Shown one piece after another: positions 1 through 63,318 of a DNA stretch of 63,318 nucleotides. The first letter of the stretch is position 1, and every line of letters begins with the position of its first letter. The notes under the pieces are model-generated. The model worked only from the letters and a program-made list of their open reading frames with translations. It was not told the DNA's origin and ran no database searches. A program made the position numbers and the translations under genes. Origin of the DNA: Clostridiales bacterium (GTDB lineage: Bacteria > Bacillota > Clostridia > Oscillospirales > Oscillospiraceae); assembly GCA_014799475.1 (NCBI GenBank), contig JAAVHX010000015.1:121222-184539 (forward strand), read 5' to 3'.

Positions 1-386
1 CGCATGGACTCCTCCGGCCCCATGAAGATGCGTTTGCCGTCGATGTGGGAGGAGAAGGTGACCCCCTCTTCCGTGATCTTCCGCAGCCCCGCCAGCGAGA
101 ACACCTGGAACCCGCCGGAGTCGGTGAGCATAGGCCCGTCCCACCGCATGAATTTGTGAAGCCCGCCCATCTGCCGCACCACGTCGTCGCCGGGGCGCAG
201 ATGGAGGTGGTAGGTGTTGGACAGCTCGATCTGGCAGCCGATCTCCTTCAGGTCAAAGGCGGACAGGGCGCCCTTGATGGCCCCCTGGGTGCCCACGTTC
301 ATAAACACTGGGGTCTGCGCCACGCCGTGGGGGCAGGTGAACTCCCCCCGCCGGGCCGCGCCCTCGATCTTGATGACTCGGAACAT
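1..386 (-). CDS. tgt: Queuine tRNA-ribosyltransferase, N-terminal part (cut by window edge)
   Basis: The 128 visible residues match the start of bacterial tRNA-guanine transglycosylase, which exchanges guanine-34 for preQ1 in tRNAs with GUN anticodons. Visible landmarks are the opening GEFTCPHG and [11 protein letters not shown] segments, the substrate-pocket segment [11 protein letters not shown], and [11 protein letters not shown] with the catalytic-type aspartate near residue 89. The start is the ATG whose complement lies at 384-386. The zinc site and the rest of the barrel are beyond position 1. It is the last visible gene of a minus-strand run that includes ridA. Identification is secure although the gene is incomplete. 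Confidence 0.95.
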
Positions 387-392
387 TGCTTT

Positions 393-770
393 TTAGAAGG
401 CCGCGACGCACTCGATCTCCACCCGCGCGTCCTTGGGCAGCGCGGCCACCTGGTAGGCGGCCCGGGCGGGATAGGGCGCGGTAAAGAACTCGGCGTACAC
501 CTCGTTCATGGCCCCGAAATCAGCGATGTCCTTGAGCATGACGGTGGTCTTGACCACGTTGGACATATCCAGCCCTTCCGCCGCCAGGATATTCTTGATG
601 TTGGTGAGGGACTGGCGGGTCTGGGTCACGATGTCCTCCCCGGCGAAGGCCCCGGTGGCGGGGTCAATGGGGATCTGCCCGGACACATACACGGTATTGC
701 CCACCCGGATGGCCTGGGAATAGGGGCCGATGGCGGCGGGCGCGTTGTCGGTGTGAATGGCTTTATTCAT
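393..770 (-). CDS. ridA: RidA family enamine/imine deaminase
   Basis: A 125-residue YjgF/YER057c/UK114-family protein that hydrolyses reactive 2-iminobutanoate/2-iminopropanoate formed by PLP enzymes. Family signatures are GPYSQAI near the N-terminus, VSGQIPIDP, the P-A-R segment carrying the substrate-carboxylate arginine, and the C-terminal [10 protein letters not shown]. An in-frame TTG at 779 sits almost on top of the GGAG ribosome site, so the ATG at 770, about eleven bases after GGAG, is preferred. It lies seven bases upstream of tgt and twenty-four bases after the aldose-epimerase gene, so co-transcription is likely. Confidence 0.93.
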
Positions 771-794
771 GATGGTCAACTCTCCTTTTTATTA

Positions 795-1673
795 TTATCG
801 CAGTTCAACGATGTATCTCAGCTTCTTTTCCCCGCCGGGGGCGAGACGGACGGCGTGGGGCTTGTCGGCAAACTCGCCGCTCTCCCCCTCCACCGCGGCG
901 CAGCCGTGCCAGGGCTCCAGGCAGATATAGGGGGCGTTGGCATGGGGCATAGTCCAGAAAGCCACCATGGGGAACTGGCCAAAATCCATATAGACGCCCC
1001 GACCGCCATCCTTATGGCGGAGGGTAACGCCCTTGGAGCGCAGGCCCTCAAAGATGATGGTGTCCAGCCGGTCAAATACCCCGTGATCCAGGGCAATGGT
1101 GTCGGTGTGATCCAGGATGTGCTCCCGCTGGGCGGTCATATGCCCCCGGGCGCTGGGCACGATGGACTGGGCGTCCTCTACCTCGTCAAACACCAGGCGG
1201 TAGTCCTCGAACCGCTCCCCTTCACGCAGGGGGCAGTTGATGCCGGTGTGGCCGCCCACGCAGAACAGCAGATCCCCGCCGCCGAGGTTTTGCACCTCGA
1301 ACTGGGTGTAAAATCCACTGTCGGTGAGCTGGTGCCGTATGCGAAGCGCAAAATGATAAGGATAGCACGCCAGCGTCTCCGGGGAGTGGCGAAGCTCCAG
1401 CACGGCGTAGTCCTCTCCCCGCTCCGCCACGGCAAACTCGCTCCGGCGGGCGAAGCCGTGGCGGGTCATCTCATAGCTCCTGCCGTCCACGGATACCTTC
1501 CCGTCCACCAGATTGCCCACCACCGGGAACAGGTTGGGGTTGCGCCCTCGCCAATAGTTGGGATCACCGCTCCAGATATATTCGGTTCCCAGCTCGTCCC
1601 GGAAGGACACCAGCTCGCCGCCCTTGGTCTCAACTGCGGCGGTGTAGGCGCCCCGCCTCAATTCGATCCTCAT
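795..1673 (-). CDS. Aldose 1-epimerase family protein (LacX-like)
   Basis: A 292-residue galactose-mutarotase-fold protein. The mutarotase catalytic pattern is visible: His72 in RHGFAR, a second histidine near 142 in GGHTGINCP, and a glutamate near 253 in CLEPWHG. The sequence is closer to the LacX branch than to classical GalM, so the exact sugar is not determined. The start ATG follows GGAGGGGCGGATC. It is cotranscribable with the sugar nucleotidyltransferase 28 bases upstream, suggesting a carbohydrate-related pair, but no pathway can be assigned. Confidence 0.88.
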   Translation of the reverse strand: MRIELRRGAYTAAVETKGGELVSFRDELGTEYIWSGDPNYWRGRNPNLFPVVGNLVDGKVSVDGRSYEMTRHGFARRSEFAVAERGEDYAVLELRHSPETLACYPYHFALRIRHQLTDSGFYTQFEVQNLGGGDLLFCVGGHTGINCPLREGERFEDYRLVFDEVEDAQSIVPSARGHMTAQREHILDHTDTIALDHGVFDRLDTIIFEGLRSKGVTLRHKDGGRGVYMDFGQFPMVAFWTMPHANAPYICLEPWHGCAAVEGESGEFADKPHAVRLAPGGEKKLRYIVELR

Positions 1674-1701
1674 GATCCGCCCCTCCTTACACGTTATCCG
1701 C

Positions 1702-2622
1702 TCAGTTTTCCGGCCACAGCTCCTCCGGGTACAGCCCGGCCTCCGTCATGGCCGCGATGGCGGCGGTGACGGTGGGCTTGTCCTCCCGGTAGGTGACGCC
1801 GTACCACTTGTCCTCGCTGACCAGCACCCGCACCCTGGCTTTGCCCAGGAGCTGGTTCACCACACTGGGCAGAAAATACTCCGCCTTCAGCGGATCTTCC
1901 ACCAGCGCTTGATCCAAAAACGCCGGGAACCGGGCCTCCGCCTCGTCCAGAAAGCTCCGCTGGAAGCCCCACATATTCATGGACACCACGGTGTCCCCGG
2001 CGATGGGTGTCCAGGTCTGTCCGCCGTCCTCGGAATAGCGGCCGTTGTCCCCATCCTTTTCGATGCAGGTGCGCTCGTGAACGCCGCAAAGCGTCCAGTC
2101 CGGGTCCATGGAGCATACCCCCCGGGCCACGCTGCCATTCTCGGTGACGGTGTTTTTCAGCCGATAGCCCACCATGGCGTATTCATACACATCCCCATCC
2201 GGATGGGCACACAAGTAATCGTAGATCTTCTGGTATGCCGAGCGCCCGTAGTAGTCGTCGGAATTGATGACAGCAAAGGGGCCGTCCACCACGTGCCGAG
2301 CCGCCAGCGCCGCCTGGGCGGTGCCCCAGGGCTTCACCCGCCCCTCCGGGACGGAATAGCCGTCAGGCAGATCGTCCTTGCGCTGGAATACATACTTCAC
2401 GTCCATATGCCGTTCCACGCGGCGGCCCACCCGGGCCTTGAACTCCTCCTCGATCTCCTCCTTGATGACGAACACCACCGTCTCAAATCCCGCTCGGCGC
2501 GCGTCGTACATGGAGTAGTCCAAAATCACCTGGTCGTGGCTCCCCACAGGATCCAGCTGTTTTAGACCGCCGTACCGGCTGCCCATGCCCGCTGCCATGA
2601 TGACCAGAACAGGCCTGCTCAT
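1702..2622 (-). CDS. Sugar-phosphate nucleotidyltransferase family protein
   Basis: A 306-residue nucleotidyltransferase-fold protein. The N-terminal MAAGMGSRYGGLKQL is the nucleotide-binding signature of glucose-1-phosphate uridylyl/thymidylyltransferase relatives, although the usual PK is replaced by KQL. NSDDYYG (Asp122/Asp123) fits the metal-binding acidic pair. The C-terminal half is specific to a clade often annotated only as nucleotidyltransferase, so the substrate is unknown. The ATG is eight bases after GGAGAG. It is followed by the aldose epimerase and preceded by the DUF3842 gene on the same strand. Confidence 0.85.
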   Translation of the reverse strand: MSRPVLVIMAAGMGSRYGGLKQLDPVGSHDQVILDYSMYDARRAGFETVVFVIKEEIEEEFKARVGRRVERHMDVKYVFQRKDDLPDGYSVPEGRVKPWGTAQAALAARHVVDGPFAVINSDDYYGRSAYQKIYDYLCAHPDGDVYEYAMVGYRLKNTVTENGSVARGVCSMDPDWTLCGVHERTCIEKDGDNGRYSEDGGQTWTPIAGDTVVSMNMWGFQRSFLDEAEARFPAFLDQALVEDPLKAEYFLPSVVNQLLGKARVRVLVSEDKWYGVTYREDKPTVTAAIAAMTEAGLYPEELWPEN

Positions 2623-2641
2623 CTCTCATCTCTCCTTCCTA

Positions 2642-3067
2642 TCATTGCAAATGGCCGCAGCCCTCGCGCACGGTTCTCAGGCGTTCCACCGCCTCCTGCA
2701 CCAGCTGGCCCACGCTCAGCTCCCCCGTGCCCACCACCATGTTGTCACAGTGCCCAATGGGCAGCAGGATGCGCTTGGCCGGGCTCTGCCCCGCCGCCAG
2801 GGCCATAGCCGGGGTGATCTCCCCCAGCATGGCGTCCGCGATGACGACCCCGATGGGGGCAAGGATCACATCCGCCCGGCGGCAGTTTACCACCACGGCG
2901 TTCTCCCCTGTGGCCACCAGGTCCGCCCCCGCTTTCAGCATGGCGGAGGCGGCAAGGCTGTTGGTGCCCACCGCCGTCACGGTTTCGCCGGGAAACGCCT
3001 TTTTGACCGCGGCAACCAACTGCCTGCCAATGCCGCCGCCCTGGGCATCGATGATTAGAATGTTCAT
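2642..3067 (-). CDS. DUF3842 family protein
   Basis: A 141-residue protein beginning MNILIIDAQGGGIGRQL, a Rossmann-like glycine-rich start, followed by VNCRRADVILAPIGVVIADAMLGEITPAMA. This is the layout of the DUF3842 family, which is common in Clostridia and has no established function. There is no signal peptide or membrane segment. It is the first gene of the minus-strand run toward tgt and is divergent from the cotJ operon, with a 229-bp shared upstream region. The ATG follows GGGAG. Confidence 0.85.
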   Translation of the reverse strand: MNILIIDAQGGGIGRQLVAAVKKAFPGETVTAVGTNSLAASAMLKAGADLVATGENAVVVNCRRADVILAPIGVVIADAMLGEITPAMALAAGQSPAKRILLPIGHCDNMVVGTGELSVGQLVQEAVERLRTVREGCGHLQ

Positions 3068-3296
3068 ATGCTCCCCCTGCCTTGCCTCTCACTTTTTATC
3101 AATATATCACAGTCGCAGGGAAAAGTCACGCCAAAATTACCCAGCCCGTCAAAAACAAGGGGAGTGGAGCGCCGCCGCCGCGGGCGGCTGTATCATCCCC
3201 CCTGCTTTTCGACAGTTCTCGGGACACTTGCCGGCCCAGGCGCATAAGCTGGATTGACGGCTAAGCTGTCACACTCTGATCGAAGGAGGGATTCCC

Positions 3297-3755
3297 TTGA
3301 ATCCTGATACCGGAACCACTACCCGCCCCTGCGCGGACAGCTGCGGCACCATGCCCCCCTGCGCGCCCCTGGCGGTACCATATGTGCCCTTTCAGCAGGA
3401 GGGCAGCAAAAAATACGACCAGACCAACACCCTGGCCAACGGCACCATGTTCCCCGGCCTGAACCTCCCCTTCCATTTGAAAGTGGACGCCGCCTCCCTG
3501 CCCGCAAACAGCTCCACCCAGCTTCAAGCGCTTCTGTTCGTCATCACCGAGCTGGGGCTGTATCTGGACACCCACCGAAACGACGCCGAGGCCTTCCAGC
3601 TCTTCCAGCAATACTCCGAAATGGCCCGAAACGCCAAAAAGCAGTATGAGGAGATGCACGGCCCGCTGACCCAGCTCAGCGCCGGACAGGACGCCGCCTA
3701 CCGCTGGCTGGACGATCCCTGGCCCTGGGAATTTGAAAAGAACGAGGGGGAATGA
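3297..3755 (+). CDS. cotJA-cotJB: CotJA-CotJB fusion spore coat protein
   Basis: One 152-residue frame contains both small CotJ proteins. Residues 25-59 are CotJA-like (LAVPYVPFQ, then NGTMFPGLNLPF). Residues 74-145 are CotJB-like (amphipathic TELGLYLDTH helix, YEEMHGPL, terminal WLDDPWPWE). In Bacillus these are separate genes, cotJA and cotJB, transcribed with cotJC in the mother cell. The start is TTG six bases after GGAGGG. cotJC begins three bases after the stop, so translation is coupled. The N-terminus is cysteine-rich (Cys12, 16, 22). There is no frameshift: the linker of about 14 residues is a clean in-frame fusion. Confidence 0.88.
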   Translation: MNPDTGTTTRPCADSCGTMPPCAPLAVPYVPFQQEGSKKYDQTNTLANGTMFPGLNLPFHLKVDAASLPANSSTQLQALLFVITELGLYLDTHRNDAEAFQLFQQYSEMARNAKKQYEEMHGPLTQLSAGQDAAYRWLDDPWPWEFEKNEGE

Positions 3756-3758
3756 CCA

Positions 3759-4181
3759 ATGTTTGTGTATGAGAAAAAGCTGCAATACCCTGTCCGGATC
3801 AAGAACTGCAACCCCAGGCTGGCTTCCGTTATTATCAGTCAGTATGGTGGTCCTGACGGGGAGCTCGGCGCTTCCCTGCGCTACCTGTCCCAGCGGTACG
3901 CCATGCCCTACCCTGAGCTGAAGGGCCTGCTCACCGATATAGGCACCGAGGAACTGGGGCACCTTGAGATGGTGGGCACCCTGGTTCACCAGCTCACCCG
4001 CAATCTGAACGAGGAGCAGATCAAGACCGCCGGCTTTGATACCTATTTCGTGGATCACACCACCGGCGTCTATCCTCAATTCGCCTCCGGCTATCCCTGG
4101 TCCGCCTCCACCATGCAGGTCACCGGCGATATTATCGCCGACCTGACTGAGGACTTGGCGGCAGATGGGGCGATGGCATAA
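3759..4181 (+). CDS. cotJC: cotJC 5' segment, interrupted after codon 135
   Basis: Encodes the first 135 residues of CotJC, a manganese-catalase-family (ferritin-like) spore coat protein, then five foreign codons (DGAMA) and a stop supplied by the inserted element. MFVYEKKLQYP, QYGGPDGELGASLRYLSQRY (Glu35) and the first ExxH, TEELGHLE (Glu65, His68), are all present. The second ExxH helix is missing here and is found at 13482-13673. As it stands the product lacks part of its metal site and its last helices. Joining 4165 to 13484 gives an intact 198-residue protein. The native gene lies three bases after cotJAB. Confidence 0.92.
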   Translation: MFVYEKKLQYPVRIKNCNPRLASVIISQYGGPDGELGASLRYLSQRYAMPYPELKGLLTDIGTEELGHLEMVGTLVHQLTRNLNEEQIKTAGFDTYFVDHTTGVYPQFASGYPWSASTMQVTGDIIADLTEDLAADGAMA

Positions 4182-4188
4182 GAACAAC
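4141..4188 (+). other. attL: left junction of the cotJC element
   Basis: The left half is cotJC coding sequence (codons for LTEDLAA). The right half, 4166-4188, is element sequence. The four bases CAGA at 4162-4165 are also found at the right junction (13480-13483), with GA as the likely crossover dinucleotide. The right half ends in ACAAC, the inverted partner of GTTGT at the start of the element's other end. Placement is seen directly; recombination at this point is inferred. Confidence 0.85.
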
Positions 4189-4210
4189 CCGCCCACTCTT
4201 TTCATCATTT

Positions 4211-4248
4211 AGAAAAATCTCGTCTACTAAAATAGCAGACGAGATTGA
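4211..4248 (-). terminator. Rho-independent terminator of the ABC transporter operon
   Basis: On the minus strand AATCTCGTCT pairs with AGACGAGATT and is followed by TTTTTC. It lies just after the permease stop and only 23 bases inside the element from attL. Confidence 0.85.
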
Positions 4249-4298
4249 TATTGCTTGTTTGCCGCGTAATTTCCGCTGTTTGCGGCAGTCCATCGCGT

Positions 4299-5438
4299 TT
4301 ACTCCAGCATGATACTCTTGATCGATAGTTTCCTTACACTCAAAGAATAGAGATACATTACTAACTCATAGATGATAATAAATGCTATCAATGTAATCAC
4401 AAGGACCTTGAAGTTGAAGGTGTATTCGGGCGCGTTTTCTATGTCAACAAACACAACGGTCATCATTATTTTTAGCAGTCCGTACTGATACACTGTGCCG
4501 ACCGCAAAGCCGATATAGGAAATCGGCCTGTATGCTCCGAGGATCGCGCGGCTGCAGGTGCTGTCCTCATACCCGAACACTCTCATCATGGCAATCGTTT
4601 TGGTGTTTCCCTTCACCACACTGGAGAGGGACAAAAACAATGTCATAAAGGCAAGGATCAACCCAATCATTAAAATCATCCATGAAAAGGTTTTCCTTGA
4701 AAGCTCGTTCATGGATAATGACATTTGCACCATGGCCGAGAAGCAGAACGATGAGAACGCAACAAGGAACGCAAGCACCTTTTTGCTCTTTATCGTGCCG
4801 CTCGACAGGTCTTTCAAAAAAGGGGCGTCATTTGTATCCGCTTTCCGCTTCCTCGTCTTATACTCCCGCTTCTCACGGAGCAAATCCAGCACGGGGCTTT
4901 TCATTTTCCAATCAGCATACAGCACAGATATGACGATAAACGCAATCGTTGGTACACCTATCAAAAGGAACGTCAGCAGCGGATGGAACCGCACGTCAAA
5001 ATTGGGGAAAACCCCCTCCGCGTTTTGTACCTCATAGAACGTAGGCAAATAGCAAAACGCCAATAAAAACCCCAGGGCGCAGCCGACGAGGACAGACAGC
5101 CCGAACACCCAAAAATGTCTCGCGATTTTGACATTGGAATAGCCAAGCGCTTTGAGTATCCCCAGCTCCTTGCCGTGCGTATCTATGTAATTCTTCACGT
5201 AGAACAAAAGCATGACCGCGGACGTCGCCGCCAGGCAGCCGCCCGATACACCTGCCGTAACCTTGCCCATTGATACATATGCGTTATACATCGCAATACC
5301 GGCTTCGGTTGTGATCTCGCTCTCTATCGCGATCAGGTCAGTATTATAGTTCAGGAACAGGGTACAAACGAAAACCGCGCAGCAGGCGATGATCGATATT
5401 CCGAACAGTTTCATCGTATCTTTTAATCCTACGATCAT
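4299..5438 (-). CDS. FtsX-like ABC transporter permease
   Basis: A 379-residue membrane protein with one N-terminal transmembrane helix (about 10-30), a short extracytoplasmic loop, three helices near 60-180 around the coupling segment GKELGILKALGYS, a charged cytoplasmic linker near 190-215, and three or four further helices. The second coupling motif is TIAMMRVFGYE. This is the FtsX/MacB-type permease arrangement, shorter than the usual 8-TM permeases of about 600-800 residues. The ATG at 5438 is five bases after the ATPase stop. It pairs with the ATPase at 5443-6135; the substrate is unknown and peptide or antibiotic export is possible. Confidence 0.85.
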   Translation of the reverse strand: MIVGLKDTMKLFGISIIACCAVFVCTLFLNYNTDLIAIESEITTEAGIAMYNAYVSMGKVTAGVSGGCLAATSAVMLLFYVKNYIDTHGKELGILKALGYSNVKIARHFWVFGLSVLVGCALGFLLAFCYLPTFYEVQNAEGVFPNFDVRFHPLLTFLLIGVPTIAFIVISVLYADWKMKSPVLDLLREKREYKTRKRKADTNDAPFLKDLSSGTIKSKKVLAFLVAFSSFCFSAMVQMSLSMNELSRKTFSWMILMIGLILAFMTLFLSLSSVVKGNTKTIAMMRVFGYEDSTCSRAILGAYRPISYIGFAVGTVYQYGLLKIMMTVVFVDIENAPEYTFNFKVLVITLIAFIIIYELVMYLYSLSVRKLSIKSIMLE

Positions 5439-5442
5439 AGCG

Positions 5443-6135
5443 CTACCACCCAATCTCGTACGCGGTCTTTCGCGCGGCGTTGGTATAGACCTCGGCTATT
5501 CTGCCGCTGTTCATTTTGACGACCATATCTGCCATTTCCGCGATATTTACGTTATGCGTGACCATAACGATCGTAAAGCCGTATTCCTTGTGCAGCTTGC
5601 AAATATAGTCAAGCACCTGTCTGCCCGTCTGTTCATCAAGCGCGCCCGTGGGCTCGTCCAAAAACAGGACGTTCGGCCTTTTCGCGAGGGCGCGGGCGAC
5701 CGATACTCTTTGCTGCTCGCCGCCCGAGAGTTCGCTCGGATGCTTTTTCATTTTGTCTTCCAGTCCAACGGCCTTTATGATCTCCCCGTATCCCTTGTTA
5801 TCGGCGAGGTCAGCGCCCATTCTTACATTTTTTTCAACGGTCATATTGGGGAGCAGATAGTACTGCTGAAAAATAAACGCAATATTGTCTTTTCGGAACT
5901 TTGTAAGGTCCGCGTCGGAAAGCGCCGTAATGTCAACCGCACCATATTGGATGCTGCCGCTGTCGGGGCGTTCAAGTCCCGACAAGCAATTCAAAAACGT
6001 GGATTTGCCCGACCCGGAAGCGCCCAGGATCACGGTAAAATCTCCGTCCGCAATTTGCAAATCGATCCCTCTCAACACCTCGTTTTTGCCGGTGCCGCTG
6101 CCGTAGGACTTTTTTATGCCTGATGCTTTGATCAT
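5443..6135 (-). CDS. ABC transporter ATP-binding protein (LolD/MacB-like)
   Basis: A 230-residue ATPase with Walker [11 protein letters not shown]-loop [10 protein letters not shown], signature [16 protein letters not shown], Walker [13 protein letters not shown] and H-loop MVTHN. The pattern is that of FtsE/LolD/MacB-type exporters. The start ATG overlaps the TetR stop and lies nine bases after GGAGG, so it is translationally coupled to the regulator. Base composition is clearly lower in GC than the surrounding chromosome, supporting acquisition with the element. Confidence 0.93.
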
Positions 6136-6710
6136 TGCGCGATACCTCCCGTTATTTCTTTTAATGTCCCCTTAAATACCTGCGTGATCATCCGGCTGAT
6201 CTCATCAGGAGTAAACACGCACATATTCGTCGCGCAAAGCACCGCTATGCCGTGCGTATAGATCCACAGGTGGCGGTACAGCTGCTCTGCCATGCTCCTC
6301 GACAAGCCGTATCCGTTTTGAACGGATCGCAGAATATCCTCATAGCTGCTGTCAATCATGGGTAATACGTTGGCAACCGAGGGCTTCTGTTCCTGTTCGG
6401 ACATAAAGAGCAGCTGAAACAATTTCGGCTCTTTGATCGCGAACAAAATGTATTGCGTGCCCACACCCTTAAAGGCCAATTCCTCTTCCAGGGCTCTTTT
6501 GATATATTCCGCATATACTGCTTCCGCCGCTTTCTTGAGCTCTGCTTGCAGTTCCTCCATATTTTGAAACAGGCTGAAGATCACCTTCGAGGAGGAGTGG
6601 AGCTTCGCGCCGACTGCCCTTGCCGTAACGGCGCTGAAGCCCTCTTCACGAGTTATATCCAAAGCCGCCCGTATGATCTGCTCCCTTGTGAATTTGAATT
6701 TTGGTGGCAT
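6132..6710 (-). CDS. TetR/AcrR family transcriptional regulator
   Basis: A 192-residue protein. The N-terminal residues FTREQIIRAALDITREEGF and SAVTARAVGAKLHSSSKVIF form a TetR helix-turn-helix, and the remaining roughly 140 residues are a ligand-binding helical domain. The ATG at 6710 is four bases after GGAGGG; an upstream in-frame ATG at 6722 overlaps that site and is less likely. It is the first gene of a three-gene operon with the ABC ATPase and permease. It has a good sigma-A promoter and an inverted repeat (GAAACG/CGTTTC, 6729-6756) between promoter and gene, so autoregulation is likely. Confidence 0.9.
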   Translation of the reverse strand: MPPKFKFTREQIIRAALDITREEGFSAVTARAVGAKLHSSSKVIFSLFQNMEELQAELKKAAEAVYAEYIKRALEEELAFKGVGTQYILFAIKEPKLFQLLFMSEQEQKPSVANVLPMIDSSYEDILRSVQNGYGLSRSMAEQLYRHLWIYTHGIAVLCATNMCVFTPDEISRMITQVFKGTLKEITGGIAQ

Positions 6711-6757
6711 AGTTCCCTCCATTTTAAGAAACGACTGTTGTGCAACTTACGTTTCCT

Positions 6758-6786
6758 ATTATAGGCTATGGTCCGCAACAAGTCAA
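6758..6786 (-). promoter_or_regulatory. Sigma-A promoter of the TetR-ABC operon
   Basis: On the minus strand TTGACT (6781-6786), a 17-base spacer and TATAAT (6758-6763). An inverted repeat GAAACG...CGTTTC at 6729-6756 directly downstream could be the TetR operator. Confidence 0.8.
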
Positions 6787-6818
6787 TAGGCTTCTTGCGG
6801 CAAATTATTTCGATGCGG

Positions 6819-6865
6819 ACGGACCGAGGGCCCGACGGCAGATGGGGCGATGGCGTAAGAACGAC
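6819..6865 (+). repeat. Internal attL-like copy
   Basis: CAGA at 6839-6842 is followed by 23 bases that differ from the attL element arm (4166-4188) at only two positions. The 23 bases before GA match the cotJC arm of attL at sixteen positions, and in the cotJC frame read RTEGPTA against LTEDLAA. The segment 4166-6842 is therefore bounded by two attL-type direct repeats, as after tandem integration or a duplication. Confidence 0.75.
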
Positions 6866-6873
6866 ATGAAAGT

Positions 6874-6900
6874 CAAAAACCGAGCGGTGCCCCCGCTCGG
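6874..6900 (-). terminator. Orphan minus-strand terminator near the internal att copy
   Basis: On the minus strand CCGAGCGG pairs with CCGCTCGG and is followed by GTTTTTG. No minus-strand gene lies immediately upstream of it (the next ORF is the plus-strand 47-codon gene), so it may be a remnant or a block against antisense transcription. Confidence 0.6.
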
Positions 6901-6991
6901 CCCTTGTACTTGCTCAAATCGTTTCATATAGCTTGCAGGTCTAATCAAGTAACCGTTTCGCATAGCATATAAGCTGAAAGGAGAAATTTGC

Positions 6992-7135
6992 ATGAACGAT
7001 AAGCGTTCCCTCCTCTGCCGGAGCTTTTTCAACGGCGGCGAGAAGCCTCCCACCTCCGAGCAATATACCCAGATCTGGATCAACTTAGTGAACCAAATAG
7101 AAAAGTCAAAAGAAACCGTTGCCACTGTTCGGTAA
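6992..7135 (+). CDS. Small ORF (47 aa) upstream of the recombinase
   Basis: ATG at 6992, eight bases after AAAGGAG, encodes a 47-residue charged protein beginning MNDKRSLLCRSFFNGGEKPP and ending ETVATVR. No family is recognised. It has no transmembrane segment; residues 22-45 are probably helical. It lies 67 bases upstream of the serine recombinase and 127 bases after the internal att copy, with a terminator between it and the recombinase. Small proteins adjacent to serine integrases sometimes act as recombination directionality factors; that role here is only a hypothesis. Confidence 0.65.
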   Translation: MNDKRSLLCRSFFNGGEKPPTSEQYTQIWINLVNQIEKSKETVATVR

Positions 7136-7142
7136 TGGCTCA

Positions 7143-7185
7143 GCCGCCCCCACTGCTTAGCTGTGTTGGGGGCGGCACATTTTTA
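7143..7185 (+). terminator. Terminator or attenuator ahead of the recombinase
   Basis: GCCGCCCCCA pairs with TGGGGGCGGC around a 14-base loop, followed by ACATTTTTA. It sits between the 47-codon ORF and the recombinase ribosome site (AGGAG, 7191), so readthrough or another promoter is needed to express the recombinase. Confidence 0.75.
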
Positions 7186-7202
7186 TATGTAGGAGAAAAA
7201 TT

Positions 7203-8756
7203 ATGAGAGTAGCGATATACTGCCGCCTGTCTGAGGAGGATCGGAACAAACAAAACGAGTCCGATGACAGCAACAGCATTCAGAATCAAAAGGCCATGCT
7301 CCTGCAATATTCCATGGCACAAGACTGGGACGTATTTAACATTTACAGCGATGACGACTACACAGGTTCAGATCGCAGCCGCCCTGAATTTCAAAGGCTG
7401 CTCCAAGACGCTGAGCAGCACAAATTTGATATTGTACTTTGCAAGACCCAATCCCGCTTTACCCGAGAATTAGAACTGGTGGAAAAGTACATCCATGGCC
7501 TGTTCCCCCTATGGGGCATCCGATTTATCAGTATTGTAGACAACGCTGACACCGCTAATAAAGGCAACAAAAAGTCCCGGCAGATCAACGGCCTGGTCAA
7601 CGAGTGGTATCTTGAGGATATGTCAGAAAATATTCGCAGTGTCCTCACCAATCGGAGGCAAAACGGCTTCCACATTGGAGCCTTTGCCCTCTACGGCTAC
7701 AAAAAAGACCCTGACCAAAAAGGCCATCTCATCATTGACGAAGAGGCCGCCGCCATTGTGCGGGAGGTATTCACCTTGTTTTCCCAGGGCCACGGAAAAA
7801 CAGCCATCGCCCGTATGCTGAATGACCGGGGCGTACCAAACCCTACGGAATACAAGCGGCTCCACGGTCTGCGCTACCAACAGCCCAAGCAGAAAAACAG
7901 CACGCTGTGGAAATATTTCGCCATTGCTGATATGCTGAAAAATGAAATCTATATTGGGAACATGGTGCAGGGTAAATATGGCAGCATTTCTTACAAGTCC
8001 AAACAGAATAGGCCGCGCCCCCAAGCGGAATGGTATCGTGTGGAGGGTACCCATGAGCCTATCATTGATAGGGACTTGTGGGAACGGGTACAGTCAATCC
8101 TTGCCCAACGGGCCAAGCCTTTCAGCGGCGGCTCCATCGGCCTGTTCGCCGGAAAAGTCCGCTGTGCCAACTGCGGCTACATCATGCGCTCCTCGAAAAA
8201 TCGTGGCCGGCATTATCTCCAATGCTCCAACCGCCATGTGGCAAAGGATGCCTGTATCGGCTCCTTTATCTCGGTAGAAAAGCTGGAACAGATCGTTCTG
8301 AGTGAGCTGAATCGACTCTCTGCGGAGTATCTGAACAAGGACGAGCTTGAGCGAAATATCCAACTTTGCGACAACCTGCAAAACAAAAAGAAGCAGCTCC
8401 AAAAAGCGGTGGAAAGCTATCAGAAAAAGATCAATGCGTACGCCAAAGGGATCCGTGAACTGTATTTAGACAAAGTTAAGGGCATCATCACCGAGCGGGA
8501 CTATCTGGACATGACCAAGGAGTTTTCAGCCGAAAAAGAACGGTTGGAATGCCTGACGGAGAATTGCCATCAGCAGATCGCTGAGTTGGATACTCGCATT
8601 GCGGCAGGAGGTAACCGCAAAGCCATTGTTGAACAGTACGCCAATCTTCAGCATCTGACACGTGAAATGGTGGAAGCCCTGATCGACTATATAGCCGTAG
8701 ACAAGCGCATCCCCGGAACAAACGACGTCCCTGTTGAAATCCATTGGAAATTTTAA
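7203..8756 (+). CDS. Large serine recombinase (site-specific, SpoIVCA-type layout)
   Basis: A 517-residue recombinase. The N-terminal resolvase domain (1-145) has catalytic Ser10 in YCRLSEED and the arginines of QSRFTRE (Arg85, Arg88). A recombinase domain follows (about 155-300), then a zinc ribbon with Cys320, Cys323, Cys340 and Cys350, and a coiled coil near 377-465. Length and order match large serine integrases, including SpoIVCA, which removes skin from sigK in Bacillus subtilis. All catalytic residues are present, so it is probably active. ATG follows AGGAGAAAAATT. Its gene lies 360 bp from the internal attL copy, the usual adjacency of integrase and att site. Confidence 0.95.
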   Translation: MRVAIYCRLSEEDRNKQNESDDSNSIQNQKAMLLQYSMAQDWDVFNIYSDDDYTGSDRSRPEFQRLLQDAEQHKFDIVLCKTQSRFTRELELVEKYIHGLFPLWGIRFISIVDNADTANKGNKKSRQINGLVNEWYLEDMSENIRSVLTNRRQNGFHIGAFALYGYKKDPDQKGHLIIDEEAAAIVREVFTLFSQGHGKTAIARMLNDRGVPNPTEYKRLHGLRYQQPKQKNSTLWKYFAIADMLKNEIYIGNMVQGKYGSISYKSKQNRPRPQAEWYRVEGTHEPIIDRDLWERVQSILAQRAKPFSGGSIGLFAGKVRCANCGYIMRSSKNRGRHYLQCSNRHVAKDACIGSFISVEKLEQIVLSELNRLSAEYLNKDELERNIQLCDNLQNKKKQLQKAVESYQKKINAYAKGIRELYLDKVKGIITERDYLDMTKEFSAEKERLECLTENCHQQIAELDTRIAAGGNRKAIVEQYANLQHLTREMVEALIDYIAVDKRIPGTNDVPVEIHWKF

Positions 8757-8760
8757 AAAG

Positions 8761-8812
8761 CGGCTCCAACCCAAAGCTTTAACACTAAAGTGCGGGTTTG
8801 GAGCCGTTTTTG
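8761..8812 (+). terminator. Terminator after the recombinase
   Basis: CGGCTCCAA pairs with TTGGAGCCG across an imperfect stem and loop, followed by TTTTTG, five bases after the recombinase stop. Confidence 0.85.
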
Positions 8813-9017
8813 TTATGCCAACAGCATCCGTACGCTGCTTTTTATCTCATGAGCATCAAAATCTTCTTGCTCATTCGACATCTGCCCAGCGGCATAAGTC
8901 TCAGCCGGTAAAGTCCCTATCTCGGCAAAAAGAAAATATTTTGACGGTATTATCATTAGAAATATTTGGTCGACATAATATATGTCATGACATATTATTT
9001 GATGGGAGGTTTTACTG

Positions 9018-9464
9018 ATGAGAGACGTTTTGACCGGCGGCAATAACATAGCGGGTGATGTCAACATAGTGGACAATTCAAGGCGAGCAACTAAAATATC
9101 TATATCAATTGGCTCTGTAATATTGGTTGGGATCATTGGGATCGTTGCGTTTTTTATGCTCCGCCCCGCGTCGATCGAGAACAAGATACTTGGCACATGG
9201 CATAATGACGAAATATCTGACTTATATATGGTTTTTTCAGAAAACAATTCCCTCACTGTTAACAGAAGCAATATCAGCATGAAGGGCACCTATACGTTTG
9301 TCGATGACAACAGGCTGCAGTTGAACTTTAATCTTACCCTTTTAAATTATGTAATATATGCTGATGTGTCCGTTCAGGGCAAAACTTTAAGCTTTGATCA
9401 TATAGAGGATCTGAGCCAATACTTTTTTACTTCAAGCAGTACAACGTTTGAAAAAATAAAATAG
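9018..9464 (+). CDS. Small membrane-anchored protein with lipocalin-like C-terminal part
   Basis: A 148-residue protein of low GC. Residues 1-25 are polar (MRDVLTGGNNIAGD), 28-48 form one transmembrane helix (ISIGSVILVGIIGIVAFFML), and 50-148 are a beta-rich region with IENKILGTWHNDEISDLYMV and KGTYTFVDDNRLQLNF. That pattern resembles lipocalin-like domains of Firmicute surface proteins, which are usually exported. The function is unknown. ATG follows GGGAGG. It is flanked by terminators on both sides, so it is monocistronic. The 200 bp before it are AT-rich and show no other gene. Confidence 0.7.
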   Translation: MRDVLTGGNNIAGDVNIVDNSRRATKISISIGSVILVGIIGIVAFFMLRPASIENKILGTWHNDEISDLYMVFSENNSLTVNRSNISMKGTYTFVDDNRLQLNFNLTLLNYVIYADVSVQGKTLSFDHIEDLSQYFFTSSSTTFEKIK

Positions 9465-9489
9465 CGGGAAATCTTAAACTCATCATTTA

Positions 9490-9530
9490 AAAATCGGCGG
9501 CTTTGAGGACTCAAAGCCGCCGATTTCCTT
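9490..9530. terminator. Perfect bidirectional terminator
   Basis: A perfect stem AAATCGGCGGCTTTGAG/CTCAAAGCCGCCGATTT with a two-base loop. It serves the plus-strand gene ending at 9464 and possibly the minus-strand mgtE ending at 9584. Confidence 0.9.
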
Positions 9531-9583
9531 TATTCACAAATCACGTTTTGAGGGATGCCGCGGCCCGCCGCGCCGAACGCCGA

Positions 9584-11020
9584 TTACCCCGCGAAATGAA
9601 GCATCTGGATGAGCAGCAGCCAGCTCATCCCATAGTAGGTGACCACAGCGACCAAATCGTTGATCGTGGTGATCAGCGGGCCGGAAGCCACGGCGGGATC
9701 CACATTGATCCGTTTGAAAAACAGCGGAATGAGCGTGCCCACCGCGCTGGAAATCAGCATCGCCAGCATAAGGGCCACGCCGATACAGCCGGAAACCGCG
9801 TAGGAGAACAAAAGCTCCCTGCCCTTGAGCAGCCAGATATAGAGGCCCACAATGACAAAGGAGATGGTACCCAAAATCAGGCCGTTGCACAGGCCCACCC
9901 GCATCTCTTTGCCCACAAATTGAAGCTTCTGGCCGGCTGTCAGATTTTCGTCCATCAGCACCCGGATGGTGACGGCCAGGGACTGGGTGCCCACATTGCC
10001 CGCCATGTCCAAAATCAGGGACTGGAACGCCATGATCAGCGTGAGCTGGGCCACGACCTCCTCAAAAACACCCACCACAGAGGACACCAGCATCCCCAGC
10101 ACCAGCAGCACCAGCAGCCAGGGCAGACGCTTTTTCATGCTGAGCCTCAGCGGCTCCTTCAGATCCTCCTCCGCGGTCAGACCGGCGAGCCTGGCGTAGT
10201 CCTCGCTCATCTCGTCGTCCACCACTTCGATGATGTTCTGCGCCGTGATGACGCCCAGCAGCTTATTGGAGTTATCCAGCACCGGGATGGAGTTCTCCGA
10301 ATAATCCTTCAGCTTTTCAATGCAGTCGTCGATCAGCTCCGTGGCGTACACATAGGGGAAGGATGTCACGATCAGATCCTCCAGGCTGTCCGTTTTCCTG
10401 GCGGTGATCAAGTCCTTCAGGTCGATGGCCCCGTAAAACGCCTCGCTGTCGTCCACCACAAACAGGGTGGAGATGTTGTCATTCTCCTCCGCCTGATTTA
10501 CCAGCTCCCGCATCGCGCCCTTGATGTCCAGGTTTTCCCGGATCACGATGCAGTTGGTGGTCATTTTGCTGCCGATCTCATCGCTGTCAAAGGAGGCGAT
10601 CAGACGGATCTCCTTCTTGACATCCGGCTCCAACGCGTCGATCAGCTGCTCCCGCCGGAGCTTGTCAAGTTCCCCCAGAATGCCCGCGGCGGTGTCCGTC
10701 TCCAGCCGGCCCACCACATCGGCGGCCTTCTGGAAATCCATCTCCCTCAAGTACGCCCCCGCATCGGACTCATCCAAATGCTCGAATACCTCGGCCATCA
10801 TCTCCGAGGTGCACACGCGGTAGAGCTTTTTGCGCTCCTGGGGGGAAAGCCGCGGCATGACCTCCGCAACGTCGTTCCCATGATAGTCATCCAGCCTGCT
10901 CTGGATGATCTTCGGCGTGTCGTTCCCCCGGATGATGGCGATGATCTCGCTTTCATAGTTGGGCTTCGCGCTGACGTCGTTCTCAGCCGCGGGCTGCCCC
11001 GGCCTGTCTATTCCCGCCAT
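9584..11020 (-). CDS. mgtE: MgtE family magnesium transporter
   Basis: A 478-residue protein with an N-terminal MgtE helical domain (about 25-140), two CBS domains (about 150-270) and five transmembrane helices from about residue 305 (KKRLPWLLVLLVLGML). The channel segment NVGTQSLAVTIR and the terminal INDLVAVVTYYGMSW are family features. MgtE imports Mg2+ through a pore gated by Mg2+ bound to the cytoplasmic domains. The ATG follows GGAGGG. It has its own structured leader and terminator (11096-11290). It lies inside the cotJC element, which is unusual cargo for an integrated element. Confidence 0.95.
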   Translation of the reverse strand: MAGIDRPGQPAAENDVSAKPNYESEIIAIIRGNDTPKIIQSRLDDYHGNDVAEVMPRLSPQERKKLYRVCTSEMMAEVFEHLDESDAGAYLREMDFQKAADVVGRLETDTAAGILGELDKLRREQLIDALEPDVKKEIRLIASFDSDEIGSKMTTNCIVIRENLDIKGAMRELVNQAEENDNISTLFVVDDSEAFYGAIDLKDLITARKTDSLEDLIVTSFPYVYATELIDDCIEKLKDYSENSIPVLDNSNKLLGVITAQNIIEVVDDEMSEDYARLAGLTAEEDLKEPLRLSMKKRLPWLLVLLVLGMLVSSVVGVFEEVVAQLTLIMAFQSLILDMAGNVGTQSLAVTIRVLMDENLTAGQKLQFVGKEMRVGLCNGLILGTISFVIVGLYIWLLKGRELLFSYAVSGCIGVALMLAMLISSAVGTLIPLFFKRINVDPAVASGPLITTINDLVAVVTYYGMSWLLLIQMLHFAG

Positions 11021-11095
11021 AAAACGCCCTCCATTTCGATGATTTGATTGGGGCGGCGCCGATCCGCGATCAGCCCGCCTCAGGCGCGTCGGCAG

Positions 11096-11140
11096 CGGAA
11101 AAAGGGCAGAAAATCCCCCTGTGTCAGAAAACAGGGGGTT
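11096..11140 (-). terminator. Attenuator-type terminator upstream of mgtE
   Basis: On the minus strand CCCCCTGT pairs with ACAGGGGG, followed by ATTTTCTGCCCTTTTT, about 75 bases before the mgtE start. A terminator between the leader and the gene implies transcription attenuation. Confidence 0.75.
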
Positions 11141-11290
11141 GGAAATTTCGGTTATCTCATTTGAAATTCAGGCAGCCGGAAGCGGCAGCGGCTTCCGCGC
11201 TGTTCTGATAACCGAGCAGTCGTCTTCGCCCTGTCTCCGCGCTACTATCGCCGCTTGCCACTTTCCTCACCTCACTCAAACAGAATTTTC
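11141..11290 (-). promoter_or_regulatory. Structured mgtE leader, candidate Mg2+-responsive riboswitch
   Basis: The minus-strand leader holds an 8-bp outer stem CGGTTATC/GATAACCG (11149-11156 with 11207-11214) enclosing a GGAAGC/GCTTCC hairpin, and further upstream a GAGGTGAGG segment (about 11271-11279) reminiscent of the M-box start. The match to the M-box consensus is weak, so the class is not assigned. Its position before an attenuator and mgtE is the main argument. Confidence 0.4.
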
Positions 11291-11420
11291 TACATATTTA
11301 AATATACTACGCTTTCCGCCAAAAGTCAATCTTCCTTCCGGCAGGGATTTTGATCCTAATGGGCAGGCCGCGCCGCTAGGCTGCCGCGAGAAGCAGCTTG
11401 TCCGATCGCTTCTTTGGGTT

Positions 11421-12791
11421 TCAGATGCCCGGCCCGCCGTCCGGCGCCCCCCTCAAGGGGCGGTACACGGTGAGATACATGGTGGTAAAGCAGGCCAGCC
11501 CGCCGACGAGCTGAGACACCGCCTCCGCCGCGAACACGCCGGTGGTGCCCATCCAAATGGGCAGCAGCACCGTCAGCGGCGCGTTGATGATGGCCTTGCG
11601 CAGCAGGGAGAAAAAGATCGCCTGCTTCGACCGGCCCAGTCCCACAAAGATCGCCTGCCCCGCAAACTGGAGGGACATAAACAGGAACATTCCAAAATAG
11701 ATGCGCAGGGCGGGTATGCCCGCCGCAATGATGGCGGGATCGTCCTTGAAAATGCGGATGAGCGGCTTGGGAAAGGCCATGGCGACGGCCCAGAACAGGG
11801 CGGAGTAGGCCACCGTCACCCCCACACTGAATTGGATGGACTGCCGCACCCGGCTGTACAGCTTCGCGCCGTAATTGTACCCCGCCACCGGCTGGGAGCC
11901 GTTGGTCAGCCCCTGCACCGGCATGATGAACACCTCCCGCAGGGAGTTGATGATGGTCATCACCCCCACATACAGGTCGCCGCCGTAGGCCTGCAGGGTC
12001 GCGTTGCACGCCACCTGCACCAGGCTGTTGGTCATGTTCACAAAGAAGCCGGACAGGCCCAGGGAGACGATCCGCCCCGTGCGCACCCTGTCCAGCCGCA
12101 GGTTTTTCCAGCGCAGGCGCAGGATGGCCCGCTTTCCCGTGAGGAACAGCAGCACCCATGCCGCCGACAGCGCCTGGGAGAACACCGTGGCCAGGGCCGC
12201 CCCCCGCACCCCCATGTCAAACACGAAGATAAGTACCGGATCCAGGGCAATGTTCACCGCCGCCCCCAGCAGCACCGTCATCATCCCCACCCGGCCGAAG
12301 CCCTGGGCGTTGATGAAGGGGTTCATGCCCAGGCTTATCATGACGAACAGGGTGCCGCACAGGTAGATGGTCATGTACCCGTCGGCATAGGGGAACGTGT
12401 CCGGGCTGGCCCCGAACAGGTAGAGGATGGGCCCTTTCAGCGCCAGGAAAAACGCCGTGGCTGACACACCCAAAATCAGCAGCAGCGAAAAGGCGCTGCC
12501 CATCACCCGCTCCGCTTCCTCATCGTCCCCCTTTCCCCGGCTGATGGAGCACAGCGGCGCGCCGCCGGTTCCGCACAGGTTGGCGAACCCCATCAGGATG
12601 GAGATAATGGGCATGGTCACCCCCAGGCCGGTGAGGGCCAGGCTGTCGCTCTCCGGCAGGTGGCCCAGGTAGATGCGGTCCACCACGCTGTACAGCACGT
12701 TTACCAGCTGGGCCGCCATCATGGGGACGGCAAGGCTCATAATATTGCGGGGAATGCTCCCTTTTGAAAAATCGTTCTGCCTCTCTGCCAA
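11421..12791 (-). CDS. MATE family efflux transporter
   Basis: A 456-residue, twelve-helix multidrug and toxin extrusion protein. It begins MAERQNDFSKGSIPRNIMSL and has the two pseudo-repeats of MATE carriers: an N-lobe around PMMAAQLVNVLYSVVDRIYLG and a C-lobe around GSQPVAGYNYGAKLYSRVR. It is of the NorM/DinF-like type driven by Na+ or H+. The start is TTG eight bases after GGGAGG. A minus-strand extended -10 lies at 12826-12836. The 400-bp gap to mgtE and the divergent promoters toward 13.2 kb make it a single-gene unit. The substrate is unknown. Confidence 0.93.
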   Translation of the reverse strand: MAERQNDFSKGSIPRNIMSLAVPMMAAQLVNVLYSVVDRIYLGHLPESDSLALTGLGVTMPIISILMGFANLCGTGGAPLCSISRGKGDDEEAERVMGSAFSLLLILGVSATAFFLALKGPILYLFGASPDTFPYADGYMTIYLCGTLFVMISLGMNPFINAQGFGRVGMMTVLLGAAVNIALDPVLIFVFDMGVRGAALATVFSQALSAAWVLLFLTGKRAILRLRWKNLRLDRVRTGRIVSLGLSGFFVNMTNSLVQVACNATLQAYGGDLYVGVMTIINSLREVFIMPVQGLTNGSQPVAGYNYGAKLYSRVRQSIQFSVGVTVAYSALFWAVAMAFPKPLIRIFKDDPAIIAAGIPALRIYFGMFLFMSLQFAGQAIFVGLGRSKQAIFFSLLRKAIINAPLTVLLPIWMGTTGVFAAEAVSQLVGGLACFTTMYLTVYRPLRGAPDGGPGI

Positions 12792-12825
12792 GGAAAGGGC
12801 CTCCCTTTTCGCGGTATTTCCCGAT

Positions 12826-12836
12826 ATTATATCATA
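12826..12836 (-). promoter_or_regulatory. Extended -10 promoter for the MATE gene
   Basis: TATGATATAAT on the minus strand (TG-A-TATAAT). The identical 11-mer occurs again at 12896-12906 (minus) and 12993-13003 (plus), so this intergenic region holds three copies. Confidence 0.6.
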
Positions 12837-12973
12837 GGCGCAAAGCGCCGTTGTGGCAAATCAGTACTAATCATGTAAAATAGCCGCCTGCGGTTATTAT
12901 ATCATATTGCGGCAGAGAGGAAAGACTAAAAGTATACAAGGTTCTGTGAAACCGCGGGCCCTGAATTGTTTGG

Positions 12974-13003
12974 TTGCCTTTTTCCGCCGCGCTATGATAT
13001 AAT
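12974..13003 (+). promoter_or_regulatory. Plus-strand promoter reading into the cloverleaf structures
   Basis: TTGCCT (12974-12979), 18-base spacer, TATAAT (12998-13003) with an extended TG. Transcription would begin near 13010, at the 5' edge of cloverleaf A, so the structures are probably transcribed. Confidence 0.6.
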
Positions 13004-13082
13004 ATTGACAAACGCCACACAAAGTGTGGCGGCCCGCGTTGCGGGCGGCATTTTGTTTACAAAATGCCTGTTGTCAATGTTA
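13000..13082. repeat. Cloverleaf palindrome A
   Basis: A 12-bp closing stem (13000-13011 with 13071-13082, one T-G wobble) encloses three hairpins: 13014-13030 (7 bp, loop AAA), 13032-13046 (6 bp, loop GTT) and 13047-13068 (9 bp, loop TTTA). Only about five bases outside the loops are unpaired. Confidence 0.85.
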
Positions 13083-13086
13083 CAGG

Positions 13087-13158
13087 ATAGCCAAAACCGG
13101 CTTTGCCGGTTTTACGCCGCTTTTGCGGCGTGCAAGCCGATATACGGCTTGCGGCTAT
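13087..13158. repeat. Cloverleaf palindrome B
   Basis: A 6-bp closing stem (ATAGCC 13087-13092 with GGCTAT 13153-13158) encloses three abutting hairpins: 13093-13113 (9 bp, loop TTT), 13114-13131 (7 bp, loop TTTT) and 13132-13152 (8 bp, loop ATATA). Every base outside the loops is paired. Confidence 0.85.
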
Positions 13159-13166
13159 GCTATAAT
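13158..13166 (+). promoter_or_regulatory. Extended -10 for the 84-codon ORF
   Basis: TGCTATAAT at 13158-13166, overlapping the 3' arm of cloverleaf B. It repeats the GCTATG-N-TATAAT pattern found before cloverleaf A. It lies 34 bases upstream of the ATG at 13200. Confidence 0.5.
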
Positions 13167-13199
13167 GGCCGTGCATTGACGCAAGGGGGGTATGAGACT

Positions 13200-13454
13200 A
13201 TGTCATTTACGCAGGACTTCCGATCAGCCGACGATGGGGAAGATCCCGGCGAGGCCCCTTCCCCCTCCCCTTTGGGACAGCCCTACGAGGACGCCCTGAA
13301 CGAAATCGACCGCGCCCTCCACCAAATGCTCCTGCTGGCCGAGCTGTCCGCCGGCGACGGCGCCGTGGACAGGGAGATCCTTCAAAAAGTCCTGGAGCGC
13401 CTGCAAAACAAAATTGACCGCATCGCGGATCGGCTGGATTCCACCGAGCGCTGA
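13200..13454 (+). CDS. Hypothetical protein, 84 aa, next to attR
   Basis: Begins MSFTQDFRSADDGEDPGEAP, acidic and proline-rich to about residue 28, then a predicted helical region from YEDALNEIDRALHQMLLLAEL to LERLQNKIDRIADRLDSTER that could form a coiled coil. No family is recognised. A GGGGG stretch lies ten bases before ATG 13200; longer upstream frames lack a ribosome site and would run through the palindromes. The stop is five bases before the attR arm and in the same frame as the orphan cotJC segment. An att-proximal small ORF could serve recombination control, but nothing shows this. Confidence 0.6.
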   Translation: MSFTQDFRSADDGEDPGEAPSPSPLGQPYEDALNEIDRALHQMLLLAELSAGDGAVDREILQKVLERLQNKIDRIADRLDSTER

Positions 13455-13458
13455 ATAT

Positions 13459-13506
13459 GTTGTCTTTGCAAGGCCGCACCAGAGCAGAAGGCCCGCCTTA
13501 CCTACG
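13459..13506 (+). other. attR: right junction of the cotJC element
   Basis: The element arm 13459-13481 begins GTTGT and ends CACCA. The crossover GA is at 13482-13483 within CAGA (13480-13483). cotJC coding sequence (EQKARLT) follows. It is in direct orientation with attL, as needed for excision rather than inversion. Confidence 0.85.
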
Positions 13507-13673
13507 ACAACATCCTCCGCCTCTCCGACGACCCGGATGTCAACAACGTCATCCGCTTCCTGCGTGAGCGGGAAATCGTCCATTTCCAACGCTTTGGCGA
13601 GGCGATTGCCCTTGCCAAGGAGCGCATGGATCAGAAAAATGTGTACTTCACCAACCCCGCGTTTGACAAATGA
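13482..13673 (+). CDS. cotJC: cotJC 3' segment (orphan, no start codon)
   Basis: Encodes the last 63 residues of CotJC, from EQKARLTYDNILRL through FLREREIVHFQRFGE to the C-terminus NPAFDK. It contains the second ExxH motif (REREIVH, residues 166-169 of the joined protein). Between the preceding in-frame TGA (13452-13454) and this segment there is no ATG, GTG or TTG, so it cannot be translated alone. It is collinear with 3759-4163 and has not decayed: no frameshift or stop in 63 codons. A strong terminator follows, as expected at the end of the cotJ operon. Confidence 0.92.
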   Translation, partial: EQKARLTYDNILRLSDDPDVNNVIRFLREREIVHFQRFGEAIALAKERMDQKNVYFTNPAFDK

Positions 13674-13687
13674 CCCAGCCCGCGCAG

Positions 13688-13719
13688 ACGCCCGCCCCGA
13701 TACTCGGGGCGGGCGTTTT
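13688..13719 (+). terminator. Terminator of the cotJ operon (after the cotJC 3' segment)
   Basis: ACGCCCGCCCCG pairs with CGGGGCGGGCGT around ATACT, followed by TTTT. It is located 14 bases after the cotJC stop. Confidence 0.85.
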
Positions 13720-13727
13720 CGGTTTTG

Positions 13728-14495
13728 CTATTCCTCCCAGCTCTCCCCTGTGGCGTAGTTGATGACGATCCCGGGCTGGACGTTGTAGACAAAGACGTTG
13801 AAGCACACGCCTTCCCCCTCGTCCTCCACGGAAAACGCCTCCATCTGCACGCCGCTGGCCACCAGGTTGTCACCGTCGAACACAGGGGTCACCCGATAGA
13901 GCACGTGGTTTTCCGTCTCCTCCACGTAATCGTCCACCATATTCTCGAAGGGCAGCATCCCGGTGACGTTCATGTACCGGGTGCCGGTGATCAGGTTCTG
14001 CTTGTTGGCGTTCTCCCCCGCCAGCTGATAGCCGATGAGATGGCAGCGGTTGTAGAGGTATTTCCCGTCCACGCAGTCATACTTTGCTGACTGCCAGCCG
14101 GAGGGCTTTACCTGGCCAATATCCCCCCGGGGCTCGGTGGGCATGATCTCCAGGCAGATGTTGGCGTAGGCCACGCCGCACCGGCCCAGGCTGTCCAGAT
14201 CGCTGTAGGTCTCAAAAGGCTCCAGCGTCAGATCTTCCAGGGCAAAATCCGGCTGGTTGTCCTGGAGGATCACATAGGGCTCGCCGGAATACGCCGGAAT
14301 GTCGTCTATGCTGATGGTGACTGCCGCCGGCTCCTTGAACCCCAGCTCCACCAGCAGATTGTCCAGCGTCAGAGAACCCTTTAAGTACAGGCCCAGAACG
14401 GTCAGGCCCACAATCACGGCAACCGCGATCAGCGCCAGGGTCAGCCGCTCCCTGCTGATCCCACCCTGCCGCCGTTTTTCCGTGCGGGCGCTCAT
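13728..14495 (-). CDS. Membrane-anchored DNA/RNA non-specific endonuclease
   Basis: A 255-residue protein with a basic N-terminus, one transmembrane helix (about 17-42) and a C-terminal nuclease domain. The core NRCHLIGYQLAG followed by NLITGTRYMNVTGM is the streptodornase/NucA-type motif, in which the histidine is the general base and the later asparagine holds the metal. The position before His, often Gly or Ser, is Cys here. The protein is probably outside the membrane. Its start overlaps the stop of the aminotransferase fragment (ATGA). A role in DNA uptake or nutrient scavenging is possible. Confidence 0.85.
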   Translation of the reverse strand: MSARTEKRRQGGISRERLTLALIAVAVIVGLTVLGLYLKGSLTLDNLLVELGFKEPAAVTISIDDIPAYSGEPYVILQDNQPDFALEDLTLEPFETYSDLDSLGRCGVAYANICLEIMPTEPRGDIGQVKPSGWQSAKYDCVDGKYLYNRCHLIGYQLAGENANKQNLITGTRYMNVTGMLPFENMVDDYVEETENHVLYRVTPVFDGDNLVASGVQMEAFSVEDEGEGVCFNVFVYNVQPGIVINYATGESWEE

Positions 14496-14692
14496 AGGGC
14501 GCCTCCCAAAATGTCGCCGGCCCTCACCGCCGACACGATCTCATCCATCACCGAAACGGGCCGCACCAGCGCAAACCGCACGTGCCCCTCCCCCAGCGGC
14601 CCAAAGGCGGAGTCGGGGGTGCACAGCGTCCAGCCGATGTGGGTCAACCCCTCCTGGGAGCCGTCCATCCGCCCCGCGAACTTGATCTCCAT
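14492..14692 (-). pseudogene. C-terminal fragment of a class I/II aminotransferase
   Basis: Sixty-six codons. The end, TPDSAFGPLGEGHVRFALVRP then MDEIVSAVRAGDILG, is the C-terminal domain signature of PLP aminotransferases of the aspartate/LL-diaminopimelate type. The PLP lysine and the large domain are absent. It still has an ATG with an AGGGG site and is translationally coupled to the endonuclease, so it may be expressed as a leader peptide-like remnant. Most likely a deletion relic. Confidence 0.55.
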
Positions 14693-14712
14693 GGGTCATC
14701 CCCTCTTTGTCT

Positions 14713-16731
<2,019 letters not shown>

Positions 16732-17400
16732 TCAGCCCATCCCCTTATCCAAATTCAAATAGGTATCGGGCGTCTCGCCCACAATGACCGTCTCCGCCAC
16801 GCACACGCTGCTGGCAACGGTCACGGGGAGCACCTCACCCGGCAAAAACAGATATATCGTGGCGGTGATGTCCAGACAGACCCGGTGAAGGGTCTGGTTC
16901 ACCCCGGCGGAGGTGAAGGAATTGACATAGTCGGCGGTGACCTCCCCCACCGAATCCACACGCGTCCGCACCTTCGGCCCAGCGCCGGACAGCAGCGGCT
17001 GGTTGGTGAGCGTCCCCAGCGGCACCCCCAGCGCGTCGCTGTCCAGGGTGCTGAGCTGCCGGGTCACCGCTTCCACTACCTGCCGCTTGAAGCGGCTATT
17101 GGCCGCTGTGTTGCTGGTGAGGGAGGTCACCTTCCCCGCCGAGTCCGTCTCGATCGTGACAAAATCGGCATAGTTCATGTCGTTTTCCTGGAGGCAGTTG
17201 TCCACGGCGGTGTCAATGGCCTGGGTCATCAGGTTGGTGGCCCGGCTGGACGCCGCCGCCTCCAGGACAGGGCGCAGCCGCCCGTTCAGCGTGTGAAGGA
17301 TCAGCCACGCCAGTACCAATGCCGCCAGCACCGGCAGCACCACGGTCAGCGGCCCCTCCCGCCGCAGATAAACAGACAAGCGTTTCAGCTTTACAGGCAT
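16732..17400 (-). CDS. yunB: Sporulation protein YunB
   Basis: A 222-residue protein with one N-terminal transmembrane helix (about 18-40) followed by the YunB pattern: RATNLMTQAIDTAVDNCL, then IETDSAGKVTSLTSNT, then GVPLGTLTNQPLLSGAGPKV and the terminal VCVAETVIVGETP. In Bacillus YunB is a sigma-E-controlled protein of unknown biochemical role. Length agrees with the family. It is adjacent to ligA without a gap. This is one of several sporulation markers in the window. Confidence 0.9.
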   Translation of the reverse strand: MPVKLKRLSVYLRREGPLTVVLPVLAALVLAWLILHTLNGRLRPVLEAAASSRATNLMTQAIDTAVDNCLQENDMNYADFVTIETDSAGKVTSLTSNTAANSRFKRQVVEAVTRQLSTLDSDALGVPLGTLTNQPLLSGAGPKVRTRVDSVGEVTADYVNSFTSAGVNQTLHRVCLDITATIYLFLPGEVLPVTVASSVCVAETVIVGETPDTYLNLDKGMG

Positions 17401-17449
17401 ACAGCCACCCCCTACGGGTTACTGTATGCACCGCACGGCTCGGCCTATG

Positions 17450-18700
17450 TCAACGCAGCAGCTCCTCCGCCGCCAGCATGATGCCCGTTTTGCCCGACTC
17501 ATAGGTCAGCCCGCCCTGCAAATAGACGGTGTATGGCTCCCGCATGGGCGCGTCGGCGGACAGCTCGATGGACGCCCCTTGGATGAACGCCCCCGCCGCC
17601 ATGATGACCGGGCAGTCGTACCCTGGCATATCCCAGGGCTCCGGGGTGACGTAGGAGTCCACCGGGGCCCCGGACTGGATGCCCTTGCAAAACCGCTTGA
17701 CCGCTTCCGGCCCGCCCAGGTGGATCATCTGGATGATGTCGTGGCGGACGGCATCCGATCTCGGCTCCGTCTCGTAGCCCAGCTCCTCCATGAGGCGGGC
17801 GGCGAACACGGCGGTTTTCACCGCCTGGGCCACGGTGTGTGGGGCCAGGAACAGCCCCTGGTAGAGCAGGCGGTTATTGCCCAGGGTGGAGCCGCACTCC
17901 TTCCCGATGCCCGGGCAGGTGAGGCGCATGGCGGCGCCCTCCACCAGATCGCGCCGTCCGGCGATGTACGCCCCGGTGGGGGCCAGCCCGCCGCCGGGAT
18001 TCTTGATGAGGGAGCCCACCACCAGGTCGGCCCCCACATGGGTGGGCTCCCGCTCCTCCACGAACTCCCCGTAGCAGTTATCCACCAAAATGGCGGCGTT
18101 TGGGTTGTTTTTCCGCACGATGGCGCACAGCTCGCCGATCTCGTCCACCGACAGGGACGCCCGGGTGGCGTACCCCTTGGAGCGCTGGATCAGCACCGCC
18201 TTCACCTTCGGGTCGCGGACGGCCTGGGCCAGCCCCTCCCGGTCGGGGGCGTTGTCCTTCAGCTCCACCTGGCGGTACTCCACGCCGTAGTCGCGCAGTG
18301 AGCCGTGGCCCTTGTCCACGGCCCCCACCACACCCAGCAGGGTGTCATAGGGCGCGCCCACGGCGGACACCAGCACGTCCCCCGCCTTCAGCGCCCCAAA
18401 CAGGGCGCAGGTGATGGCGTGGGTGCCGTTGACGAACTGGAGGCGCACCAGAGCGTCCTCTGTGCTGAACAGCTCGGCATAGATCTCGTCCAACTTGTCC
18501 CGGCCCAGATCGTCGTAGCCGTAGCCGGTGGTACCGGCAAAATAGCTCTCCGCCACCCGGTGCTTCTGGAACGCCGCCAGCACCCGCTGGCTATTGGTCT
18601 GGGCAATGGCGTCGACGCGGGCAAACTGCTCCTCCAGCCCCCGCTCCGCCTGGGCGGCAAGAGCCCTCACCCGCTCTGAAATCTGTAAAGGAAAATCCAT
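17450..18700 (-). CDS. Methionine gamma-lyase family protein (aluminium resistance protein family)
   Basis: A 416-residue PLP-dependent enzyme of the Cys/Met metabolism-like clan. The N-terminal YFAGTTGYGYDDLGRD, the FVNGTHAI segment, and QRSKGYATR with the PLP lysine are characteristic of the family named from an aluminium-resistance locus. Later NPGGGLAPTGAYIAG and CPGIGKECG are conserved. The true substrate is uncertain. It lies between yunB and a row of M42 peptidases, on the same strand but with ordinary intergenic gaps. Confidence 0.87.
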   Translation of the reverse strand: MDFPLQISERVRALAAQAERGLEEQFARVDAIAQTNSQRVLAAFQKHRVAESYFAGTTGYGYDDLGRDKLDEIYAELFSTEDALVRLQFVNGTHAITCALFGALKAGDVLVSAVGAPYDTLLGVVGAVDKGHGSLRDYGVEYRQVELKDNAPDREGLAQAVRDPKVKAVLIQRSKGYATRASLSVDEIGELCAIVRKNNPNAAILVDNCYGEFVEEREPTHVGADLVVGSLIKNPGGGLAPTGAYIAGRRDLVEGAAMRLTCPGIGKECGSTLGNNRLLYQGLFLAPHTVAQAVKTAVFAARLMEELGYETEPRSDAVRHDIIQMIHLGGPEAVKRFCKGIQSGAPVDSYVTPEPWDMPGYDCPVIMAAGAFIQGASIELSADAPMREPYTVYLQGGLTYESGKTGIMLAAEELLR

Positions 18701-18719
18701 TGACTGTTACCGTCCTGTC

Positions 18720-19718
18720 TCAGTCTTTCAGCTTGCTGGCCGCGAAAGCCGCCACCAGCTCCGCGCAGGCTTTCACGTCCCCCTGATCCACCATTTCGGT
18801 GGGCGTGTGGGTGTACCGGCAGGGGATGGAGATGCCCCCGGCGTACACCCCCGCTCGGGTGGCCTGGATGGGGCCGGCGTCGGTGCCGCCAAACTGGAGC
18901 ACGTCCCGCTGGGCGAGGATGCCCTTCTCTCCAGCCAGCGCCATCAGCCGCTCCACCAGCGCCGGGGTGCAGATCACGGAGCGGTCCATCACCTTCACCG
19001 CCGCCCCCCTGCCGCACAGGCTGCTGGCCGTATGCTTGCTGCCGGGTTCGTCGTCCGCGCCGGTGACATCCACCGCGATGCCGTAGTCCGGGTCGATGGC
19101 CCAGGCGGCGGTCTTAGCCCCCCGGCAGCCCACCTCCTCCTGGACGGAGAACACGAAGTAGAGGTCATTGTCCGTCTCCTCCAGCCGCTCCATGGCCATG
19201 AGCAGCACCAGGCAGGCGATGCGGTCATCCAGATAGGGGGAGATGATCCGGCCCGCAGCGGCGCGGGCGGCGGTGTCGTACACAGCCGCGTCCCCCACCT
19301 GGACCAGCTTTTTGGCCTCGGTCTCATCCGCCGCGCCGATGTCCACCAGGAGATCGCTCACCTTCAGCTTGGCCATGTCCGCATCCTCCGGGGCGCAGAC
19401 CAGCCCCCGGACGCCGTTCTGAAACCGCACCGGGGTGTACAGCACCTCCTTAGGGCTGACACCGCCCAAAGCGCCCACGTGGACAAAGCCCTTGTCGTCA
19501 ATATGGGTGGCCGCCAATCCGATGGAATCCATGTGGGCGGAGAACATCACCCGGGGACCGCTCCCCTTCTTATGGCAGATCAGATTGCCCATGGTGTCCC
19601 GGGAAATCTCGTCCACATAGGGCGCGGCCAGCTTCTCGATGACCTGAGAAATCTCTTTTTCACAGCCGGAGGGGCCGAATGCCTCTACCAGCTCGGTCAA
19701 CGTTTTCATCATATCCAT
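18720..19718 (-). CDS. M42 family metallopeptidase (copy 1)
   Basis: A 332-residue glutamyl aminopeptidase/endoglucanase-M-like dinuclear zinc peptidase. Metal and catalytic residues are visible: HMDSIGL, LDDRIACL, EEVGCRG and DVTGADDEP. The ATG at 19718 is seven bases after AAGGAGG; the longer frame to 19751 lacks a site. It is the last of three consecutive M42 genes, each clearly different in sequence, so duplication is old. Such enzymes remove N-terminal residues from peptides in the cytoplasm as large tetrahedral complexes. Confidence 0.92.
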   Translation of the reverse strand: MDMMKTLTELVEAFGPSGCEKEISQVIEKLAAPYVDEISRDTMGNLICHKKGSGPRVMFSAHMDSIGLAATHIDDKGFVHVGALGGVSPKEVLYTPVRFQNGVRGLVCAPEDADMAKLKVSDLLVDIGAADETEAKKLVQVGDAAVYDTAARAAAGRIISPYLDDRIACLVLLMAMERLEETDNDLYFVFSVQEEVGCRGAKTAAWAIDPDYGIAVDVTGADDEPGSKHTASSLCGRGAAVKVMDRSVICTPALVERLMALAGEKGILAQRDVLQFGGTDAGPIQATRAGVYAGGISIPCRYTHTPTEMVDQGDVKACAELVAAFAASKLKD

Positions 19719-19760
19719 GTCAAATTCCTCCTTATCAGCCTGGGCTGCCAACCTGGGTCG

Positions 19761-20783
19761 TCAGCGCTCCGCCATGGCCCGGATGAACAGCCGGGCCAGC
19801 GCCAGCATCTGCGACCCGTCGTCCAGACTGCACACGCTGCTGGGCGCGTGGAGATAACGCACCGCCGCCGAGATGCCGGCCACCCGGACGCCCGCCTTGG
19901 TGCGCTGGATGGCCTGGCCGTCGGTGCCGCCGGCCAGGTAGTGCTTCATCTGCCAGGGCAGGCCGTTCTCCTCCGCCAGGGCGCGCAGCAGCTCGAACAG
20001 CTCCCGGTCGTAGATCGCGCCGCCGTCCATCCAGGACAGCACCGGCCCCTTCCCCGGCCAGCACACCTGCCGCTCCGGCTCCAGGGCGGGGATGTCGGCG
20101 GCGGTGGTGCCCTCCAGTACCAGGGCCACCTCCGGCGTCACGGAGAAGGCCGCGCCGAAGGCCCCCCGGGTACCCACTTCCTCCATGGTGGTAAAGACGA
20201 AGGTGCAGTCCATGGGCAGCTCCTCCTCCAGCAGCTTCACCATGACAGCGCAGCCCACCCGGTCGTCGATGGCCTTGGCCTTCAGCATCCCATCGCCGAA
20301 CTCCACCGCGTCGCTGACGAAGGTGCACACATCCCCCAGCTCCACCTGGGCCAGGGCCTCGGCCTTGTCCTTCGCGCCGATGTCGATATACAGGTCGGTG
20401 AGCTTGGGCACCTTTTTCCGCTCCTCGGCGGTGGTCAGGTGGATGGCCTTCAGCCCGATGACGCCGGAGATACCCTTCTCCCCCACGCTCACCCGCTTGC
20501 CCAACAGGATGCGGCGGTCGATGCCGCCCACGCAGCCGAATTTCAGATAGCCCTCGTCGGTGACCGACTTCACCATCAGCCCAACCTCGTCCATATGGGC
20601 GCACAGCATCAGCTTGTTCCCCGTGGGCTTGGCCCCCCGCTTGAACACAATGAGGTTGCCCAGGGCGTCCACCCGGACGCTGTCGGCGTGGGGCTCCACC
20701 CGGCGGCGGATGTAGTCTCGCACCTCATCCTCCCGGGAGGACACGCCGGAGAGGGTACACAGCGTTTTTAATGTCTCGATCAT
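19761..20783 (-). CDS. M42 family metallopeptidase (copy 2)
   Basis: A 340-residue M42 peptidase beginning MIETLKTLCTLSGVSSRE. It has HMDEVGLM, IDDRVGCA and EEVGTRG as metal and catalytic motifs, then a C-terminal HAPSSVCSLDD with a late metal-ligand histidine. The ATG at 20783 overlaps the previous gene's stop (ATGA), so these two copies are translationally coupled. The longer open frame into the neighbour is not supported by a ribosome site. Confidence 0.92.
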   Translation of the reverse strand: MIETLKTLCTLSGVSSREDEVRDYIRRRVEPHADSVRVDALGNLIVFKRGAKPTGNKLMLCAHMDEVGLMVKSVTDEGYLKFGCVGGIDRRILLGKRVSVGEKGISGVIGLKAIHLTTAEERKKVPKLTDLYIDIGAKDKAEALAQVELGDVCTFVSDAVEFGDGMLKAKAIDDRVGCAVMVKLLEEELPMDCTFVFTTMEEVGTRGAFGAAFSVTPEVALVLEGTTAADIPALEPERQVCWPGKGPVLSWMDGGAIYDRELFELLRALAEENGLPWQMKHYLAGGTDGQAIQRTKAGVRVAGISAAVRYLHAPSSVCSLDDGSQMLALARLFIRAMAER

Positions 20784-21814
20784 CCCGCGTTCCCCTCCTC
20801 TCCGATGCCGTCCACAAAGGCGGCCAGCAGACGGGCGCAGTCCTCCAAATCGCCGCGCTCCACCACCTCCACCGGGGTGTGCATATACTTCAGGGGCACG
20901 GACAGGATGGCCGTGGCGATCCCTTCGTTGGCGGTCTGCATCCCCCAGCCGTTGGTGCCGGTATTTCCCTCCATGACCTCCTTCTGGACGGCCATGTCCA
21001 GCTCCGCCGCCTTGTCCAGCAGCCGGCGGGTCATCCACCGGGCCATGTTGGGGCCGATGCCCACCGCCGGACCGCCGCCCATCACGAATGTCTCGCCCTT
21101 GGGCGCGTCCGAGGTCCTGCCGTGGGTCACGTCCACCGCCACGCAGAAGTCCGGCGCCAAGCCCTGGGCGCCCACTTTTGCCCCCACTCCGCTGACTTCC
21201 TCACACACGCTGCCCAAAATATACAGATCCACGTCCAGCTCCCGATCCCGGAGCAGCTCCGCCGTCCGCAGCAGCACGGCAAAGCAGGAGCGGTCGTCCA
21301 GCGCCTTGGTACACACCTGCCGCTCTCCCAGTGCAGTGAAGTCGGCGCGGTACACCACGGGGGTGCCGACGGGGATCTTCCGTTCCGCTTCTTCTTGGGA
21401 AAGGCCGGTGTCAATGAACAGATCCTTGATCTCCGGGGCCTTCTCCCGGTCCTCCGCCGACAGCACGTGGGGCGGCAGGCAGGCCACCACCCCCAGCATG
21501 GGCGGCTCGGTGAGGATCAATACCTCCCGGTCGGGCAGCATCCGATAATCCACCCCATTGGCCTTAAAGCGCAGGAACCCATCCTGATGCCCGGTGACGA
21601 CAAGCCCCACCTCGTCCAGATGGGCGTCCAGCAGCAGCTTTTTCGCCCCCGGTTTCCCGCAGCGGCGCACGCCGATGAGATTGCCCAGCCGGTCGATCCG
21701 CACCTCGTCCATCAACGGCTCCAGCAGCTCCTTCGCCGCCAGCGCCGCCGGGCGCTCAAAGCCGGAGGGCGCGCCCACCGCGCACAGCGTCCGCAATATC
21801 TGTTCCATCTCCAA
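20780..21814 (-). CDS. M42 family metallopeptidase (copy 3)
   Basis: About 344 residues beginning at TTG 21814 (MEMEQILRTLCAVG), seven bases after AGAAGGG; ATG 21808 and GTG 21823 are alternatives with worse spacing. Metal-site motifs are DAHLDEVGL, LDDRSCFA, CEEVSGVG and AVDVTHG. CEEVS instead of the usual EEVG is a small divergence. First gene of the M42 trio, 16 bases after murD. Whether the three have different peptide preferences cannot be read from the sequence. Confidence 0.9.
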   Translation of the reverse strand: MEMEQILRTLCAVGAPSGFERPAALAAKELLEPLMDEVRIDRLGNLIGVRRCGKPGAKKLLLDAHLDEVGLVVTGHQDGFLRFKANGVDYRMLPDREVLILTEPPMLGVVACLPPHVLSAEDREKAPEIKDLFIDTGLSQEEAERKIPVGTPVVYRADFTALGERQVCTKALDDRSCFAVLLRTAELLRDRELDVDLYILGSVCEEVSGVGAKVGAQGLAPDFCVAVDVTHGRTSDAPKGETFVMGGGPAVGIGPNMARWMTRRLLDKAAELDMAVQKEVMEGNTGTNGWGMQTANEGIATAILSVPLKYMHTPVEVVERGDLEDCARLLAAFVDGIGEEGNAG

Positions 21815-21830
21815 ATATATCACCCTTCTC

Positions 21831-23210
21831 TCAGTTAAGTGCCTTTACCAAGTCCTTGAACGCGTTGCCCCGCTCCTCGAAGTTTTTGAAGCGGTCAAAG
21901 GACGCGCTGGCGGGGGACATGATGACCACATCCCCGGGCTTTGCCAGGGTGTGGGTCCGCTCCACCGCCTCCTTCAGGTCAGCGCAGTCATAGATGGCGG
22001 GCAGACCCTCTTGATAGCCGGGCGCGGCCAGGGTGGCCGCCTTGATCTTTTCCGCCGTGTCCCCGGTGAGGAACAGCGCCTTGACGTGCTCCACGATCTC
22101 CGGCCCCAGCACGTCATAGGGGATGTGCTTGTCGTAGCCCCCGGCGATGAGGATGACCTTCTGGTCAAAGGATTGCAGACCCGCGATGGTTCGGCTGGGG
22201 CTGGAGGCAATGGAGTCGTTGTAATAGCGCACCCCGTCCAGCTCCCGCACCAGCTCGATGCGGTGGGCCACGCCGCCGAAGGTACGGGCAAAGTCCCTTA
22301 TCACCTCATCGTGTACCAGGCCGTCCACCGCCGCGATGGCGGCCATGTAATTCTCCAAATTGTGCAGTCCGGGCAGGAGGATGTCGTCGACGTTCAGCAC
22401 CGGCCGTCCGGCGCTCATCACCGTTTTGTCCCGCAGATACACGCCGCCCGCCACCGTTTTTCTCCTGCTGAACAGGGTGACCGCTCCCCTGGCCTCCCCG
22501 GCAAATCCGGCGGCAATATCATTGTCCGCGTTGAGCACCAGCTTGTCGCGGGCGTCCTGATATGCAAAGATGTTCCGTTTGGCGCCCACGTACTCGTCCA
22601 TATCCTTGTGTACATCCAGGTGATTGGGGGCCAGGTTGGTGACCACCGCAATGCTGGGGCTCTGCCTCACCGTCATGAGCTGGAAGGAGGACAGCTCCAG
22701 CACCACCATGTCGTCCGGGCGGATGTCGTCCACCTGGCACAGCAGCGGGTGTCCGATGTTGCCCCCCACAAAGGTGCGGTAGCCCGCCGCCTTCAGCAGC
22801 CCCGCGATGATGGTGGTGGTGGTGGTCTTGCCGTCCGAGCCGGTCACCGCGATGATCCGGCAGGGACACAGGTCCAGAAACGCCTCCATCTCCGACGTCA
22901 GCTTCGCCCCCGCCGCCACGGCCCGGGCGATCTGGGGCACGTCGGGCCGAAGCCCCGGCGTGCGGAAGATCACGTCCGCCCCCTCCAGATGATCCAGGTA
23001 GTCCGGCCCCAGGGCGGCGGTCAGCCCCCGGCGCTCCAGCGTCTCGATCGCGCCGTCGAAGTCCTCCCGCCGGCGCTTGTCGCATACCAGCACCGGCACG
23101 CCCGCGTCCAGAAGCCCCTCTACCAGCGGCCTGTTGGACACACCCAGACCGATCACCGCTACTTTTTTCCCTTTTAACGACTTAAAATATCCCTTCAGCG
23201 CCGATTCCAC
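21831..23210 (-). CDS. murD: UDP-N-acetylmuramoylalanine-D-glutamate ligase
   Basis: About 460 residues. MurD adds D-glutamate to UDP-MurNAc-L-Ala in the cytoplasm. Visible: N-terminal Rossmann segment VAVIGLGVSNRPLVEG, ATP loop VTGSDGKTTTTT, central NLAPNHLDVH, and C-terminal NDSIASSPSRTIAGL with GGYDKHIPYD. The start is taken as GTG 23210 (VESALKGYF), eleven bases after GGAGG; a TTG at 23234 is also open. It stands outside the dcw cluster but has a good own promoter divergent from rnpB. The three M42 peptidase genes follow. Confidence 0.95.
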   Translation of the reverse strand: MESALKGYFKSLKGKKVAVIGLGVSNRPLVEGLLDAGVPVLVCDKRRREDFDGAIETLERRGLTAALGPDYLDHLEGADVIFRTPGLRPDVPQIARAVAAGAKLTSEMEAFLDLCPCRIIAVTGSDGKTTTTTIIAGLLKAAGYRTFVGGNIGHPLLCQVDDIRPDDMVVLELSSFQLMTVRQSPSIAVVTNLAPNHLDVHKDMDEYVGAKRNIFAYQDARDKLVLNADNDIAAGFAGEARGAVTLFSRRKTVAGGVYLRDKTVMSAGRPVLNVDDILLPGLHNLENYMAAIAAVDGLVHDEVIRDFARTFGGVAHRIELVRELDGVRYYNDSIASSPSRTIAGLQSFDQKVILIAGGYDKHIPYDVLGPEIVEHVKALFLTGDTAEKIKAATLAAPGYQEGLPAIYDCADLKEAVERTHTLAKPGDVVIMSPASASFDRFKNFEERGNAFKDLVKALN

Positions 23211-23251
23211 AGGTGTCCGCACCTCCAATGGCAAATTTCACATGCTTAGTT

Positions 23252-23280
23252 ATTATACCCCATTCAAATCCATTTGACAA
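23252..23280 (-). promoter_or_regulatory. Sigma-A promoter of murD
   Basis: On the minus strand TTGTCA (23275-23280), 17-base spacer, TATAAT (23252-23257). Its -35 box overlaps that of the rnpB promoter on the other strand. Confidence 0.8.
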
Positions 23281-23302
23281 TCACCTAAAGTTGAAGTACA
23301 AT
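23274..23302 (+). promoter_or_regulatory. Sigma-A promoter of rnpB
   Basis: Consensus TTGACA (23274-23279), 17-base spacer, TACAAT (23297-23302). The predicted start falls at about 23310, the first base of the P1 helix of RNase P RNA. Confidence 0.88.
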
Positions 23303-23309
23303 CAAATTC

Positions 23310-23664
23310 GCAAGCAAGCTGGACAGCCGCGCGCGCAGGCCGAAAGGCCGTTGCGTGAGGAAAGTCCGGGCTCCACAGGGCAGGGATAACGGGTAACACC
23401 CGCCGGGGGCGACCCCAGGAAAAGTGCAACAGAAATAGACCGCTGGCGGGCTTTGCCCGCCAGCAAGGGTGGAAAGGCGAGGTAAGAGCTCACCCAATGG
23501 CGTGTCAAAGCGCCCATTGCTGTAAACTCTATCCGGAGCAACGCCGTGGGAACACAACAGGCCGGCCCGGCCGTGTTCAGGAGGCGGCTGGAGCGCGTTG
23601 GCAACAGCGCGCCTAGATAGATGGCTGTCTTAAATGACAGAACCCGGCTTACAGGCTTACTTGC
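23310..23664 (+). ncRNA. rnpB: RNase P RNA, class A
   Basis: About 355 nt with all universal blocks in order: GAGGAAAGTCCGGGCTCC, ACAGAAATA, GGTGGAAAGGCGAGGTAAGA, GAGCTCACC and the 3' GATAGATGGCTGTC plus ACAGAACCCGGCTTA. The ends pair (GCAAG-AAGC near 23310 with GCTTACTTGC near 23664) as P1. This ribozyme removes tRNA 5' leaders. The block order and P-helix hairpins (for example GGCGGGCTTTGCCCGCC near 23446) fit the A-type RNA rather than the Bacillus B type. Confidence 0.97.
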
Positions 23665-23673
23665 ACCAAAAGC

Positions 23674-23703
23674 GCGGGGCTCCTCCGGGAGGGGCCCCGC
23701 GGC
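23674..23703 (+). terminator. GC-rich hairpin after rnpB
   Basis: GCGGGGCTCCTC pairs with GAGGGGCCCCGC (one wobble). No T tract follows, so this may be a processing or pausing structure rather than a classic terminator. Confidence 0.4.
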
Positions 23704-23734
23704 GCGTTGATTCTCACCGTTGGGAGGGCTGGCC

Positions 23735-24658
23735 ATGTCGTTTGACGTGCTCCAGGATCAGATCAAGGCAAAAAAGAACCCCACCGCCGCCATACTGGGC
23801 GCTGGGCCGGATGATATTCCACCCCATATTTTCAAACAGCACACCGCCCGATATGGCGAAACCCTGGAGGCCGCCGCCGAGGCGGCGCTGGAGTTTCACC
23901 TGGGCCTGATCGACGCCTTGGCGGACATCGTCCCCGCCATCGCGCTTTCATGCGCCTACTTTGAGGCGCTGGGCTGGCGTGGGATGAGGGCGTTGGAGAC
24001 GGTCATCGCCTACGCGAAGGAAAAGGGGCTCTTTGTCATCGCCGACGGAAAGCGGGCGGATCTTGGCGGCTCCGCCGCCGCGTACAGCGCGGCGTGGCTG
24101 GGCGAAACGGCGGTAGGCGGCTCCGCCTGCCCGGTGTTCAGCGCCGACTGCCTTACCCTCGGCGGCTACATGGGCTCGGACGCTATCAAGCCCTTTCTAA
24201 AAGATTGTACGGAGCGGGACAAGTGCGCGTTCGTGCTGACCCGCACCCCCAACCCCTCCGCCAGGGAATTTCAGGATCTGGTGTCCGGGGACCGGCAGGT
24301 GTACACCGCCATGGGCGACCTCATCCAGCGCTGGGGCCGGGGCACCGCCGGGAAGTACGGCTATCAGGCCCTGGGGGCGGTGGTGGGGGGCACCCAGCCC
24401 AGCCTTCTCAAGCCGCTGCGCCGCCGCCTGGACAAAACCTTTTTCCTGGTTTCCGACCCCGCAGCGCGGGGCGGCGTCTCCGCCGATGTCCGCTGGGCCT
24501 TCGACGAACTGGGCCGGGGCGCCATGATCAGCGACTCCCGCTCCATCCTGCGTGCCTGGAGCAAGGCGGGCGGGGACGGCACAAACTACCAGGACGCCGC
24601 CCGGGGCGCGGCGGAACAGCTGCGGGACGAACTGCGCCGGCTTATCACCATTTTTTAG
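23735..24658 (+). CDS. pyrF: Orotidine 5'-phosphate decarboxylase (type 2)
   Basis: A 307-residue OMP decarboxylase of the longer bacterial type, making UMP. The catalytic Asp-Lys-Asp set lies in VIADGKRADLGGSA. The family segment FVLTRTPNPSAREFQ and the phosphate-binding end GAMISDSRSI follow. ATG 23735 is seven bases after GGGAGG; an upstream in-frame ATG at 23720 lies before that site. It is followed eleven bases later by the phosphatase-acetyltransferase fusion gene on the same strand. Other pyr genes are not in the window. Confidence 0.95.
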   Translation: MSFDVLQDQIKAKKNPTAAILGAGPDDIPPHIFKQHTARYGETLEAAAEAALEFHLGLIDALADIVPAIALSCAYFEALGWRGMRALETVIAYAKEKGLFVIADGKRADLGGSAAAYSAAWLGETAVGGSACPVFSADCLTLGGYMGSDAIKPFLKDCTERDKCAFVLTRTPNPSAREFQDLVSGDRQVYTAMGDLIQRWGRGTAGKYGYQALGAVVGGTQPSLLKPLRRRLDKTFFLVSDPAARGGVSADVRWAFDELGRGAMISDSRSILRAWSKAGGDGTNYQDAARGAAEQLRDELRRLITIF

Positions 24659-24669
24659 GGGGCTTTTTT

Positions 24670-25809
24670 ATGACCACTATTTATCTCATCCGCCACGGCC
24701 AGGCCGAGGGCAATCTCTACCGCCGCTGCCACAGCTGGCACAACGGCCTACTCACCCTCAAGGGGCGGGAGCAGGTCAAAGCCCTGGAAAAGCGGTTTGA
24801 GGGCGTCCGCTTTGACGCCGTATACTCCAGCGACCTCTACCGCGCCATGTCCACCGCCGGGGCGATCTACCGCCCCCGGGGGCTTACCCTGCGCGTCGAC
24901 CCCGGCCTGCGGGAGATCGGCGCGGGCGTTTGGGAGGACGTGCCCTGGGGGCAGCTCCTCCACGACCACCGGGACAGCCTCACCGCCTTCCTCGGCTGCG
25001 ATGACCGCTGGCAGGTCGAGGGCTGCGAGACCTTCCCCCAGGTCCGCCAGCGGGTGGATCGATCCATCCGGCGCATCGCCGCCGCCCACCCGGATCAGGC
25101 GGTGGCGGTGGTCTCCCACGGCTGCGCCATCCGGTGCGGACTGTCCGTCTGGCTGGGCACGACAACGGATCAGGTCCCCCTGCCGGACAACACCGGGGTG
25201 GCCAAGCTGGAGGTGGAGGATGGACACGTCAGCGTGTCCTACTACAACGACAGCAGCCACCTGGGCCCTGAGGCGGCGCGCCCCAAGGCCAGCATCCTCT
25301 ACGGCATTCCGGGCATGGAGCGCAACGCCCTGCGGTTCTCCCCTTTGCCCCTGCCCCAGCAGCGTGAACTGTACTTATCCGCCCGCAGAGAGGGCTGGCA
25401 GGCCAGCCACGGCACCATGGACAGCTTTGACGGGGAAGCATTTTTGGCGGCGGCGGAACAAAACGCCGCCCAGGATCCCGCCTGCCTGCTGACCGCTCAG
25501 CTGGGGGACGCCTTTGTGGGCGTGCTCCAGCTGGACTGGGAGCAGGACAAGACGCAGCGGGCCGGTCGGATCTCCTTTTTGTACATAGCGCCGGAATACC
25601 GCTGCCGTGGGCTGGGCGTCCAGCTTCTGGGCCAGGCGGTGTCCGTCTACCGCGCCATGGGGCGGCAGTTCCTGCGGCTGCGCTGCGCCCCGGAAAACGA
25701 GCGGGCCAAGAAATTCTATCAATCCCACGGCTTTTATAAAGTCGGCGAAGAGCCGGGGGGCACAGGCCACCTGGACACGATGGAAAAATACATCGGGCTG
25801 GAGCTTTAA
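24670..25809 (+). CDS. Histidine phosphatase-GNAT acetyltransferase fusion
   Basis: One 379-residue frame with two enzymes. Residues 1-200 are a phosphoglycerate-mutase-like histidine phosphatase: MTTIYLIRHGQAEGN with His9, the acidic EIGAGVWED and a second histidine in VVSHGCAIR. From about 225 there is an acetyltransferase of the GNAT superfamily, with the acetyl-CoA loop IAPEYRCRGLGVQLL and C-terminal NERAKKFYQSHGF. The linker has no frameshift. ATG at 24670 is just after the pyrF stop. The combination suggests that both domains act on one small metabolite, which cannot be named. Confidence 0.88.
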   Translation: MTTIYLIRHGQAEGNLYRRCHSWHNGLLTLKGREQVKALEKRFEGVRFDAVYSSDLYRAMSTAGAIYRPRGLTLRVDPGLREIGAGVWEDVPWGQLLHDHRDSLTAFLGCDDRWQVEGCETFPQVRQRVDRSIRRIAAAHPDQAVAVVSHGCAIRCGLSVWLGTTTDQVPLPDNTGVAKLEVEDGHVSVSYYNDSSHLGPEAARPKASILYGIPGMERNALRFSPLPLPQQRELYLSARREGWQASHGTMDSFDGEAFLAAAEQNAAQDPACLLTAQLGDAFVGVLQLDWEQDKTQRAGRISFLYIAPEYRCRGLGVQLLGQAVSVYRAMGRQFLRLRCAPENERAKKFYQSHGFYKVGEEPGGTGHLDTMEKYIGLEL

Positions 25810-25818
25810 ACAAAGCCG

Positions 25819-25852
25819 CGGGGCGGCCGGGATTTCCCAGCCGCCCCATTCA
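25819..25852. terminator. Convergent terminator
   Basis: GGGGCGGC pairs with GCCGCCCC with further partial pairing, between the plus-strand fusion gene and the minus-strand lipoprotein gene. The T-rich tail is weak on both sides. Confidence 0.6.
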
Positions 25853-25853
25853 T

Positions 25854-26264
25854 TCAGCGCATGGCCCCGCTGCCGGCCACGTTGCCAATGGCGTTGCCCG
25901 CGTCCTGAACCGCGTTGCCCGCGCCCCTGGCCAAATTGCCCGCGGCGTCTCCGATGTCGTCAATGACATTGCCCGCGCCGGAGCCGCTCCGCATCCCGCT
26001 TCTGGCGCCGCCCTGGCCCGCATTGTTGTCCGCGTCGGTGCCGTTCTGGGCGTCGCCCACGTCAGGGCTGTTCTGGGCGTCACCCACATCAGGGCTGTTC
26101 TCCACACCGCCCACATCTGCGCTGGGCCGGTCGTTCTGATCGGCGGGCACGGTGTCGGTGGGCGACGCGGGGGTGGTGTTCGTAACGTCACGGTTGGCGG
26201 TGCAGCCCGCCAGCGCCAGGGCCATCGCAAAGGCCGTGGCAAGAGTGAAATATTTCAGTTTCAT
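25854..26264 (-). CDS. Small repeat-containing lipoprotein
   Basis: A 136-residue protein with a lipoprotein signal peptide MKLKYFTLATAFAMALALAGC, predicted to be cleaved before Cys21. The mature part is polar, with a tandem nine-residue repeat (NSPDVGDAQ twice, then NGTDADNNA) followed by a Gly/Ala/Asn-rich tail with INGNV-like steps such as DDIGDAAGNLARGAGNAV. No enzymatic domain is visible. ATG follows AGGAGG by nine bases. It is probably anchored on the outside of the cytoplasmic membrane; function unknown. Confidence 0.8.
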   Translation of the reverse strand: MKLKYFTLATAFAMALALAGCTANRDVTNTTPASPTDTVPADQNDRPSADVGGVENSPDVGDAQNSPDVGDAQNGTDADNNAGQGGARSGMRSGSGAGNVIDDIGDAAGNLARGAGNAVQDAGNAIGNVAGSGAMR

Positions 26265-26403
26265 CTTTATATGCCTCCTGCTTTTTCTTCATGATCCCCG
26301 TCACTCATTATGTGCCGGAGAATATGATTCAAAGCAGGTATTTTTTTCTTTTTTTATGTCGAAGATTTCCCGGACATACCCCGGCTGGAACCTGAGAAGT
26401 TTA

Positions 26404-26447
26404 AATTTTTATTGCGGGTCAATGGCGCAGTTGGGCGCTTCCCGGTC
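26404..26447 (-). repeat. Degenerate copy of the guaB 3' end
   Basis: About 44 bp matching 26484-26527 in register, with an identical 15-base block, then seven of twelve, then an identical 13-base block. Read on the minus strand it gives REAPNCAIDPQ-stop against [11 protein letters not shown]-stop of guaB. It lies beyond the guaB terminator and has no gene around it. Confidence 0.75.
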
Positions 26448-26454
26448 ATAGAAA

Positions 26455-26482
26455 ACTCCCCCGGCTCCAGCCGGGGGAGTTC
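26455..26482 (-). terminator. Terminator of guaB
   Basis: AACTCCCCCGGCT pairs with AGCCGGGGGAGTT around a two-base loop, followed on the minus strand by TTTCT. It is seven bases after the guaB stop. Confidence 0.88.
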
Positions 26483-26489
26483 CAAATTT

Positions 26490-28023
<1,534 letters not shown>

Positions 28024-28027
<4 letters not shown>

Positions 28028-28950
28028 GGTGTATAAACCACAACGTCGTTTTTTGGCACTTTTGCCCAGGAAAACAGGGGGATCAACTCCTTGGCTTGCG
28101 CACTTTGCGGCTTGTCCAAAAGCCCCGCATACCAGGCCAGCAGGCCGGTCAGCTCCTCCGCCGTATACCGCCCCCGCAGGACCCCCATGTCCAGGTCGTG
28201 GTCACGCTTGGCCAGCCGCCGCCCGTCGGGGGCCAGCAGCAGCGGCGTGTGGAAAAACCGGGGCGGCTCATAGCCCAGCACCTCATGGAGCCACGCCTGC
28301 CGGGGGGCGGAGCACAGCAGATCCCGCCCCCGCACCACGTGGCTGACCCCCATCAGCGCGTCGTCCACCACCACCGCAAGCTGATAGGCAAACACCCCGT
28401 CGGAGCGGCGGACGATGAAGTCGCCGCAGTCATGGGCCAGGTTTTCCGTATATGTCCCGCAGTTCCCATCCTCCACGGTGACCGATAAATCGGGGCACCG
28501 TACCCGCCAAGCCGGGCGGCGGCCCTGACGCTCCAGCGCCTCCCGCTCAGACGGGGTCAGGCGGAAGCACTTCCCGCTGTACACCACCGCCCCGTCATCC
28601 CGGTGGGGGGCGGAGGCTGCCATGCGCTCGGAGCGGGTGCAGTAGCAGGGGTAAATGAGCCCCTTTTTCTCCAAAACGCGGAACGCTTTCTCATAATAAG
28701 CGGTGCGGCGGCTCTGCATATAGGCCGGCTCCAGCCCGCCCTCGTCCCAGTCCAGCCCCAGCCAGCGCAGGTCGTCCATGAGCTGCCGGGCAAATACCTC
28801 GCTGGTGCGCTGGGTGTCCAGGTCCTCGATGCGCAGCACCAGCTCTCCCCCGCCGCTCCGCACGTCTAGCCACGCCAGCAGCGCCGCCAGCAGATTGCCT
28901 AAATGCATCCGTCCGCTGGGGGTTGGGGCGAAACGCCCTTTTACTACCAC
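28024..28950 (-). CDS. gluQRS: Glutamyl-Q tRNA(Asp) synthetase
   Basis: A 308-residue paralogue of glutamyl-tRNA synthetase without the anticodon domain. It attaches glutamate to queuosine-34 of tRNA-Asp. Visible: GRFAPTPSGRMHLGNL (HIGH-type site), RIEDLDTQR, the zinc-associated CYCTRSER, and LAKRDHDLDM at the KMSKS position, where this subgroup is degenerate. Start is GTG 28950 after GGGGAGG. The presence of tgt in the same window fits queuosine use. It is downstream of the radical SAM gene on the same strand. Confidence 0.9.
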
Positions 28951-28965
28951 TGATCCTCCCCCCTA

Positions 28966-29856
28966 TCAGTCAAAAAAAGTGAGCTGGCGGTCCCCATAGC
29001 CCAGGGTGGCCGCCCGGATGATGGATCTCATGTCGTACAAAATACCCCGCTGGCGGCAGGCATCGGTGAACACCTTCCACAGCGCCCGCGCCCTGGGGCT
29101 GGCGCACTGGTAGCGGTCCCCGTACTGCCGCAGATAGCGCGCCTTCAGACCCTGCCCGGGGAATGCCCGCTCCAAACTGTCCAGGAAATACTCCCGCTGG
29201 CCTGGGCGCATGGTGACCCCAAGGGCAGGATAGATAAATTTTGCGCCCGCATTGGCCGCACTCTCCACCACGGCAAGCACCCCCTGGTCGCTGTCCTCCA
29301 AAAAGGGCAGCACCGGCATGAGGAGAACTCCGGCAAAGAGCCCCGCTCCACTCAGCTTTTCCAGCGCCGCCAGCCGGCGGCTGGGCGGGGGCGCGTGGGG
29401 CTCGATCTTTGCCGCCAAATCGTCGTCCGCCGTGGTGACCGTGAGCTTGCAGATCACCGGGGAATGGCTTTGAATGGAGGCCAAAATGTCCATATCCCGG
29501 ACGATCAGATCGCTTTTGGTGGCGATGGCCACGCCGCAGTCGTAGGCGTCCACCAGCTCCAGCGCGTGGCGGGTGAGCTGCAATTCCTCTTCAAAGGGGT
29601 TATAGGGGTCGCTCATGGCGCCCGTGCAGATGAAGGCAGGCCGCACCTTTCGGGCCAGGTCGTCCCGCAAAATGCGCAGGGCATCCGCCTTGGCCCGCAC
29701 CTGGTCGAACTCCCCAACCTGGTAGCAGTCACTGCGGCTGTCACAGTACAGGCAGCCGTGGCAGCAGCCCCGGTAGATATTCATGGTGTGGTCGGTGCCA
29801 AACCACTCGGTGGAACGGCTGCGGTGGAGCAGATGTTTGGCGGGTACGTATTCCAT
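28966..29856 (-). CDS. Radical SAM protein, spore photoproduct lyase (SPL) family
   Basis: A 296-residue radical SAM enzyme. RGCCHGCLYCDSR holds the CxxxCxxC cluster that binds the 4Fe-4S centre. The surrounding layout (YNPFEEELQLTRHALELV, TKSDLIVRDMDIL, KLTVTTADDDLA) is that of the SPL/Rv2578c-like group. True spore photoproduct lyase repairs UV lesions in germinating spores, but most relatives with this short N-terminus lack a proven function. Gluing it to sporulation DNA repair would be an inference. ATG lies a few bases after an AGGGAGG site. Confidence 0.85.
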   Translation of the reverse strand: MEYVPAKHLLHRSRSTEWFGTDHTMNIYRGCCHGCLYCDSRSDCYQVGEFDQVRAKADALRILRDDLARKVRPAFICTGAMSDPYNPFEEELQLTRHALELVDAYDCGVAIATKSDLIVRDMDILASIQSHSPVICKLTVTTADDDLAAKIEPHAPPPSRRLAALEKLSGAGLFAGVLLMPVLPFLEDSDQGVLAVVESAANAGAKFIYPALGVTMRPGQREYFLDSLERAFPGQGLKARYLRQYGDRYQCASPRARALWKVFTDACRQRGILYDMRSIIRAATLGYGDRQLTFFD

Positions 29857-29911
29857 GTCCGCGGCCTCCCTCCTGCCGTCAGTCTAAATTGGTTCGCCGG
29901 ATAGGCGCAAA

Positions 29912-29938
29912 CCCCTCCCGGCCAGCGGTCGGGAGGGG
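29912..29938 (-). terminator. Hairpin terminator after ftsZ
   Basis: CCCCTCCCG pairs with CGGGAGGGG, six bases after the ftsZ stop on the minus strand, followed by TTTGC. This closes the dcw cluster. Confidence 0.75.
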
Positions 29939-29944
29939 TGTTTC

Positions 29945-31108
29945 TCACCGTTTATTAAAAATGCGGAAGATGTCGTCAAAGGGGTCGTCCTCCACCTGCT
30001 CGGCGGTGGACTCGGACAGGGGCTTGGGGGGCGTGATGGGGCCCACTCCGGCAGGGACAAACTTGGGCTTGTCCTCGGCCGCAGCCTGGGGCTGAGCCTG
30101 GGCCGCCGCCTGGGCGGGCTGCTCCCCCTCCTTCTCGGGGACGGGGTTGTCCACCTCGCCGAAGCCGGTGGCGATGACGGTGACCCGCAGCTCGTCCTCC
30201 AGCGTGTCATCGAAGGCGGTACCCATCATGAACAGGGCGTCCGGGTCGGCCACCTGCTTGACCATCTCGGCGGCCTGCTCCACCTCTTCCAGCCCCATAT
30301 CCATGGGCCCGGTGATGTTGACGATGATGCCCTTGGCTCCCTGGATGGAGGTCTCCAGCAGGGGGCTGTTGATGGCGATGCGGGTGGCCTCCTCCGCCTT
30401 ATTCTTGCCGGCGGCACGGCCCACGCCCATGTGGGCCAGACCCGCGTCCTTCATGACGGCGGTGACGTCGGCAAAGTCCAGGTTGATGAGGCCGGTGGTC
30501 TTGATCAGGTCGGAGATGGACTGCACCGCCTGACGCAGCACATCATCGGCAATGGCAAAGGCGTTGGCGAAGGTGATCTTCTCGTCCGTGGCGTACTGGA
30601 GCCGGTCGTTGGGGATGATGACCAGGGAATCCACCTTCTGCCGCAGCTCCTCAATGCCCCGGGCGGCCTGCTCCATGCGGCGGCGGCCCTCAAAATTGAA
30701 GGGCTTGGTGACCACGCCCACGGTAAGGATGCCCTTCTCCTTGGCAAGCTCCGCCACCACAGGGGCCGCGCCGGTGCCGGTGCCGCCCCCCATGCCGGCG
30801 GTGACGAACACCATGTCCGCCCCCTCCAGCAGCGCGGTGATCTGCTCCTTGCTCTCCTTGGCGGACTCCCGGCCCACCTCGGGGTTGGCGCCCGCGCCCT
30901 TGCCGCCGGTCAGCTTTTCGCCAATGGCCAGCTTCTGGGTGGCCTCGGAGGCATTGAGACACTGGCGGTCAGTGTTCACCGCGACAAACTCCACGCCCTG
31001 CATCCCCGAGCGGACCATGCGGTTGACCACGTTATTGCCGCCACCGCCCACGCCAATGACCTTTAATACGTCCTCGTGGCTGACGGTGGAATCCATTACA
31101 AATGCCAT
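29945..31108 (-). CDS. ftsZ: Cell division protein FtsZ
   Basis: A 387-residue tubulin-like GTPase that forms the Z ring. Visible: [13 protein letters not shown] at the N-terminus, the tubulin signature [22 protein letters not shown] with the T7 catalytic loop region, and a variable linker rich in Ala/Gln/Pro (about 325-365). The C-terminal end [14 protein letters not shown] is the conserved tail that binds FtsA/SepF-type partners. It has its own promoter and is the last dcw gene. ftsA is not present between ftsQ and ftsZ. Confidence 0.98.
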
Positions 31109-31175
31109 CCTGTGACCCTCCTATGTAAAACCAGTGATAGTAAATGATAACGGGCATAAAACTACATCTTGTTGT

Positions 31176-31204
31176 ATTGTACGCTTTTTTCCCCCATCGG
31201 TCAA
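31176..31204 (-). promoter_or_regulatory. Sigma-A promoter of ftsZ
   Basis: On the minus strand TTGACC (31199-31204), 17-base spacer, TACAAT (31176-31181), between ftsQ and ftsZ. Confidence 0.75.
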
Positions 31205-31245
31205 TAGAAAATCGCAGTTTTTTGCCGCCAAGGCAAAACTAAAAT

Positions 31246-32019
31246 TTAGTCGGAGCGGAAGTAGGCCTTGCCCTCGGCCACCGTCAGATCCAGCAGACCG
31301 CCCTGCCCCTCCTGGAGCTTGCCCTCCTCCAGGCCCTGGGCCAGGGCGCTGCGGGCCAGCTGGATATAGTACTCAAAATCCCCGCCCCGGGGCAGGCGCA
31401 GGCGGTAAATACCGTAATCCAGTGTCATGGAGATGGCGGAGGTACAGTCCAGGGCCGTACAGTCGCCCAGCATCCCATTGCGCTCCAGTACGGCCAGCAG
31501 CTGCTTCACATAGTCCAGCGTGAGGCTCTCCTCCTCCGCCGCCTGGAGCATCCCCCCGGCGTAAGGCCCCACCGCTGTCAGCCCGGTGATCTGGATGGTC
31601 TGGATGGCGCCGTTGTCCTTCTCCAGCAGCTTGCCCTGGGCGGAGATGAGCCAGCGCCCCTCGGCGCTGTCCACCGACGCCGCCGCCACCCGCTCCGTCA
31701 CCCGGATGACCAGCCCATCCGGGTAGGCCCGCTGGAGCGCCACCCCCTCCACATAGGGCAGCTGGGTGCGGATGGCCGCCGACACCCGGCTCCCGGACAG
31801 GGCGATGAGGTTGTCGCCCATCTTGATGCCGGACGCCTCGATGATCTCCTCGGCGGTATAGCGCACATTGCCCGCCACCTCAATGGTATTGACCCGGAAA
31901 AATACCACGCAGGCCACGATGATCGCCGCGGCAACCAGCAGGACGGACAGCACTTTATAGAGGCCGCCAAACCGGCCCCGCCTCCTTTTCGGCCTGCTGT
32001 GTCTGCGCTGTCGTGCCAC
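31246..32019 (-). CDS. ftsQ: Cell division protein FtsQ/DivIB
   Basis: A 257-residue bitopic protein with a strongly basic N-terminus (RHSRPKRRRGRF), one transmembrane helix (about 20-42) and a POTRA domain beginning VNTIEVAGNVRYTAEEIIEA, followed by the FtsQ beta domain. It connects FtsL/DivIC with the septal synthase. The GTG at 32019 is eight bases after AGAGG; the GTG at 32028 overlaps that site and is rejected. It lies between murA and ftsZ as in other Clostridia. Confidence 0.92.
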   Translation of the reverse strand: MARQRRHSRPKRRRGRFGGLYKVLSVLLVAAAIIVACVVFFRVNTIEVAGNVRYTAEEIIEASGIKMGDNLIALSGSRVSAAIRTQLPYVEGVALQRAYPDGLVIRVTERVAAASVDSAEGRWLISAQGKLLEKDNGAIQTIQITGLTAVGPYAGGMLQAAEEESLTLDYVKQLLAVLERNGMLGDCTALDCTSAISMTLDYGIYRLRLPRGGDFEYYIQLARSALAQGLEEGKLQEGQGGLLDLTVAEGKAYFRSD

Positions 32020-32067
32020 GGTTATCACCTCTGATCTATATCTGTGTAAAATACCCCGCTGATGCCG

Positions 32068-33324
32068 TCACACTTCCCGGCGCTCGACCCGCGCCCCCAG
32101 GGCGCGCAGCATCTCCTCCAGCCCCTCGTAGCCCCGGTCGATGTGGTTCAGGCCGGACAGGACGGTGGTGCCCTCCGCGCCCAGCGCCGCCGCGGCCAGC
32201 GCGCCGCCGCCCCGCAGATCGGAAGCCTCCACCTTGGCCCCGTGGAGACGCTCCACCCCCCGCACCAGGGCCACCCGACCCTCGGTGGTGATGTCCGCGC
32301 CCATGCGGATGAGCTCGGGAACATGGCGGTAGCGGCTGTCAAACATGGTCTCCACAAACAGGGTGCAGCCCTGGGACGCCGCCAGCGCCGCCATCACGGG
32401 GGCCTGGGCATCGGTGGGGAATCCGGGATAGGGGGCGGTGCGGACCGTGGGCACACCCTTCAGCGGCGTGTCCCGATCCCGGGCCAGCTCCACATACTCC
32501 AGCCTGCTCTCCACCCTGCATCCCGCCTGGTGGAACACGGACAGGACGGTGGCCAGGTGCCGCCAGTCCACCCCGCGCAGGCGTACCCTCCCCCCTGCCG
32601 CCGCTGCGGCGGACAGCAGGGTGGCCGCCACGATGCGGTCGCCCATGACGGTGTACTCCCCGCCGGACAGGGGCCTTCCCCCCTCCACGGTGATGGTGGA
32701 GCTGCCCGCCCCCCGGACGTTGGCCCCCAGGCTGTTGAGGAAGCTCTGGAGATCCCCGATCTCCGGCTCCCGGGCGGCATTGGTAATGGTGGTGGGGCCG
32801 GCGGCTCCCACGGCGCATAGCATGGCGTTTTCCGTGGCCCCCACGCTGGGCAGGGCCAGCTGGACCTCGCCCCCCAGGGGCTTCCCTTGGCAGTGGATCC
32901 CCCGGTCCTCCCGCACCTCGCACCCCATGGCCCGGATAGCGCTGAGATGCAGGTCGATGGGCCGGGGGCCCAGCTCGCACCCGCCGGGATAGGTCAGGTG
33001 GGCCTCCCCCGTCCGCGCCAGCAGCGGGCCCAGGAAGATGATGGACGAGCGCATGGCCCGCATCTGTTCCTCCGAGATGGAGCTTCCCGCCGCCCCGACG
33101 GGATCCACCGTGATGGTGTGCCCCTTCTGCTCCACCCGGCAGCCCAGCTGCCGCAAAATCCCCAGCGCGGAGGTCACATCGGTGAGCTGCGGGCAGTTGT
33201 GGAGCGTCACCGGCCCCCGGGCCAGCAGGCAGGCCGCGAGTATCGGCAGCACGCTGTTTTTCGCCCCGTGCACCGTCAATTCACCCTCCAGCGGCGTTCC
33301 GCCCCGAAGATACATCACGCTCAT
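32068..33324 (-). CDS. murA: UDP-N-acetylglucosamine 1-carboxyvinyltransferase
   Basis: A 418-residue MurA, catalysing the first committed step of peptidoglycan synthesis (PEP to UDP-GlcNAc). Lys22/Asn23 in AKNSVLPILA, and Cys116 in YPGGCELGPRP, the fosfomycin-sensitive cysteine, are present. The ATG at 33324 follows GGGGAGG; the longer frame to 33360 starts before that site. It lies between murG and ftsQ, a typical clostridial dcw order. A second MurA paralogue, common in Firmicutes, is not in this window. Confidence 0.96.
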   Translation of the reverse strand: MSVMYLRGGTPLEGELTVHGAKNSVLPILAACLLARGPVTLHNCPQLTDVTSALGILRQLGCRVEQKGHTITVDPVGAAGSSISEEQMRAMRSSIIFLGPLLARTGEAHLTYPGGCELGPRPIDLHLSAIRAMGCEVREDRGIHCQGKPLGGEVQLALPSVGATENAMLCAVGAAGPTTITNAAREPEIGDLQSFLNSLGANVRGAGSSTITVEGGRPLSGGEYTVMGDRIVAATLLSAAAAAGGRVRLRGVDWRHLATVLSVFHQAGCRVESRLEYVELARDRDTPLKGVPTVRTAPYPGFPTDAQAPVMAALAASQGCTLFVETMFDSRYRHVPELIRMGADITTEGRVALVRGVERLHGAKVEASDLRGGGALAAAALGAEGTTVLSGLNHIDRGYEGLEEMLRALGARVERREV

Positions 33325-33384
33325 GGCAAAGCCTCCCCATAGAAAGAAATCTCCTTTCATCCTATGCGGAGGGGCTTGCGCCTG

Positions 33385-34497
33385 TTATTTCAGCAGCGCC
33401 ATGAGGTTTTCATAGATGTCCTGGGCCGCGCGGGGCGCCGCCAGCTCCTTGAGCGCCTTTCCCATGGCCGCCCGGCGGGTCCCGTCGGCCAGCAGGTCCA
33501 TAGCCGCGTCGTAAAGGCCCTGGCCGGTGCAGTCCTTTTCCTCGATCAGCACTGCCCCGCCCCGGTCGGCCAGCACTTTGGCGTTTTTGTACTGGTGATT
33601 GGCCGCCACAAAGGGGGACGGCACCAAAATGGCGGGCTTGCCCAGGGCGGTCAGCTCCCCGATGGTGGACGCCCCCGCCCGGCAGATGACCAGGTCGGCG
33701 GCGGCCATCACCACCGGCATATTGTCGATGTAAGGCCGGATCTCGCTGTCGGACACCTGGATTCCCCGTTTTTTCAGTTCGCCGGGCATTTCGTCTATAT
33801 CCCGCCCGGCGGCGTGGATGTAGTGGAACCGGCGGCCCTCCGCCGCCCAGCGCTCCACGAGATCCACCGTGCGCTCGCTCATGTGCCCCGCCCCCTGGGA
33901 GCCCCAGAAGGAGATCACCAGCGGCTGGCTGTCCGTCAAGCCCAGCTCCAGCCGGGCCTGCTCCCGGTTCAGGGAAAAGAACTCGCCACGGACGGGGGTC
34001 CCGGTGACAGCCACCTTCTTGGCGTCCTGGTAGTACGCCGCCGCCTCCGGGAAGCCCACCATAACAAGATCGACCTGGTTGGCCAGCGCACGGGTGGTCA
34101 GACCGGGATAGGCGTTGGACTCGTGAAGGGCGCAGGGGATATGCCGCCGCGCCGCCTCGTGGACGGCGGGATAGGAGGCGTAGCCCCCTGTGCCCACCAC
34201 CAGGTCGGGCTTGAACCTTTTGAGAACAGCCGACGCCTCCCGCTGGCCCACCGGCAGCTTGAGGGCGCTGCTCACGTTGTGCTTGAGCACCTTCCAGCTC
34301 CAACTGCGCTCGAAGGTGGACACCTTCACCGTCTCGATGGGGTAGCCCGCCTGAGTGACCAGCCGCTGCTCCATCCCCCGCTCCGCGCCCACAAACAGGA
34401 TCTCACAGCCGGGATGATGGAGTTCGAACTGCTGGGCCACCGCCAGGGCGGGATTCACATGGCCCGCCGAGCCGCCGCAGGTAAATATCACTCTCAC
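33385..34497 (-). CDS. murG: UDP-GlcNAc:lipid I transferase MurG
   Basis: A 370-residue GT28 glycosyltransferase that makes lipid II at the inner membrane face. Seen: N-terminal FTCGGSAGHVNPALA (glycine-rich loop 1), GTGGYASYPAV (loop 2), ESNAYPGLT and the donor-site CRAGASTIGELTALGKPAIL. The long open frame continues through ftsW, but the true start is GTG 34497, seven bases after AGGAGG and eleven bases after the ftsW stop. Confidence 0.96.
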   Translation of the reverse strand: MRVIFTCGGSAGHVNPALAVAQQFELHHPGCEILFVGAERGMEQRLVTQAGYPIETVKVSTFERSWSWKVLKHNVSSALKLPVGQREASAVLKRFKPDLVVGTGGYASYPAVHEAARRHIPCALHESNAYPGLTTRALANQVDLVMVGFPEAAAYYQDAKKVAVTGTPVRGEFFSLNREQARLELGLTDSQPLVISFWGSQGAGHMSERTVDLVERWAAEGRRFHYIHAAGRDIDEMPGELKKRGIQVSDSEIRPYIDNMPVVMAAADLVICRAGASTIGELTALGKPAILVPSPFVAANHQYKNAKVLADRGGAVLIEEKDCTGQGLYDAAMDLLADGTRRAAMGKALKELAAPRAAQDIYENLMALLK

Positions 34498-34508
34498 ATG
34501 GGTTCCTC

Positions 34509-35738
34509 CTATTCCGCCTTGGGGGCGGCGATCTGTCTTGAGACGCTCAGCACCATGCCCATCTCCGCAAGCTGGATGGCCAGAGCCGTGCCTCCATAGC
34601 TGAAAAACGGCAGGGAGATGCCCGTGGGGGGCACGACCCCCGTCACCACGGCAATGTTGAAGAAAGTCTGGAACGCCGTCAGCGAGGTGATGCCCACAAC
34701 GAGCAGCGTCCCGAATCGGTCCCTGGCGTGGAGGGCCAGCCAGAACCCCCGGATGATGAGCAGGGCAAACAGCGCCATGATGACGCAGGCCCCCACCATG
34801 CCCAGTTCCTCGCAGACGATGGGGAAAATGTAGTCGTTGTGCTCCTCCGGGAGGAACAGGTACTTCTGCCGGCTGTTGCCCAGCCCCACCCCCAGCAGGC
34901 CCCCGGAGCCGATGGCGATGCGTCCCTGCCAGGGCTGATAGCCGCCATGCTGCAGGTCGCTGAGGGGGTTCTGCCAGATGTCGATCCGGGCCTTCATATA
35001 GTCTGTCTGGGTGATGATGAACCACAGCGCCGCGCCTATCACCACCCCGCCCGCAACAAACCACCCCAGTGAAACGCCGGCGACAAGCAGCACCGAGGCC
35101 GCCGCCGCAGTCACCAGGATCATGCAGGACATATGCTTTTGCAGCGCGATGATGCCCAGCACCACCACCAGCACCATGCCGTATGGGATCAGCTCCAGCA
35201 GGCCCACGCGGTCCAGCCGCGCCGCCATCCGGCCCGTGAAGGTGCGCTTGCTCCACTTTTTCGGCGGGCCCAGCTGGCTGTTCCGCTTGGACAGCCTGGC
35301 GGCGAAAAACATGATGACGCCAATCTTGGCGATTTCCGAGGGCTGGAAGGTGATGGGGCCCAGCTTGATCCACCGCCGCGCGTCGCCGACGGCACGACCG
35401 ATACCGGGGACAAACACCAGCGCCATGAGCACGATGGACGCGCCCAGCACAAACACGGACATCCAGCGGAAATGCTGGTAGTCGATCTTGGAAATGACGA
35501 ACATGGCGACCACGCCCAGTATCGCAAACCCGAACTGGCGCTTGAAATAGTAAAGCGGGTCGCCCTTGGTGTTTACGGCGGGGTCCAGGTTATACATGGC
35601 GGAGGCATAGGAGGCGGACAGCAGCATGATGAGGCCCACGGCGGTAAGCAGCATCACCAGGGCCAGGAAGGGCAGGTCGATGGGCCCCCGGGCCAGCTGC
35701 TGTTCAATGGTCAGGTCGCGCTTGGCCTTTCGGGCCAT
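34509..35738 (-). CDS. ftsW: SEDS peptidoglycan polymerase FtsW/SpoVE
   Basis: A 409-residue SEDS protein with ten transmembrane helices. Signatures are LLSASYASAMYNLDP near the N-terminus, the RRWIKLGPITFQPSEIAKI segment with the catalytic-region polar residues, and C-terminal PFFSYGGTALAIQLAEMG. The ATG at 35738 is eight bases after GGAGG; the ATG at 35744 sits too close to it. It lies between mraY and murG. SpoVE and FtsW cannot be separated from sequence, and the dcw position occurs for both. Confidence 0.95.
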   Translation of the reverse strand: MARKAKRDLTIEQQLARGPIDLPFLALVMLLTAVGLIMLLSASYASAMYNLDPAVNTKGDPLYYFKRQFGFAILGVVAMFVISKIDYQHFRWMSVFVLGASIVLMALVFVPGIGRAVGDARRWIKLGPITFQPSEIAKIGVIMFFAARLSKRNSQLGPPKKWSKRTFTGRMAARLDRVGLLELIPYGMVLVVVLGIIALQKHMSCMILVTAAAASVLLVAGVSLGWFVAGGVVIGAALWFIITQTDYMKARIDIWQNPLSDLQHGGYQPWQGRIAIGSGGLLGVGLGNSRQKYLFLPEEHNDYIFPIVCEELGMVGACVIMALFALLIIRGFWLALHARDRFGTLLVVGITSLTAFQTFFNIAVVTGVVPPTGISLPFFSYGGTALAIQLAEMGMVLSVSRQIAAPKAE

Positions 35739-35774
35739 GGGCATCCCCTCCTTTCCGGGAAATCAATCTCTTAC

Positions 35775-36764
35775 TTAAATAGCATATCGGTACATCACGC
35801 CCACGAACGCCAGCAGGCAGAACGCCACGGTGATGCCGGTGAAGGTGAGCACGATGCGCACCTCGCTCCAGCCGCCCAGCTCCAGGTGGTGGTGGAGGGG
35901 CGCCATGCGGAAAATACGCTTGCCGTGGGTGAGCTTGAAATAGCCCACCTGGATGATGTCGCTCATGGTCTCGGCGATGTAGATGATGCCCACGGGCACC
36001 AGCACCAGGGGCACGTCCAGGGCAAACGCCATGCCGCACACCGCGCCCCCCAGGAACAGCGAGCCGGTGTCCCCCATGAACACCTTGGCGGGGTGGAAAT
36101 TATACACCAGGAAGCCCAGCAGCCCCCCGGCCAGCGCCCCGGCGAAAACACTTACCGCGCCGAATTTCCACCAATGGGACAGCACCGCGAAAAATACCGA
36201 CACCGCCAGGGTCACCGATCCGGCCAAACCGTCCAGCCCGTCGGTGAGGTTGACCGCGTTGACACAGCCCACCATGACAAAGGCGGCAAACACCAGGTAC
36301 AGCCCCCAGGGCAGGGGCACGGTGGTATTGACAAAGGGGATATACAGGTTGGGGCTAAGGTGGTGGCTGTTCCGCAGCAGCGCCAGGAACGCGATGGCCG
36401 CCGCCAGCTGAAGCAAAAACTTCCACCCGGCGGTGAGGCCGGTGTTCTCACGCTTGCGGATCTTGGCAAAGTCGTCCACAAAGCCGATGGCGCCGCACAC
36501 CAGGGCGAAGCCCAGCACAAACACCGCCTGCCAGCTCCCCTCCGCCATGTCCCGCCAGCCGAAGGCAATGACCGCCACGATCACCGCCAGGATGAACATG
36601 ATGCCCCCCATGGTGGGGGTGCCCTCCTTGTTTTTGTGCCAGTTGGGGCCGATCTCCTTGATGGACTGGCCCGCGTGCAGGGCCCGCAGGGCGGGGATCA
36701 GGAACCATCCCACCGCCGCCGAGATCACAAAGGCGGTCAGCGCCGCCAGCAGTATCCGCGTCAT
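35775..36764 (-). CDS. mraY: Phospho-MurNAc-pentapeptide translocase MraY
   Basis: A 329-residue membrane enzyme with about ten helices that makes lipid I. The TPTMGGIMFILA motif, the catalytic aspartates in FVDDFAKIRK, NLTDGLDGLAG and NFHPAKVFMGDTGSLFLGG, and the cytosolic HHHLELGGW loop are all present. ATG follows GGAGG by seven bases. It is preceded by the vestigial Mur-ligase gene and followed by ftsW. Confidence 0.97.
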   Translation of the reverse strand: MTRILLAALTAFVISAAVGWFLIPALRALHAGQSIKEIGPNWHKNKEGTPTMGGIMFILAVIVAVIAFGWRDMAEGSWQAVFVLGFALVCGAIGFVDDFAKIRKRENTGLTAGWKFLLQLAAAIAFLALLRNSHHLSPNLYIPFVNTTVPLPWGLYLVFAAFVMVGCVNAVNLTDGLDGLAGSVTLAVSVFFAVLSHWWKFGAVSVFAGALAGGLLGFLVYNFHPAKVFMGDTGSLFLGGAVCGMAFALDVPLVLVPVGIIYIAETMSDIIQVGYFKLTHGKRIFRMAPLHHHLELGGWSEVRIVLTFTGITVAFCLLAFVGVMYRYAI

Positions 36765-36810
36765 AATTTTTCCTCCATACTCTCTTTCGTATTTTCCGTT
36801 CTCTTTTCCT

Positions 36811-37329
36811 TCAGCCGTTCAGCCGGGCCGCCGCCTCGCTCAGCGGCACGCCCAGCGCCAGCGCCCCCGCCAGGGCGGCCAGGTGGTCGTACAATCGGGG
36901 CTCCTCCCCCGCGCTCACCCGCACCCGGGTCAGCTCCCCCTGGGCGGTCAAAGCCTCGAACTCCAGCCGCTCTCCCCGGAGACGCACATTTTTGGCGGTG
37001 AGGTCCGCCTGGGGCCGCCCGTCGGAGTAAGCGTATACCGTCCCCGGCATAGCCCGCGCCAGCCGGCGCCCCTCCGGATCGTCCAGCCCCACAATGGTCA
37101 CATCCGCCCTGGGGGACAGCGCCCACCGGGCCGCGGCGCAGCCGCTCAGCGTCCTTTGGGCGGGCTGGTCGAAGTTCTCCACCACCACCGCGCGGCAGCG
37201 CCCTTCATACAGCGCCGCCTGGCAGGGGGTCAGCTCCATCACCGGGTGGGGCAGCAGCCTGCGCAGCAGCCGCGCCGTCAGCGTGCCGCCCCGGCCCACC
37301 ACCGCCACGGGAGCTTCTATCCTACCCAT
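36811..37329 (-). CDS. Vestigial Mur-ligase-like protein in the dcw cluster
   Basis: A 172-residue frame at the position where murE/murF stand in related clusters. It begins MGRIEAPVAVVGRGG, and the second half (VTIVGLDDPEGRRLARAM, then DHLAALAGALALGVPLSEAAARL) resembles the central-domain end of Mur ligases, where the product helix and ALALGV loop lie. The ATP-binding GKTTT loop and C-terminal glutamate-ligase domain are absent. It starts before the spoVD-type PBP stop (four-base-scale overlap), so it is translated. It may be a pseudoenzyme or regulator; remnant status is inferred. Confidence 0.6.
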   Translation of the reverse strand: MGRIEAPVAVVGRGGTLTARLLRRLLPHPVMELTPCQAALYEGRCRAVVVENFDQPAQRTLSGCAAARWALSPRADVTIVGLDDPEGRRLARAMPGTVYAYSDGRPQADLTAKNVRLRGERLEFEALTAQGELTRVRVSAGEEPRLYDHLAALAGALALGVPLSEAAARLNG

Positions 37330-39745
37330 TAAGGTCGCCATACGCAACACTACTCACAAACCGCACCTCCACCACGGTACCCGGGGATACCATCGTTCCC
37401 GCGCCTACCGACTGGGCGGCCATCACCACCGTCGGGTCAGTGTAGTCCACCACGCCGGTGGCCCGCATGAACAGGCCCGTCTCCTCCAGCTTGGACTTGG
37501 CCGCTGTGGGGCTCATGCCCGACAGGTCGGGGGTCTCCACCTGGGCGTTGGGGACCTCATCCCCCAGATACAGGATCACGTTGGAGCCGCCGGGGATGGA
37601 CACGCCGGCGGAGGGCACCTGGTGAGTGACGGTATTGCCCGTACCTATGGTGCGGCACTCAAAGCCCGAGTTTTGAATGATGGTTTTGGCCACCGTCAGC
37701 TCATTACCTACCACGTAGGGCATGAGGGTATCGGCTCCCGCCAACTCATCGCCGGAATACTGCTTTTCAATGCCCATGTAGTCCAGGATGTCGGCAATGA
37801 GCGCCCCGGCCATGGGGGCGGCGATGTTGCCGCCGCTGATGTAGGTGCCGCCGGCGGTGGAGCTGGAGCCCGGGCCGGAACGCTTGGGCGTGTCGTACAC
37901 CAGCAGCACCAGCACCTGGGGATCGTCCGCCGGGGCAAAGCCCATAAAGGAGCACATAACATCGTTATTATAGCCGGGCTCGTTTTTCCGATCCAGCAAT
38001 TCCGAGGTGCCCGTTTTGCCGCCGATGCGGTAGCCGATCTGATAGGCGTTGTGGCCGGAGTCGTTGGCCACAACGCTCTCCAGGATGCCCCGCATTTTCT
38101 CAGAGGTGGACTCGCTGATGACCTGGCGCACCTCCTGAACCTCGTGGTAGAACACAGTGTTATTGTCCCCGTCGCTGATGGTCTGCACCACGTAGGGCTG
38201 GAACAGGTGCCCGCCGTTGATGACGGCGGCAAAGGCGGTGATCATCTCCAGGGGGGTGACCTTGAAGCGCTGGCCAAAGGAGCTAGTGGCCAGCTCTAGC
38301 GACGCGTTGATGCTCTTAAAATGATCCTCCGTCCAGAAGATGCCCTTCTCCTCTCCGCTCAGGTCGATGCCAGTCTTCTCCCGCAAGCCAAAATCATTCC
38401 AATACTTCCAGGTGGTCTCCGCCCCGATCTGCTCCGCGATGTCCATCAGCGCCACGTTGCAGGAGTTGCCCACCGCTTTGGTCAGGTCCTGCTCCCCGTG
38501 GCCGCCCTTTTTATGACAGTTGATGGGGTCATTTACGCCCGGAAACTTTTTGGAGCCGCCGCAGTAGTAGGTGCTGTCCAGGGAGATGATGCCCTCCTCC
38601 AGTCCGATGGCCACTGTGATGGGCTTGAATACCGACCCGGGCTCATAGGTCTCGTCCAGGGTGCGGTTGCGCATCTGCTTGTTCCACGCTTCCTTCCAGG
38701 CGTCGTTGGCCTCCTGGCTGTCGTCGCCGTATTCCGCCGCCACCTCGTCCACCTGGGCCTGAAGCTCCTCGCTGAGGATGGTCCCCCAGTTGTTGGGGTC
38801 GAAATCCGGGCTGCTGGCCATGGCCAGCACCGCCCCCGTCTGGGGGTCGATGGCCAGGCCAAAGGCGCCGGCCTGCACGTCATACGTCTCGATGCCCTCG
38901 GCCAGGGTCTGCTCCAGCATGGCCTGGATGCGCTCGTCGATGGTGAGGTAGACGTTATAGCCGTTTTGGGCGTCGAAATACATCTCGTAGCCGGAGATCA
39001 TATCCTGGCTGCGCCCGTTGACCGAGGTGACCACCCGGCCCAGCTCGCCGGACAGCGCGTCCTCATATCCCAGCTCGACGCCGGACTTCCCCACCTTGTT
39101 TTCGCCGCTGGTTTCGGTTTGGCCCATATAACCCAGCACATGGGAGCCGATGGAGGAATAGGGATAATACCGCTTGCTGCTGGGGGTGAGCTGGAGCCCC
39201 ACGGACAGTTTATTCTTGCTGATGAACTCCCGCGCCTTCTCCGCGTCCTCTTCCTCCAGCTCGTAGTACAGCACCTCATAGCCGGAGCTGATGCGCTCGA
39301 TCCGGGTCCACAGCCGCTCCTCGTCATAGCCGAACAGATCCACGATGCCGTCCACGATGGTCTTGCGCAGGTCGTACAGGGCTTTCTCATAGGCGGCCTC
39401 GTCCAGCTTGCCGTCCTCGTCCTTGTAGTCGTCCTTGCTGACGGAGCTGTAGATGGTCATGGGGTTCAGGATCAGCTTGTAGACCGTGGCGGACATGGCC
39501 AGGGTGCGGCCCTCCCGGTCATAAATAGCGCCCCGGCTGGCGGCCACGGACACGCTCTTGGTCTGCTGGTTGGCCGCCCGCTCCTCCCATTGGCTGTGCT
39601 CCACGATCTGGAGCTTATAGAGCTGGCCGATGAGGGGGAGGAAAATGCCGATGCCCAGCACAGCCATCAGGAAGATGGTGCGCCGGAACAGGCTTCTGTT
39701 GTTTTTCCCCTCCGCGCGGCGGGGCTTGTGGTCAGCGTTCTGCAT
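37322..39745 (-). CDS. Class B penicillin-binding protein with PASTA domains (SpoVD/FtsI-type)
   Basis: An 807-residue transpeptidase. N-terminal helix (about 20-45), dimerisation domain, then catalytic motifs EPGSVFK (SxxK), GNSCN (SxN) and GGKTGTS (KTG). Two C-terminal PASTA repeats start near TLMPYVVGNELTVAK and VETPDLSGMSPTAA. These make it either SpoVD (spore cortex) or the septal FtsI of this lineage. ATG 39745 lies nine bases after AGGAG; the longer frame to 39775 has no site. It is between ftsL and the Mur-ligase remnant. Confidence 0.93.
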   Translation of the reverse strand: MQNADHKPRRAEGKNNRSLFRRTIFLMAVLGIGIFLPLIGQLYKLQIVEHSQWEERAANQQTKSVSVAASRGAIYDREGRTLAMSATVYKLILNPMTIYSSVSKDDYKDEDGKLDEAAYEKALYDLRKTIVDGIVDLFGYDEERLWTRIERISSGYEVLYYELEEEDAEKAREFISKNKLSVGLQLTPSSKRYYPYSSIGSHVLGYMGQTETSGENKVGKSGVELGYEDALSGELGRVVTSVNGRSQDMISGYEMYFDAQNGYNVYLTIDERIQAMLEQTLAEGIETYDVQAGAFGLAIDPQTGAVLAMASSPDFDPNNWGTILSEELQAQVDEVAAEYGDDSQEANDAWKEAWNKQMRNRTLDETYEPGSVFKPITVAIGLEEGIISLDSTYYCGGSKKFPGVNDPINCHKKGGHGEQDLTKAVGNSCNVALMDIAEQIGAETTWKYWNDFGLREKTGIDLSGEEKGIFWTEDHFKSINASLELATSSFGQRFKVTPLEMITAFAAVINGGHLFQPYVVQTISDGDNNTVFYHEVQEVRQVISESTSEKMRGILESVVANDSGHNAYQIGYRIGGKTGTSELLDRKNEPGYNNDVMCSFMGFAPADDPQVLVLLVYDTPKRSGPGSSSTAGGTYISGGNIAAPMAGALIADILDYMGIEKQYSGDELAGADTLMPYVVGNELTVAKTIIQNSGFECRTIGTGNTVTHQVPSAGVSIPGGSNVILYLGDEVPNAQVETPDLSGMSPTAAKSKLEETGLFMRATGVVDYTDPTVVMAAQSVGAGTMVSPGTVVEVRFVSSVAYGDLNG

Positions 39746-39867
39746 AAGGCTTCGCTCCTGCTTCTTCGATGTCATCGGGCTTATGGGAGAAGGGCGCGGG
39801 AAGCCAGTGCATTCCTCACGCCCCTCCTATCTCTGTATGGGTCAATGTATGTGCGGGGACAAGTTTT

Positions 39868-40440
39868 TTATGACAGCAGCCCGGCGAAAAAGCGCTCCGC
39901 CCGCTGGAGCATCCCGGACAGGCCCTCTCCCGCGCCGTCATAGTACACCACGTTATCCTCGGCGGACAGGTCGAGATACACCGTCTGCCCCGCCCCGGGC
40001 TTGATCATGGTGCCGTCGGACAGGAACTGCTTCTCAATGGCCTCCAGGTCGTACACCAGCTCATACTTGGCCAGCAGCGTCCGGTTTTCGTCCTGGAGGT
40101 TGGACAGCTCGTCGCGCAGCTTCACGATGTCGTTGTTGGCGGTGGCCAGCTGGGCGCAGCTCATCACCAGCAGCAGCGCGCAGGCCAGCACCACGAACAG
40201 CCCCACCACGGCAAAGGGGGCCACCGCCCCCTGGGGGCGGACCTGTACGCTGGGCCGTACCGCCGGACGCCTGCGGGGGCGGGACTGGGGGCGGCGCCGG
40301 GGCTCCGGGCGGCGGACGGTATTGCCCTGTATCCGCTCCTTCCGGGCAGGCTCCCGGATGGGCTCCTGCTCAAACTCCGGCTGATATGCCACGCTGCCGT
40401 AGGTACGGTATCTTCTGTTGTTCCTGCGCTCAGTCGCCAT
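39868..40440 (-). CDS. ftsL: Cell division protein FtsL-like
   Basis: A 190-residue bitopic protein. The N-terminal 70 residues are arginine- and proline-rich (RRNNRRYRTYG, then RRPQSRPRRRPAVRP), followed by a transmembrane helix (about 75-100) and a leucine-zipper coiled coil (NNDIVKLRDELSNLQDENRTLLAKYE). The C-terminal part is short. It stands between rsmH and the PBP, the standard ftsL place, and sequence alone would support only septum-formation-initiator-like. ATG 40440 follows AGGAG. Confidence 0.85.
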   Translation of the reverse strand: MATERRNNRRYRTYGSVAYQPEFEQEPIREPARKERIQGNTVRRPEPRRRPQSRPRRRPAVRPSVQVRPQGAVAPFAVVGLFVVLACALLLVMSCAQLATANNDIVKLRDELSNLQDENRTLLAKYELVYDLEAIEKQFLSDGTMIKPGAGQTVYLDLSAEDNVVYYDGAGEGLSGMLQRAERFFAGLLS

Positions 40441-40496
40441 GGGGCTCTCCTCCGTACTTGTTCCGTGCCCCACTGTGCTGCCCGCAGGGTCTGGGT

Positions 40497-41429
40497 TTAT
40501 ACCTTCTCCGCCACCCTCAGCTTCGCGCTGCGGGCGCGGGGATTTTCGTTCAGCTCTCTCTCGTCCGCCACAATGGGCCGTTTGCCGATCAGCTTCACCT
40601 TGGGCGTCTTGCCGCACACGCACACTGGGAAATCCGGCGGACAGGTACAGCCCTTTGCCCAGCCGGCGTAGGCGGTCTTGACCAGCCTGTCCTCCAGCGA
40701 GTGGAAAGAGATGATCGCCAGCCGCCCCCCCGGATCCAGCGCGTCCAGCGCCGCCTCCAGCAGCCGCTCCACCTCGCCCAGCTCGTCGTTCACCGCGATG
40801 CGGATGGCCTGGAAGGAGCGCTTGGCGGGGTGCTGCTTCTCCCTTCTCGCCTTGGCGGGCATGGCCTCCCGGACGATCTCCGCCAATTGGCCCGTGGTCT
40901 CGATGGGCCCCTGCGCCCGCTCCCGGGCGATGGCGGCGGCGATGAGCCCGGAATAACGCTCCTCGCCGTACTGCCAGAGGATGCGCTTCAGCTCCTCCTG
41001 GCCCCAGCCGTTCACCACATCCCTGGCCGTGAGGGGCGCGGACTGATCCATGCGCATATCCAAGGGAGCGTCCTGCAAGTAGGAAAACCCCCGGCTGCCG
41101 TCGTCCAACTGGGGGGAGGACACCCCCAGGTCGAACAGCATCCCGTCCACCCCGTCCACGCCCAGCGAGGCCAGGATGGCCCTCAGATCACCAAAGTTCC
41201 CCCGCACCAGGGTCACCTTGTCCATGTGACCCGCAAGGCGCTCGGGGGCGGCGTCCAGCGCCGCCTTATCCCGGTCAATGGCGATCAGCCTTCCGGTGGT
41301 GAGCCGCTTCACGATTTCCAGCGAATGGCCCGCCCGGCCCAGGGTGCCGTCCACGTAGACGCCGTCGGGCCGGATATTCAAACCGTCCAGGCACTCGTTC
41401 AGGAGTACCGGCTTATGGGTGTATTCCAT
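40497..41429 (-). CDS. rsmH: 16S rRNA (cytosine-1402-N4) methyltransferase
   Basis: A 310-residue RsmH (MraW) beginning MEYTHKPVLLNECLDGLN, with the SAM-binding segment VDGTLGRAGHS, RDKAALDAAPERL, LFDLGVSSPQLD, the RGFSYLQDAPLDMRMDQ segment and the late HSLEDRLVK. It modifies the ribosomal P site. It is second in the dcw cluster, six bases after mraZ, and is followed by ftsL. Confidence 0.97.
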   Translation of the reverse strand: MEYTHKPVLLNECLDGLNIRPDGVYVDGTLGRAGHSLEIVKRLTTGRLIAIDRDKAALDAAPERLAGHMDKVTLVRGNFGDLRAILASLGVDGVDGMLFDLGVSSPQLDDGSRGFSYLQDAPLDMRMDQSAPLTARDVVNGWGQEELKRILWQYGEERYSGLIAAAIARERAQGPIETTGQLAEIVREAMPAKARREKQHPAKRSFQAIRIAVNDELGEVERLLEAALDALDPGGRLAIISFHSLEDRLVKTAYAGWAKGCTCPPDFPVCVCGKTPKVKLIGKRPIVADERELNENPRARSAKLRVAEKV

Positions 41430-41435
41430 ATCGCG

Positions 41436-41852
41436 TCAAATCCCCAGGTTCTTCATCAGATTGGCAATGGTCTCCGGGTTGAGCTGCTGCTGGGTCTTGG
41501 CCCTCCAGTTGTCCGCGCTCCAGATCTGGGCCCTGTCGTTGTTGCCGGTGATGACCACATCCCGGTCGATTTTGGCGTAGTCCTTTAAATAGGACGGCAC
41601 CTGAAAGCGCCACTGCTTGTCCGCCTCGCACAGCTGAGCGGAGGCGAAGAACAGATCCATGGCCGCCGCGTCGGTGGTGGACAGCTCGGACACCCGCGCG
41701 CGCAGCTTGTCCCATGTCTCCATGGGGTAGAGGGTCAGGTTCTCCTTCACACCCACGGCCAGGTAAAAGGCGGAGCCCAGCTTATCCCGGAGCTTGGAGG
41801 GCACGATGAGACGGCCGGCGTTGTCGATGCTGTGCTCATAGGTGCCGGTCAT
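41436..41852 (-). CDS. mraZ: Transcriptional regulator MraZ
   Basis: A 138-residue AbrB-like swapped-hairpin protein with two repeats: GTYEHSIDNAGRLIVPSKLR near the N-terminus and a second half with degenerate DRDVVITGNNDRAQIWSADNW. MraZ binds repeated TGG-type sites before its own gene and represses the dcw cluster. ATG follows GGAGG by seven bases. First gene of the cluster; candidate binding repeats lie just upstream (41861-41906). Confidence 0.95.
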   Translation of the reverse strand: MTGTYEHSIDNAGRLIVPSKLRDKLGSAFYLAVGVKENLTLYPMETWDKLRARVSELSTTDAAAMDLFFASAQLCEADKQWRFQVPSYLKDYAKIDRDVVITGNNDRAQIWSADNWRAKTQQQLNPETIANLMKNLGI

Positions 41853-41860
41853 CCTGATCC

Positions 41861-41906
41861 CTCCATTCTACTCCTATTTTAGATCATTTTACTCCATTTC
41901 ACTCCA
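41861..41906 (-). promoter_or_regulatory. MraZ binding repeats
   Basis: On the minus strand TGGAG occurs at 41902-41906 and 41892-41896, exactly ten bases apart, then degenerate TGATC/AGGAG steps, then TGGAG at 41861-41865. They lie between the -10 and the mraZ start, the place MraZ binds in other bacteria. Confidence 0.65.
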
Positions 41907-41917
41907 CTACGCTTTTC

Positions 41918-41946
41918 AGTATACTCTAGCCACCTATAAATTGCAA
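41918..41946 (-). promoter_or_regulatory. Promoter of the dcw cluster
   Basis: On the minus strand TTGCAA (41941-41946), 17-base spacer, TATACT (41918-41923), upstream of the MraZ repeats and mraZ. Confidence 0.75.
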
Positions 41947-42084
41947 GAACTTTTTTCCATGATTTTGCCCATTTTACAGGAATAAACGGCCGAATTTAAT
42001 CGAACAGTCATTCGTTCTCTTTTTGTTCGATATAAGGTGTGGGGGCAGGCCAACCGGCCCGCCCCCACATCTTGTTGCGCAGAA

Positions 42085-42114
42085 AAAAGCCCCGCCGCGG
42101 TCTCCCGCGGCGGG
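42085..42114 (-). terminator. Terminator between the coiled-coil gene and mraZ
   Basis: CCCGCCGCGG pairs with CCGCGGCGGG, followed on the minus strand by GCTTTTTTC. A second hairpin of GTGGGGGC/GCCCCCAC type at 42037-42068 follows but has no T tract. The rest of 41947-42146 shows nothing else. Confidence 0.88.
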
Positions 42115-42146
42115 ACTGAAAAGCTGGGCTATATTCTTTTTCGCGT

Positions 42147-42671
42147 TCACTCGTCCGCCTCAGCGTCGTACATCCGGCTGCCGCCGGACTGGCTCGAGGA
42201 GGAGGAACCGCCTCCGCCCATGCCGGAGCGGAACTGGTTGTGTACCTGGCGCATCTCCGCGTGGGCGGCGGCCAGGGCATCCTCCGTCCGGCGCAGCAGA
42301 TCCACGCAGTACTCGTTGGTCTCCCGGCAGGTCTTTTTGGCCTCCTCGTCGGCGTGGGCCAGCACCTCCCGGGCCTTCTGCCGGGCCTGGTTCATCACCG
42401 GCATCTCGCTCACCATCTGGGTAGCCTCGATCTCCGCCCGCTTGCGGATCTCCTCCGCCTCCCGCTTGGCGGCGGCCAAGTACTCATTCCGGGCGTTGAG
42501 GATCTTCCGAGCCTCCGCCAGATCCACCGGGAGCTGCTTTTTTGCGTCCTCGATCAGATCCAGCGCCTTATCCCGGTCGATCACGCACTTATCGCTGCTA
42601 AACGCGGCGTTTTTCGCCTCGTCAACCATATCAAAGAGCATATCCAGCAGTTCGTCCACGGCTGTCGCCAT
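42147..42671 (-). CDS. Coiled-coil protein of unknown function
   Basis: A 174-residue, highly charged, almost wholly helical protein. Residues 1-60 are helical, 50-125 form a long coiled coil (EYLAAAKREAEEIRKRAEIEA, then ARQKAREVLAHADEEAKK), and the tail is Gly/Ser-rich (GMGGGGSSSSSQSGG). No enzyme motif is seen. Similar clostridial proteins next to coaD are often labelled ATPase or DivIVA-like, without evidence. ATG follows GGAGAG. It is the last gene of the coaD-rsmD-uvrC run. Confidence 0.75.
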   Translation of the reverse strand: MATAVDELLDMLFDMVDEAKNAAFSSDKCVIDRDKALDLIEDAKKQLPVDLAEARKILNARNEYLAAAKREAEEIRKRAEIEATQMVSEMPVMNQARQKAREVLAHADEEAKKTCRETNEYCVDLLRRTEDALAAAHAEMRQVHNQFRSGMGGGGSSSSSQSGGSRMYDAEADE

Positions 42672-42709
42672 GCGTCATCTCTCCTTTTGATGTAAAATCT
42701 GCCCACTTC

Positions 42710-43210
42710 TTATAGATAATCCTGCCCGCTCGCCGCCACCTTGGCCCGCACCTGCTCGATGATCTGCCGGGGCACGAAGTCGGACAGGTCCGCCCCGTAC
42801 CGGGCCAGCTCCTTCACCACGGTGGAGCTGAGATAAGCGTACTTGGGCCGGGTGTAGAGAAACACTGTATCCAGCTTGGGGTAGAGCTTGGCGTTGACCA
42901 TGGCCATCTGGATCTCCGCCTCGTAGTCGGACACCGCCCGAAGCCCCTTCACCAGCACCCGGGCACGGTGGCTCTTGGCGTATTCCGCCACCAGCTCCCG
43001 GGAACAGTCCACCTTCACGTTGGGCAGCTCCTCCGTCACCTGACGGATCAGCGCCACCCGCTCCTCCGGGGAAAACAGCCCGCCCGTCTTGGCGGAGTTG
43101 ACGCTGACGCAGACGATCAGCTCATCGAAAATGGCCGAGGCACGCTTGATGATGTCCAGGTGGCCCAACGTCACCGGGTCAAAGCTGCCGGGATAGATGG
43201 CACGTCTCAT
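42710..43210 (-). CDS. coaD: Phosphopantetheine adenylyltransferase
   Basis: A 166-residue CoaD (CoA synthesis, step four). It has the nucleotidyltransferase entry YPGSFDPVTLGHLDIIKRA with the HxGH motif, the phosphopantetheine region VKGLRAVSDYEAEIQMA, and YAYLSSTVVKELARYGAD with the ATP-contacting SSTxxK-type end. ATG follows GGAGGG by eight bases. Three bases after rsmD, a conserved pair in Firmicutes. Confidence 0.97.
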   Translation of the reverse strand: MRRAIYPGSFDPVTLGHLDIIKRASAIFDELIVCVSVNSAKTGGLFSPEERVALIRQVTEELPNVKVDCSRELVAEYAKSHRARVLVKGLRAVSDYEAEIQMAMVNAKLYPKLDTVFLYTRPKYAYLSSTVVKELARYGADLSDFVPRQIIEQVRAKVAASGQDYL

Positions 43211-43213
43211 GGG

Positions 43214-43759
43214 TCATGCCCTCCTGCGGTACAGGGTGAATTTGATCCTGCCATAGCGGTACTCTCTCCCCTTTTCATAGGGGGCGGGGGGCTCGGGCAA
43301 GAGGCGGTCCGCCGGACTTTCGCATACTATTATACCATTTTCCACCACGATGTCAATTGCCGTAATGAGCTCCAGCGCCCGCTCCAGATTGCCGGAGGCA
43401 TAGGGCGGGTCCAGGAAGATGAGCCCATACCTCTCCCGGCAGCGGCTGAGGAACGCGGCAAAGTCCTTTCCGTGGCAGGCGGAGCGGTCCTCAAAGCCGC
43501 AGTTCTTGATGTTGCGCCGCACCACCTTCAGCGCGGCGGGGGTGCTGTCCACAAAGTCGCAGAACACCGCGCCCCGGGACAGCGCCTCGATGCCAAGCTG
43601 GCCGGTGCCCGCGAACAGGTCCAGCACCCGCCGCCCCTCAATATCGAACTGGATGGCGCTGAACAGCCCCTCCTTCACCCTGGATGTGGTGGGGCGGGTA
43701 TCCAGGCCGGGCAGCTCCTCTAAATGCCGCCCCTTGGCAATGCCGGTAATCACTCTCAT
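43214..43759 (-). CDS. rsmD: 16S rRNA (guanine-966-N2) methyltransferase
   Basis: A 181-residue RsmD. Seen: MRVITGIAKGRHLEELPG, TRPTTSRVKEGLFSAIQ, the SAM-binding VLDLFAGTGQLGIEALSRGA, and the catalytic motif IFLDPPYASG. It overlaps uvrC by four bases (ATGA) and precedes coaD by three, so the three genes form an operon. Length is normal. Confidence 0.96.
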   Translation of the reverse strand: MRVITGIAKGRHLEELPGLDTRPTTSRVKEGLFSAIQFDIEGRRVLDLFAGTGQLGIEALSRGAVFCDFVDSTPAALKVVRRNIKNCGFEDRSACHGKDFAAFLSRCRERYGLIFLDPPYASGNLERALELITAIDIVVENGIIVCESPADRLLPEPPAPYEKGREYRYGRIKFTLYRRRA

Positions 43760-45603
43760 GGCGTCTCGTCCTTTCCCTGTGGATCATTTGGCTCGTGGAA
43801 ATGATTGTACACCGCCTGGGCGGTGTTTTTCGGCACGACGGCGGCCAGCTCGTCCAGCGAGGCCGCTTTCACCGCCTTTACGCTCTTGAACGCCTTCAAA
43901 AGCTGCGCCTTACGCGTGGGGCCCACGCCGGGGACCTCATCCAGCGCCGAGCCCTTCAAATGGCCGGCCTGCTGCTGCCGGTGGAACTCGATGGCGAAGC
44001 GGTGGGTCTCCTCCTGGATGCGGCCCACCATGGCGAACAGCGCCTGATTGGCCTGGATGCCGATCTCCCGCCCGTCCCCGGCCACCAGGGCCCGGGTGCG
44101 GTGGCGGTTATCCTTCACCATGCCGTACACGGGGATGTCCCCCAGCCCCAGGCGGGCCAGCGCCTCACAGGCTACCTTCACCTGCCCCGCGCCGCCGTCC
44201 ATCAGCAGCAGGTCTGGCTTGGCGGCAAACTTCTCATCCCCATCCAGATACCGCCGGAACCGCCGCTCCACCACTTGCTCCATGGAGGCGTAGTCATCTG
44301 CGTGGGGCATATCCTTCAGCTTGAAATGGCGGTAATCCCGCTTCAGCGGCCTGCCGTCGATGTGGACGGTCATGGAGGCCACGATGTCCGAGCTGCCCGT
44401 GTTGGAGATGTCGAACGCCTCGATCCTGTGGGGCGGCTCCTCCAGTCCCAGCACAGCCCCCAACAATTCGGTGAGCTTGGAGCGCCGCTCCTCCGCCGTG
44501 GTGGCCCGGAGCACCTCCTCGGCGGCGTTCTCGTTGGCCAGCCTGACCAGCTCCATCTTGGCCCCCCGCTGGGGGGTGAGCACCTCTACCTTCCGGCCCA
44601 CCGCCTCGGTGAGCATACGGGCCAGCTCCACCTGTTCGTCGATGTCGCAGGGCAGCAGGATCTGCCGGGGCAGCTGGCCCCGGCCGCCGTAGTACTGGGC
44701 CGCCAGGGTGGACACGGTGGTCTGCTCGTCCTCCATGGGAATGCCCAGCAGCTCCCAGTCCTTGGCCGCCAGCTCCCCGCCAATGTAGTGCAGCACCACG
44801 AAGCAGCTCTTGGCCTCCCCCCGGTGGTAGCCCACCACATCGGTGTCCGCCAGCGACCCGGCCACCGCCTTCTGCCGCTTGGACAGCAGCTGGATGGAGC
44901 GGACGCGGTCCCGGAGCTGGGCGGCCTTCTCAAAGCGCAGCTCCTCCGCCGCCAGCTCCATCTCGGCAGTGAGCTCGTCCACCACCTCGTCCAGCCGGCC
45001 CTCCAGCAGCCGCACCGCCTGGTCGATGGAGCGCTTGTACTGGGTCTGATCCATCTCAGGGCGGCAGTAGCCGTCGCACACACCCATGTGGAAGTTGAGG
45101 CAGGGGCGCTCTTTGCCGATGTCTTTGGGGAATTTGCGACGACAGGCAGGAAGCCGTAGGGCTTGCCGCAAAGCGTCGATAATGCCCTGGCTGGCATTTC
45201 GGCTGCCGTAGGGGCCAAAGTAACGCGCCCCGTCCTCCTGCACCTTGGCGGACAGCGAGAACCGGGGGTAATCCCCCGGGGACAGGCGGATATAGGGGTA
45301 GCCCTTGTCGTCCTTGAGCAGGATATTGTACCGGGGCATATGGCGCTTGATGAGGGCGCACTCCAGCACCAGGGCCTCAAACTCCGACTGCGCCACGATG
45401 ACGTCGAAGTGGTCGATCTGACTGACCATGGCCCGGGTCTTTTCGTTGTGCCGGGACTGGTCCTGAAAGTACTGGCTGACGCGGTTTTTCAGCGCCTTGG
45501 CCTTGCCCACGTAGATGACCTCGCTGGCGGCGTTCTGCATGATATACACGCCGGGCTTCAGCGGCAGGGCGTGGGCCTTGTCCCGCAGTTCATCGAATGT
45601 CAA
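43756..45603 (-). CDS. uvrC: UvrABC system protein C
   Basis: A 615-residue nucleotide-excision nuclease subunit. The N-terminal GIY-YIG domain has PGVYIMQNAASEVIYVGKAKALKNRV. The UvrB-binding helical hairpin is near 200-240 (ELTAEMELAAEELRFEKAAQLRD). A C-terminal RNase-H-like nuclease region includes DISNTGSSDIVASMTV and LLMDGGAGQVK, with helix-hairpin-helix VPGVGPTRKAQLLKAF at the end. Start TTG 45603, eight bases after GGAGG. Confidence 0.97.
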   Translation of the reverse strand: MTFDELRDKAHALPLKPGVYIMQNAASEVIYVGKAKALKNRVSQYFQDQSRHNEKTRAMVSQIDHFDVIVAQSEFEALVLECALIKRHMPRYNILLKDDKGYPYIRLSPGDYPRFSLSAKVQEDGARYFGPYGSRNASQGIIDALRQALRLPACRRKFPKDIGKERPCLNFHMGVCDGYCRPEMDQTQYKRSIDQAVRLLEGRLDEVVDELTAEMELAAEELRFEKAAQLRDRVRSIQLLSKRQKAVAGSLADTDVVGYHRGEAKSCFVVLHYIGGELAAKDWELLGIPMEDEQTTVSTLAAQYYGGRGQLPRQILLPCDIDEQVELARMLTEAVGRKVEVLTPQRGAKMELVRLANENAAEEVLRATTAEERRSKLTELLGAVLGLEEPPHRIEAFDISNTGSSDIVASMTVHIDGRPLKRDYRHFKLKDMPHADDYASMEQVVERRFRRYLDGDEKFAAKPDLLLMDGGAGQVKVACEALARLGLGDIPVYGMVKDNRHRTRALVAGDGREIGIQANQALFAMVGRIQEETHRFAIEFHRQQQAGHLKGSALDEVPGVGPTRKAQLLKAFKSVKAVKAASLDELAAVVPKNTAQAVYNHFHEPNDPQGKDETP

Positions 45604-45668
45604 CGGGGTCGCCTCCTGTTGTCACGCTGCGCGGCCGGCTGGTCGCTCGGTCGCTTTCGCTGCGACTC

Positions 45669-45711
45669 AGGCAAAACCCAGTCCCACTGCGTGGGCCTTG
45701 GGCTTTTGCCT
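45669..45711. repeat. Intergenic palindrome between HPr and uvrC genes
   Basis: AGGCAAAA-CCCA pairs with TGGG-C-TTTTGCCT and the inner CCCAC pairs with GTGGG. It stands in 45604-45760, which otherwise has shorter GC-rich hairpins (GTCGC/GCGAC) and no gene. The layout suggests an interspersed palindromic repeat. Confidence 0.6.
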
Positions 45712-45762
45712 TCGCTCCACTCCAAGCTCCCTCGCAGCCGTCCGCTCCGCGCTTCTTACAAA

Positions 45763-45797
45763 AAAAGCGCCGCTCAAATTAAGCGGCGCTTTTCATG
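45763..45797 (-). terminator. Terminator of the HPr gene
   Basis: On the minus strand AAAAGCGCCGCTT and GAGCGGCGCTTTT pair, followed by TTTTTTTGT. It is located 12 bases after the HPr stop. Confidence 0.9.
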
Positions 45798-45808
45798 ATG
45801 ACTTGCTA

Positions 45809-46072
45809 TCACTCGGCAAACTCGGAATTGATGAGCTCCACCAGAGCGTTGATGGCAGCCTCCTCATCGGGGCCGTCGGCAATGAGGTTGATGGCCGTGC
45901 CCTTCACGATGCCCAGGGACAGAACGCCCAGCAGGCTCTTGGCGTTGACGCGCCGGTCATCCTTCTCCACCCAGATGGAGCTTTTGAACTCGTTGGCCTT
46001 CTGAATAAAAAACGTAGCCGGACGGGCGTGCAGACCGACCTGGTTGTTTACCGTAGTCTCTTTCATGAACAT
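45809..46072 (-). CDS. HPr-family phosphocarrier protein
   Basis: An 87-residue HPr. His15 in GLHARPATFF is the PEP-dependent phosphorylation site and Ser46 in NAKSLLGVLSLGI is the regulatory site used by HPr kinase, whose gene is also in the window (59105-60058). Both are present, so it can act in transport and in catabolite control. ATG 46072 is eight bases after GGAGGG. Single gene with its own terminator; no ptsI neighbour, so a Crh-like regulatory specialisation is possible but not indicated because His15 is intact. Confidence 0.93.
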   Translation of the reverse strand: MFMKETTVNNQVGLHARPATFFIQKANEFKSSIWVEKDDRRVNAKSLLGVLSLGIVKGTAINLIADGPDEEAAINALVELINSEFAE

Positions 46073-46311
46073 GAGCGATTCCCTCCATCATAAAGCTCGG
46101 CCTCGGACATGGGCACGTCAGTTTGTCCCCCAGTCCGATCCAAATCTTTTTACCCTGACTAGAATACCAAATTTCGCCCCTACCGTCAAGAGTATTTTCA
46201 CCAAATTCTTACTGCCGTAGTCCATAATATTAAGTGCGAAAGAGCCAACAGACCCCTTTCAAACGCGTTTTTGTCAAAAAAATACCCACGGAACGCGCTG
46301 AATTGTGGCTC

Positions 46312-46340
46312 TTGTTTCCAACGGCAGGTTGTGGTATAAT
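46312..46340 (+). promoter_or_regulatory. Promoter of ddl-murF
   Basis: TTGTTT (46312-46317), 17-base spacer, TATAAT (46335-46340). Transcription would start near 46347, leaving a leader of about 164 nt. In 46073-46311, between the HPr gene and this promoter, no gene or clear structure was found. Confidence 0.7.
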
Positions 46341-46361
46341 GACCATTAAGTGGCTGTTATA

Positions 46362-46455
46362 CTTCAAGATTTGAAGCCATTTTGCTCCCCGGCTTTGCCG
46401 GGAACCGCAAAATATGGCACATTTTGCCGCAAATGTTTTGCATTTGTGGCAAAAT
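46362..46455 (+). repeat. Palindrome cluster in the ddl leader
   Basis: Three structures follow one another: CTTCAA/TTGAAG (46362-46376); GCCAT-TTTTGC/GCAAAA-ATGGC enclosing CCCGGC/GCCGGG (46376-46418); and a 15-bp stem ATTTTGCCGCAAATG/CATTTGTGGCAAAAT with one wobble (46421-46455). All lie within the inferred 5' untranslated region of ddl. No known riboswitch class was recognised. Confidence 0.65.
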
Positions 46456-46510
46456 TCACATTCAAGCATAAAATAGTGTAAAACTGGTGAATGATTCAAG
46501 GAGCGCTGCT

Positions 46511-47557
46511 ATGAAAATCGTTGTTTTGGCCGGCGGGCTCAGCCCGGAACGGAACGTGTCCCTGTCCAGCGGGTGCAAGGTGTGCGCCGCTTTGCGGGAG
46601 CGGGGGCACGAGGCCGCCCTCATTGATCTATACCTGGGCACAGGGGAAGCCCCTGAAGCCCTGTTCCACGCCCCCATCCCGGCGGAGCTGACAAAAATCG
46701 GACGCCAGGCGCCCGATCTGGAACAGGTAAGGGCCTCCCGTCCCCAGGGCGGCGACGGCCAGTTCGGGCCGGGGGTGCTGGCGTTGTGCCGGCTGGCGGA
46801 CGTGGTGTTCCTGGCCCTCCACGGCGCCTGCGGCGAGGACGGCCGGGTGCAGGCCGCGCTGGACCTGCTGGGCATTCCCTACACCGGCGCGGGCTACCTG
46901 GGCAGCGCCATCGCCATGGACAAGGATCTGACCAAGCGCGTTGTGGCCCCATTAGGCGTGGTTACGCCTAACTGGGAACTAGTGCGGTATAGCGCGGACG
47001 ACATTCCCGCCCTCACCGACCGGCTGGAGCCGCCCTGCGTGGTAAAGCCGGTGGCCTCCGGCTCGTCCATCGGCGTGTCCATCGTCCATGACAAAGAGGC
47101 GCTGTCCGCCGCGCTGACGGACGGCCTCGCCTTCGGCGGTATGTGCGTGGTGGAGCAGTACATAGCAGGCCGGGAGATCCAGGTGGGCATTCTGGAGGAC
47201 CGCGCCCTCCCCTCCATCGAGATCATCCCCAAGGCCGGCTTCTATGACTACGAGAACAAGTACCAGCCCGGCGCGGCGGAGGAGATCACCCCCGCCCCCA
47301 TCCCGGCAGAGTGGGAACAGCGGCTGGGCGAGGCGGCGCTGGCCGTGTTTGGCGCCCTGGGCCTGTCGGTGTACTCCCGGGCCGATTTTATCGTGACGGA
47401 GGATGGCACCCCCTGGTTTTTGGAGATCAACACCCTGCCCGGCATGACCCCAACCAGCCTGCTTCCCCAGGAGGCGGCGGCGGCGGGCATCGGCTACGGC
47501 GAGCTTTGTGAGCGCATCATTGAAGCATCCCTGATTGCCCGGAAGGCCGGTAAATAA
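46511..47557 (+). CDS. ddl: D-alanine-D-alanine ligase
   Basis: A 348-residue ATP-grasp enzyme forming the D-Ala-D-Ala dipeptide. Visible: VVLAGGLSPERNVSLSSG, ALHGACGEDGRVQ, the GYLGSAIAMDKDLTK segment, VKPVASGSSIGVSIVHD, the omega-loop YDYENKY and the ATP/Mg region FLEINTLPGMTPTSL. ATG 46511 is seven bases after AAGGAG; the upstream ATG at 46487 lacks a site. The Tyr-containing ligase loop and EN-KY pattern suggest D-Ala-D-Ala rather than D-lactate or D-Ser specificity. It is followed by murF. Confidence 0.95.
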   Translation: MKIVVLAGGLSPERNVSLSSGCKVCAALRERGHEAALIDLYLGTGEAPEALFHAPIPAELTKIGRQAPDLEQVRASRPQGGDGQFGPGVLALCRLADVVFLALHGACGEDGRVQAALDLLGIPYTGAGYLGSAIAMDKDLTKRVVAPLGVVTPNWELVRYSADDIPALTDRLEPPCVVKPVASGSSIGVSIVHDKEALSAALTDGLAFGGMCVVEQYIAGREIQVGILEDRALPSIEIIPKAGFYDYENKYQPGAAEEITPAPIPAEWEQRLGEAALAVFGALGLSVYSRADFIVTEDGTPWFLEINTLPGMTPTSLLPQEAAAAGIGYGELCERIIEASLIARKAGK

Positions 47558-47589
47558 CGCCGCCGAGAGAGCGGGAGAGGAGCGCCATT

Positions 47590-48981
47590 ATGGAGGCACT
47601 GACACTGAGACAGCTTTTGGAAGCGGTCAACGGCACCCTGCTGGGGGATTTTAACGATCTGGACGCCGCGGTGGCCGAGGTATCCACCGACAGCCGGAAC
47701 ATCGTGCCCGGCTGCCTGTTCATCCCCCTGGAGGGGGAGCGGTTCGACGGCCACTCCTTTATCAATCCCTCCCTGGAGGCCGGGGCGGCGGGGTGCCTCA
47801 CCGCCCGGGAGCGGGAGAGCTACCTCCCCGGCAAATTCTACATCAAGGTGCGCTCCACCCAGCGCGCCCTGTGGGAGCTGGCGCAGTATTACAAAAAGCT
47901 GTTCCCCATCCCCTTCATCGCCATCACCGGCTCGGTGGGGAAAACCACCACCAAGGACATGGTGGCGGCGGTGCTGGGGGCCAGGTTCCGCGTCCATAAG
48001 ACGGAGGGCAATTTCAACAATGACATCGGCGTGCCCCTCACCCTGCTCAAATTGGAGCGGGAGCATGAGGTGTGCGTGGTGGAGATGGGGATGGACCACG
48101 CCGGGGAGATCGACTACCTGGGCAAACTGGTGGAGCCGGATATGGCGCTCATCACCAACATCGGCGACGCCCACATCGAGAACCTGGGCAGCCGGGAGAA
48201 CATTTTCAAGGCCAAGTGCGAGATCTTCCCCCATTTGAAACAGGACGGCCTGGCCGTCCTCAACGGGGACGACCCTATGCTGGCCACCCTGCGGGGCACA
48301 CTGCCCCAGCGCACCGTGTTCGCGGGCAGCGGCGAGGGGCTGGACTACACCGCCTGCGACTTGAGCCGCGACAATGTGGGCCATCTGAGCTGCCGGATCA
48401 AAACCCCCCGGAGTCAGTTCCAGGCGGACATCCCCGCCCTGGGCAGCCACATGATCTACCCCACCCTCATGGCCGCCGCCGTGGCCGAGGCGCTTGGCAT
48501 GGCCCCCGACGAGATCGTCCGGGGCATCGGGGCGTTCCTGCCCACCAAGATGCGCATGAACATCATCCGCTGCAAGGGCGACATCGTCATTTTAAACGAC
48601 GCCTACAACGCCAACCCCCAGTCCATGCGGGCCGCCGCCGCCGTTTTGGGCGATTCCGGGCAGAAGCGCCGGAAGGTGGCCATCGTGGGCGACATGAAGG
48701 AGCTGGGCACCGGCAGCGAGCAGTTCCACCGGGCGGTGGGGGGCTGCTTCGCCCAGTCCGGGGCCGACCGGCTCATCGCCATTGGGGAGCTGGCCCGGTT
48801 CATGGCCGAGGGCGCGAAAAGCGCCGGGCTGGAGCAGTCCGACTACTTCCCCACCCTGGACGCCGCCAAAAACGCCCTGTCCCGGGAGGTGCGCTCCGGC
48901 GCCACCATCCTGGTCAAGGCGTCCCGATCCATGGCGTTTGAGAAGGTCGTGGACTTCCTGCTGGCAAACGTCCCCCAGTGA
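47590..48981 (+). CDS. murF: UDP-N-acetylmuramoyl-tripeptide-D-alanyl-D-alanine ligase
   Basis: A 463-residue Mur ligase that attaches the D-Ala-D-Ala made by Ddl, whose gene is just upstream. Seen: N-terminal STDSRNIVPGCLFIPL (uracil-binding domain), the ATP loop ITGSVGKTTTKDMVAAVL, TEGNFNNDIGVPLTLL, the MGMDHAGEIDYL stretch and C-terminal NDAYNANPQSMRAA. ATG after GAGGAG. It is the functional MurF, which explains how the dcw cluster can do without one. Confidence 0.96.
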   Translation: MEALTLRQLLEAVNGTLLGDFNDLDAAVAEVSTDSRNIVPGCLFIPLEGERFDGHSFINPSLEAGAAGCLTARERESYLPGKFYIKVRSTQRALWELAQYYKKLFPIPFIAITGSVGKTTTKDMVAAVLGARFRVHKTEGNFNNDIGVPLTLLKLEREHEVCVVEMGMDHAGEIDYLGKLVEPDMALITNIGDAHIENLGSRENIFKAKCEIFPHLKQDGLAVLNGDDPMLATLRGTLPQRTVFAGSGEGLDYTACDLSRDNVGHLSCRIKTPRSQFQADIPALGSHMIYPTLMAAAVAEALGMAPDEIVRGIGAFLPTKMRMNIIRCKGDIVILNDAYNANPQSMRAAAAVLGDSGQKRRKVAIVGDMKELGTGSEQFHRAVGGCFAQSGADRLIAIGELARFMAEGAKSAGLEQSDYFPTLDAAKNALSREVRSGATILVKASRSMAFEKVVDFLLANVPQ

Positions 48982-49021
48982 AGCCCCTCCTGCCCCAGCG
49001 CAAAAACTAAGGAGAATTTTC

Positions 49022-51010
49022 ATGATTGACATACAGCTTACCGGCCTCGTCAAAGAGTTTGAGGTCGGCAAACGGATATTGGACGGCTTCTCCCTCCAGA
49101 TCGAGGAGGGGGAGCGGGTGGGCCTGCTGGGCCGCAACGGCGCGGGCAAGACCACTATCTTCCGCATGATGACCGGGCAGGTCCACCCCGACGAGGGGAC
49201 CATCGCCATCGCCCCCGGCAAGCGGCTGGGGCTGATCTCACAAATACCAGTGTATCCGGAAGGATACACCGTGAGGGACGTGCTGGACACCGCCTTTGCC
49301 CCCCTCCACGCCATGGAGCGGGAGCTGGCCGAGCTGGCCGCCCAGATGGGAGAAACCACCGACCCCCAAGTGATGGCCCGGTACGACAAGCTCACCGCCG
49401 CCTTTGAGCTGGGGGGCGGCTACGACACAGAAACACGGCTGAACAAGGTCTGCAACGGCCTGGGCATCGGGGCCGATATGCGCTCCCGCCTGTTCGACGC
49501 CCTGTCCGGCGGGGAAAAGACCCGCATCAATCTGGCCCGGCTCATTTTAGAGGACACCGACATCCTCCTGCTGGACGAGCCCACCAACCACCTGGATCTG
49601 AACGCCACCGAGTGGCTGGAGGGCTATCTGGAGCGGTTCAAGGGCACCGTGCTGGCCATCTCCCATGACCGCTGGTTTTTGGATAAGGTGGTCAAGCGGG
49701 TCGCCGAGATCCAGGACGGCAAAGCGGAGCTATACTCCGGCAACTACTCCTTCTATGTGGAGGAGAAGGAGCGGCGGTTCCAGGAGCGTTTGAAGCAGTA
49801 CGAAAAAGAGCAGGCAAAAATCGAGCAGCTGGAGGCCGCGGCGGAGCAGATGCGCCTATGGGCCTTCAAGGGCAACGACAAGCAATACAAGCGTGCCATC
49901 AACATGGAGCGGCGCATTGAGCGTATGCGCACCACCGACAAACCCACAAAGGAGCGCAAGCTGGCCACCCGGTTCGGCGAGCGGGAGTTCCACGGGGACG
50001 AGGCCCTGGTGATCACCGAGCTGAAAAAATCCTTCGGGGCGCGCACCCTGTTCGAGCACATCAATTTGGAGGTGGCCGGCGGGGAGCGCATCGCCCTGCT
50101 GGGCGACAACGGCACCGGCAAATCCACCTTCATCAAGCTTATCATGGAGGAGGAAGCGCCGGATTCCGGCTCCATCTATCTGGGGCCGTCCATCCGCATC
50201 GGCTATCTGCCCCAGATCATCCACTTTGACCGGCCCGACCGCAACCTGGTGGACACCATGCTGTACGCCCAGAACTGCACCACCCAGGAGGCCCGGGATA
50301 GATTGGCCTCCTTCAAGTTCCGGGGAGAGGACGTGTTCAAGCAGGTGTCTGCCCTGTCCGGCGGGGAGCAGTCACGGCTGCGCCTTTGTATGCTCATGGA
50401 CAGCCGGATCAATCTGCTGATCCTGGACGAGCCCACCAACCACTTAGACATCGACTCCCGGGAGTGGATCGAGGAAGCGGTGGAGGAGTACGGCGGCAAC
50501 CTGCTGTTCGTCTCCCATGACCGCTACTTTATCGAGAAGTTCGCCACCCGGGTGTGGATGCTGGAAAATGGGCAGATCACCGACTTCCGGGGCACATACA
50601 GCGAGTTCCGCGCCTTCCGGGAGCGGCAGGAGTTGTTGTCGCGCTCCGCCTGTTCGCAACGCGGTTCTAAGCCCTCCGACTCTGCAAGGTGTCCTCCGGC
50701 CCCGAAGGGCGGGGCCTCAGACCCCTCGCGCCGCTCCGGTCTTAGCCCGCTGCTCACGACGGCTCCGCAGCCAAAGCGCCCCGGCGGCACCAAGGAGCTG
50801 GAAAAGCAGGTGCGGGCCGCCGAGCGTGCGGTGGAAAAGGCGGAAGTGCGGCTGGACGAGCTCAGTCAGGAGGCGGAGGACGCCGCGTCGGACTACCTGA
50901 AGCTCCAGGACGTGTACAAGGAGCGGGAAGCGGTGGAGGACGAGCTGGCCCATCTCTATGCGCAGTGGGAGCGGCTGGCGGCGGAATTGGAAGAAGCAAA
51001 GGGGTCGTAA
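49022..51010 (+). CDS. ABC-F family ATPase with a repeat-derived linker insert
   Basis: A 662-residue soluble protein with two ATPase modules: Walker A GRNGAGKTT and signature LSGGEKTRINLARLI, then Walker A GDNGTGKST and signature LSGGEQSRLRL, each followed by DEPTNHLD. ABC-F proteins act on ribosomes or as translation factors. From about residue 540 to 584 the usual lysine/alanine-rich linker is replaced by a Ser/Pro/Arg/Cys-rich stretch (SRSACSQRG to TAPQP), encoded by GC-rich palindromic DNA, before a coiled coil (KELEKQVRAAERAVEKAEV). The frame is kept. ATG 49022 follows AAGGAG. Target-protection activity is not predictable. Confidence 0.93.
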   Translation: MIDIQLTGLVKEFEVGKRILDGFSLQIEEGERVGLLGRNGAGKTTIFRMMTGQVHPDEGTIAIAPGKRLGLISQIPVYPEGYTVRDVLDTAFAPLHAMERELAELAAQMGETTDPQVMARYDKLTAAFELGGGYDTETRLNKVCNGLGIGADMRSRLFDALSGGEKTRINLARLILEDTDILLLDEPTNHLDLNATEWLEGYLERFKGTVLAISHDRWFLDKVVKRVAEIQDGKAELYSGNYSFYVEEKERRFQERLKQYEKEQAKIEQLEAAAEQMRLWAFKGNDKQYKRAINMERRIERMRTTDKPTKERKLATRFGEREFHGDEALVITELKKSFGARTLFEHINLEVAGGERIALLGDNGTGKSTFIKLIMEEEAPDSGSIYLGPSIRIGYLPQIIHFDRPDRNLVDTMLYAQNCTTQEARDRLASFKFRGEDVFKQVSALSGGEQSRLRLCMLMDSRINLLILDEPTNHLDIDSREWIEEAVEEYGGNLLFVSHDRYFIEKFATRVWMLENGQITDFRGTYSEFRAFRERQELLSRSACSQRGSKPSDSARCPPAPKGGASDPSRRSGLSPLLTTAPQPKRPGGTKELEKQVRAAERAVEKAEVRLDELSQEAEDAASDYLKLQDVYKEREAVEDELAHLYAQWERLAAELEEAKGS

Positions 51011-51013
51011 AAT

Positions 51014-51691
51014 GTGAAAAAGTACAACAGCTACCGGGGAAACAGCCCCCAGAGTAAAAAACGGCGCTGGCGCACCGCTCTGCTGGCGCTTATCATCGCC
51101 GGCCTGCTGGCCTTTGCCGCTTTGGAATTTGTCATCTTCCGGGGAACCAAGGGTCAAACCGCTCATACAGGCGACGGGCCGGAGGTCATGGTGGTCTTTG
51201 GCTGCCACGTCAGCCCGGACGGGCCGTCCATCCAGCTGCGGGAGCGGCTGGACGCCGCCCTGGGCTACTGGCAGGAGCACCCGGACGTCAAAATCGTGGT
51301 GTCCGGCGGCAAGGGGGACAACGAGCACCAGTCCGAGGCCCAGTGTATGCACGACTACCTCGTTGACCACGGGGTGGACGAGGAAAGCGTCCTGATGGAG
51401 GACCAGTCCCGGAACACCCACCAGAACGTCCTCTACACCCGGGAGCTGCTCCGGCGCACAGTGGACAGCGGCACGTGGGAGGAGCCGGGCCGGTATGTGC
51501 TGGTGTCCAGCGATTTCCACCTGTCCCGCATCCTCATGCTGTGGGGGCGGGGCTTTGGGACGACCGGCAATGTGACCACCGTGCCCGCCCCGGTGACCAA
51601 TATCCCCTACCGGGTGCAGATGCTCTTCCGGGAGCCGCTGGCGCTGGTGAAATCCTTTGTCTTTGACCGGGATTTCCCGGCCGATCCGTAA
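51014..51691 (+). CDS. YdcF/DUF218 family membrane-anchored protein
   Basis: A 225-residue protein with a transmembrane segment (about 22-46) and an ElyC/SanA/YdcF (DUF218) domain. Visible: [55 protein letters not shown] and [12 protein letters not shown]. These residues form the family's presumed phosphate-binding pocket; enzymatic activity is unproven, though relatives affect envelope integrity and vancomycin tolerance. Start is GTG 51014 four bases after the ABC-F stop, so the genes are coupled. Confidence 0.88.
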
Positions 51692-51701
51692 GGGGGCCGC
51701 C

Positions 51702-52760
51702 ATGCAGGACAGCCTAAAAAACATTGAATTGAGGTATCAGGAGCTGGAGGCCCGTCTGGCCGCCAACGAGACGTACTCTGACCCAGAGCTGGTTTCCAAG
51801 CTCAACCGGGAGCAGAAGGAGCTGGAGCCGCTGGTGTCCGCCTACCGGGCACTGTGCAAGGCTCAGAACGATTTGGCCGGGGCCGAGGAGCTTTTGAGCG
51901 ACCCGGAGATGCGCGAACTGGCCCAGCAGGAGCTGGCCCAGGCGAAAGAGGACATTGAGCGGCTGGAGCAGGAGATCAAGATCCTGCTCCTCCCCCGCGA
52001 CCCCAACGACGGCAAAAACGTCATTATGGAGATCCGGGCCGGGGTGGGCGGTGAGGAGTCCGCCCTGTTTGCCCACTCCCTCACCCGGATGTACACCATG
52101 TACGCCGAGGCCCGGGGCTGGAAGGTGGAGATCAACTCCGCCAACGAGACGGAGCTGGGCGGGGTGAAAGAGATCTCCTTCACCATCGAGGGGGACGGCG
52201 CCTGGTCCCGCATGAAGTTTGAGAGCGGCGTCCACCGGGTGCAGCGGGTGCCGGAGACGGAATCCGGCGGGCGGGTGCATACCTCCACCGTCACCGTGGC
52301 GGTGCTGCCCGAGATGGAAACGGTGGACGTGGAGATCAACCCCGCCGACGTGGAGATGCAGGTGTTCCGCTCCTCCGGAGCGGGGGGCCAGCACATCAAC
52401 AAGACCTCCTCCGCCGTGCGGCTCATCCACAGGCCCACGGGCACGGTGGTGGAGTGCCAGCAGGAGCGCTCCCAGTTCCAGAACCGGGAAAAGGCCATGC
52501 GTCTGCTGGCCTCCATCCTCTACGACCGGGAGCAGGAGCGCATCCAGTCCGAATACGGCGAAAACCGCCGCAGCCAGGTGGGCACGGGAATGCGCAACGA
52601 GCGCATCCGCACCTACAACTTCCCCCAGGGCCGGCTCACCGACCACCGGGTGGGGCTGACGCTGTACAAGCTGGACGCGGTGATGGACGGCGACCTGGAC
52701 GAAATCATTGACGCCCTCACCACCGCGCGGCAGGCGGAGCAGTTAGCCGAGAGAGGATAA
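51702..52760 (+). CDS. prfA: Peptide chain release factor 1
   Basis: A 352-residue class I release factor, recognising UAA and UAG. It has an N-terminal coiled coil, the segment [16 protein letters not shown], the tripeptide anticodon region [20 protein letters not shown] and the catalytic GGQ in [16 protein letters not shown]. The P-E-T codon-reading triplet is the PxT form of RF1 as opposed to SPF of RF2. ATG 51702 follows AAGGGGG by six bases. Confidence 0.97.
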
Positions 52761-52767
52761 TCCCTTT

Positions 52768-54036
52768 ATGTACACTCACATTATTTTTGATTTGGACGGC
52801 ACCCTGCTCAACACCATCGACGACCTGACGGCCGCGGGCAACCACGTCTGCGCCGCCCACGGCTGGCCCGCCTACACGCCGGACCAGTTCAAGCGCATGG
52901 TGGGCAACGGCATCCCCACCCTGGTGAGGCGGTTCGCACCGGACGGACTGAGCGACGAGGAAGTGGCCGGGGCGCTGGCGGAGTTTTCCGCCTATTACAA
53001 CGACCACAAGGCGGACAAGACCGCCCCCTACCCCGGCGTACCTGCCACACTGGCGGCGCTGAAGAGGGCGGGGGTCCACATGGCGGTGCTGTCCAACAAG
53101 GCCCACACCTTCGCCGGGCCGGTGGTGGAGGGCTACTTCCCCGGCATATTCGAGTATGTGCAGGGGGCCCTCCCCGACGCGCCGCTGAAGCCAGACCCCA
53201 CCCTGCTCCGCGCCCTGATGGAGCAGATCGGGGCAAAGCCTGAGACCACCCTGTTTGTGGGTGACAGCGACGTGGACGTGCTCACGGGCAAAAACGGCGG
53301 GCTGACGGTGTGCGGCGTGCTGTGGGGCTTCCGGGACCGGCCCGATTTGGAGGACGCCGGGGCGGATCGGATCATCGACAGCCCGGAACAGCTTGCGGCG
53401 GTTGTCAGCGGGACGGCCCTGCTGACCGCCGGACAGGCGGCGCAGGCGGCGGAGCTGCTCCGGCAGGGCAAGCTGGTGGCTGTCCCCACCGAGACGGTGT
53501 ACGGCCTGGCCGCCGACGCCACCCAGGGGCGGGCTGTCCAGGCCAACTATGACGCCAAGGGCCGCCCGGAAACCAAGCCGCTGAACGTGCTGGTGGACGG
53601 CATGACCATGGTGGAGACCGTGTGCCGGGACATCCCAGAGGACGCGTATACGCTAGCAGACACCTTCTGGCCCGGGCCGCTGACCATGATCTTGTGGGGG
53701 AATGGCTCCCTCCCCCCCATCGTCCCCGCCGGGGGCGCGACCCAGGGGGTGCGCTGCCCCGACCACCGGTCTACGCTGGCCGTCATCAAGGCGCTGGGCC
53801 GCCCGCTGGCCTGTCCCTCCGCCAACCTGTCCGGGCGGGAAAGTCCCAAGTCCGCCGGGGACGTGCTGGCTCAGCTTGGCGGGCGCATCGACGCCGTGCT
53901 GGACGGCGGGCCCTGCACGGTAGGGGTGGAGTCCACCATCCTAGATCTGACCGTCGCCCCGTACCGCATCCTGCGGCAGGGGGGCCTGGGCCGGGAGACC
54001 ATCGAAGCCGTTCTGGGCCGGGAGGTGGAAGGGTGA
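52768..54036 (+). CDS. HAD phosphatase-TsaC (threonylcarbamoyl-AMP synthase) fusion
   Basis: One 422-residue frame. Residues 1-213 are a phosphoglycolate-phosphatase-like HAD hydrolase (IIFDLDGTLLN with Asp8 and Asp10; LSNKAH; KPDPTLLRAL; FVGDSDVDV). Residues about 216-422 are a Sua5/YciO/YrdC domain, L-threonylcarbamoyladenylate synthase for t6A in tRNA (LVAVPTETVYGLAADA, AKGRPETKPLNVLV, ACPSANLSGRESP, GVESTILDL). The join is clean and in frame. Both domains keep their key motifs. It starts seven bases after prfA. The fused pair may simply reflect co-translation, since the domains have no shared pathway known to me. Confidence 0.9.
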   Translation: MYTHIIFDLDGTLLNTIDDLTAAGNHVCAAHGWPAYTPDQFKRMVGNGIPTLVRRFAPDGLSDEEVAGALAEFSAYYNDHKADKTAPYPGVPATLAALKRAGVHMAVLSNKAHTFAGPVVEGYFPGIFEYVQGALPDAPLKPDPTLLRALMEQIGAKPETTLFVGDSDVDVLTGKNGGLTVCGVLWGFRDRPDLEDAGADRIIDSPEQLAAVVSGTALLTAGQAAQAAELLRQGKLVAVPTETVYGLAADATQGRAVQANYDAKGRPETKPLNVLVDGMTMVETVCRDIPEDAYTLADTFWPGPLTMILWGNGSLPPIVPAGGATQGVRCPDHRSTLAVIKALGRPLACPSANLSGRESPKSAGDVLAQLGGRIDAVLDGGPCTVGVESTILDLTVAPYRILRQGGLGRETIEAVLGREVEG

Positions 54037-54626
54037 CTGTCATCGGCATCACCGGCCCCACCGGGGCGGGCAAGACCACGGTGCTTAATGTTCTGAAGGA
54101 GCTGGGCGGGGCCGTGGCGGACTGCGACGCGGTGTACCACGAGCTGCTGCTCACCAACGGCCCCATGCGGGACGAACTGAAAGGGCGGTTTGGACCGAAA
54201 ATTTTTGACACAAATGGGGGCTTGCGCCGGAAGGAACTTGGTGCTATTGTATTTGGGGACGAAGCCGCGCTGGCCGACCTGAACGCCATCACCCACCGGC
54301 ACATCGTGGCCGAGCTGGAACGGCGCATCGCCCAGGCCCAGGCCGAGGGCCGCCCCGCCATCGCCCTGGACGCCATCGCCCTGCTGGAGAGTGGGGCGGG
54401 CGATCTGTGCGATGTCACAATCGCGGTCACCGCCCCTGAGGAGACGCGGGCGCGGCGCATCATGGCCCGGGAGGGCGTTTCTGAGGAATATGCCCGGGCG
54501 CGGATCGCGGCGCAGAAGCCCTCCGCCTGGTTTGAGGAGCGCTGCCATCACACCCTGCACAACAACGGGGCGCGGGCGGCGCTGGAACAGCAGGCGCGGT
54601 CATTATTTGAGCAAATTCTATTCTAA
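54033..54626 (+). CDS. coaE: Dephospho-CoA kinase
   Basis: A 197-residue P-loop kinase doing the last step of CoA synthesis. ATP-binding GITGPTGAGKTTV, then the ADCDAVYHELL motif, the ELGAIVFGDEAAL region and RRIMAREGVSEEYARARIAAQ near the lid. Start GTG 54033 overlaps the HAD-TsaC stop. Domain order and length match CoaE, with coaD elsewhere in the window. Confidence 0.93.
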   Translation: MTVIGITGPTGAGKTTVLNVLKELGGAVADCDAVYHELLLTNGPMRDELKGRFGPKIFDTNGGLRRKELGAIVFGDEAALADLNAITHRHIVAELERRIAQAQAEGRPAIALDAIALLESGAGDLCDVTIAVTAPEETRARRIMAREGVSEEYARARIAAQKPSAWFEERCHHTLHNNGARAALEQQARSLFEQILF

Positions 54627-54641
54627 GGAGGAATAAAACAT

Positions 54642-56051
54642 ATGGAAGAGAAGGAAAAAACACCGGGCCAGCAGCTGCGGGAGGCGCTGCTGAACCAGAG
54701 GAAGAACGGCTGGGACGTGGTGGATGGGGCCACGGAAAAGGCCATCTTCGACTACTGCGAGGGCTACAAGACCTTCCTGGACCGCGGTAAGACGGAGCGG
54801 GACTGCGTGGATCACACGGTGGAGCTGGCCGAGGCGGCGGGCTTTGTCCCCTTTGAGCGGGGTATGGAGCTCCAGCCCGGCACCAAGGTGTACCGGGTGA
54901 ACCGGGGGAAGGCCATCAACCTGGCCGTCATTGGCTCCGCGCCGCTGGACCAGGGCATATCCATCACCGCCTCCCACATCGACAGCCCTCGGCTGGATCT
55001 GAAGCCCACTCCGCTGTATGAGGACGGCGAGCTGGCCTTCCTCAAAACCCACTATTACGGCGGCATCCGCAAGTATCAGTGGGTGACCATCCCCCTGGAG
55101 CTGCGGGGCGTGGTTGCTATGAAGGACGGTTCCATCGTCAACGTGGCGGTGGGCAGCCACCCCGGCGACCCCCTGTTCACCATCGACGACCTGCTGCCCC
55201 ACCTGGGCGCGGATCAGTCCAAAAAGCCCCTGGGCGAGGCCATTCCCGCCGAGAGCCTGAACATCCTGGTGGGCAGCCGCCCGCTCAAGGACGACGACGG
55301 CAGCGACCGGGTGAAGCTGGCGGTGATGAAGATGCTCTACGACCACTACGGCATCCGGGAGGCGGACTTCATCTCCGCCGAGATCGAGGCCGTCCCCGCT
55401 TTCAACGCAGTGGACATCGGCTTCGACCGCTCCCTCATCGGTGCCTACGGCCACGACGACCGGGTGTGCGCCTACGCCGGACTGCGCGCCCTGCTGGATC
55501 TGGAGGGCGCCCCCTGCCGCACCGCCGTGTGCGTGCTGGCGGACAAGGAGGAGATCGGCTCCGAGGGCGTGAGTGGGATGCAGTCCGCCTTCTTCGAGAC
55601 TTTTGTGGGCGACCTGTGCGCCACCCAGAAGGTGCCCCTGCGGGTGTGCCTGGAGAAGTCCTTCTGCCTGTCCACCGACGTGACGGCGGCCTTCGACCCC
55701 AACTTTGCCGAGGTCTATGAGAAGAACAACTCCGCCAAGGTGAACTACGGCGTGGGCCTGTGCAAGTACACCGGCTCCCGGGGCAAGGGCGGCGCGTCTG
55801 ACGCCGGGGCCGAGCTGGTGGCCTATGTCCGCCGCCTGCTGGACGACAAGGGCATCCTGTGGCAGATGGCGGAGCTGGGTAAGGTGGACCAGGGCGGCGG
55901 CGGCACCGTGGCCTGCTACATGGCCAACCGCAACATCGACACCCTGGACGCGGGCGTGCCCGTATTGAGTATGCACTCCCCCTTCGAGACCGTGTCCAAG
56001 CTGGACTGCTATATGACCTACGCCGCCTCTAAGGCAGTATACGAGGGCTGA
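54642..56051 (+). CDS. M18 family aminopeptidase
   Basis: A 469-residue dinuclear zinc aminopeptidase (aspartyl/lysine aminopeptidase I family). Metal-site residues are in TASHIDSPRLDLKP, YGHDDRVCAYAG, VLADKEEIGSEG and MHSPFETVSKLD. The segment KTHYYGGIRKYQWV is diagnostic of the bacterial M18 branch. ATG 54642 follows AAGGAGG. It is the last gene before a strong terminator. Confidence 0.93.
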   Translation: MEEKEKTPGQQLREALLNQRKNGWDVVDGATEKAIFDYCEGYKTFLDRGKTERDCVDHTVELAEAAGFVPFERGMELQPGTKVYRVNRGKAINLAVIGSAPLDQGISITASHIDSPRLDLKPTPLYEDGELAFLKTHYYGGIRKYQWVTIPLELRGVVAMKDGSIVNVAVGSHPGDPLFTIDDLLPHLGADQSKKPLGEAIPAESLNILVGSRPLKDDDGSDRVKLAVMKMLYDHYGIREADFISAEIEAVPAFNAVDIGFDRSLIGAYGHDDRVCAYAGLRALLDLEGAPCRTAVCVLADKEEIGSEGVSGMQSAFFETFVGDLCATQKVPLRVCLEKSFCLSTDVTAAFDPNFAEVYEKNNSAKVNYGVGLCKYTGSRGKGGASDAGAELVAYVRRLLDDKGILWQMAELGKVDQGGGGTVACYMANRNIDTLDAGVPVLSMHSPFETVSKLDCYMTYAASKAVYEG

Positions 56052-56076
56052 CGGATAAAAACCTCCTCTTGCGGAC

Positions 56077-56112
56077 AAACTACCAGATAAGCACGGCTTA
56101 TCTGGTAGTTTT
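56077..56112 (+). terminator. Terminator after the M18 peptidase
   Basis: A 15-bp perfect stem AAACTACCAGATAAG/CTTATCTGGTAGTTT with a five-base loop and following TTTT overlap. Confidence 0.9.
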
Positions 56113-56157
56113 GCCATGTTTTGCGATTGCCCCAACGGGGCGAGCAAAACGGCAAAA
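56109..56157. repeat. Palindrome before the ClpP-like gene
   Basis: Nested stems TTTTGCC/GGCAAAA, GTTTTGC/GCAAAAC and CCCC/GGGG. The outline GCCAT-(N)-TTTTGC ... GCAAAA-..-GGC is shared with the 46376-46418 structure in the ddl leader, so both may be copies of one intergenic repeat family. Confidence 0.6.
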
Positions 56158-56180
56158 TCACCGCAAAAGGGGGTTTTTCC

Positions 56181-56927
56181 ATGACCGAGGAGACCAAACC
56201 GACGGAAACCAACGACAGCGAGGAGCAAAACGACCTTCAGCAGCAGATCGTGGACATGGGCTCCAGCACTGTCAAAACCAAGGACGGCACCATCCACACG
56301 CTCACCATCGTGGGCACCATCGAGGGCCACCAGGAGGAGCGCTCGGGGGCCAAGACTACCAAATATGAACACGTCCTGCCCCTGCTCACCGCCGTAGAGG
56401 AGAGCGACGAGACGGACGGCCTGCTCATCCTGCTCAACACCATGGGGGGCGACATCGAGGCGGGGCTGGCCATTGCGGAGATGATCTCCGGGATGCGCAA
56501 GCCCACCGTGTCCCTGGTGCTGGGGGGCGGGCACTCCATTGGCGTGCCTCTGGCGGTGGCGGCGAAAGAAAGCTTCATCGTCCCCTCCGGGGCCATGACC
56601 ATCCACCCGGTGCGGCTCAACGGGCTGGTCATCGGCGTGAGCCAGACCTTCCACTACTTTGAGCGCATCCAGGACCGGATCTGCGACTTCGTCACCCGCA
56701 ACAGCCGAATCAGCCGGAAGGACTTCGAGCACCTGATGCTCAACACCGGCGAGATGGCCGCCGATGTGGGCAGCGTCATCTATGGCAAAGAGGCGGTGGA
56801 GCTGGGACTTATCGACCATTTGGGCGGCCTGTCCGACGCGCTGGAGTGCCTGCACCGGAGGATGCGGGCGGCCAATGGCCGCCCGGACAGTCGTTCGGCG
56901 AAGCCGAATGACGTCCCGGGGGAGTGA
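56181..56927 (+). CDS. ClpP-like protease (TepA family)
   Basis: A 248-residue ClpP-class serine protease. Catalytic Ser119 is in LGGGHSIGVPLA and His142 in MTIHPVRLNG; the third residue lies in the following helix region near 190. An N-terminal 60 residues are acidic and polar. The layout matches TepA/YmfB of Bacillus (translocation-enhancing protein), a ClpP homologue without a known Clp ATPase partner. ATG 56181 stands after AAAGGGGG. It is monocistronic, between terminators or palindromes. Confidence 0.88.
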   Translation: MTEETKPTETNDSEEQNDLQQQIVDMGSSTVKTKDGTIHTLTIVGTIEGHQEERSGAKTTKYEHVLPLLTAVEESDETDGLLILLNTMGGDIEAGLAIAEMISGMRKPTVSLVLGGGHSIGVPLAVAAKESFIVPSGAMTIHPVRLNGLVIGVSQTFHYFERIQDRICDFVTRNSRISRKDFEHLMLNTGEMAADVGSVIYGKEAVELGLIDHLGGLSDALECLHRRMRAANGRPDSRSAKPNDVPGE

Positions 56928-57064
56928 CGTCCCAGGCGGCGTATTGAGGTCGTGAATACAGGTTCTAAAGCACAGGGAGTACGGCGGGCGCCGCACTCCC
57001 TTGCCTTTTGCACCGCTTTCTGGTATACTGGGAAAGTCTAAATTCTCTGGAGGAGGCGCGTACA

Positions 57065-58033
57065 TTGAAGGAATTTACCATCGGCCCTAATGACGCGGGC
57101 CAGCGGCTGGATCGCTGGCTGGCGAAGGCCGTCCCCCTCCTCCCCGCCCCGCTGGCCCAGAAATATATCCGGCTCAAGCGGGTGAAGCGCAACGGCAAAG
57201 GGGCCAAGCGGGACGCGCGGCTGGAGCGGGGGGACGTGCTCCAGCTCTACATCAACGACGAGTTTTTTGACGCGCCCTCCCCGGAAAACGCCTTCCTCCG
57301 GGTGGACAGGCCCCGGCTGGACATTTTGTACGAGGACGAGCAAATTTTGCTCCTGAACAAGCGCCCCGGCATGGTGGTCCACCCCGATGACAAGGAACAG
57401 GTGAACACCCTCATCACCCACGTCCAGGCGTATTTATACCAGAAAAGGGAGTGGTCGCCCTACCGGGAGAACTCCTTCGCCCCCGCCCTGTGCAACCGCA
57501 TCGACCGCAACACCGGGGGCATCGTCATCGCCGCTAAGACCGCCGAGGCCCTGCGGGTCATGAATCAGAAGATCCGGGACCGGGAGCTGCAAAAGCTGTA
57601 TCTGTGCGTGATCCACGGGGCGATGGAGCCCCGGGAGGGCCAGCTGAAGGGATACATTTTGAAGGACGGGGACCGGGCCCAGGTGAAGGTATACGACCAT
57701 CCCATCCCCGGCGGGAAAACGGCGGTGACGCTGTATAAGACGCTGGACACCCGGAATGGGCTGTCGCTGATGGAATGTGACCTCATCACCGGGCGCACCC
57801 ACCAGATCCGCGCCCAGTTCGCCGCCGCCGGACACCCCCTGCTGGGAGACGGCAAGTATGGCCGGGAGCGGGACGACAAGCGCTTTGGCCGCGGGTTCCA
57901 GGCGCTCTGCTCCTACAAGCTGCGGTTTGCGTTCACCACCGACGCGGGGTGCCTGGAGCACCTGAACGGGGGTGAGTGGACGGTGAAGGACGTGGATTTC
58001 GTCAACGAATATTTTCCAATAGGAGAAACATGA
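57065..58033 (+). CDS. RluA family pseudouridine synthase
   Basis: A 322-residue pseudouridine synthase. N-terminal S4-like domain (LKEFTIGPNDAGQRLDRWL), catalytic motif NRIDRNTGGIVIAA, where the usual HRLD is NRID and the aspartate is kept, then the LITGRTHQIRAQFAAAGHPLLGD segment. The target could be a 23S rRNA or tRNA uridine; not assignable. Start TTG 57065 is eight bases after GGAGGAGG. It overlaps the next gene by four bases. Confidence 0.9.
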   Translation: MKEFTIGPNDAGQRLDRWLAKAVPLLPAPLAQKYIRLKRVKRNGKGAKRDARLERGDVLQLYINDEFFDAPSPENAFLRVDRPRLDILYEDEQILLLNKRPGMVVHPDDKEQVNTLITHVQAYLYQKREWSPYRENSFAPALCNRIDRNTGGIVIAAKTAEALRVMNQKIRDRELQKLYLCVIHGAMEPREGQLKGYILKDGDRAQVKVYDHPIPGGKTAVTLYKTLDTRNGLSLMECDLITGRTHQIRAQFAAAGHPLLGDGKYGRERDDKRFGRGFQALCSYKLRFAFTTDAGCLEHLNGGEWTVKDVDFVNEYFPIGET

Positions 58034-58500
58034 ACATGGACCATAAGATTTTGAACCTGCGGGAACACAGCGAACTGCTGGGCAGGGCCGCGGAGTGGTT
58101 CCACGCCAAATGGGGCGTGCCCCTGGAAACCTACCGGGAGAGCATGGAACAGTGCGTCAAGGGCGAAGGCCCGGTGCCCCAGTGGTATGTGGCCATGGAC
58201 GGCGGCACCATCGTCGGCGGCCTGGGCGTCATCGAAAACGACTTCCACGACCACAAAGACCTGGCCCCCAATGTGTGCGCCGTCTATGTGGAAGAGGCGT
58301 GCCGCTGTCAGGGCATCGCGGGGGCGCTGTTGAACCATGTCAGTGAGGACATGGCGGGCCTGGGGGTGGGCACCCTCTATCTGCTCACCGACCACACGTC
58401 CTTTTATGAGCGGTATGGCTGGGAATTTCTGTGCATGGCTCAGGGCGACGGGGAAGATGAGCCGTCCCGGATGTATGTCCGCCGTTGGAGGAGCGCGTGA
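58030..58500 (+). CDS. GNAT family N-acetyltransferase
   Basis: A 156-residue acetyltransferase. The acetyl-CoA loop is in VCAVYVEEACRCQGIAGALLNHVS, and the C-terminus YLLTDHTSFYERYGWEFLCMAQ is GNAT-like. ATG 58030 overlaps the pseudouridine synthase stop (ATGA), with AGGAG four bases before, so translation is coupled. A second ATG at 58036 is an alternative start. Substrate unknown. Confidence 0.9.
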   Translation: MNMDHKILNLREHSELLGRAAEWFHAKWGVPLETYRESMEQCVKGEGPVPQWYVAMDGGTIVGGLGVIENDFHDHKDLAPNVCAVYVEEACRCQGIAGALLNHVSEDMAGLGVGTLYLLTDHTSFYERYGWEFLCMAQGDGEDEPSRMYVRRWRSA

Positions 58501-58565
58501 TGCGGAACGTCAAACACTACAGTCTGGACTTCGACCTGTGGGGGCGTTCGCGATTTGCCACCTGA
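58500..58565 (+). pseudogene. Truncated 21-residue ORF coupled to the GNAT gene
   Basis: ATG 58500 overlaps the GNAT stop (TGATG) and opens MRNVKHYSLDFDLWGRSRFAT, then TGA. The start, with codon use like its neighbours, looks like the beginning of a longer protein that was cut off by a deletion. The next gene is convergent. A stable short peptide is not excluded. Confidence 0.35.
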
Positions 58566-58592
58566 TATTTGCAGCTGCAAACTTCCTGATGC

Positions 58593-59108
58593 CTATGTCT
58601 TGAAAAGACTCCGCTGTGCCATGCCGTCCATCCGTTCCAGCTCCAGCAGCCGGCGCTTGGCCTCCAGGCCGCAGGCAAAGCCGGTGAGAGAGCCGTCCTT
58701 CCCCACCACCCGGTGGCAGGGGGTAAAGATCAGCAGCGGGTTGTCGTGATTGGCCATACCCACCGCCCTGGCGGCCCGGGGGCGGCCTATCGCCGCCGCG
58801 ATCTCCCCATAGGTGCGGGTCTGTCCGTAGGGGATGTCCCGCAGGGCCTGCCACACCGCCAGCTGGAACTCCGTCCCCTTGGGGGACAGCGGCACGGTGA
58901 ACGACTTCCGTCTCCCGGCAAAATACTCGTCCAGCTCCGCCGCAGCTTGGAGGGTCAGCGGGGTCTCCCCTTCCCCCGCGCCGGGCCGGACATCCTCCCG
59001 GCAAAGGGACACCCGGCTTAAACCCTCCCCGTCGTCCATCAGGCCCAGCGTGCCGATGGGGTACGTCCGGTACAGCACCGGGCCGGTTTGCGGCTTTCTA
59101 TCGCTCAT
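58593..59108 (-). CDS. ogt: Methylated-DNA-protein-cysteine methyltransferase
   Basis: A 171-residue suicide DNA repair protein. Active site PCHRVV with Cys131, preceded by FQLAVWQALRDIPYGQTRTYGEIA (helix-turn-helix) and followed by LTGFACGLEAKRRLLELE. It removes alkyl groups from O6-guanine. It overlaps hprK by four bases (ATGA). No Ada-type regulatory domain. Confidence 0.95.
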   Translation of the reverse strand: MSDRKPQTGPVLYRTYPIGTLGLMDDGEGLSRVSLCREDVRPGAGEGETPLTLQAAAELDEYFAGRRKSFTVPLSPKGTEFQLAVWQALRDIPYGQTRTYGEIAAAIGRPRAARAVGMANHDNPLLIFTPCHRVVGKDGSLTGFACGLEAKRRLLELERMDGMAQRSLFKT

Positions 59109-60058
59109 TGGGGATTCATCTCCAGGTATTTTTGGTCGATGTGGCTGTCCACCTGGCGGGAGAATTCCAGAGCGGCGTTATAGCCCATCTTTTTGTTGCG
59201 GTTGTTCATGGCGGCCACCTCGATGACCACGGCCAGGTTCCGCCCCGGCTTCACCGGGATGGTGATGGTGGGGACGCGCACGTCCAGCAGAGTTGTAAAA
59301 TGCTCGTCCGCGCCCAGGCGGTCATATGCCTTGCCGTCCTGCCAGACCTCCATCTGGATCATCATGTCGATGGCGCTGTCGAACTTGACGGCGGACATAC
59401 CGAACAGCCGCCGCACATCCACCACGCCGATGCCCCGCAGCTCGATATAGTGGCGGATCAGCTCGGGGGCGGTGCCCACCAATCCCCCGCTGGGGCTGCG
59501 CCGGATCTCCACCGCGTCGTCGGCGATGAGCCGGTGGCCCCGCTTGACCAGCTCAATGGCGGTCTCGCTCTTGCCGATGCCGGACTCCCCCGCCAGCATC
59601 ACGCCCTCGCCGTACACCTCCACCAGCACGCCGGAGCGGGTGATAGTGGGGGACAGCGCCGTGCGCAGATAGGCGATCATGGTGCTCATGATGGCGGCGG
59701 TATTCTCCTGGGTGCTGAGGATCACCTGGTCGTGCTTTTTCGCCATCTCCATACACTCGGGGTAGGGCTTCAGGCCCCGGGCAAAGATGACCGCCGGGGT
59801 GTGGTAGGAGAACAGCGTGCCAAACACCGAGGCCCGCTTTTCCGATGAGATCCCCTCCAAGTAGGAGATCTCCACCAGGCCCAGCAGCTGCATCCGCTCC
59901 TTGTCAAAGTAATCGAAAAAGCCGGTGAGCTGGAGGCCGGGCCGGTTCACGTCCTCAATGGTGATCAGCCGGTCCCGGTAGCCCTCCGGGCCGTACAATA
60001 CCTCCAGATGGAACTTGTCGATGATGGTGCCCAGCTTGATGCCTGTCTTACTCGCCAC
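59105..60058 (-). CDS. hprK: HPr kinase/phosphorylase
   Basis: A 317-residue HprK. It phosphorylates or dephosphorylates Ser46 of HPr. The P-loop is MLAGESGIGKSETAIELVKRG, the phosphate-binding HRLIADDAVEI and the terminal region PVKPGRNLAVVIEVAAMNNR are present. The HPr gene in this window keeps Ser46, so the pair is functional. Start GTG 60058 follows AAAGGAG (eleven bases); the longer frame to 60106 has no site. It shares a four-base overlap with ogt. Confidence 0.94.
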   Translation of the reverse strand: MASKTGIKLGTIIDKFHLEVLYGPEGYRDRLITIEDVNRPGLQLTGFFDYFDKERMQLLGLVEISYLEGISSEKRASVFGTLFSYHTPAVIFARGLKPYPECMEMAKKHDQVILSTQENTAAIMSTMIAYLRTALSPTITRSGVLVEVYGEGVMLAGESGIGKSETAIELVKRGHRLIADDAVEIRRSPSGGLVGTAPELIRHYIELRGIGVVDVRRLFGMSAVKFDSAIDMMIQMEVWQDGKAYDRLGADEHFTTLLDVRVPTITIPVKPGRNLAVVIEVAAMNNRNKKMGYNAALEFSRQVDSHIDQKYLEMNPQ

Positions 60059-60166
60059 GTTAGTCCACGCTCCTTTGTCATCATTGATCTTCTGATATTT
60101 TACCACATCTCGGCCCCGAAAAAAATAGTGGATTCAGCAAATTCGCACTTGATTTTTCCTCTTTCC

Positions 60167-60183
60167 TATGATAGCATATCATA
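60167..60183. promoter_or_regulatory. Palindrome upstream of rpmB
   Basis: TATGATA-GCA-TATCATA is a 7-bp perfect inverted repeat just after a plus-strand TTGATT, between hprK and rpmB. Promoter element or operator; weak evidence. Confidence 0.35.
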
Positions 60184-60227
60184 GTTACCGTTTGAACGAA
60201 TTCCAACCAGCAAGGAGGTTAGTCAAT

Positions 60228-60416
60228 ATGGCCAAATGCGAGTTCTGCGGCAAGGGCGTAAACTTCGGCATCCAGGTTTCCCACTCCCATCGCCGCTCCA
60301 ACCGTCCTTGGAAGCCCAACGTCAAGCGCGTCAAGGCTGTGGTGGACGGCGCGCCCAAGCACGTCTATGTGTGCACCCGCTGCCTCCGCTCCGGCAAGGT
60401 CACCCGCGCCGTGTGA
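60228..60416 (+). CDS. rpmB: 50S ribosomal protein L28
   Basis: A 62-residue bL28. MAKCEFCGKGVNFGIQVSHS starts with a CxxC, and CTRC near the end completes a zinc-type four-cysteine set (C+ form). SHRRSNRPWKPNVKRVK is the family core. ATG 60228 follows AAGGAGG. It is monocistronic with a strong terminator. Confidence 0.97.
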   Translation: MAKCEFCGKGVNFGIQVSHSHRRSNRPWKPNVKRVKAVVDGAPKHVYVCTRCLRSGKVTRAV

Positions 60417-60433
60417 TTCCATAAGGAAGCAAA

Positions 60434-60472
60434 GCGAACCCCGCGCCGCATGGCGCGGGGTTCGCATTTTTT
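60434..60472. terminator. Bidirectional terminator after rpmB
   Basis: GCGAACCCCGCGCC pairs with GGCGCGGGGTTCGC around GCAT, followed by ATTTTTT. It also lies at the stop of the minus-strand methyltransferase gene. Confidence 0.9.
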
Positions 60473-61086
60473 CAGCGATAGATCACCGTGTTGCGGATGA
60501 AGGGCGCGAGATAGAAAAAACGCTTTACCTTGCAGTCGGCAAACCCCTCAAACTTGGTCCAGGTGTGGTCGGAGAAGAAATTCAGGTGCAGCGGAATGCC
60601 CGGCTGCTCCCCCATGTACCGCGGATGGAGCTTCAGCGGCCAGCGGATCCCCCCGCAGTGGGGCTCCACAAAGGTGGAGACACAGGGGACCACGGAGATC
60701 AGGTGTTCCCCCACCCGGTCCATCTCACGGATCATCCGGCACAGCTTTTCCATGGGCTCGATGTGCTCCAGCACGCCCACCGTCAACACCAGGTCAAACT
60801 GCTTGTCTGAAAACGGCAGATCCTCGCCGTCGGCCTGGCAGAAGGTGAAGTTGTCCTGGGTGAACCCTTGGTAGCGCACGTCCGCCCCCCAGAGCTGGTA
60901 CTTGGAGGCGTCCGACATGAACTGCATCATGTCCTTGCCGTTGCCGCAGCCCACCTCCAGCACCCGCAGGGGACGATCCGACCGCTGGGGGGCCAGCTCC
61001 ATCAGCCGCCGGAACCGCCGCTTCTTCAGCCCGGTGGCCCAGCGGTCCTTCCACTTCCGGTACAGCTTCATATGCCCAAGAACCAT
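60472..61086 (-). CDS. Class I SAM-dependent methyltransferase
   Basis: A 204-residue methyltransferase with VLEVGCGNGKDMMQFM (motif I), ADGEDLPFSDKQFDLVLTVGVLEHI (motif IV region) and a C-terminal aromatic segment. This is the UbiE/Methyltransf_11 type, so the substrate is open. ATG 61086 lies nine bases after GGGGG. It follows plsY with 14 bases between, so co-transcription with plsY and der is probable. Confidence 0.85.
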   Translation of the reverse strand: MVLGHMKLYRKWKDRWATGLKKRRFRRLMELAPQRSDRPLRVLEVGCGNGKDMMQFMSDASKYQLWGADVRYQGFTQDNFTFCQADGEDLPFSDKQFDLVLTVGVLEHIEPMEKLCRMIREMDRVGEHLISVVPCVSTFVEPHCGGIRWPLKLHPRYMGEQPGIPLHLNFFSDHTWTKFEGFADCKVKRFFYLAPFIRNTVIYR

Positions 61087-61100
61087 TGCCGCGCGCCCCC

Positions 61101-61928
61101 TTAGTTGTCCTTCTGCTCCGGCTGTGGGGCGGGCTCGTCCCCAACGGCCACATCCGCCGGAACAGACTCCGCCTCCGGCGCGGGCGTGGGTGCGGGCTCG
61201 GTCTCCCGCGCCGCCCCGGCCTTGGCCGACTTGGAACGGCTGCCGCCGTGCAGCACGAACTTGGACTCGGTACCCTTGGCAACGCGCACCATGTTCCCCC
61301 GGTGCTTCCACAGCAGCAGCCCGCCCGCCACAGCGGCCAGCAGGAGGATCAGCGGGTCACGGTACACCAGCCAGGAGGTGACGATAAAGGATGCCCCGCC
61401 CCAGCAGGAGCCCAGGGATATATACTTGGTTGATGCCGCCAGCGCAATAAATCCGCCCAGAGCCACCGCCGGGATGATCCAGCTGGGGAGCACACCGCCT
61501 CCGCCAATGCCGACCATTACGGTCAGCGCACCGCCGGACAGCACCCCCTTGCCCCCCCGGAACTGGAAGGTGCAGGGATACATATGGCCGATCACGCAGA
61601 AGGCGCCCGCCCAGTACTTGGACAGAACGATCAGCTCCGGCGAGATGTGCCCGGCAATAAACGTGGCAAACATTACCGCCAGCACCGCCTTGACCACGTC
61701 GCTGAGGATGACCGCCGCTGTCAGCGGCCCGCCGAACACCCGGTAGAAGTTGCTCAGGCCGGCATTGCCGCTGCCGTGCTCCCGGATGTCGTCCCGCAGG
61801 ATGTAGCGGGACACCACCACGGCGCCGTTAAAGCACCCTAGAAAATAGGATACCACGGCCACGCCGATGGCCGCCACCGCCAGCCAGACGGGGCTCACAC
61901 CGGCGGCCTCAAGCATTTGAGAATTCAT
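61101..61928 (-). CDS. plsY: Acyl-phosphate glycerol-3-phosphate acyltransferase PlsY, C-terminally extended
   Basis: A 275-residue membrane protein making lysophosphatidic acid from acyl phosphate. Motifs: YFLGCFNGAVVVSRYILRDD with the DIREHGSGNAGLSNFYR loop, and KGVLSGGALTVM after RGGKG. Five to seven helices. The usual length is about 200; here residues 220-275 form an acidic, Pro/Ala/Glu-rich tail (ETEPAPTPAPEAESVPAD). ATG 61928 follows AAGGAGG; it lies three bases after der. The tail is probably cytoplasmic and disordered. Confidence 0.93.
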   Translation of the reverse strand: MNSQMLEAAGVSPVWLAVAAIGVAVVSYFLGCFNGAVVVSRYILRDDIREHGSGNAGLSNFYRVFGGPLTAAVILSDVVKAVLAVMFATFIAGHISPELIVLSKYWAGAFCVIGHMYPCTFQFRGGKGVLSGGALTVMVGIGGGGVLPSWIIPAVALGGFIALAASTKYISLGSCWGGASFIVTSWLVYRDPLILLLAAVAGGLLLWKHRGNMVRVAKGTESKFVLHGGSRSKSAKAGAARETEPAPTPAPEAESVPADVAVGDEPAPQPEQKDN

Positions 61929-61930
61929 GG

Positions 61931-63259
61931 TCAATCCTCCTTATCGCCCTTTTGTCGGATGGTGATGCGCACCGGGGTGCCCGTCAGGCCGAAGGTGGCC
62001 CGGATCTGGTTCTCCAGGTAGCGCTGATAGGAAAAGTGGAACAGCCTCGCGTCATTGCAGAAGATGACAAAGTGGGGGGGCTTTACCCCGATCTGCGTCA
62101 TATAGTAGATCTTCAGCCGCCGCCCCTTGTCGGTGGGGGGCTGGACCCTGGCCTGGGCGTCGCTCAGCACCTGGTTGAGCACGCCGGTGGGGATGCGCAT
62201 GGCGGCCTGGTTGACCACGTTGTCGATGAGCCCGAACAGCTTATCCACCCGCTGGCCCGTCAGGGCGGAGATGAAGAGCACCGGGGCGTAGGTCATGTAG
62301 CTCAGGTCCCGGCGCACGTCCTCCTCCATGCGCTGCATGGTCTTGCCGTCCTTCTCAATGGCGTCCCACTTGTTCACCACGATGATGCAGGCCTTGCCCG
62401 CCTCGTGGGCCAGCCCGGCCACCTTGGTGTCCTGCTCGGTGACCCCCTCCTGGGCGTCGATCATGATGACGCACACGTCGCTGCGCTCAATGGCCATGGT
62501 GGCCCGCAGGACGGAAAACTTCTCCACCCGGTCGTCCACCTTGGACTTTTTCCGCATCCCGGCGGTGTCGATGATGAGGAACTTGCCCCAGTCGTTTTCC
62601 AGGTAGCTGTCCACCGCGTCCCGGGTGGTGCCCGCCACATTGGACACGATAACCCGCTCCTGGCCCAGAACGCGGTTCACCAGGGAGGACTTGCCCACGT
62701 TGGGCTTGCCGATGATGGCGACCTTCACCACATCGTCCTCCTCTTCCTCCCCGTCCTCGGGGGGGAAGAACTCGAAGCAGGCGTCCAGCAGGTCGCCGGT
62801 GCCGTGGCCGTGGACGGCGGAGACGGGGTACGGGTCGCCCAGCCCCAGGTTGTAAAACTCGTACATATCGGGGTCGTTGTGGCCGGTGGAGTCCATCTTG
62901 TTCACCGCCAGCACCACCGGCTTCCGGGAGCGCTGGAGCATTCCGGCCACCTCCTGGTCAGCAGCGGTCATGCCGGTGCGGATGTCGCACACAAAGACGA
63001 TGACCGTGGCGGCGGCGATGGCGATCTCCGCCTGCTCCCGCATGAAGGACAGGATCTGGTCGTCGGTGCCTGGCTCGATGCCGCCGGTATCCACCAGGTC
63101 GAAGGTGCGGCCCCGCCACTCCGCCTGGGCGTACAACCGATCCCGGGTCACGCCGGGGGTGTCCTCCACAATGGACAGGCGCTTGCCTGTCAGCTTATTG
63201 AACAGCATGGATTTGCCCACATTGGGACGGCCTACAATGGCCACCAGGGGCTTTGCCAT
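61931..63259 (-). CDS. der: Ribosome assembly GTPase Der (EngA)
   Basis: A 442-residue protein with two GTPase domains: GRPNVGKSMLFN and VEDTPGVTRDR with NKMD, then GKPNVGKSSLVN and VSNVAGTTRDA with NKWD, followed by a KH-like C-terminal domain. It is required for 50S assembly. ATG 63259 follows GGAGG. It heads the der-plsY-methyltransferase run near the window edge. Confidence 0.98.
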   Translation of the reverse strand: MAKPLVAIVGRPNVGKSMLFNKLTGKRLSIVEDTPGVTRDRLYAQAEWRGRTFDLVDTGGIEPGTDDQILSFMREQAEIAIAAATVIVFVCDIRTGMTAADQEVAGMLQRSRKPVVLAVNKMDSTGHNDPDMYEFYNLGLGDPYPVSAVHGHGTGDLLDACFEFFPPEDGEEEEDDVVKVAIIGKPNVGKSSLVNRVLGQERVIVSNVAGTTRDAVDSYLENDWGKFLIIDTAGMRKKSKVDDRVEKFSVLRATMAIERSDVCVIMIDAQEGVTEQDTKVAGLAHEAGKACIIVVNKWDAIEKDGKTMQRMEEDVRRDLSYMTYAPVLFISALTGQRVDKLFGLIDNVVNQAAMRIPTGVLNQVLSDAQARVQPPTDKGRRLKIYYMTQIGVKPPHFVIFCNDARLFHFSYQRYLENQIRATFGLTGTPVRITIRQKGDKED

Positions 63260-63318
63260 GAATATCCCTCCTATCACAAACAATTCCAATTTATTTTAGA
63301 ACCCCCCGCGCCTCCAAG

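Follow-up and report, generated by a model that had tools for sequence, protein, structure and literature searches.

How is a spore coat protein made from a gene whose two parts lie 9,318 bp apart? In the window (the whole 63,318-nucleotide stretch of DNA analysed, from a Clostridiales bacterium), the cotJC gene is interrupted after codon 135 by an insert of this length. CotJC is a coat protein. The reading we favour, with a probability of about 0.8, is that a large serine recombinase (LSR) element has integrated at an attB site in cotJC and is excised in the sporulating mother cell, by which cotJC would be rebuilt.

A split cotJC gene with an exact joint

3297..3755, plus strand: ORF directly upstream of cotJC; no NCBIfam match; presumably cotJB-like, by position and C-terminal motif
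3759..4165, plus strand: cotJC 5' part (codons 1-135 and GA of codon 136); ORF; Pfam Mn_catalase positions 1-149
4145..4188, plus strand: attL, comprising half attB (cotJC), core CAGA (4162-4165) and P' arm TGGGGCGATGGCATAAGAACAAC (4166-4188)
4166..13483, no strand: intervening element, 9,318 bp, from the sequence and the uninterrupted gene in relatives
13459..13500, plus strand: attR, comprising P arm GTTGTCTTTGCAAGGCCGCAC (13459-13479), core CAGA (13480-13483) and half attB
13482..13673, plus strand: cotJC 3' part (codons 136-198 and stop), without start codon; Pfam Mn_catalase positions 150-199

Codons 1-135 occupy 3759-4163; past them, the left ORF reads codon 136 as GAT and stops at 4179-4181. 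The right part begins with GAG and has no in-frame start codon. CAGA is present at both insert ends, and joining 4165 to 13484 generates a 198-residue Mn-catalase/CotJC frame that contains DLAAEQKAR. The first-pass annotation had placed the split, the CAGA ends, the 9,318 bp, the joint and the frame exactly to the base. Both halves match Pfam Mn_catalase over consecutive profile ranges, and the crossover falls inside the codon for Glu136 (at GA), a predicted metal ligand. When an intact relative (L002) is aligned to 1jku, E35, E65, H68, E136, and H169 (the His of IVHFQRF) occupy ligand positions of Mn catalase. The Pfam matches of the halves and this alignment indicate that the joined product fits the CotJC/Mn catalase family, metal ligands included. 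Among the matches listed, these two are the sole cotJC pieces of the own genome, the assembly of which is 86.6% complete, such that a further copy is possible.

Close relatives have an uninterrupted cotJC with a conserved upstream neighbour, a point on which the first-pass annotation had made its reading depend; the loci compared are short and the shared synteny is upstream only (~480 bp collinear in L003). In L003, the left part of the window (885 bp, of which ~480 bp is upstream of cotJC) abuts the 3' half, the two overlapping by 3 bp at the core.

The intervening element

4299..5453, minus strand: FtsX-type permease, cargo module A (Pfam)
5443..6135, minus strand: ABC transporter ATPase, cargo module A (Pfam)
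6132..6722, minus strand: TetR-family regulator, cargo module A (Pfam)
6822..6865, plus strand: internal second att-like copy (B-like arm, CAGA at 6839-6842, P' arm)
6939..6974, plus strand: promoter-like block, CATA at 6961-6964, at the position of the sigmaE/SpoIIID-like block elsewhere; SpoIIID-like box degenerate
6992..7135, plus strand: 47-aa ORF, candidate recombination directionality factor or accessory factor, conserved upstream of the LSR
7143..7176, plus strand: strong hairpin, then a U-rich stretch; terminator- or attenuator-like (z -3.07; window only)
7203..8756, plus strand: LSR, 517 aa (Resolvase, Recombinase, and zinc-ribbon domains)
9018..9464, plus strand: 148-aa cargo protein; weak DUF5640/lipocalin-like matches below cut-off
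9584..11020, minus strand: MgtE-type divalent cation transporter, cargo (Pfam)
11421..12791, minus strand: MATE-family transporter, cargo (Pfam)
13200..13454, plus strand: 84-aa ORF next to attR, kept in a subset of elements; no Pfam family; sub-cut-off NCBIfam match

Put together, the two element ends make up an attP that is an imperfect palindrome, as is usual for LSRs; the junction of the excised circle would span 48 bp. The recombinase is full-length, as the first-pass annotation had claimed, with three domains; R8, S10, R85, and R88, which we take to be the catalytic residues, are invariant among 10 aligned sequences (window included). The hairpin lies between the 47-aa ORF and the LSR gene. 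The same annotation called the insert skin-like: the mechanism fits this description, but no phage family was found by Pfam among the eight insert proteins tested (the 47-aa ORF being outside the scan). Their Pfam content is recombinase, transporters, TetR and weak DUF matches, with no conjugation genes among the eight, and PADLOC identified no defence families in three window proteins. By its sequence, the insert is a variant of the skin-type gene-intervening element: a sporulation gene is split, short direct repeats flank the split, the frame is restored exactly, an LSR is present, and there are relatives with an intact gene.

The insert is composite, since a second att-like copy, 84% identical to 4145-4188 and overlooked in the first-pass annotation, sits inside it. 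This copy is likely an older left end of the element, because the sequence downstream of it resembles attL-proximal DNA of G038 (L069). Exchange of the LSR block is suggested by the synonymous differences among the window, G005, G018, and G038, which are 0.44-0.66 for the LSR vs. 0.12-0.17 for the MgtE/MATE cargo. The internal copy could also permit partial excision that leaves cotJC broken.

A recombinase family associated with codon 136

The codon-136 site (S3) is one of four recurrent break sites in cotJC. A cotJC half broken at S3 adjoins the LSR in 75 of the 80 closest LSR loci from named genomes (one of the 75, L098, counted by an alignment that runs beyond the site), and an S3 edge lies on the locus of 87 of 103 LSRs that score >300 bits, the other 16 including LSRs on viral contigs, duplicates, cases at contig edges, and L098, the alignment of which runs past the site. 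After seven duplicate loci were dropped, the GA of codon 136 was found with the frame kept in 41/41 left and 69/69 right junctions. In-alignment stop codons occur in left pieces L055, L056, and L058, where they may lie in the piece itself or in its extension past S2, and in right piece L115, near the end of the match. These data show an LSR family that, judging from its junctions, integrates at a dedicated attB in cotJC and does so at codon 136 across many gut Clostridia. Carriers of the cotJC elements include Roseburia faecis M72, Flintibacter muris DSM 110149, Anaerotignum lactatifermentans DSM 14214, and Clostridium fessum.

That the halves are made separately as a two-chain protein, or that the split is an assembly artefact, is barely credible: the left ORF does end cleanly just past the junction, but the right half has no start of its own, the codon-136 breaks recur across many assemblies, and the S3 halves are collinear on a single contig in 8 of 12 genomes searched whole.

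Two close LSRs (L105 and L118) and eight more distant viral-contig LSRs lie away from cotJC on the DNA compared. The viral contigs hold 16 LSR relatives, of which six close full-length ones (L152-L157) adjoin cotJC pieces; no free phage form of the element is thereby shown. Nor are close LSRs common everywhere: with the top candidates per genome scored, 391 genomes of the class yielded 9 (the own genome counted) that have one at E <= 1e-170.

S3 elements range in size from 3.2 kb (L125) to ~29 kb (Blautia sp. An249), and at least one, in Roseburia faecis, looks conjugative from its genes (TcpC, AAA_10 ATPase, Rep_trans, and an FtsK-like protein). This element, along with LSRs that are nearly identical across different families, favours the view that S3 elements are ordinary integrative elements for which a conserved coat gene happens to serve as attB; cotJC would then be inactivated or dispensable, and excision would be infrequent and unrelated to sporulation. 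We regard this alternative as unlikely, although it is the most serious one.

Selection on the cotJC halves and recurrent breaks

The start-less 3' halves have a median dN/dS of 0.199 (214 pairs, limited to dS 0.1-1.5), with none above 0.5; the same codons of intact cotJC have a value of 0.114, i.e., the split 3' halves are less constrained. In four species that share the MgtE/MATE cargo, pS of the 3' half is 0.10-0.25 vs. pN of 0-0.014. Such substitution patterns show purifying selection on both cotJC halves, the start-less 3' part included. The somewhat raised dN/dS of the split halves would suit an ordinary element in a dispensable gene, as would the phenotype of C. difficile cotCB/cotD mutants, in which catalase activity is reportedly lower and the coat defect not significant (PMC11222575). 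Against this, start-less halves keep low dN/dS in four species, the shared cargo of which has diverged similarly, and cotJC genes in three or four pieces still add up to the whole gene.

Crossovers occur at codons ~30-31, 62, 136, and 173-175, and some genomes have cotJC in three or four pieces that still align to the complete gene, with up to three segments in the gene in relatives. In Blautia sp. An249, two elements interrupt cotJC on a single contig. The first-pass annotation had described one element splitting cotJC; the insert is confirmed, but it is not a single case, since cotJC is a recurrent target with four sites. Uninterrupted cotJC was found, among the matches listed, in 48 of 93 genomes tallied (paralogue rows of <45% identity left out), a count in which contig edges can mimic S4 breaks or single-piece cases. 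The sites are at conservation percentiles 61 (S1), 84 (S2), 91 (S3), and 41 (S4); that they are simply the most conserved cotJC stretches was not significant (1846 of 20000 random placements reach their mean identity). We lean toward cotJC of gut Clostridia being a developmentally assembled gene, with four integrase target sites, one near each metal-ligand codon set, at which unrelated elements (from 3-kb elements with little beyond a recombinase to conjugative ones) would split it into as many as four DNA "exons", to be rejoined in every terminal mother cell.

A promoter-like block and a conserved 47-aa ORF

Of 58 loci compared, namely the window, L153, and 56 of the 80 named loci (the other 24 being left out), 56 have the 47-aa ORF upstream of the LSR; a further search took in all 80 named loci. 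Of 56 upstream regions, 33 contain a sigmaE/SpoIIID-like block (SpoIIID-like box, 8 nt, and CATA), against a mean of 0.4 and a maximum of 2 under the Markov model and 0 on the reverse strand; its strict form is present in 15 (Markov mean 0.06). The pattern was composed after viewing the sequences, and relatedness is widespread among these 56 regions. The window falls outside the 33 matches, and its matrix score is weak (6.4 vs. a training range of 25-53); this weak match is position-matched to other loci and was reached by 0/300 shuffles. For the matrix, trained on 19 of the 33 boxes, 22 loci were scored (L074 being within the training set and L072 a duplicate of G005), of which 12 were reached by 0/300 shuffles; by this scoring, L073 (close relative G038), L147, and L140 lack a credible block. 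The same block does not appear to drive the S1/S2 LSRs, with one loose match in 21, three of which have almost no upstream DNA.

The 47-aa protein is a candidate recombination directionality factor (RDF) or accessory factor, as judged from its conserved position, and is the better helper candidate because the 84-aa ORF is found in few loci. As a general helper the latter was rejected: it lies within 700 bp downstream of the LSR in only 6 of 58 loci, a distance that misses cases such as the window's own copy, placed further off, and nine such ORFs were found in 72 loci (window included).

In the own genome, sigK is likewise divided: three serine-recombinase genes lie between its two pieces (the one better full-length match in the sigK search is sigE). 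The own genome also has spoIIID, which was found in 28 of the 30 genomes that carry an S3 LSR. Both the mother-cell-type block upstream of many LSR operons and the split sigK argue against an ordinary element with cotJC as a mere attachment site.

Proposed mechanism and implications

We infer sporulation-specific excision because both cotJC halves are under purifying selection, the LSR group is tied to one codon of a coat gene, a sigmaE/SpoIIID-like block precedes many LSR operons, and a second mother-cell gene, sigK, is split in the same genome. Mother-cell excision is thus probable, with strong indirect support. SigmaE with SpoIIID would turn on the small ORF and the LSR in the sporulating mother cell; the LSR, aided by the 47-aa protein as directionality factor, would recombine attL and attR; cotJC would be rebuilt, the circle would perish together with the mother cell, and the forespore would retain the element. 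If excision takes place in the mother cell only, cotJC would be a site where the element costs almost nothing, as sigK is for skin.

Spontaneous excision of LSR elements can occur, and the internal att copy implies past rearrangement, both of which would suit random excision in part of the growing cells; the result would be phase variation, with a mixed population, and no developmental switch. This is very improbable in view of the sigmaE/SpoIIID-like block upstream of LSR operons; in addition, we know of no use for cotJC in growing cells.

Developmental excision of the cotJC elements would suggest that programmed mother-cell DNA excision is recurrent in gut spore-formers, beyond sigK and a few Bacillus genes, and can strike a single gene repeatedly. 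It would also account for annotations in which cotJC or, in some species, sigK and spoIIID seem broken or absent. The elements offer a direct test of why mobile elements settle in mother-cell genes, the idea being that a broken gene is cheap if repaired in a cell bound to die. The LSR family also provides fresh site-specific recombinases, the target codon of which is predictable and for which the 47-aa protein is a candidate helper.

Comparison with known systems

The Roseburia faecis S3 element resembles integrative conjugative elements of the Tn916 type in having conjugation-type and rolling-circle replication genes; the window element differs from these, with no conjugation gene among its Pfam matches. 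No published cotJC-splitting element was found in the literature searched. Phage phi027 of C. difficile was considered and rejected, as it adjoins a CotJC homologue rather than lying inside it, in the parts of the reports available (PMC11222575, PMC12122855).

SPbeta in spsM and skin in sigK of Bacillus subtilis, vfbin in spoVFB, vrin in spoVR (PMC4191935), and yin in yabG of Clostridium botulinum (PMC10747680) share with the cotJC element a split sporulation gene that is, or may be, rebuilt during sporulation; unlike it, they are prophages or prophage-like. The available portions of these accounts name neither cotJC nor a multi-site gene (PMC4191935, PMC10747680). The gin element in gerE of Bacillus cereus ATCC10987 is likewise a non-phage element in a sporulation gene with an LSR and a small helper (a putative one in the cotJC element), although gin is 28.6 kb with three LSRs vs. 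the size range of S3 elements given above (PMC5595907).

The C. difficile skin element in sigK, with LSR CD1231 and RDF CD1234, is similar in being an LSR element within a mother-cell gene, in which exact attL x attR recombination restores the frame (PMC5025042). The small protein is 72 aa in skin vs. 47 aa in the cotJC element, and its sigmaE/SpoIIID promoter is shown in skin vs. a sequence likeness here; in skin, CD1231 has a sigmaA promoter (PMC5025042). The cotJC element further differs from skin in its target, a coat gene rather than sigK (PMC5025042), in the putative helper, a 47-aa ORF directly upstream of the LSR, and in belonging to an LSR family tied to codon 136 of cotJC.

Organization of the split cotJC locus

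The cotJC gene in the window is divided by an insert of 9,318 bp with CAGA at each end, and joining its two parts gives a frame of 198 residues, as the first-pass annotation had described and the sequence confirms. Both parts match Pfam Mn_catalase, over profile ranges that adjoin, and no further cotJC copy was matched in the assembly of the same genome (46 contigs, 86.6% complete).

Features of the split gene and its insert
3759-4163, cotJC 5' part, codons 1-135
4166-13483, element, with CAGA cores at 4162-4165 (attL) and 13480-13483 (attR)
left part of insert, module A: FtsX permease, ABC ATPase and TetR regulator
6822-6865, second att-like copy
upstream of the recombinase, 47-aa ORF
7203-8756 (+), large serine recombinase (LSR), 517 aa
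remaining contents: 148-aa protein, MgtE, MATE and 84-aa ORF
13482-13673, cotJC 3' part, codons 136-198

The left two blocks of the insert have a GC content of 0.47-0.49 and the MgtE-MATE part 0.59, compared with 0.63-0.65 for the flanks. The bacterial class A RNase P RNA at 23311-23667 is ordinary.

Intact cotJC, the absence of which from relatives was to have counted against excision, is present in them, for example at locus L003 (protein 93% identical). There, 885 bp align to the left part in the window, about 480 bp of them upstream of cotJC, the side on which synteny was compared, and the cotJC 3' half comes directly after them, with a 3-bp overlap at the core. Left junctions of the window's group read GCNGA-TGGGGCGATGGC...AACAAC and right junctions GTTGTCTTTGCAAGG...CCAGAG; thus, the circle junction would be an imperfect palindrome around CAGA. 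Combining left ends from L079, L081, and L086 with right ends from L077 and L082, which belong to different elements, gives perfect inverted-repeat arms of 20 bp. The letters common to the checked junctions are the GA of codon 136 (41/41 left, 69/69 right). In an alignment with the Mn catalase of L. plantarum (1jku), Glu136 falls on the glutamate that serves as metal ligand.

The arm of the internal att copy is cotJC-like but degenerate. Module A, the TetR/ABC module left of this copy, also occurs in genome G005, adjoining the same internal copy, and seems to have been added later. Given this copy, recombination of attL (4165) with attR would remove the whole insert, and that of the internal copy with attR would leave module A.

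Recurrent break sites and the associated recombinases

Breaks in cotJC recur at four sites: S1 (codons ~30-31), S2 (codon 62), S3 (codon 136, the site in the window), and S4 (codons 173-175), each with one of the ligands E35, E65/H68, E136, and H169 no more than about six codons away. The idea that these are the most conserved stretches of cotJC was not significant. Among the matches listed for 93 genomes including the window's own (pieces of at least 45% identity), cotJC is intact in 48 and not intact in 45; two or more pieces occur in 34 (G026 being ambiguous), and each of the remaining non-intact genomes has a single piece, which may merely reflect the edge of a contig. Genome G015 has four pieces on two contigs (S1, S2, and S3), and Blautia sp. 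An249 three on one contig.

Named genomes were scanned with ten S3 LSRs, and the best 80 of 564 related loci (identity at least 74%) were kept. In 75 of these best 80, a cotJC half ends or begins at S3, L098 being counted by an alignment that runs past S3. Among the five exceptions, the contig ends soon after the LSR in L134 and L135, and the LSR lies elsewhere than at cotJC in L105 and L118. The fifth, L076, falls within an apparent tandem array (together with L174, G119:C22:20000-38232): of two consecutive S3-type LSRs, the first is followed by a P-CAGA-P' junction and the second by a cotJC 3' half, the left end of the array being off the contig.

Carriers include Anaerotignum lactatifermentans, Blautia, Parablautia intestinalis, Roseburia faecis, Clostridium fessum, Flintibacter muris, Oscillibacter valericigenes, and Diplocloster modestus. 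When twelve genomes, two of them Oscillospiraceae records and the other ten named to genus or species, were re-searched whole, all had S3-broken pieces, with the S3 halves collinear on one contig in eight; Diplocloster has an intact copy in addition. Some LSRs are near-identical across host families (L079/L081/L086; L127/L130), and therefore the elements move. In the LSR tree, an S3 edge is present at the locus of 87 of 103 LSRs above 300 bits; less closely related LSRs from viral contigs (L158-L162, L164-L166) lack one. LSRs near S1 and S2 are distant kin (34-110 bits vs. 527-1183 for S3). A close LSR is rare at class scale, found in 9 of 391 genomes, own included, with the best candidates per genome scored.

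At the 17 loci that include both ends, S3 elements measure 3.2 to 16.7 kb, and the largest found by whole-genome search is about 29 kb (Blautia sp. An249). The smallest (L125, 1304-4461; ~3.2 kb) carries an LSR, a 47-aa-type ORF, and a 254-aa ORF on the opposite strand. A ~24-kb S3 element in R. faecis M72 (L178, G126:C19) encodes TcpC, an AAA_10 ATPase, Rep_trans, and FtsK-like proteins, by which gene content it is predicted to be of conjugative type, with cotJC as target.

Selection on the split gene

Start-less 3' halves (54 loci) have a median dN/dS of 0.199 (214 pairs, none above 0.5), and the same codons in 28 intact genes 0.114 (143 pairs). The corresponding 5'-half values are 0.174 in split (23 pairs) vs. 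0.161 in intact genes (163 pairs). A stop codon occurs in one of the right pieces, L115, close to where its match ends. Among the window, G005, G018, and the close relative G038, the 3' half shows pS of 0.10-0.25 and pN of 0-0.014, alongside pS of 0.12-0.17 for the shared MgtE/MATE cargo; thus, cotJC was probably already split in the ancestor of these four and has been retained in that form. The LSR (7203-8756 vs. L052, L068, L069) is far more diverged than this neighboring cargo (pS 0.44-0.66), which suggests that the recombinase block may have been exchanged.

Putative control region and sporulation genes

Of 58 loci examined, 56 have the 47-aa ORF upstream of the LSR; a profile search detects it in 76 of the 80 named loci, and of the four without a match, three begin at a sequence edge. 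Upstream of it there is often a block, ATA...GGACWWGC-N(7)-CATA-nnnT, in which GGACAAGC is similar to the SpoIIID consensus of B. subtilis, and ATA/CATA to sigmaE elements. With five spacings allowed, a loose form occurs at one identical spacing in 33 of 56 upstream regions, a count that is not a probability because the regions are related and the sequences had been inspected before the pattern was drawn up. Markov shuffles gave a mean of 0.4 loose-block matches and the reverse strand 0. A weight matrix finds the block at the same place in the window, as a weak match reached by 0/300 shuffles, and finds none in L073, L147, or L140. S1 and S2 LSRs are without the block. A hairpin with a U-rich tail separates the 47-aa ORF from the LSR. 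The available text of two papers places spoIVCA (PMC517825) and the C. difficile RDF (PMC5025042) under SpoIIID control.

spoIIID is present in the same genome as the window, and in 28 of 30 genomes with an S3 LSR (14 above the curated cut-off, in pieces in two). The two are Blautia sp. An249 (L176, G121:C2; ~10.3 kb apart) and C. fessum (L177, G128:C22; ~7.3 kb apart), each with an LSR in the insert and a break near STVH/KDV.

The genome's own sigK is in two pieces ~9.4 kb apart (L173, G000:C24:76500-91500; contig 78665-79147 and 88574-88747); SigK models score best for both, the one better full-length match being sigE. Resolvase and Recombinase domains are encoded by three genes between them, one short (254 aa). 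This organism thus contains a skin-type element, and on that ground excision in mother cells is generally plausible. Two-piece sigK matches also occur in C. fessum (G128:C1:659043-679486) and Pseudoflavonifractor sp. 524-17 (G122:C69:83242-102362); the break there, near profile position 109-118, does not coincide with that in the window's genome.

Proposed mechanism and comparison with known elements

In the mother cell, sigmaE and SpoIIID would switch on the 47-aa ORF and the LSR, attL × attR recombination would rebuild cotJC, and the intact element would pass to the spore. The earlier interpretation of developmental excision is largely supported: the site, the LSR, the exact joint, the LSR family, and selection on cotJC are observed, and excision driven by sigmaE/SpoIIID stays a proposal, unproven. 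A literature search covering few subscription papers and no bioRxiv preprints turned up no description of an element within cotJC, which is not proof of novelty. In the available text of the phi027 papers (PMC11222575, PMC12122855), phi027 is a neighbor of a CotJC homologue, not an insertion in it. The cotJC element would be a new skin-type gene-intervening element; among such elements, its unexpected feature is that one gene is struck at four sites.
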